DNA of 22,266 nt from IMG/VR virus record IMGVR_UViG_3300025889_001055, positions 1-22,266 of that record; one strand, 5' to 3'. Below the pieces are notes generated by a model, which worked only from the letters and a program-made list of their open reading frames with translations, had not been told where the DNA came from and searched no databases. The position numbers and the translations under genes are program-made. Below, piece after piece: positions 1 to 22,266 of this stretch. This DNA comes from a virus. How positions within the stretch are numbered: the stretch's first letter is position 1; every line of letters starts with the position of its first letter.

Positions 1-240
1 TCGCAGACGGTAGGGTCTGGCGATGATGCCGTGACTTACACCGCGACAAGCTACGGCACAGAAGGCTTTACGCCTGATCCTTCGGCTTCCGACTATATCC
101 CATACGCCGATTTAACCGAGGCAGATGTGCTTGGTTGGTGCTGGGCTGGCGGCGTTGACAAAGATGCTATTCAAACGTCTTTGCAAGCAAACATCGACGG
201 GCAAATCACGCCAACAACCGCTGATGGAGTGCCTTGGTAA
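1..240 (+). CDS. Small phage protein, 5' end cut by window edge (DUF7936-like?)
   Basis: The frame is open from the first base of the window with no stop, so the true start probably lies upstream; a GTG at 31 is a possible internal start. The readable 79 residues are acidic, with aromatic residues near the start (TYTATSYG) and a C-terminal half consisting of a short helix with WCWAGGVDKD followed by a region ending TPTTADGVPW. This ending and the 'ANIDGQITP' segment resemble a family of small uncharacterised proteins in marine phages (DUF7936-like, from memory and unconfirmed). The stop TAA overlaps the next ATG by one base (TAATG), so translation is probably coupled. No function can be assigned. 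Confidence 0.7.
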   Translation, partial: SQTVGSGDDAVTYTATSYGTEGFTPDPSASDYIPYADLTEADVLGWCWAGGVDKDAIQTSLQANIDGQITPTTADGVPW

Positions 241-470
241 TGAGTGAAGAGCAAACAATCGTCATTAACGACGAAGAACATAACGTGTCTGAGTTGACTG
301 TTGAAACCCAGATGCACGTTGCCCGTGTCGCTGAGATTCGCCAAGAAATCGCACGTCTGCAAATGCAGATTAACGAGCGTCAGGTTGTGTTGAATGCTTA
401 CGGCGAAGCTATCGTCAATGCAGTGAAACCTGCTGAAGACGAAGAGCCAGAAGCGGAAGTGGTGCAGTAG
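240..470 (+). CDS. Small coiled-coil phage protein (DUF6447-like?)
   Basis: This 76-residue protein has a short beta-prone N-terminus (TIVINDEEHNVSELT), a helical coiled-coil at about residues 24-62 (VARVAEIRQEIARLQMQINE) and a very acidic tail. The order 'IIINDxEYNVxDL', helix, acidic tail is seen in small marine-phage proteins that I recall as DUF6447-like; that is a weak assignment. The ATG at 240 was chosen because it overlaps the upstream stop as TAATG; a TTG six bases earlier would only add two residues. It sits four codons' width or less from both neighbours, consistent with one operon. Function is unknown. Confidence 0.75.
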   Translation: MSEEQTIVINDEEHNVSELTVETQMHVARVAEIRQEIARLQMQINERQVVLNAYGEAIVNAVKPAEDEEPEAEVVQ

Positions 471-473
471 ACT

Positions 474-680
474 ATGGACGTGGGTTCGGTAAGCGGATCT
501 GCTCAAGTAAGTTGGAAGCAGATCGCTGTTGAAAAGCAAGAGCGTCTGCGTACAGGCGCAGAAGGCGAACCCGTGAAAGAGATGGTGGAGACAGTAATGC
601 CTACCTTGTATACCCAGAAAGGTAACAAGATTGAGGCTACAGCACTTGCTCCAACACAAAGGGTAGATATCTCAGTCTAA
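474..680 (+). CDS. Hypothetical small phage protein
   Basis: This 68-residue protein starts at an ATG three bases after the preceding stop. It has no membrane segment and no motif that I recognise. The middle is charged and helical (WKQIAVEKQERLRTGAEGEP) and the C-terminus alternates polar and hydrophobic residues as in beta structure. No good Shine-Dalgarno sequence precedes it, so it is probably read by coupling from the upstream gene. It belongs to the rightward operon by spacing and strand. No function is proposed. Confidence 0.65.
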   Translation: MDVGSVSGSAQVSWKQIAVEKQERLRTGAEGEPVKEMVETVMPTLYTQKGNKIEATALAPTQRVDISV

Positions 681-685
681 GAAGA

Positions 686-691
686 AAGGAG
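686..691 (+). promoter_or_regulatory. Strong ribosome binding site AAGGAG
   Basis: AAGGAG lies ten bases before the ATG at 702. It supports the 53-codon gene that starts there, which would otherwise be easy to miss. Confidence 0.75.
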
Positions 692-701
692 CTAAGTAGT
701 C

Positions 702-863
702 ATGGATTTACTTACAATAATCAATACGGTTACAACGATTGTCACTATCGCATCGTTGATTGCTGCAAGCACCCCGACACCCAAAGATGATGAGTGGATC
801 GCAAAGCTGTATAGCTTCATTGATTTGCTTGCCATCAACATAGGTAAGGCTAAAGACAAGTGA
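702..863 (+). CDS. Small one-TM membrane protein of the lysis region
   Basis: This 53-residue protein has a hydrophobic N-terminal helix at about residues 3-24 (LLTIINTVTTIVTIASLIAA), then TPTPKDDEW and a second helix ending IGKAKDK. Proteins with this layout, including the conserved TPTPKDD turn, occur as short unnamed proteins in many tailed phages, often near lysis genes. It is preceded by a clear AAGGAG ribosome site. Its stop TGA overlaps the GTG start of the next gene by four bases. A role as a holin partner, antiholin or membrane anchor is an inference from location and topology only. Confidence 0.75.
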   Translation: MDLLTIINTVTTIVTIASLIAASTPTPKDDEWIAKLYSFIDLLAINIGKAKDK

Positions 864-1045
864 CACCCACTGAAAAAGCTATAGCAAAGATTGAAGCGCA
901 TGAGAAAGAGTGCGCTATACGCTACCAAGGCATTGAGCAGCGCCTCCAAGACGGGAGTAAGCGGTTTGATCGCCTTGAGCTAATGATTTGGGGCGTATAT
1001 GTCACGGTGGTTGTTGCAGTAGCTTTACCGCAGTTTATGGCCTAA
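860..1045 (+). CDS. Small coiled-coil protein with C-terminal TM, XhlA-like topology
   Basis: This 61-residue protein begins at a GTG that overlaps the preceding stop (GTGA). The first two thirds are a charged helix (EKAIAKIEAHEKECAIRYQG) with heptad-like spacing, and the last 20 residues are a single membrane span (LMIWGVYVTVVVAVALPQFM). Soluble coil plus C-terminal TM is the layout of XhlA/hemolysin-type accessory lysis proteins, which help holins at the inner membrane. Sequence identity to that family cannot be shown here. It sits between another small TM protein and a longer TM protein just upstream of the holin, which supports a lysis-accessory role. Confidence 0.7.
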   Translation: MTPTEKAIAKIEAHEKECAIRYQGIEQRLQDGSKRFDRLELMIWGVYVTVVVAVALPQFMA

Positions 1046-1047
1046 CC

Positions 1048-1497
1048 ATGATTGGTGAAATCGCGGCTATCGTGGCTGGCGTAAACGCTGCTACCAGTGC
1101 GATAAAACAGGTCGCTGAGACCACCAACGACATCTCCAGTATTTCCAGTTTCTTATCGACTCTCGGCGGTGCCGAAGTTGAGCTTCAACGTGCCCAGAAT
1201 GAAGGTAAGCTATCAGAAGCTGATGCTGTAAAAGCCGCTTTAGCAAAGAAACAGATCCAAGAGACCATGCGTGAGATCAAGGACATGTTCACCGTCTCCG
1301 GGAACGGGGATCTGTACCAAGAAGCGATGACCGCTATGGCTGAAGCTCGAAAAGCTAAACAAACCGAGCTAGCAAGAAAGGCTGCTGCCAAGAAGAAGTT
1401 TTGGAAAGATGTCAGAGAGATAGGGGCGGTTCTAGCGGTTCTGATTATCCTTCTTCCCTTGACTTTGGCTGTTCTGCTGGCGTGGTTAACAGCGTGA
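1048..1497 (+). CDS. Membrane protein with basic coiled coil and C-terminal TM, lysis region
   Basis: This 149-residue protein starts at ATG 1048, two bases after the previous stop; a longer in-frame start at 988 would lie inside the preceding gene and add a poor N-terminus. The N-terminus is weakly hydrophobic (MIGEIAAIVAGVNAATSAIK). The middle is helical with alternating charges, followed by a strongly basic stretch (ARKAAAKKKFWKDVR). The last 25 residues form a membrane span (VLAVLIILLPLTLAVLLAWL). The positive-inside rule would put the coil in the cytoplasm. I do not recognise a named family. The location beside holin and endolysin suggests lysis, but a virion-associated role is also possible. 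Confidence 0.75.
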   Translation: MIGEIAAIVAGVNAATSAIKQVAETTNDISSISSFLSTLGGAEVELQRAQNEGKLSEADAVKAALAKKQIQETMREIKDMFTVSGNGDLYQEAMTAMAEARKAKQTELARKAAAKKKFWKDVREIGAVLAVLIILLPLTLAVLLAWLTA

Positions 1498-1514
1498 TTA
1501 GGAAATAATATATT

Positions 1515-1898
1515 ATGAGTATCGTCGCATCGTTAGTAGGGCCAGTTACAGGGCTGTTGGACAAGTTCATAGAGGACAAGGATCAAAAGAACGCCTTGGC
1601 TCATGAGATTGCCACGATGTCCGAGAAACACGCTCACGAGGCGCTAAAGGGCCAGCTTGAAATCAACAAAATGGAAGCTGCACATAAGTCGTTATTTGTT
1701 GCTGGGTGGAGACCTTGCATCGGCTGGATATGCGCTCTTGGCCTGCTGTACAACACCATAATTGCCAACATCCTTGGTATTTGGTTCGCAGTGCCAGAAG
1801 TAGATACAACGCTGCTTGTGCCCGTTATGATGGGGATGTTGGGCTTGGGCGCTATGCGCTCCTACGAAAAGGTTAACTCTGTCGCACGGGAGAAGTAA
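1515..1898 (+). CDS. Holin, GTA_holin_3TM-like
   Basis: This 127-residue protein has an N-terminal amphipathic helix (residues 1-18), a charged helix rich in H, E and K (19-58), the motif GWRPCIGW (64-71) followed by a hydrophobic span to about 91, and a second span at about 98-114 before a polar tail. 'GWRP..GW..ALGL.Y' then two close spans is characteristic of the 'holin of three TMs' family known from gene-transfer agents and many phages. It would form inner-membrane lesions that let the endolysin reach the peptidoglycan. Its TAA stop shares one base with the endolysin ATG (TAATG), the classic holin-endolysin pairing. Confidence 0.88.
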   Translation: MSIVASLVGPVTGLLDKFIEDKDQKNALAHEIATMSEKHAHEALKGQLEINKMEAAHKSLFVAGWRPCIGWICALGLLYNTIIANILGIWFAVPEVDTTLLVPVMMGMLGLGAMRSYEKVNSVAREK

Positions 1899-2317
1899 TG
1901 GGCGAGCTAATTGAAATGGTTAAGCGCCATGAAGGCGTCAAATCCCATGTTTACAAATGTACTCAGGGCTTTGAAACCATAGGCGTAGGCCGAAATATAT
2001 CCGAGTCTGGGCTGGGTTTGTCGCCGGATGAGATTGATTACTTATTAAGTAACGACTTAGAGCGTTGCCACCAAGAGTTGCAGGATGCGTATTATTGGTA
2101 CGGTGGGCTAAACCAAGCTAGACGAGACGCGATGGTCGATATGTGTTTCAATCTAGGTATTACGCGGCTGCGTGGGTTTGTTAACGCTCTGGAAGCTATG
2201 TCTCGTGAGCAGTTTGACATCGCCGCTGATGAGTTTATGGACAGCCGTTGGGCCAAACAAGTCGGTAACCGTGCCGTAGAGGTAACTGAAATGATCCGTA
2301 CAGGTGAGTATAGATAA
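1898..2317 (+). CDS. Endolysin, T4-lysozyme-type muramidase (GH24)
   Basis: This 139-residue enzyme is predicted to cut the MurNAc-GlcNAc bond of peptidoglycan at the end of infection. The catalytic signature is at the N-terminus: E12 in 'KRHEGVK', C21 in 'YKCTQG' and T27 in 'ETIGVGRN', giving the E-8-(D/C)-5-T spacing of the family, with Cys where T4 lysozyme has Asp20. The C-terminal lobe has the usual 'ARRDAMVDMCFNLG' and 'F.DSRWAKQVGNRA' helices. There is no signal peptide or N-terminal anchor, so release through the holin upstream is expected. Start and stop both overlap neighbouring genes by one base (TAATG). Confidence 0.93.
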   Translation: MGELIEMVKRHEGVKSHVYKCTQGFETIGVGRNISESGLGLSPDEIDYLLSNDLERCHQELQDAYYWYGGLNQARRDAMVDMCFNLGITRLRGFVNALEAMSREQFDIAADEFMDSRWAKQVGNRAVEVTEMIRTGEYR

Positions 2318-4173
2318 TGCCGCTGCGTAAGTTGCTATTCCGTCCCGGAGTCAACCGTGAAACTACTCGTTATGCGGCTGAAGAGGGTTGGTATGACTGC
2401 GATAAAGTCAGATTTCGCGGAGGTTTACCGGAAAAAATTGGCGGTTGGCAGGTTATATCCCTCAACACCTTTCTTGGCGTTTGTAGATCGTTATTTGGTT
2501 GGGTTACGTTAAACAACCAGAACCTGTTAGGTGTAGGTACCAATCTAAAGTTTTACGTTGAAAAAGGTGGGGCGTACTTCGACGTAACACCTGAACGCAC
2601 TCCATCTGGCGTATCGCTTACAGATCCGTTCACCACTGTAAGTGGCTCTACCACGGTAACTGTGACTGATGCGGCTGGTGGGTATATAAACGGCGATTTT
2701 GTTACGTTTAGCGGTGCCTCTGCTGTAGGAGGACTTACGTTAAATGGTGAGTTCCAAATAACCTACTCTACTGGTAATACCTACACTATCGAAGCATCTT
2801 CCGCAGCTTCATCATCCGCTACTGGTGGCGGCTCTGTAACGGCAATATACCAAATAAATGTTGGCCCGGAGTTCGCTGTGCCATTAGTAGGTTGGGGTGC
2901 CGGTGCTTGGAATGCAGGTACTTGGGGTAACGGAGCTATTTCTAGTGATAGCTTACGCCTCTGGAGCCAATCTAACTTTGGCGAAGATTTAATTTTTGGC
3001 CCTCGTGGGGGCAGAGTATATTTCTGGGATGCGTCTCCTACTGACGCATTGACAACCCCTGCGGTAGATCTTTCCACTAGACTTGGGGCGTCCAATGTCC
3101 CCGTTATACAAAATTTTATCCTAGTATCTGACGTGAGCCGATTTGTGTTCTGTTTTGGTACTAACACGTTAGGTACAACCGCTTTAGATCCGATGCTAAT
3201 TCGGTGGTCAGACCAAGAAGACGCGCTAAACTGGACACCCGCTGCAACTAATCAAGCTGGTGATATACGGCTGTCTAATGGGTCTGGGATCGTAACAGCT
3301 ATACAATCGCGCCAAGAAATACTGGTATGGACTGATTCCGCCCTATACGCATTACAGTATGTTGGGGGCACGATAGTTTGGGGTACGCAGTTACTCGGCT
3401 CTAATATCTCAATAGCGTCTACCCGTGCGGTAGCATATTCTGATGGCGTCTCTTATTGGATGGGTAGAGATTCCTTCTACCGTTACGATGGTGGCGTTAG
3501 CGTACTGCGATGTGATCTAAAACGGCATGTGTTCAATGATTTTAACTTTGAGCAGTCACAGCAGGCTTTCGCTGCAACAAACGAAGGTTTTGGTGAGATC
3601 TGGTGGTTCTACTGCTCCGCTAATTCTACGGCTGTAGATAAGTATGTGGTTTACAACCACGAACAAGATATTTGGTATTTCGGCACTATGGGGCGTAGTG
3701 CGTGGCTCGATTCGGGATTGCGTGAATACCCTATGGCTGCTACTTACACGAACAGGTTGGTTAACCACGAGCAAGGTGTAGACAGTAATGAGGCTGGGGC
3801 TAATGAAGCTATAAATGCGTATATAACGTCCGCCGAATTCGATATTGACGATGGAGATAGGTTTTCATTCATACGCCGAGTGCTGCCGGATATAACCTTC
3901 GACGGGTCTACAGCAGATAGCCCTAACGCTACTATGGAGTTACTACCTCTACAGTCATCTGGTTCTGGGTACAATAACCCGTTGTCAGAAGGTGGGAGTA
4001 GTACCGGCGCTGTAACTCGTTCCGCCTCTGTGCCGATTGAGGTATACACGTCACAAATAAATACTCGTGTGCGCGGTAGGCAGTTATCTATAAAGGTGCA
4101 GTCTGGTGATGTGGGCGTGACTTGGCAGTTAGGTACACCCCGTATAGATATACGTCCCGATGGTAGGCGGTAA
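2317..4173 (+). CDS. Virion structural protein, P22 gp10-like hub / DNA-stabilisation candidate
   Basis: This 618-residue, beta-rich protein opens with 'LLFRPGVNRETTRYAAEEGW', followed by a 'KVRFRGGLPEKIGGWQ' segment typical of phage proteins annotated as structural or packaged-DNA stabilisation proteins. An inserted Thr/Ser/Gly-rich beta domain lies at about residues 108-175. Repeated aromatic-rich blades such as 'GRVYFWDAS', 'YWMGRDSFYRYDGG' and 'IWWFYC' fit a beta-propeller, the fold of the P22 gp10 tail hub. The C-terminus ends 'WQLGTPRIDIRPDGRR'. If the inference is right it plugs the portal and joins head to tail. It follows the endolysin with a TAATG overlap and precedes the tail-fibre-like gene in the same way. 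Confidence 0.75.
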   Translation: MPLRKLLFRPGVNRETTRYAAEEGWYDCDKVRFRGGLPEKIGGWQVISLNTFLGVCRSLFGWVTLNNQNLLGVGTNLKFYVEKGGAYFDVTPERTPSGVSLTDPFTTVSGSTTVTVTDAAGGYINGDFVTFSGASAVGGLTLNGEFQITYSTGNTYTIEASSAASSSATGGGSVTAIYQINVGPEFAVPLVGWGAGAWNAGTWGNGAISSDSLRLWSQSNFGEDLIFGPRGGRVYFWDASPTDALTTPAVDLSTRLGASNVPVIQNFILVSDVSRFVFCFGTNTLGTTALDPMLIRWSDQEDALNWTPAATNQAGDIRLSNGSGIVTAIQSRQEILVWTDSALYALQYVGGTIVWGTQLLGSNISIASTRAVAYSDGVSYWMGRDSFYRYDGGVSVLRCDLKRHVFNDFNFEQSQQAFAATNEGFGEIWWFYCSANSTAVDKYVVYNHEQDIWYFGTMGRSAWLDSGLREYPMAATYTNRLVNHEQGVDSNEAGANEAINAYITSAEFDIDDGDRFSFIRRVLPDITFDGSTADSPNATMELLPLQSSGSGYNNPLSEGGSSTGAVTRSASVPIEVYTSQINTRVRGRQLSIKVQSGDVGVTWQLGTPRIDIRPDGRR

Positions 4174-5060
4174 TGACTGTCGATATAGATTTTGTAGCCC
4201 CCAGACTACCGACGCCCCCACAAGGGTACGATCAACAGGCGTTTGAGCAGTTTAACAACGTACTGCGTATATACTTTAACCAGTTAGACCAAGCACTGAG
4301 AAACGCTATGGCAGTTCAAGAACCGTATGAGTTACAAGTATCTAAAGGACAAGTTGTGGGGGCTTCTTCTTTGTATAAGTTTGGGTACAACCCAGATATA
4401 AATGGTACTGAAGAAACAATATGGTCGCAGGGAGGTGATGTAGTATGGCCTGCCGCAGCGTTTACGGCGTTTATTAGTAGCTCTAGCACCGCAGATACTA
4501 ACGCTGGTACAGGCGCACAAACCGTTACTGTAGAGGGTTTAGACGAAAATTACGTCGCTCAAAGCGTTACTGTAAACATGAATGGGCAGACACAGGTGCA
4601 GATTGGCGATGCGTCAGGATGGATACGCATTAATCGCGCTTTCGTTGCTACTGCGGGGTCAGGGGGCACTGCTGCGGGTACTGTCTATATCGCAGCTACT
4701 GGAGTGTCTTCTGGTGTACCTACAGGCACTGTTTATGCGAGCATCACCGACGGTAACCAGACGCAGATGGCGGTTTATACCGTACCCGCTTCTCATACGT
4801 TATACCTAGATGACCTTATATTTACCGCTGCTATATCGCAGGCTAATAACTACGCTACCGTTAAACTTAGTACCAGAGACTTTGGGTCGAATGTATTTAG
4901 GACTAAGTTCATCAATGTATTGCAGAGTAATGAGCTAATCATAGATTTTGAGTTTCCTCTGGCTATACCAGAAAAGACGGATATAGAGTGCCGTGCTGTA
5001 ACCAGTAATACCAACAACCAAATCGGCGCGTCATTCCAAGGCGTTTTGATAACTAACTAG
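4173..5060 (+). CDS. Tail or fibre-like structural protein
   Basis: This 295-residue protein has a helical N-terminus (about residues 21-46, including FNNVLRIYFNQLDQALRN), a linker, and then a long beta-rich part dominated by Thr, Ser, Ala, Gly and Val (TVTVEGLDENYVAQSVTVNM and similar). A short N-terminal helix that docks on the virion followed by a beta-sandwich region suits an adaptor or receptor-binding tail protein. Neighbours support this: the hub candidate is directly upstream (TAATG overlap) and the ejection-protein block begins eight bases downstream. I recognise it as a type of marine phage structural protein but cannot name a characterised homologue. No chaperone or hydrolase motif is visible. 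Confidence 0.65.
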   Translation: MTVDIDFVAPRLPTPPQGYDQQAFEQFNNVLRIYFNQLDQALRNAMAVQEPYELQVSKGQVVGASSLYKFGYNPDINGTEETIWSQGGDVVWPAAAFTAFISSSSTADTNAGTGAQTVTVEGLDENYVAQSVTVNMNGQTQVQIGDASGWIRINRAFVATAGSGGTAAGTVYIAATGVSSGVPTGTVYASITDGNQTQMAVYTVPASHTLYLDDLIFTAAISQANNYATVKLSTRDFGSNVFRTKFINVLQSNELIIDFEFPLAIPEKTDIECRAVTSNTNNQIGASFQGVLITN

Positions 5061-5068
5061 GTGCAGCG

Positions 5069-7855
5069 ATGATAGGTAGTTTTGGTGGTTTTGGTGGTAT
5101 GGGTCTGGGGGCATTTAGCAACTTCACCCTGCCTTCCGAAGAAGAAATACAAGCACGTCTAAAAGCCTCTGGTATACAAGGCTATGGCCCTCCTACTTCT
5201 GTTGTAGCGCCCATACCTACAACACCACCCCCTGCACCACCCCCTGCATCACCTATTGTGACTCCTATAAAGTACGATCACGTAGGTCGCCCAAGTGTTA
5301 CTAAGGTATCCACTCCTAAGCCTACGCCTGTACCCCCTGCCTTCGGCTTCACAACGCCCAAAACGTCTAGTCGATTTGAAGAAGAGGCAGTGGCTGCTAG
5401 AAGAGATGCTTTGGCTAGGCAGGAAGCTCAACGTAAGGCAGCGGAAAAAGCAGCGGCAGATGCAGCAGCGCGTAAAGCAGCTCAAGCGGAAGCGGCTGCT
5501 AGAAAAGCTAGACAGGAAGCAGAACGTAAAGCCGCAGAAGAAGCCGCAAAGAAACGGGTTGCACCTAAACCAACGCCTGTAACACCTCCAAATAGAGTGG
5601 GTCAGCCTGTAGGTATGGGGGAGTTCATACCCGAACCAACGCCTGTAACACCCGTAACACCTATCCCTGCCCCCTCTACGGCAGACCCAGTGATAGCTGC
5701 CGACGCCCTAAAAAACATGCGAGCCATGACTAAGAACATGACTCCAGAACAGCTACGCAAAATATCAACATATGCGCCGGAGTTGGCTGAACAGCTAAGA
5801 GGGCCAACAACACCTAAGAGTGCCATTCAGTCGTACAAAGACACGCTACTAGGTGCTGCTAGCAGGAATGTGTATGACATTATAGACGATGTAGATGAAG
5901 TAGATGATTTCTACGATATGGCGTTCAAGGGTAGTGTATTAGAGCCGTTAAAGTCTAAAGAGCCAGAGCAGAAGGAGGCTAGACCCGATGGCAAAGCCCG
6001 AGGAGATCAGTATTTGTCGGGCAAACGTGGTGATGTGTTTGCATTTACTCCTGACGAATATATATCTGAGGTAGGTGCCCCCGAGTATTTGAAAGGCTTA
6101 AAGAGCGGCGTTGGTGCAGACAAGGATGTGATTCGATCTGCTTATGCCTCTATCGCTAATACGGGCGGTGCAGATACTGCGGCAGCATTAAGCAGCTATT
6201 ACGGGTTTGATGTTGCACCTAGCGGTGCGGCACCAGATATTAAGAACTTTGGCGGTAACTACGAAGAGCATACAAACGCTTCACAAGAACAGATTTCCGA
6301 ATTTCAGTCACTTATCAAGCCTGTGCTGGCAGAGACTATACCCTACCTACAAGCCACTGAAGGGTTAGATTATCAAGACGCATTGCTAGAAGCGTACAAA
6401 CGCGACCCCATGATCCAGTCTATGTACGCCAAGTACGGTGTGCAGCCAGTACGTCAGACAAAAGACGGATCTACTTACCTGTATGACCCTATGACTTTCG
6501 GTGAAATACGCACCAAAGAAGTCAAAGACAGCTCTGTTAAAGACGCGCTCAAAGTAGCTGCTATCGTGGGTTTATCTCTTGTTGGTGGTGGAGCACTGGC
6601 TGGTACGGCTGCATTTGGTGGTGGTACGTCTGCGGCTGGCTCTGCATTGGCTTATGGCACAACATCAGCCGGTATTACCGCAGCTACAGGCGGAGACACT
6701 AACGACATCTTAAAATCCTTTGCTCTTGGTGGTGTAGGGGGATTCGCTAAAGGACTTAATGCGGCGGCAGAAGCAAGTAAAGCCAGTTTAGCTACTGCCG
6801 TGCTTGAAGCTGGTGGTGGGGGTGCAAGTCCGGCACTAATAGAAGCCGCAAATGCTGCCGCAAAAACTGCCGATACGTTTGGTAAGGTAGTGCAAGGAGC
6901 TAAGTTTGTAGACGCTGCTATAGATGGGGACTTAGCAGGTGCTGCGGTTGCTGCGTTCGGCCCTAAATTTACCAAGACAGCGATGGACAAAGTTGGTTTA
7001 GATGAGGAGTTTTTAGATGGGTATAACATCAATCAAGATGATGCCGTTGCAGGACTTGTTAAAACTCAGCTTGAGCTAACAAAGGGTACCGATTTTGGCG
7101 ATGCTATAGCCAGAGGCTTTGGTGAATACATCATGGAAGGTGGTGCATTAGCGCCTAGCAACGTAAAAACACCCGAGTTCATCAAAATGATAGGCGATGC
7201 AATCAAGGAAGCTGGTAGTGGGATTGACGATGCGCTTTTACAACCTGTTAAGGGTTTTGTAGAAGGTACCGTTGAGGTACTAGGTGATGTGGCAGAGCCT
7301 GTGGTGGACGTAATCGAAGACGTAGCAGGCGCAGTAGTAGATAAAGCACCGCTTATAGAAGATGCAGCAAGGGCTACAGGTTCAGCAATAGAGGACGTTG
7401 TTAAGCCGATAGTAGATCCGATAATTGATGCTGCACCTGCTGTAGAAGACGCAATCAAAGAAGCAGGTCGTACTGTAGATGATGTAATCATAGAACCAGT
7501 AAAGGACATAGTAGAAGAGGTTGTAGAATCTATACCTGATGTCGATGTTGACCTACCTGATGTCGATGTTGACCTACCTGATGTCGATGTTGACCTACCT
7601 GATGTCGATGTTGGGCTGCCCACATCTACGCCCACATCTACGCCCGTAACCATGCCCTCATATGCCTATACCCCCGGCATAATCGAAGAACGTGGGGCCG
7701 AACTGTTTGACCTTGGCGAACAGCGAGGAAGAGAAGTAGACCCTGTAACCGCTTACTTAGCCAGCATCACGGGTAGTGGTATGGCAAATGGTGGTGTAGT
7801 CAGAAGTTCTTATGGTAATCTTGACGAGCTGCTACGTATAGTTGGAGGCAAGTGA
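5069..7855 (+). CDS. Large Pro/Ala/Gly-rich internal virion (ejection) protein candidate
   Basis: This 928-residue modular protein has, in order: a Gly/Phe-rich N-terminus; a Pro/Thr linker (about 38-75); a TolA-like Ala/Lys/Glu/Arg coiled coil (about 104-170); another Pro/Thr linker; a mixed globular region to about 490; a glycine-zipper hydrophobic stretch (about 495-545, 'AAIVGLSLVGGGALAGTAAF'); an Ala/Asp/Val amphipathic region with 11-residue-like periodicity (about 725-820); four PDVDVDL repeats (823-850); and a C-terminus with 'MANGGVV' (905-911) and 'NLDELLRIVGG'. Hydrophobic glycine-rich and long helical parts are common in proteins ejected into or through the cell envelope with the DNA. 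No enzyme motif was found. Its TGA shares one base with the next ATG. Confidence 0.65.
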   Translation: MIGSFGGFGGMGLGAFSNFTLPSEEEIQARLKASGIQGYGPPTSVVAPIPTTPPPAPPPASPIVTPIKYDHVGRPSVTKVSTPKPTPVPPAFGFTTPKTSSRFEEEAVAARRDALARQEAQRKAAEKAAADAAARKAAQAEAAARKARQEAERKAAEEAAKKRVAPKPTPVTPPNRVGQPVGMGEFIPEPTPVTPVTPIPAPSTADPVIAADALKNMRAMTKNMTPEQLRKISTYAPELAEQLRGPTTPKSAIQSYKDTLLGAASRNVYDIIDDVDEVDDFYDMAFKGSVLEPLKSKEPEQKEARPDGKARGDQYLSGKRGDVFAFTPDEYISEVGAPEYLKGLKSGVGADKDVIRSAYASIANTGGADTAAALSSYYGFDVAPSGAAPDIKNFGGNYEEHTNASQEQISEFQSLIKPVLAETIPYLQATEGLDYQDALLEAYKRDPMIQSMYAKYGVQPVRQTKDGSTYLYDPMTFGEIRTKEVKDSSVKDALKVAAIVGLSLVGGGALAGTAAFGGGTSAAGSALAYGTTSAGITAATGGDTNDILKSFALGGVGGFAKGLNAAAEASKASLATAVLEAGGGGASPALIEAANAAAKTADTFGKVVQGAKFVDAAIDGDLAGAAVAAFGPKFTKTAMDKVGLDEEFLDGYNINQDDAVAGLVKTQLELTKGTDFGDAIARGFGEYIMEGGALAPSNVKTPEFIKMIGDAIKEAGSGIDDALLQPVKGFVEGTVEVLGDVAEPVVDVIEDVAGAVVDKAPLIEDAARATGSAIEDVVKPIVDPIIDAAPAVEDAIKEAGRTVDDVIIEPVKDIVEEVVESIPDVDVDLPDVDVDLPDVDVDLPDVDVGLPTSTPTSTPVTMPSYAYTPGIIEERGAELFDLGEQRGREVDPVTAYLASITGSGMANGGVVRSSYGNLDELLRIVGGK
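7535..7618 (+). repeat. 21-bp tandem repeat, four copies
   Basis: The unit CCTGATGTCGATGTTGACCTA occurs three times without a mismatch, followed by a fourth copy whose last six bases differ. It encodes PDVDVDL x3 plus PDVDVGL in the 928-residue protein. Base-perfect copies point to recent expansion or conversion by slippage. Confidence 0.95.
7619..7642 (+). repeat. 12-bp tandem repeat, two copies
   Basis: CCCACATCTACG occurs twice directly after the 21-bp repeats and encodes PTSTPTST. It extends the slippage-prone linker of the 928-residue protein. Confidence 0.9.
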
Positions 7856-8778
7856 TGAGTTTAGATTTTGGTATGTTGGACGATCTATTAAGAACATCCG
7901 GCCCCTCTATGTCTGGCCCAGCCGATGCTGGATTTGACTACAGCATTTTCGATAACTACGGCACAGACGATGACCCCCTGTATGGGTTTGACTTAGATGA
8001 TTTGTTACGAACTTCTAGCTCTTCTGAAGAAGACGATTTGTTGGAGCTTTTTGGCTTCGGTGAAGACGAGAGATCTAATGCTGACATACTCGACTTTCTT
8101 GCGGGTGCAAAAGAAAACGACTACAACCCTACATTTATGGACAGGGTAGGTGGTGCTCTAAGTCAGTTCTTCCCAGAAAGAAAAGGGTCTGGTGGTGCTG
8201 GTGGGTTACTTGAGCTATTAGGCCCATTAGCTCTAACCAGTTTCCTCAAAGACCGTGGTGTGTTTAAGCCTGATATAGCACCTGTGGGGTACCAAGGTAA
8301 AATACCTGAGTACACCGCTATACGAGAACAAGTTACAGGTAGAGACGATACAGACCGTCGCCCCGGCAGTAGTGGTAGACGTTATTTCTCTGACACCATA
8401 TACGCCAAGAAGCCTGAAGGCCAAGAACCTATGACTGTAGAAGAAGCTCGTGCTAAAGCTAAAGCACAAGCAAGTGGGTTTGCCAATGGTGGTCGCGTGC
8501 TAGAAGATGGCGGCTATCTACAAGGTGATTCGGACGGGCAAGCAGACCTAGTTCCCGGTGATATAGATGGTGTACAAGAAGCACGTTTGAGCCACGGTGA
8601 GTATGTGCTGCCTGCCGATTTAGTCGCTATACTAGGCAACGGTAATTCTGATGCAGGTGCCGCAGCACTGGATGATTTTATGTCCACAGTACGTAAGAAA
8701 GCCACTGGCACGCCGAAACAACAGAAAAACATCGACGCAGATCAAGTGCTTGCGATGTTATCTAAGAGGATGTCGTAG
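7855..8778 (+). CDS. Virion-associated protein with conserved phage C-terminal 'ANGG' module
   Basis: This 307-residue protein starts at ATG 7855, sharing one base with the upstream TGA (TGATG); a GTG one codon earlier is possible but less likely. The N-terminus is very acidic and carries 'LDDLLRTSGP' (about 9-18) and 'LDDLLRTSSS' (about 47-56). The middle has a Gly/Leu hydrophobic patch (GGAGGLLELLGPLALTSFL). The C-terminal 100 residues (from about 208) contain FANGGRVLEDGG, then GQADLVPGDIDGVQEARLSH, GEYVLPADLVAILGNGNSDA and a basic helix. I recognise that C-terminal module as widespread in phage virion proteins of unknown function. It lies inside the ejection-protein block, so a role in ejection or its assembly is inferred. 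Confidence 0.7.
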   Translation: MSLDFGMLDDLLRTSGPSMSGPADAGFDYSIFDNYGTDDDPLYGFDLDDLLRTSSSSEEDDLLELFGFGEDERSNADILDFLAGAKENDYNPTFMDRVGGALSQFFPERKGSGGAGGLLELLGPLALTSFLKDRGVFKPDIAPVGYQGKIPEYTAIREQVTGRDDTDRRPGSSGRRYFSDTIYAKKPEGQEPMTVEEARAKAKAQASGFANGGRVLEDGGYLQGDSDGQADLVPGDIDGVQEARLSHGEYVLPADLVAILGNGNSDAGAAALDDFMSTVRKKATGTPKQQKNIDADQVLAMLSKRMS

Positions 8779-8781
8779 ACC

Positions 8782-9990
8782 ATGACTGATCCAGTAGTAG
8801 ACCCCAATAGCCCTGTAGGGCAATCATCCGGCAGTACGCAGGGATTGTCCGAGTTTGCTGGCCCATATGTCACCGAAATGCTTGGTAAAGCACAAGCACT
8901 TGCTGATACACCTTATCAAGCCTACGGTGGCCCACTTACTGCTGGCGCTAGCGATCTACAAACACAGGCTTTCGCGGGCTATGCAGGATTAGATCCCAGC
9001 CAGCAAACTGGCATAGCTTCTTTCGATGGTGACATGACCGCTGGTGGTACGTTTGGTTTTGGTAGTGCCGCAGGGCAAGGTTACGAAGCAGGGTATACAC
9101 CCGGTTCTTATGATCTGTCTGATATGCAGCAAGGTGCGTTCCAAAACACATACGACCCTACATCATTTACAGCGAGCACTGCACAGCAGTACATGAACCC
9201 CTACCTGCAAGCTGCATTAGATCCACAACTACGTGAGGCACGCCGCCAAGCGGACATTAGCCGTGTAGCTGATGCGGGAAGGTTGACCCGTGCCGGTGCT
9301 TTTGGCGGCTCACGCCAAGCAATTATGGAAGCAGAGGGTGGTCGTAATTTAAGTCAACAACTTGCCGATATTACCGGCAGGGGTTACTCCGAGGCTTTTG
9401 GGCAAGCACAACAGCAGTTCAATACCGAGCAGCAACGTGCAATGGCTAACCGCGATGCGCTCATGGCGCAGTTCAATGAAGAAGAACGTATGCGCCAGCG
9501 TATCGCTGAAGTCGGCGTAGACCAGTTTAATAGAGAAGAAGAAGCGCGAAGACAAGCGGAAGATGCTCGTCGTGGGCAGTTCAATATAGAAGCTGGGCGA
9601 CTCTCCGAGTTCGATGAACGCCGTAGATTACAGGCAAACGAAGAAGCCCGACGAGAGATACAACGCCAAGAGCGAGAACGTGAACAGTTCAACGAAGAAG
9701 AACGCCGCAGAATCGCAGCAGAAGAAGCAGACCGTCGATACGGTTTAAGCGCACTGCGTGATATGAGCACTGCTGGGGCCACTCAACGGGGTATTGAGCA
9801 AGAAGGTATTACAGCCGATTATTTGCAGTACCAGCAAGAACAACAATACCCGTACGAACAGTTACAGTTTATGCAGTCTATGCTGCAAGGCTTACCAATC
9901 ACTGCCACATCTCGTCAGTTTGTTGAACCCGGAGGGTTTCAAGAACTATCTGGTGGTTTAGCAGGGCTTCTCGCACTACTACAATCGTAA
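8782..9990 (+). CDS. Coiled-coil internal virion protein with six 18-residue repeats
   Basis: This 402-residue protein has an N-terminal Gly/Ala/Tyr-rich region with 'FAGPYVTEMLGKAQALADTP' (25-44), and then 'YMNPYLQAALDPQL' and 'AGRLTRAGAFGGSRQAIMEA', blocks that I recall from unnamed marine phage structural proteins. Residues 212-319 are six consecutive 18-residue repeats with consensus QFNxEExRR, predicted as one uninterrupted charged helix. The C-terminus is Gln/Tyr-rich, then hydrophobic (GGLAGLLALLQ). A long rigid helix with a membrane-friendly tail is consistent with an ejected tube or scaffold component. The start ATG lies three bases after the preceding stop. No enzyme motif was found. 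Confidence 0.7.
   Translation: MTDPVVDPNSPVGQSSGSTQGLSEFAGPYVTEMLGKAQALADTPYQAYGGPLTAGASDLQTQAFAGYAGLDPSQQTGIASFDGDMTAGGTFGFGSAAGQGYEAGYTPGSYDLSDMQQGAFQNTYDPTSFTASTAQQYMNPYLQAALDPQLREARRQADISRVADAGRLTRAGAFGGSRQAIMEAEGGRNLSQQLADITGRGYSEAFGQAQQQFNTEQQRAMANRDALMAQFNEEERMRQRIAEVGVDQFNREEEARRQAEDARRGQFNIEAGRLSEFDERRRLQANEEARREIQRQEREREQFNEEERRRIAAEEADRRYGLSALRDMSTAGATQRGIEQEGITADYLQYQQEQQYPYEQLQFMQSMLQGLPITATSRQFVEPGGFQELSGGLAGLLALLQS
9415..9738 (+). repeat. Six in-register 54-bp (18-residue) protein repeats
   Basis: QFN (QAN in the fifth copy) recurs at residues 212, 230, 248, 266, 284 and 302, exactly 18 residues apart, usually followed by Glu/Arg-rich sequence. The DNA copies have diverged (CAGTTCAAT, CAGTTTAAT, CAGTTCAAC), so the periodicity is held at protein level. 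Confidence 0.93.
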
Positions 9991-10013
9991 ACTGCTTAGA
10001 GCGGTACTTAATT

Positions 10014-11843
10014 ATGTTGAACAATCCCATTAGTCAGATTGAACGTACAAAAGACGCCTATGTAGGTAACATGCAAGGGCTTCAGAAACGTGCCAATGTC
10101 ACCAAAGAACTGGTCGATTTGATTGCCATGCAGCAGCTCAAGAAAGATCTTGATGCAGTAAAGCGCAACCAAGCTATGCAAGCGCAAGGTAACCCCGCAA
10201 CTATCAAAGACCAAATGCAACAAGGTCTTATGGGTGAGTATCGCCAACAAGCTGCCAAAGAGATGGGTGTAGGTTTAAGTGAAGCAAGCACCATAGCTCG
10301 CGCACAACAGGGTATGCCTCAAGGTGGCCCACAACAGCAAATGGGGCAACGTCCCCAGATGCCACAAGGTATGCCACGAGCTGGCGCACAGCAAATGGCG
10401 CAGGGCGTTATGAGCCAAGCACAGCCAGTCAAGTTAGCTGGTGGCGGTATTGTTGCATTTGATAATGGGTCAGAAGGTAAAGGGCCGGTAGAAGTACCTG
10501 AAGGGTTAAGCACAGACGCGCTAGCTGATTTCCTACGAAGCACCATCCAAGGGAAAGGACTTTCCGCTATGGAGCAGGGCAGAGAGTTCAAACGCTTGAT
10601 GGCAGAACAAGGCTTCGACCCGTTAGGTAGGCCAATTATTGAAGAAGAACCAGTTTCAAAAGGTACGGTACGTAGAAGGGCAAGAGCGCCAATACCTGCG
10701 GAAGAACCCGAACAAGGGGGATTAGCTAGCATAGCATCTGCTACTGCCCCAACACGAGGTACGACTGTTACCCGCCCAGCCGAACTAACAAATGAACAGT
10801 ACGCGGAGCAACAAAGAAGGGGCACAGCAGGGATCATTGACGCAGCTAATAGGCGTAAAAAAGAAGAGTATGAATCTAGCCTACAAGGGCAGTTAGACGC
10901 AGTAAAAAGTAGCGGCATAATGTCCGGTGTAACTCCTTACCAGCTAGGCCAAGAACAACGAATCCAAGCGGAAGCAGAGCTAGCATTAGACCCTGACAAG
11001 AAAGGACTTGCTGCGATAGAACGCATAAGAGGTCTGTCGAAAATGAGCGACAACGAAAAGCTGCTCAGGGATATGCAGGCTCGCGTACAAGCAACTTACG
11101 ACGAAACTGCTCCGTCTCGTAGGGACAGGCTCATAGATTTACTTACCGCTGGCGGTAGAGGTGGTATTACTGGTGTAGGCATACGCGACAAACAATTGCG
11201 TGACGCTGCTACAGAGCGCCGTAGGCAGCTAGATAAAGATATTATGGGTATCCAAGCAACTACCGTAGAGCTAAACCGTAACTTCGGTGCCGATGCTGCG
11301 AAAGCGTACGCCGATGCAGAAGCCAATGTAATTGCACAGAAGCAAAACGCCCGCAGCTTCCTACAGAACGCTGAACAAGCAGAAGTAGCAAGTGTGATGG
11401 ATAAAGCACGCTTGACGATGGAAGAGCAGAGGAACGTGCGCCAGTTGTTTAGTGAACAGGAACGTAATCGACTGTTAGCAGAACAAATAACCGCTACTAA
11501 TGCGCGAGCGTTAGGTGGGGACATCGCTACTGCACTAGCTAAACTCGTAACATCGCGTGCTGAAATCGCGGAGAGCGTAAGACTAAGTCCAAGATACGCA
11601 GAGCTTGACTCGCTAGACCCAACAGATTCTGGTGACGCACGTAAGATAGAGCTGCTAGAAGGGCAACTAGCCTCCGAAGTAGCGGCGTTAGCAGCCGATA
11701 TAGATGATATGGCTGATAATTTACGGGCGCGGCAGCGTAAGCTAGATCAAGCGCAACAAGCGCAGACGGAGCGATTAACTCCTTCTGAGCAAGTCGCATT
11801 TTCCGCTGAAAGTCAGGACGCTATAGCACGCGCTGGGGGCTAA
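10014..11843 (+). CDS. Large helical internal virion (ejection) protein candidate
   Basis: This 609-residue protein starts at the first ATG after a 23-base gap. It has an N-terminal helical region (about 1-80), a Gln/Met/Pro/Gly low-complexity stretch (about 84-135), the motif 'KLAGGGIVAFDNGS' (140-153), a helical region with 'FKRLMAEQGFDPLG', and a long Ala/Arg/Glu/Gln-rich helical C-terminal half (about 260-600). The GGGIVAFDNG motif is related to the ANGG motifs of the two proteins encoded at 5069 and 7855. There is no signal peptide or catalytic motif. Size, helicity and position between the repeat protein and the 2062-residue protein suggest an internal core or ejected protein; exact function is unknown. 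Confidence 0.65.
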   Translation: MLNNPISQIERTKDAYVGNMQGLQKRANVTKELVDLIAMQQLKKDLDAVKRNQAMQAQGNPATIKDQMQQGLMGEYRQQAAKEMGVGLSEASTIARAQQGMPQGGPQQQMGQRPQMPQGMPRAGAQQMAQGVMSQAQPVKLAGGGIVAFDNGSEGKGPVEVPEGLSTDALADFLRSTIQGKGLSAMEQGREFKRLMAEQGFDPLGRPIIEEEPVSKGTVRRRARAPIPAEEPEQGGLASIASATAPTRGTTVTRPAELTNEQYAEQQRRGTAGIIDAANRRKKEEYESSLQGQLDAVKSSGIMSGVTPYQLGQEQRIQAEAELALDPDKKGLAAIERIRGLSKMSDNEKLLRDMQARVQATYDETAPSRRDRLIDLLTAGGRGGITGVGIRDKQLRDAATERRRQLDKDIMGIQATTVELNRNFGADAAKAYADAEANVIAQKQNARSFLQNAEQAEVASVMDKARLTMEEQRNVRQLFSEQERNRLLAEQITATNARALGGDIATALAKLVTSRAEIAESVRLSPRYAELDSLDPTDSGDARKIELLEGQLASEVAALAADIDDMADNLRARQRKLDQAQQAQTERLTPSEQVAFSAESQDAIARAGG

Positions 11844-11847
11844 TTAG

Positions 11848-14800
11848 ATGGCGACAGTAGCGCAGGCTAGAAAAGCCATAGAGGTGTTAGAAGCTCGCGG
11901 CGATATAGCCGGAGCCGCTGCTATCCGAAGAGATTTGAGTGCCGCTGGACTGTCTGCTAGCGCCACGGACTTTGAAGCGCAGGTTGCCGCAGAACGTCAG
12001 CAAAGACTTGAGCAAGAAGAGCGCCGACGCCAAGAAGACTTAGAACGTCGCATCGAACTGGCTGAACTCGAACGCGGGTCGCTTGCTAGGGGCTTAGACA
12101 TTGGCACTGACATCGTGGCGCAAGCCACAGGCTCTGCCCTTGAAGGTACTGGTAAGTTGTTTGGTCTAGCAGGGCTTGAGCAGTACGGTGCTGAAGTTGC
12201 CCTTGAGAACGAAGCGGACGCACAGCGCAAAGCACGGTTCCAAACCAGATTCGATGATATTGGCGGTATCGGAGACTTCGGATCTTATCTTGGTGGTATT
12301 GCCGCAGAAAGCGCCCCACAGATGGGGGCAACCCTTGCTGGTGGTGCAACAGGCGCGAAGATTGGTGCGGCCCTTGGCCCAGTGGGTGCGGGCATTGGCG
12401 CATTGGTAGGCGGTGCAGCCGCCAGCTTACCATTCTTCTACGGTATGAACCGCGAGCGGCAAAAAGAAGCCATAGATCAAGGGCTAAGAACTGAAGTAGA
12501 CGAAGGCGCAGCAGCGTTAACGGCTATCCCACAAGCCACGCTTGACGCCATCCTTGGGCGTTTGTTCGTCGGTAAGCTCGGCCTTACTAACCGCGCAGTA
12601 GGTGGCGGCGGTATATTTACCCGTGGCGTTAAAGGGACTGCGGCTGGTGCCATAATAGAAGCACCTACAGAACTGGGGCAGCAAGTCCTAGAACGCGCAC
12701 AAGCTGGGCTACCTTTAACCAGCGAAGACGCTATTGCAGAGTACCGTGAAGCAGCTATAGCTGGTGGCTTGTTAGGTGGTTCTATACGAGGTGCCGCTAC
12801 CGTAGCTGGTGGTGACGTTGCTGCTAGAGAAGACGCGCAGAAGGCTAAAGAAGAAAGAGACGCTGCCGCCAGACGCGCCGAAATAGAAGCCACACTAGCC
12901 GAAGAGACCGCCGTTGAAGCAGAGGCAGCAGAACGGCAGGCAGAAGTAGAACGCCGCATACGTGGAGGCGAACCCCAACCTGATACCGTTGCAAGGCCCG
13001 CACCTCCTGCCGTAGAGGCCACGACGGAAGAAACAACAGAAGAAACAATAGAGGAAGGCGCACTTCCTGTCGTAGATGACGAAGCAAAAGCTGCCGCCGA
13101 CGTTGTGTCTAAAACCGTAATCAAGCGCGAGGGTAAGCCGACTGAGACAACCACGCAGACGCGGAAAGAGTTTGAAGCCGCTGTTGATGAAGCTCAACAA
13201 AAGGCCGACGCCGCCCCAACCGTCCTAACCGCAAAGTTCTTTGACGACATAGGATTCGGTAAAACAGCGAAGATACGTAAAGAACTTACAGGCAAAGACC
13301 TTACAGACTCCGCTACCCGGGACTCTCTAAGAAGAGCCGCCGCCGAGACTCGCAGCAAAAAGAAGCTAGAAATACAGGCTAATCTGGAAGAGGCATTCAA
13401 GGAACAAGAGGTAGTAGATGACCAGCAACGTAATATATCTGCCAGTGCCGAAGGAAAACCTTTCGCAACAAGAAGTGGAACAGGCGATGCAGTTAATCTA
13501 TCAAGCGTGGAAGTCGATGCAGAACGTACGGATACCGTGGAGTCTGGCCCATCTGTCGGAGGAGCAGTGGCAGATGCTAGAGGAGGCACTGGACGATTTA
13601 CTACTGGAGCAGATGGACAGCCAGATACACTAACGCCAACCCGTGAGTTTACCGAAATTAAGGTTTTACTGGAAAAAGATAACAGAACTCCAGAAGAAGA
13701 AGCTAGGTTCGTAGAACTGGTGGACGAGGCTAGAGCAGACTTTGCGCGGCGTCAAAAGCCAACCGAAGATACGCGAGAAGCAAGTTTAGAGCTTGAAGAA
13801 GGGGCAGTTACAGAAGAGCAGGCAGCGATAAACGCGGAGACAGAGGCAGAAGCCGCAGAGCTTACCGAAGCTATAGAAAATCTACAGCGGGCAAACGCAG
13901 TGTTAAAAGGGGGTGAACGTCCAGCCGCAAAGCCTGTACAGATAGCCACGTCGATAGCCGATCCCGACAACGTAAGGACGCAAGAGATACGCCAGTTCCA
14001 TGCGGACAGAGTGGCAGAGGCAAAAGAATTTGGTGAAAAGCCCCCTACATTATCGCAGTCAAGGGACGAGTTTACGGTACAGGAAGGCTTAGACCCTAAT
14101 GTACGTAGAGTAGAAGGTACACGTTACTCTGCCGTAGGTGACGCGGATTTTGAAATAAATGAAGACGTTGTTGCAGGTAGGTTAACAGAGCAGGGAGTTA
14201 CAACCGAATCTGACAGGCTATTAAGGGAGACAAAGGGCGGCACTCTGATTGATGCCGTCAAGAACGTAGCGCGTAATGCTAACAACCCGTTTGAACGGTT
14301 AATAGCGACTAATGTATCCAAGCTGATGCAGCGCATGATGGATGCAGGCTACAAATTTGAATATGAAATAGAAGAACTATCTTTTAATAGCATAAGGGGT
14401 GGCACACGGGGTTATATGGAACCCGAACGAGGCCCACTTAAAGTTGTTCTACGGCGTACAAAAGACCCTTTGGCCCTACACAATGGGCTTACTCATAAAA
14501 CATTACTTCACGAAGCTATACATGCAGTTACAGCGCCTTTGCTAGCAAGCGGAAACCTACGTTCTTTTCCTGAAGGCACCAAGCTAAAGAACGACGTTAA
14601 CGATCTGCGTGATCTGTTCAGCGGAGTCATACGTTATTTTAACAAACGTATAACTGACGTTAAGGCAGGGGTAATGCCTGAAACGGATCTACTGGCAGTA
14701 GAGAGACGATTCTACTTCAGAGAAAGGAACACACTAGCTAACCCCGACGAAATGCTTGCGTGGGCACTTACAGACCGAGAAGTGCAAGAGTTCATGGACA

Positions 14801-17800
14801 CTGTTCCATACGACACGCGAACTGGAGATATAGGCACTGAAGGCAAAGGCACGATAACGCTGTGGGAAGCCCTCGTAAACGCACTACGTAAGCTGCTAAA
14901 CCTGCCACCTAAAGACAACACCGCCCTGAACGAACTGCTGCGCGTGCAGAATAACTTACTTGCACCTGACACGGCGGACATAGGAACAGCGGGTAGGCTG
15001 TATGGAGCGTTACCTAAATTTTCTTCTAAGGTTGACGACAACCCCGCTCTGGTCAGTAGGCCAGAAAAAATGGCGTCTGAGATCTTAAATGGTGGTCTGA
15101 AAAGTGTACCCATACTGGATTCCAAGGGCGTACAACGGGTTCGGGACGTTGTTTCTGACGCTTCTTTACCGGAAAAAGCTAAATCGTTTGTGCTGGGTAT
15201 TCTTAGTCTCAACGGCCTAGAAATGGTCGCTAAGAAATACATACCTAAGATCGGCAAGGTCAGGGATCTAGTGCTGAAAGAAGGCGGACGGCTACAGGAA
15301 CTCAAACGTCCTGTGGATGCAACGATTAGCAAGATCTCTGCTTTCGCCAAAAACAACAAAGAGAAGGTAGACATACTCAACAGGCTCATGCCGTACAGCT
15401 CTCTAATCGGCGTAGACCCGTCCAAGAACAGGAAGACGTACGAGGAAGACGCTGACAAGTTAGCTGAATACGATGCCATGCACGCCAAGGATGGCGACTG
15501 GACTGCATTGGGGGAAGACGGGCAGAGAATCTATAAGGTTGTCCGCAACACGTACAAAAAACTGTACGACGAGATAGCTAATGTAATAAAGATACGTCTG
15601 GAAGCTACAGACCTAGACCCAAAGAAACGTAAGAACGTATACGACGAACTGATTAACAAGTTATACAAAAACGTAACGATTGACCCATACTTCCCCCTTA
15701 TACGCGAAGGTAAGTATCGCCTGCAATACAACGCTACTGATCCGAAGACAGGGCAAGCAGAGTTTTTTACAGAATCGTTTGAAACCAAACGTGAACGCCG
15801 AGAAGCTATAGAAGAACTAAATGCTATGGCGGGCGAGATACAACTGACTAACGTGCTCTCGTTTGAAGGGACGGAAAAAGTAAACTACAGCAACGCCCCT
15901 GCTGGGTCTTTTGTTAACAATGTGCTTGGCGTGTTGAGTGCAAACGACGTAAAGCCGAACGTACAAGACGAGATCATAAAACTGTTTCTGGACACATTGC
16001 CAGAACGCTCGTTTGCACAGTCGTTTAGACGACGCGAAGGCTTCCGTGGCTTCATAGGTGACCCCGCAAATCTTCGGGAAGCTAAGTACCCCAATCACGA
16101 TATGGTGCGGGCACTGCGAATACGAACCGCATCTGTAACACGGCAGATTGTGCGTATGGAATTCGGCGCAGAGCTGCAAAAGGTTCAAGAAGAACTTAAC
16201 GAAGACTTCAAGGCGTACAATAACAACCCGAACGTATCAGAAAACGACAAGCAAGCCGCTGCTCAGTACCTAGCAGAAGTCGAGAAACGTATAGCCTTTG
16301 CTAAGAACCCCGACGTAGAAGACTGGGCCAAGAACCTGACTACGTTCGGCTTTGCTATGACGCTAGGTGTTAACCTGTCATCCGTGCTAGTCAACTTCTC
16401 TCAAATACCTATGGTCATAGCGCCGCACTTAGCCAGCACTAGGGGCGACGACGGTGAATACTTCGGCTACAGCGATACGCTCAGTGCTATGGGTGAAGCG
16501 GTAAGGCTATTCAAAAACGCGGGTAGGAGCGATGAGAACATCAAATACCTGCCGTTTATCAAGCAACGTGAAGCTCCAGTAGAAGCGGTTGGGCCAGATG
16601 GTACAGAGCAGGTCATGGTTCCTTCTGCCCCATCTATAGATAACTATGACTACAACGCTGAAGGTATACCACCAGAAGTCAAAGAGTTTGAGATGCTGGC
16701 TAAGGTGGCAGAAGAGACAGGTCAGCTAAACAGATCCATCATGTATGACACGTTGGATATGGAAGAGATTGACAGCATACGAGGAAAGATCGGGGCGGTC
16801 TCCGGGTTCATGTTCCATCATGGCGAACGTATGACACGTCAGGTAGCTCTTGCTGCGGCGTACCGCCTAAAAGTGGACTCCATGAAGCGTGCCAAAAACA
16901 ACTTGTCCAAGGCAGATTTCAAGGCTCTGTCTGCTGAAGAGAAAGCTAACCTCAAGTTGAGCGAAGCCGAGTACCGCGAAGCCGCTGAGTTTGCTGTCTA
17001 TGAGGTGGAACTTACTAACGGCGGTACCGCTGCCGCTTCTGCACCGAGACTTGCTCAAAAAGGAATAGGTAAGGTTGCGTTTCTGTACAAGCGATACGGC
17101 GTGCAGATGATGGAGCTTTTGTACAAGCTAGGTGCGGAGTCAATCAAAGGCACACCAGCGGAAAAAGCACAAGCCCGTAGACAAATGGCAGGTGTGTTCG
17201 GCGGTGCGGCGTTGGTTGCTGGTGCACAAGGTCTGCCAATGTATGGCGTGGCTGCTATGGTGTACGACATGTTCAAGGGCGACGAAGACGAAGATCTTGA
17301 TACTGTAGTTCGTAAGACGATAGGAGAAGAGCTTTTCGGAGGTATGGGTAACGCTGTACTAGGTGTAGACGTTGCGAGTCGTATGGGTCTGTCTGACCTA
17401 GTATTCCGAGACCGACTCATCGAAAAAGATCAGCCATTCTTATTTGACCTAATAGAAGTCCTTGGTGGCCCCGTAGTCGGTGTATCAATGCAGATGGAGC
17501 GGGGGTATGACAAAGCAATAAACCAAGGCGAGCTTATGAGGGGCGTGGAAGCTCTGTCTCCTGCTGCGCTACGCAATGTCTTGAAAACCTACCGATTCTA
17601 CGAAGACGGTGCTAAAACCCAACGTGGCGACACCATCGTAGATGACATATCCGCGCCTCTACTTGTCATGCAGTTCTTAGGCTTTGCCCCAGCAGAATAC
17701 ACCAGACAACTGGCGCAGAATGCTCAACTCAAGAAAATATCTGGTGCGGCTGCTAGGCAGCGTACTAAGTTGTTACGTAGGTACTATGCAGCCGTAAGAA

Positions 17801-18036
17801 GTGGGGACACTTCTAAGGCACGAGGCATCCGCGAAGACATGAACGAGTTTAACCGTAAGTTCCCCAGTGTGCGGATTACGCCAGATACGATCAAACGGTC
17901 TATGGCCCAGCACATGAAAACGTCAAGAAAGATGCACTACGGCGTAACTATCGACCCAAGAATGATGAGAGACATGCGACAAAGCGCCGCCGAGTACGAC
18001 GATACGCTGACAATATGGGACAACTTAGGGATGTAA
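11848..18036 (+). CDS. Giant polyvalent internal virion protein with zincin protease motif and LPD38-like C-terminus
   Basis: This 2062-residue protein starts with a charged coiled coil (about 1-75), followed by a glycine-zipper hydrophobic region (about 145-200, 'AALGPVGAGIGALVGGAAAS') likely to enter membranes, an acidic low-complexity linker (about 310-700), and a metalloprotease-like motif 'LLHEAIHAVT' with H888, E889 and H892 and a likely third ligand E968 in 'NPDEMLAWAL'. The second half is helical with conserved phage blocks: 'RREGFRGFIGDP', 'NLSSVLVNFSQIPMVIAPHL' (within 1495-1533) and a C-terminal 'GVDVASRMGLSDLVFRD' region, resembling the large polyvalent protein domain LPD38. Such proteins are packaged and injected with the DNA. 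It is the last gene of the rightward operon. A separate gene is nested in its linker at 13418-13633. Confidence 0.82.
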   Translation: MATVAQARKAIEVLEARGDIAGAAAIRRDLSAAGLSASATDFEAQVAAERQQRLEQEERRRQEDLERRIELAELERGSLARGLDIGTDIVAQATGSALEGTGKLFGLAGLEQYGAEVALENEADAQRKARFQTRFDDIGGIGDFGSYLGGIAAESAPQMGATLAGGATGAKIGAALGPVGAGIGALVGGAAASLPFFYGMNRERQKEAIDQGLRTEVDEGAAALTAIPQATLDAILGRLFVGKLGLTNRAVGGGGIFTRGVKGTAAGAIIEAPTELGQQVLERAQAGLPLTSEDAIAEYREAAIAGGLLGGSIRGAATVAGGDVAAREDAQKAKEERDAAARRAEIEATLAEETAVEAEAAERQAEVERRIRGGEPQPDTVARPAPPAVEATTEETTEETIEEGALPVVDDEAKAAADVVSKTVIKREGKPTETTTQTRKEFEAAVDEAQQKADAAPTVLTAKFFDDIGFGKTAKIRKELTGKDLTDSATRDSLRRAAAETRSKKKLEIQANLEEAFKEQEVVDDQQRNISASAEGKPFATRSGTGDAVNLSSVEVDAERTDTVESGPSVGGAVADARGGTGRFTTGADGQPDTLTPTREFTEIKVLLEKDNRTPEEEARFVELVDEARADFARRQKPTEDTREASLELEEGAVTEEQAAINAETEAEAAELTEAIENLQRANAVLKGGERPAAKPVQIATSIADPDNVRTQEIRQFHADRVAEAKEFGEKPPTLSQSRDEFTVQEGLDPNVRRVEGTRYSAVGDADFEINEDVVAGRLTEQGVTTESDRLLRETKGGTLIDAVKNVARNANNPFERLIATNVSKLMQRMMDAGYKFEYEIEELSFNSIRGGTRGYMEPERGPLKVVLRRTKDPLALHNGLTHKTLLHEAIHAVTAPLLASGNLRSFPEGTKLKNDVNDLRDLFSGVIRYFNKRITDVKAGVMPETDLLAVERRFYFRERNTLANPDEMLAWALTDREVQEFMDTVPYDTRTGDIGTEGKGTITLWEALVNALRKLLNLPPKDNTALNELLRVQNNLLAPDTADIGTAGRLYGALPKFSSKVDDNPALVSRPEKMASEILNGGLKSVPILDSKGVQRVRDVVSDASLPEKAKSFVLGILSLNGLEMVAKKYIPKIGKVRDLVLKEGGRLQELKRPVDATISKISAFAKNNKEKVDILNRLMPYSSLIGVDPSKNRKTYEEDADKLAEYDAMHAKDGDWTALGEDGQRIYKVVRNTYKKLYDEIANVIKIRLEATDLDPKKRKNVYDELINKLYKNVTIDPYFPLIREGKYRLQYNATDPKTGQAEFFTESFETKRERREAIEELNAMAGEIQLTNVLSFEGTEKVNYSNAPAGSFVNNVLGVLSANDVKPNVQDEIIKLFLDTLPERSFAQSFRRREGFRGFIGDPANLREAKYPNHDMVRALRIRTASVTRQIVRMEFGAELQKVQEELNEDFKAYNNNPNVSENDKQAAAQYLAEVEKRIAFAKNPDVEDWAKNLTTFGFAMTLGVNLSSVLVNFSQIPMVIAPHLASTRGDDGEYFGYSDTLSAMGEAVRLFKNAGRSDENIKYLPFIKQREAPVEAVGPDGTEQVMVPSAPSIDNYDYNAEGIPPEVKEFEMLAKVAEETGQLNRSIMYDTLDMEEIDSIRGKIGAVSGFMFHHGERMTRQVALAAAYRLKVDSMKRAKNNLSKADFKALSAEEKANLKLSEAEYREAAEFAVYEVELTNGGTAAASAPRLAQKGIGKVAFLYKRYGVQMMELLYKLGAESIKGTPAEKAQARRQMAGVFGGAALVAGAQGLPMYGVAAMVYDMFKGDEDEDLDTVVRKTIGEELFGGMGNAVLGVDVASRMGLSDLVFRDRLIEKDQPFLFDLIEVLGGPVVGVSMQMERGYDKAINQGELMRGVEALSPAALRNVLKTYRFYEDGAKTQRGDTIVDDISAPLLVMQFLGFAPAEYTRQLAQNAQLKKISGAAARQRTKLLRRYYAAVRSGDTSKARGIREDMNEFNRKFPSVRITPDTIKRSMAQHMKTSRKMHYGVTIDPRMMRDMRQSAAEYDDTLTIWDNLGM
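13407..13411 (+). promoter_or_regulatory. Ribosome binding site for the nested gene (AGAGG)
   Basis: AGAGG, within CAAGAGGTAG, ends six bases before the ATG at 13418. It is a fair Shine-Dalgarno match although it lies in the middle of another coding sequence. Confidence 0.5.
13418..13633 (+). CDS. Nested small gene in another frame of the giant protein gene
   Basis: A 71-codon frame, offset by one base from the 2062-residue gene, starts at ATG 13418 right after an in-frame TAG, with AGAGG six bases upstream. The predicted protein looks well folded: a short start (MTSNVIYLPVPKE), an amphipathic helix (QQEVEQAMQLIYQAWKSM), IPWSLAHL, then a Trp-containing helix (EEQWQMLEEALDDLLLEQ) ending SQIH. 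That ending recalls small phage proteins with 'LTxEDWxxLxxLLxxLLxE' and a final LH. In the main frame the same DNA encodes a Gly/Ser/Thr/Asp-rich disordered linker (about residues 524-596) with an unusual bias for GGA glycine codons (8 of 11, no GGT), as expected if the other frame is selected. Function is unknown. Confidence 0.68.
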   Translation: MTSNVIYLPVPKENLSQQEVEQAMQLIYQAWKSMQNVRIPWSLAHLSEEQWQMLEEALDDLLLEQMDSQIH

Positions 18037-18078
18037 AAAACCCCCTTACCGCAAGAAGGGGTATTTACGGTAAGGGGG
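18035..18078 (-). terminator. Intrinsic terminator of the leftward operon
   Basis: An exact 11-bp stem pairs 18041-18051 (CCCCCTTACCG) with 18068-18078 (CGGTAAGGGGG) around a 16-base loop. Read leftward, the stem is followed by six U residues from the A-run at 18035-18040, giving a typical rho-independent terminator. Read rightward there is no U-tract, so it should mainly stop the replication-module transcript. The A-run overlaps the stop codon of the giant protein gene. Confidence 0.85.
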
Positions 18079-18138
18079 GTAGGAAGGTGATAAGACCCAT
18101 CAGCAGGAGACCAGACGACCTTATCAGGGCGGATCGTA

Positions 18139-18363
18139 TCACACCAATCTCCAGACGCGAACCCCTAAAAAACGACCTTCTAGGACGCCCTTGGCCCGTA
18201 TATCCCACCCCATTTCGTCCACGCAGATACGCTTAATCTGCGTTAGTGCCTTATCTGTGTCGATGCACGGCACGAATATCGAACTCCCTACCACCATAGC
18301 ACCCCAGTCCACCACGATACGCACCCCGTCAGGGTTCAAGTCGTGCGTCTTGAGGGTCATCAT
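18139..18363 (-). CDS. Small hypothetical protein overlapping the primase 3' end
   Basis: This 74-residue leftward protein starts at ATG ATG (18363 or 18360), inside the last 35 bases of the primase-helicase gene in another frame, and ends about 60 bases before the terminator. The sequence has balanced composition: 'DLNPDGVRIVVDWGAMVVGS', 'SIFVPCIDTDKALTQIK', then 'GWDIRAKGVLEGRFLGVRVW'. This pattern of strand, short helix and basic strands resembles small DNA- or RNA-binding-type phage proteins, and I recall similar unnamed proteins ('MVVGxSVFVPCI'). It is the last gene of the leftward operon and is probably translated by coupling. Its function is not known. Confidence 0.65.
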   Translation of the reverse strand: MMTLKTHDLNPDGVRIVVDWGAMVVGSSIFVPCIDTDKALTQIKRICVDEMGWDIRAKGVLEGRFLGVRVWRLV

Positions 18364-21259
18364 CTAAACTTTCTCCATCTTCGTTAGTCTTATCAAACGT
18401 CTTACAGTCAACTATCAACACCCTATACGCAGGCATAGCCGACCCTAAGTGTGTGCCTTTACCTAATCGCATAGACCCACGCTTACCGCCTAACTTGTTA
18501 ATCAGGTCGCTCGTAAATGCGCCGTAGTTAATCTGATGTGTGGCACACCAAGCCTTCAAGAACCTCGGTACTAAGTACGCCTTCTTCGTGTCCGTCTCGA
18601 ACCGCGCCACTAACTTACCTTTCGGCAGCGCATCGGGTATGACGATGCTGTCCAGCCCGTTACCGGAACCACTACGTAGGTCATCCGTGCTCTTGATTAC
18701 CAGTATGTTGTTATAGTTTTCAGTCAGGTAGTCGTTAAGTGTTTGTTCTACTGATGACCCCATATCGTTAACCGATTGCAGGTTTAGTTTAAGTAGGTTA
18801 ACAGTCCACTTAAATAAGCCCTTCATGTCGTAGTCGATTAGCTCCAGCTTATTAGCGATGTACGCCCCAGCTAGTGTGGTAGCAGCTCCGGCAGACCAGA
18901 AACGGTTTTCTGATGTAAGCCCTGCCGCTTCATCAATCTTACGCTGGAATCCAAGTACGAGCTTCTTAACGTCTTCTAGGTTCTGCATGACCCACTGGAT
19001 GTAAATGATCCCAGCGTGCCCATAGTTTTCTTCGATAGACCTATCGAATTTATCCGTACCTTCCTTCTCCTTTGTACTGGAAAATACCCGCTGCGCCCTC
19101 CATTCCATTATCCTCTGCGCCTCTGCTTTCGGCGCTTGTTTGTCCGCTGAAATGCGTTCAATGACACTGGCATTGCCTGTAGTTACACAAGAGAGGTGCC
19201 ACGGTTCACCACGAGTACGTTCAAGGTTAGCCCCACCAGCCATACGCCCACGCTGTTCGCCAGAAGATATTTGATACGCTAAGTCACTTAGCTGCTTACC
19301 TTCCTCATTGGTCAATTCGTCTATGTAAAACGGCAGATTGTGCAGCACCTCCGAACGGTTAAATTTTATCGCGTCGGTATCCTTTGCGGTTATCATCATG
19401 CCCTTCGTAGCACCCCACACCGAACCCGCTACCCGTATAGCTGCTGTCTTACCGCACCCACTAAGTGGGCTGTGTATATGTAACGCGCAAGCCTTCTGAG
19501 GCAAGAAGGCCATTAGCGGAGAGCCAAACGCTGTACATACAACGTACTGGTGCATCACCAGCTCAGGCCGCGTGTTGTAAAAATTAGCCATCTTCTTCCA
19601 CTCTTCCAACGAGCCTTTCGGCTTGAGGTACGGGATTAGCGCGGCTGTCGGTGTGGACGGCGGGTTGGGGTCAATACGGTCTGCGCGTATTTCTTTGTCC
19701 CCTAGAACAAAAGCGTCCATGTTCTCGTCTACCCAGCCGAACTGGCGACGTGCCGTGGCTGCTGTAGAGGTTGCTTGTAATTCGTTTACCCAAGTAATCA
19801 TATATTGCATCAAATCGTTTATTTGAGGGATGGCAACGCCTTGTACTGCCATTTTCTTTCTAAATTCTTCTCGTGAGGTTATCGCCGTAAGAGGCACTAC
19901 AAACTCACGTACGCCGTCTTGCGGCATATGTATCTTACAAACTACGCATTCACCTTCTTCTGAGTCTACTAACCGCTGCGTCACATACACGTCATGGTGG
20001 TAGATGACATGCTCATCAACTTCTCCGTCTGGGCTTGTGTTCCTGACATAGACCCCGCCGTTTTGACCACGAAAATATGGGCGCGGATAGACTGGTATAA
20101 CGTGTTGTGTAGAAAGTTCCTGACTGGCGGAACCCGGAAGTAACGTACCTTCTAGTAAATCACCCGACTCACCTGACTCACCTGACTCAACGACATACGT
20201 ACCGTCTTCATTGGCTTCTGCTTCAGCCACCTTACGCCCCAGCACAATCGGTGAGCTGATCTTGCCCCAGTGAGGACACTCCGTACAGATACCGCCCTCA
20301 TTCTCATCGAATGTTGTGCAACGGTATGGCCCCTTAATGAGATCCAACTTCTTCAGCGTTAGCTCTGGCGTGTACTCGGGGTGTTGGTTTGAAATCTTGT
20401 GAGCGGCTTTCTCGCCGTCTTCGCAGAACTTAGCAATGGACAGACCTGCCCTCCACATAGGCTCGCTCGTCTCAGCTTGACCTTTTATTATGCGGCGTAG
20501 CTGCTCACACCCGTTACCGTTCTGTGCCTTGAGCAGTATGGTTCTGAACTCGTGTTTATAGTTCTGAATGATCGCATCGCGTAGGCTTGCTGGCCCCTCC
20601 GCAGGCGCATACTTCTTGGGAACTGGTATCGTGTCCATCCCCAGCTTACTGGCAAAGAAGTCAAAGTTAACCGTATCGGGAGTCTTACCTATGACTTCTA
20701 CTGGCGCAGGGGTATCAGGTTTGTGGTTATGCGTGCCCACTATGCGAAGAACCCGCGCTATATCAGCGGGTACTGCGGGGTCTATTTCAAGCCCGAACTC
20801 TTTGCACTTGGCCTTGAACTGGTCAGCCACTACCTTCCACTGCTCTACAGCGACGGGTTCAGATAGCACCCAGTAAACATGTATGCCACGACCAGAGTTA
20901 ACGATAAGAGGTTTTGGTAATTCTAGGGCTACGATAAATTCTTGTAGCCTACGTAGCGCCTCCCCCTGTGTAGCGAACCCCTCGTTCTTGGCTACCTTGT
21001 CTTCGCCAACATCCAAGTCTAAAAAGAACGACTTGATCTGTTTAGCGTCTTCACCTTTGCGGGTACCTTCTTCCTTGAAGTTACTCATCGCAAAGTACAT
21101 ATCCCACCCTTCACTGTCGTGATATTCGGCGGCTTCTGCTAATTCATCTGTCGAGTGAAAGTATGTCTGCCGTACCCCGTTTGACGCTAGACCGTACTGT
21201 AGAGCTACGTACACACCTTCTGTGGGTAGTACCCACCGTAAAAATTCTCTTGTATTCAT
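18329..21259 (-). CDS. Primase-helicase: AEP-type primase fused to DUF927-type ATPase
   Basis: This 976-residue replication protein is counted from ATG 21259; a TTG at 21271 would add four residues. The N-terminal archaeo-eukaryotic-type primase has the metal pair D81/D83 (FFLDLDVGE), the 'SGRGIHVYW' motif with H127, and 'RVLRIVGTHNHK' (169-180). A helical PriCT-like region and likely zinc site follow (C314, C325, C328, H330). After a Glu/Ser/Gly linker comes a DUF927-like domain with Walker A 'SGCGKT' (K604), Walker B 'FYIDE' (D647/E648) and a sensor-like 'SCVTTGN' (690-696). It should prime and unwind phage DNA. It lies downstream of the SSB gene across a 90-base structured spacer and overlaps a small gene at its 3' end. 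Confidence 0.88.
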   Translation of the reverse strand: MNTREFLRWVLPTEGVYVALQYGLASNGVRQTYFHSTDELAEAAEYHDSEGWDMYFAMSNFKEEGTRKGEDAKQIKSFFLDLDVGEDKVAKNEGFATQGEALRRLQEFIVALELPKPLIVNSGRGIHVYWVLSEPVAVEQWKVVADQFKAKCKEFGLEIDPAVPADIARVLRIVGTHNHKPDTPAPVEVIGKTPDTVNFDFFASKLGMDTIPVPKKYAPAEGPASLRDAIIQNYKHEFRTILLKAQNGNGCEQLRRIIKGQAETSEPMWRAGLSIAKFCEDGEKAAHKISNQHPEYTPELTLKKLDLIKGPYRCTTFDENEGGICTECPHWGKISSPIVLGRKVAEAEANEDGTYVVESGESGESGDLLEGTLLPGSASQELSTQHVIPVYPRPYFRGQNGGVYVRNTSPDGEVDEHVIYHHDVYVTQRLVDSEEGECVVCKIHMPQDGVREFVVPLTAITSREEFRKKMAVQGVAIPQINDLMQYMITWVNELQATSTAATARRQFGWVDENMDAFVLGDKEIRADRIDPNPPSTPTAALIPYLKPKGSLEEWKKMANFYNTRPELVMHQYVVCTAFGSPLMAFLPQKACALHIHSPLSGCGKTAAIRVAGSVWGATKGMMITAKDTDAIKFNRSEVLHNLPFYIDELTNEEGKQLSDLAYQISSGEQRGRMAGGANLERTRGEPWHLSCVTTGNASVIERISADKQAPKAEAQRIMEWRAQRVFSSTKEKEGTDKFDRSIEENYGHAGIIYIQWVMQNLEDVKKLVLGFQRKIDEAAGLTSENRFWSAGAATTLAGAYIANKLELIDYDMKGLFKWTVNLLKLNLQSVNDMGSSVEQTLNDYLTENYNNILVIKSTDDLRSGSGNGLDSIVIPDALPKGKLVARFETDTKKAYLVPRFLKAWCATHQINYGAFTSDLINKLGGKRGSMRLGKGTHLGSAMPAYRVLIVDCKTFDKTNEDGESLDDDPQDARLEP
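20162..20188 (-). repeat. 9-bp tandem repeat, three copies, in the primase-helicase linker
   Basis: ACCCGACTC, ACCTGACTC, ACCTGACTC on the plus strand encode ESGESGESG on the minus strand, within the linker between the primase/zinc part and the DUF927 ATPase. It is probably a flexible hinge. Confidence 0.88.
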
Positions 21260-21271
21260 GGTTGCACCCAA

Positions 21272-21333
21272 TGCCGAGAGACACTATGGCAGGGATGTCG
21301 GCGCATCCTTTTCGGCAAAACCTAGCCATAGTG
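21272..21333 (-). ncRNA. Possible structured RNA leader between SSB and primase genes
   Basis: In leftward RNA, CACUAUGGC (21333-21325) pairs perfectly with GCCAUAGUG (21290-21282). Inside are two adjacent hairpins: UUUU-GCCG-AAAA (21320-21309) and GGAUG-CGCCGA-CAUCC (21308-21293), making a three-way junction. UGCCGA of the first hairpin can also pair with UCGGCA (21277-21272), 12 bases before the primase ATG, giving a pseudoknot or an alternative fold. There is no U-tract, so this is not a normal terminator. I do not recognise the class; it may control translation, be an RNA-processing site, or act as DNA near a replication origin. Confidence 0.45.
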
Positions 21334-21349
21334 GAGTGATTGTTAGTGG

Positions 21350-22102
21350 TTAGTCATCCCAACCGTCAACAATGGCACTCAGATCGTCGTCATCTTCCTT
21401 GGGTGCGGGGGCAGATTTCTTTACGACCTTCTTGGGTTCCTCCACTTCGGAGGTATCTGGCTCATCGCCAAATATATCGTCAGAGTCATCGTCATCGTCT
21501 AACGCGACATCGGTGCTCTTGACACTGCTAGTAGTATCACTAAACGGGTTATCAGGTTGCGCTACGAAGCCGCCTTCCACAACGCCGAAGGGCGAACGTG
21601 ACACCATAGGCACGTATTCGATCACCTGCACGCCATTCAGACGCAGGCTAACGCCATTGTCACGCATAGAGTACGGCACAAAAGCGAAGGCAAGGTTCAC
21701 GGTACTGCCGCTGGTTAGCTGGAAGTCCGCTGGCAGCTTGTTGTTCTGCGCGTCTACTTGCAGTGGGGGCGTGGTCTTGTCAGTGCCGTAAGCACCTTTC
21801 AGCTTGCACTTGCCGATGTAGTTACCGTCATCGTCCTTCTTGAACGGTAGGGCAAACTTATCAGGCCAGCTCTTTTCTTTCTTGGCTTTATAGGCCACTG
21901 CCATTGCCTTGTATAAGGCTTTGGCTTCGCTTTCAGACATCACAAAGGACATCTCGTATGCCGCGCCGTCATCCAGCGGGTCACACTTAACAGACCCACC
22001 CTTACCGCCGTTCGCTTTGTTATCGAACTTGTAGGTAGCGTCGAGTCTTGGGTAAAGGGCTTTCACGCCCTCGATTGTGTAGTACATATTTGCTTCAGCC
22101 AT
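21350..22102 (-). CDS. Single-stranded DNA-binding protein, T7 gp2.5-like
   Basis: This 250-residue protein has a probable OB-fold at about residues 1-180, with DUF2815/gp2.5-like blocks: 'YYTIEGVKALYPRLDATYKF', 'LPFKKDDDGNYIGKCKLKGA', 'VNLAFAFVPYS' and 'GVSLRLNGVQVIEYVPMVSR'. A strongly acidic tail (about 200-250) ends DDDDLSAIVDGWDD. An acidic tail with an aromatic near the end is how gp2.5-type and bacterial SSBs contact polymerase and helicase. It would coat single-stranded DNA during replication and recombination. The start has a strong AAGGAG ribosome site seven bases upstream and overlaps the preceding gene's stop by eight bases. The primase-helicase lies downstream in the same operon. 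Confidence 0.88.
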   Translation of the reverse strand: MAEANMYYTIEGVKALYPRLDATYKFDNKANGGKGGSVKCDPLDDGAAYEMSFVMSESEAKALYKAMAVAYKAKKEKSWPDKFALPFKKDDDGNYIGKCKLKGAYGTDKTTPPLQVDAQNNKLPADFQLTSGSTVNLAFAFVPYSMRDNGVSLRLNGVQVIEYVPMVSRSPFGVVEGGFVAQPDNPFSDTTSSVKSTDVALDDDDDSDDIFGDEPDTSEVEEPKKVVKKSAPAPKEDDDDLSAIVDGWDD

Positions 22103-22266
22103 TGTTGGTCTCCTTGACTTGGCTATTTATTGTGAACCCTTCAGTCGCAGCGAAGGGCGAACCCTCGCGGTTGTGGGGCACGATGTCGAAAGCAATTGCT
22201 GCTAACGTATCGTCGTCATCCACCATCAATCTAACTTTCTGTAGTTCCTCTTCTTCTAACGGTCTT
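22095..22266 (-). CDS. C-terminal part of a leftward gene cut by the window edge
   Basis: Read leftward from 22265, one frame is open for 56 codons to a TGA at 22097-22095, eight bases inside the SSB gene. The visible residues begin RPLEEEELQKVRLMVDDDDT and continue LAAIAFDIVPHNREGSPFAA to a polar end, VKETNNG. It starts as an acidic helix, followed by a possible strand. The balanced composition and the short overlap with the SSB start, whose ribosome site lies inside this frame, argue for a real gene translated ahead of SSB. The upstream part is outside the window and no function is assigned. Confidence 0.65.
   Translation of the reverse strand, partial: RPLEEEELQKVRLMVDDDDTLAAIAFDIVPHNREGSPFAATEGFTINSQVKETNNG
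22110..22115 (-). promoter_or_regulatory. Strong ribosome binding site AAGGAG of the SSB gene
   Basis: AAGGAG on the minus strand ends seven bases before the SSB ATG at 22102. It fixes the start of that gene and suggests abundant translation, as expected for an SSB. Confidence 0.85.

Follow-up and report, generated by a model that had tools for sequence, protein, structure and literature searches.

A probable overprinted gene within the linker of a phage polyvalent giant gene

Introduction

Overprinted genes nested inside other genes are familiar from phages, Rz1 within Rz being one. Another is gene E of phiX174, which is nested within D (PMC8227390). The closest published analogue of the gene described here is ShiLan, an HNH insertion lying out of frame within a phage methylase (PMC11855218). 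Phage polyvalent (LPD) proteins are predicted to be packaged in the virion and ejected; they have been proposed to carry host-targeting enzymes, with LPD39 suggested to be enzymatic (PMC5512222). A search of the text of that paper returned no mention of genes hidden within polyvalent proteins, and nested genes in polyvalent giants were reported nowhere in the literature searched, subscription papers lying outside its coverage. Nested overprinted genes are thus already known; the gene described here, designated A and located in a polyvalent giant, is unannotated.

The window, meaning the whole stretch of DNA analysed, comprises 22,266 bases of IMG/VR record IMGVR_UViG_3300025889_001055. An initial annotation had placed an overprinted gene inside the linker of a giant internal virion protein. 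Judged by comparison with related sequences, the stretch in question is, with a probability of roughly 90%, a genuine overprinted gene that would be expressed by internal initiation on the giant's mRNA (Table 1).

Table 1. Coordinates of the giant gene, of nested gene A and of further nested families. Positions without a locus name are those of the window.
Feature	Position	Strand	Description	Basis
Giant PLxRFG/LPD39 polyvalent-type protein, host of A	11848..18036	+	2062 aa	ORF and Pfam/NCBIfam matches
LPD39 domain of giant	15175..15657	+	residues 1110-1270	Pfam match
Best-scoring PLxRFG-model stretch of giant	17026..17967	+	residues 1727-2040	NCBIfam NF032893
Nested gene A	13418..13633	+	ATG to TAA, 71 codons plus TAA; +1 frame relative to giant gene	
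Shine-Dalgarno-like AAGAGG	13406..13411	+	6 nt spacing to ATG of A	
TAG in A frame	13415..13417	+	immediately 5' of ATG	Sequence of window
Family B	L041:11986-12168; L044:7847-8035; L037:8904-9050		49-63 aa, +1 nested, LPD38-type giants	SD present
Family C	L041:12580-12735; L043:13144-13302		52-53 aa, +1 nested, LPD38-type giants	SD present
Family D	L152:4940-5326; L159:8001-8387; L160:8001-8387; L154:4658-5017; L161:8001-8393; L162:8001-8393; L165-L203		120-138 aa, +1 nested in PLxRFG/DarB-like giants	SD, synonymous constraint

The host gene and its neighbourhood

Like the polyvalent proteins described previously (PMC5512222), the host of A carries LPD39 and PLxRFG regions, matching Pfam LPD39 with an E value of 2.8e-11 (43.9 bits; cut-off 27) and the NCBIfam PLxRFG model NF032893 with an E value of 6.8e-98 (328.9 bits; cut-off 100). 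Its designation as a giant internal virion protein is plausible for a member of this class, packaging being predicted for the class only (PMC5512222). Holin-like, lysozyme-like and virion structural genes lie 5' of the giant gene, and a gene resembling one of Pseudomonas phage Rollin lies 3' of it on the opposite strand. Proteins of cultured phages share around 25% identity with the C-terminal half of the giant and bear the names PLxRFG or DarB-like protein. A 73-codon basic ORF at 18015-18236, which had no family match, shares 22 bases with the 3' end of the giant gene.

Over A, the giant frame encodes DDQQRNISASAEGKPFATRSGTGDAVNLSSVEVDAERTDTVESGPSVGGAVADARGGTGRFTTGADGQPDTLT, a stretch containing 11 Gly, 9 Ala, 9 Thr, 8 Asp, and 7 Ser residues. 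The description of this region as a disordered linker finds support in composition only, the TOP-IDP of the overlap exceeding that of the remaining giant in 54 of 54 sequences, although the stretch in the window itself is not extreme (rank 352 of 1991). The shift in glycine codons that had been noted in the giant frame proved exact: the overlap contains GGA 8, GGC 3, and GGT 0 times, whereas the remainder of the giant gene contains GGT 60, GGC 57, GGG 23, and GGA 17 times.

The nested frame and its homologues

The product of A in the window is 71 residues long, contains three Trp and no Cys, and is acidic (pI 4.3) and soluble-looking (GRAVY -0.41). The length of the frame, the stop directly before its ATG, the three Trp, and the well-spaced Shine-Dalgarno (SD)-like site were all confirmed as first annotated. 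The AlphaFold model contains two helices, at residues 17-33 and 48-69, and is of moderate confidence (pLDDT 73). As a single ORF, A is within chance expectation: the longest +1 ORF in the real giant has 73 codons, and 112 of 1000 codon-shuffled giants contain one at least that long. Since length alone is not significant, the case was built on conservation instead, which exceeds chance.

Scanning IMG/VR with the A ORF returned 26 loci and scanning with a profile of A returned 65, the homologues in these 65 contigs being as little as about 38% identical. All 65 lie in the same +1 register inside a long ORF, and none is free-standing; the hosting ORFs span about 930 to 2480 codons, truncation by contig ends accounting for the shorter lengths. 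Removal of near-duplicates left 54 A sequences in 13 clades of giants. In the widest alignment (window numbering), A23, P40, L43, L46, W51, L54, L58, L61, and the C-terminal H71 are invariant, and the copies differ in length by whole codons while retaining the start, SD, and stop position. The initial annotation had named stops or a missing start in related phages as evidence against the gene; the frame is, however, open in 65 of 65 contigs.

The A frame is open for 40-60 codons further 5' in L120:6857-7225, L121:6765-7109, and L123:989-1378, which share the start MLLVQNKIRFLPR and may represent an extended version of the nested protein. In L042, the giant is divided over two frames of 627 and 2257 codons (7791-9671 and beyond), which reflects either a true frameshift or an assembly error.

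Searches for A against phage records, PHROG, and PADLOC returned no match, those against NCBIfam a sub-threshold match only, and a single-peptide-pattern scan of genome contigs one spurious 12-residue match only. DUF2922 matched about 24 residues in 16 of 29 members, scored below its cut-off where that was shown, and was taken as a chance match.

Translation start of A

An SD-like match of at least four bases precedes the start in 53 of 53 intact copies of A, that is, those not truncated by a contig end, and a match of at least six bases is found in 51% of copies, compared with 2% of comparable background +1 spans. No sigma-70-like promoter was found in 12900-13700. The presence of a ribosome-binding site without a promoter argues, with high confidence, for internal initiation, whereby ribosomes would start at 13418 on the giant's mRNA; this would also be the simplest route for A.

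Alternatively, the A frame might be translated as a short fusion through a programmed frameshift of the giant, a reading prompted by the frame being open far upstream in L120, L121, L123, and L075. The window, however, lacks any open upstream extension of the A frame, and the TAG abutting the ATG rules out read-in from an upstream frameshift. A stop directly precedes the ATG in several relatives as well, and the SD lies ahead of the start in every intact copy; a frameshift product is accordingly rejected as highly improbable.

Selection on both frames

Ordinary synonymous variation in related giants would have counted against a nested gene, but was not seen. In every sufficiently diverged clade, synonymous change in the giant frame falls inside the overlap. 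Within the window's clade, the fraction of such change is 0.042 in the overlap with A, compared with 0.303 outside it. The corresponding values in six other clades are 0.070/0.377, 0.013/0.263, 0.005/0.208, 0.060/0.284, 0.008/0.244, and 0.017/0.161, and those in a three-sequence clade are 0.014 and 0.195. The lowest 30-codon synonymous windows of the giant fall in the A overlap in the window's clade, and at the overlap or its edge in most clades. The amino acid identity of the giant is not raised over A; the window's clade gives 0.46 there and 0.81 in the rest of the gene. Separately, codons 427-452 and 854-879 of the L023/L030 giants are without synonymous differences, the gene average being 0.30, and no nested gene was assigned to either stretch.

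A has a pN/pS of 0.12-0.37, and the giant frame one of 1.6-5.1, in the eight sufficiently diverged clades. The two small clades that remain hold too few changes for judgement; the value for A is 0.67 in the one two-sequence clade with few changes, L133/L143. Variability peaks at giant codon position 1 (position 3 of A) in seven of the eight clades, L118 being the exception, and is lowest at giant position 3 (position 2 of A) in all eight.

When the giant protein was held fixed and its synonymous codons resampled, the A frame was open with a median probability of 0.015 per sequence, and the product of these probabilities over the 13 clades is about 1e-24. When A was held fixed and its own synonymous codons resampled, the giant frame—which is actually open in all—was open with a median probability of 0.03. 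Both frames are thus held open, and A is the one conserved in sequence. These substitution patterns show A to be under purifying selection, with the giant frame there kept open but otherwise free to change.

Two further readings are judged by the same data. The first, an ORF that arose by chance where codon usage is unusual, draws on the 11% of shuffled giants in which a +1 ORF equals or exceeds the longest one observed; it is contradicted by every conservation test—synonymous constraint, pN/pS, resampling, and SD—and is rejected as scarcely credible. The second holds that the constraint acts on a DNA or RNA signal or structure rather than on a protein, as the high nucleotide identity across the overlap might suggest. 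However, change is concentrated at third codon positions of A, as the low pN/pS of A also attests, and length differences come in whole codons with start, stop position, and SD kept; an RNA signal would not track the codon phase of A, and hence this reading is rejected as very improbable.

The genuine overprinted gene remains the preferred reading. The initial annotation had counted a lack of free-standing homologues as evidence against the gene, and none were indeed found; together with the reduced synonymous change and the open frame, however, their absence speaks for a gene that arose in situ rather than an artefact.

Exchange of A between giants

The window's giant shares nucleotide similarity with several unrelated giants in the A ORF alone, as in the island at giant nt 1577-1765, which is 79% identical to L083. 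The A of the window differs from that of L092 by a pN of 0.08, although the giants' C-termini are only about 30% identical, and from that of L101 by a pN of 0.15, although these giants are 80% identical overall. A tree rejected the grouping of all A copies from the window's giant clade into one clade (AU p = 0.0019), with bootstrap support not fully settled. L009 and L021 share 67-69% identity in one half of the giant, yet A is absent from them and its frame contains many stops; in the case of L009, it is the C-terminus that is 67% identical. The A-less relatives L009, L021, and L027 differ on one side of the linker. The tree shows A passing between giants by recombination in the linker.

Further nested families

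Other, unrelated +1 nested genes occur in giants that lack A but belong to the same broad class; the search for them covered PLxRFG/LPD38/LPD39-class giants only. At least four unrelated nested families occur in such giants, two of which are widespread. Families B and C are represented by few sequences. In an unsupervised synonymous scan of giant pairs, the lowest synonymous window falls on family B in the L041/L044 pair (0.00 vs 0.54) and on family C in the L041/L043 pair (0.07 vs 0.595). Their proteins are basic and their carriers are uncultured phages. A possible relative of family C is located at L045:10831-11034 and L052:10834-11037.

Family D reaches cultured phages, its carriers being Serratia phage Parlo, Klebsiella phage ZX1, Pseudomonas phage Skulduggery, Ruegeria phage 45A6, and Vibrio phages D274 and 1.232.O, plus 39 IMG/VR loci. 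The total is 45, one IMG/VR record being Parlo itself. Every copy is nested in the +1 frame of a giant, and the hosting giants carry SLT, helicase, methylase, and LPD39. An open D frame is uninformative (median chance 0.48 by resampling), and the case for D thus rests on conservation, synonymous constraint, and SD. An SD match of at least four bases is found in 96% of copies, compared with 21% of all +1 ATG/GTG codons; synonymous difference inside and outside D is 0.23/0.47, 0.12/0.46, and 0.26/0.49 in three cultured pairs; and nested identity exceeds giant-frame identity in 96%-100% of pairs. D is listed as a gene in none of the annotated records that contain it. D-like matches on plasmids NZ_CP083940.1 and NZ_CP110255.1, under genes annotated as LPD38 protein and DEAD/DEAH helicase, suggest that the arrangement reaches plasmid-borne or phage-plasmid giants.

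The AlphaFold model of D is all-helical (pLDDT 78). Foldseek returned no significant structural match for the models of A and D, neither sequence matched those in the PDB, and no known relative of any of the four nested families was found. Common ancestry of A and D is not claimed, their profile comparison giving an E value of 0.055 and a probability of 1%.

Possible functions of the product

With no match to a structure or family, the function of A is inferred from context alone. The product would be a small, acidic, mostly helical protein, encoded in a tolerant linker of the giant and spreading between giants through linker recombination. The favoured, though tentative, idea is that this protein serves as a helper produced alongside the giant, in which case it may act as an assembly or packaging chaperone, or as a keeper of the giant before ejection. 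Such a role would account for A and three unrelated families being found only in this gene class. Against it, A is exchanged between giants sharing little beyond C-termini of about 30% identity, which speaks against a partner dedicated to a single giant, and some giants with 67% identical C-termini, such as L009, are without A. By extension, and with the same reserve, the linkers of PLxRFG/LPD38/LPD39 giants may be recurrent hosts for mobile, out-of-frame nested genes, each specifying a protein that is co-translated with the ejected giant and partners it as a chaperone or antidote.

About as likely as a helper is a product unrelated to the giant, in which A, while real, would encode a late accessory, anti-host, or anti-defence protein that happens to sit in a tolerant, recombining linker. 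The movement of A between unrelated giants, its presence or absence among close relatives (L009 and L021), and the want of any known structural partner all favour this. The four unrelated families, however, all lie in this gene class, which is the only class examined, and neither A nor D was ever found free-standing in the collections searched, which would be odd for an unrelated role. Less likely than either, and on balance improbable, is an antidote or inhibitor whose task in the producing cell would be to hold inactive an effector domain of the giant destined for injection. Co-expression with the giant would be built in, and host-targeting enzymes have been proposed for polyvalent proteins, LPD39 being suggested to be enzymatic (PMC5512222); no toxic domain was identified in the window's giant, however, giants lacking A exist, and A is exchanged between giants with different N-terminal halves.

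Comparison with known systems

These proteins escape gene callers that disallow long overlaps, and family D exposes this annotation blind spot in cultured phages. A conserved gene within a protein predicted to be ejected offers a testable handle on how the giant is built, kept inactive, and delivered. A is also a natural example of a gene arising in a tolerant linker and then spreading horizontally. A layer of phage proteins hidden until now has become testable.

Like ShiLan, A is a second gene in another frame of a host gene that stays open and tolerates the extra stretch, and like ShiLan it spreads between divergent host genes, as the rejected single clade and the similarity island indicate. 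Unlike ShiLan, a homing endonuclease of 195 residues, A encodes only 71, and no match to HNH or any other homing endonuclease was found for it in Pfam, PHROGs, or NCBIfam. A also differs in being old enough to have diverged to about 38% identity and in possessing a strong SD.

The arrangement resembles phiX174 E/D and Rz1/Rz in that A is on the same strand as its host, lies wholly inside it, and would be read by internal initiation. Unlike E and Rz1, however, the product of A is not hydrophobic, and having no Cys it has no lipobox, in contrast to an Rz1-type nested spanin. A further difference from both pairs lies in the host, which is a polyvalent gene of 2000-4000 codons in which several unrelated nested families recur.
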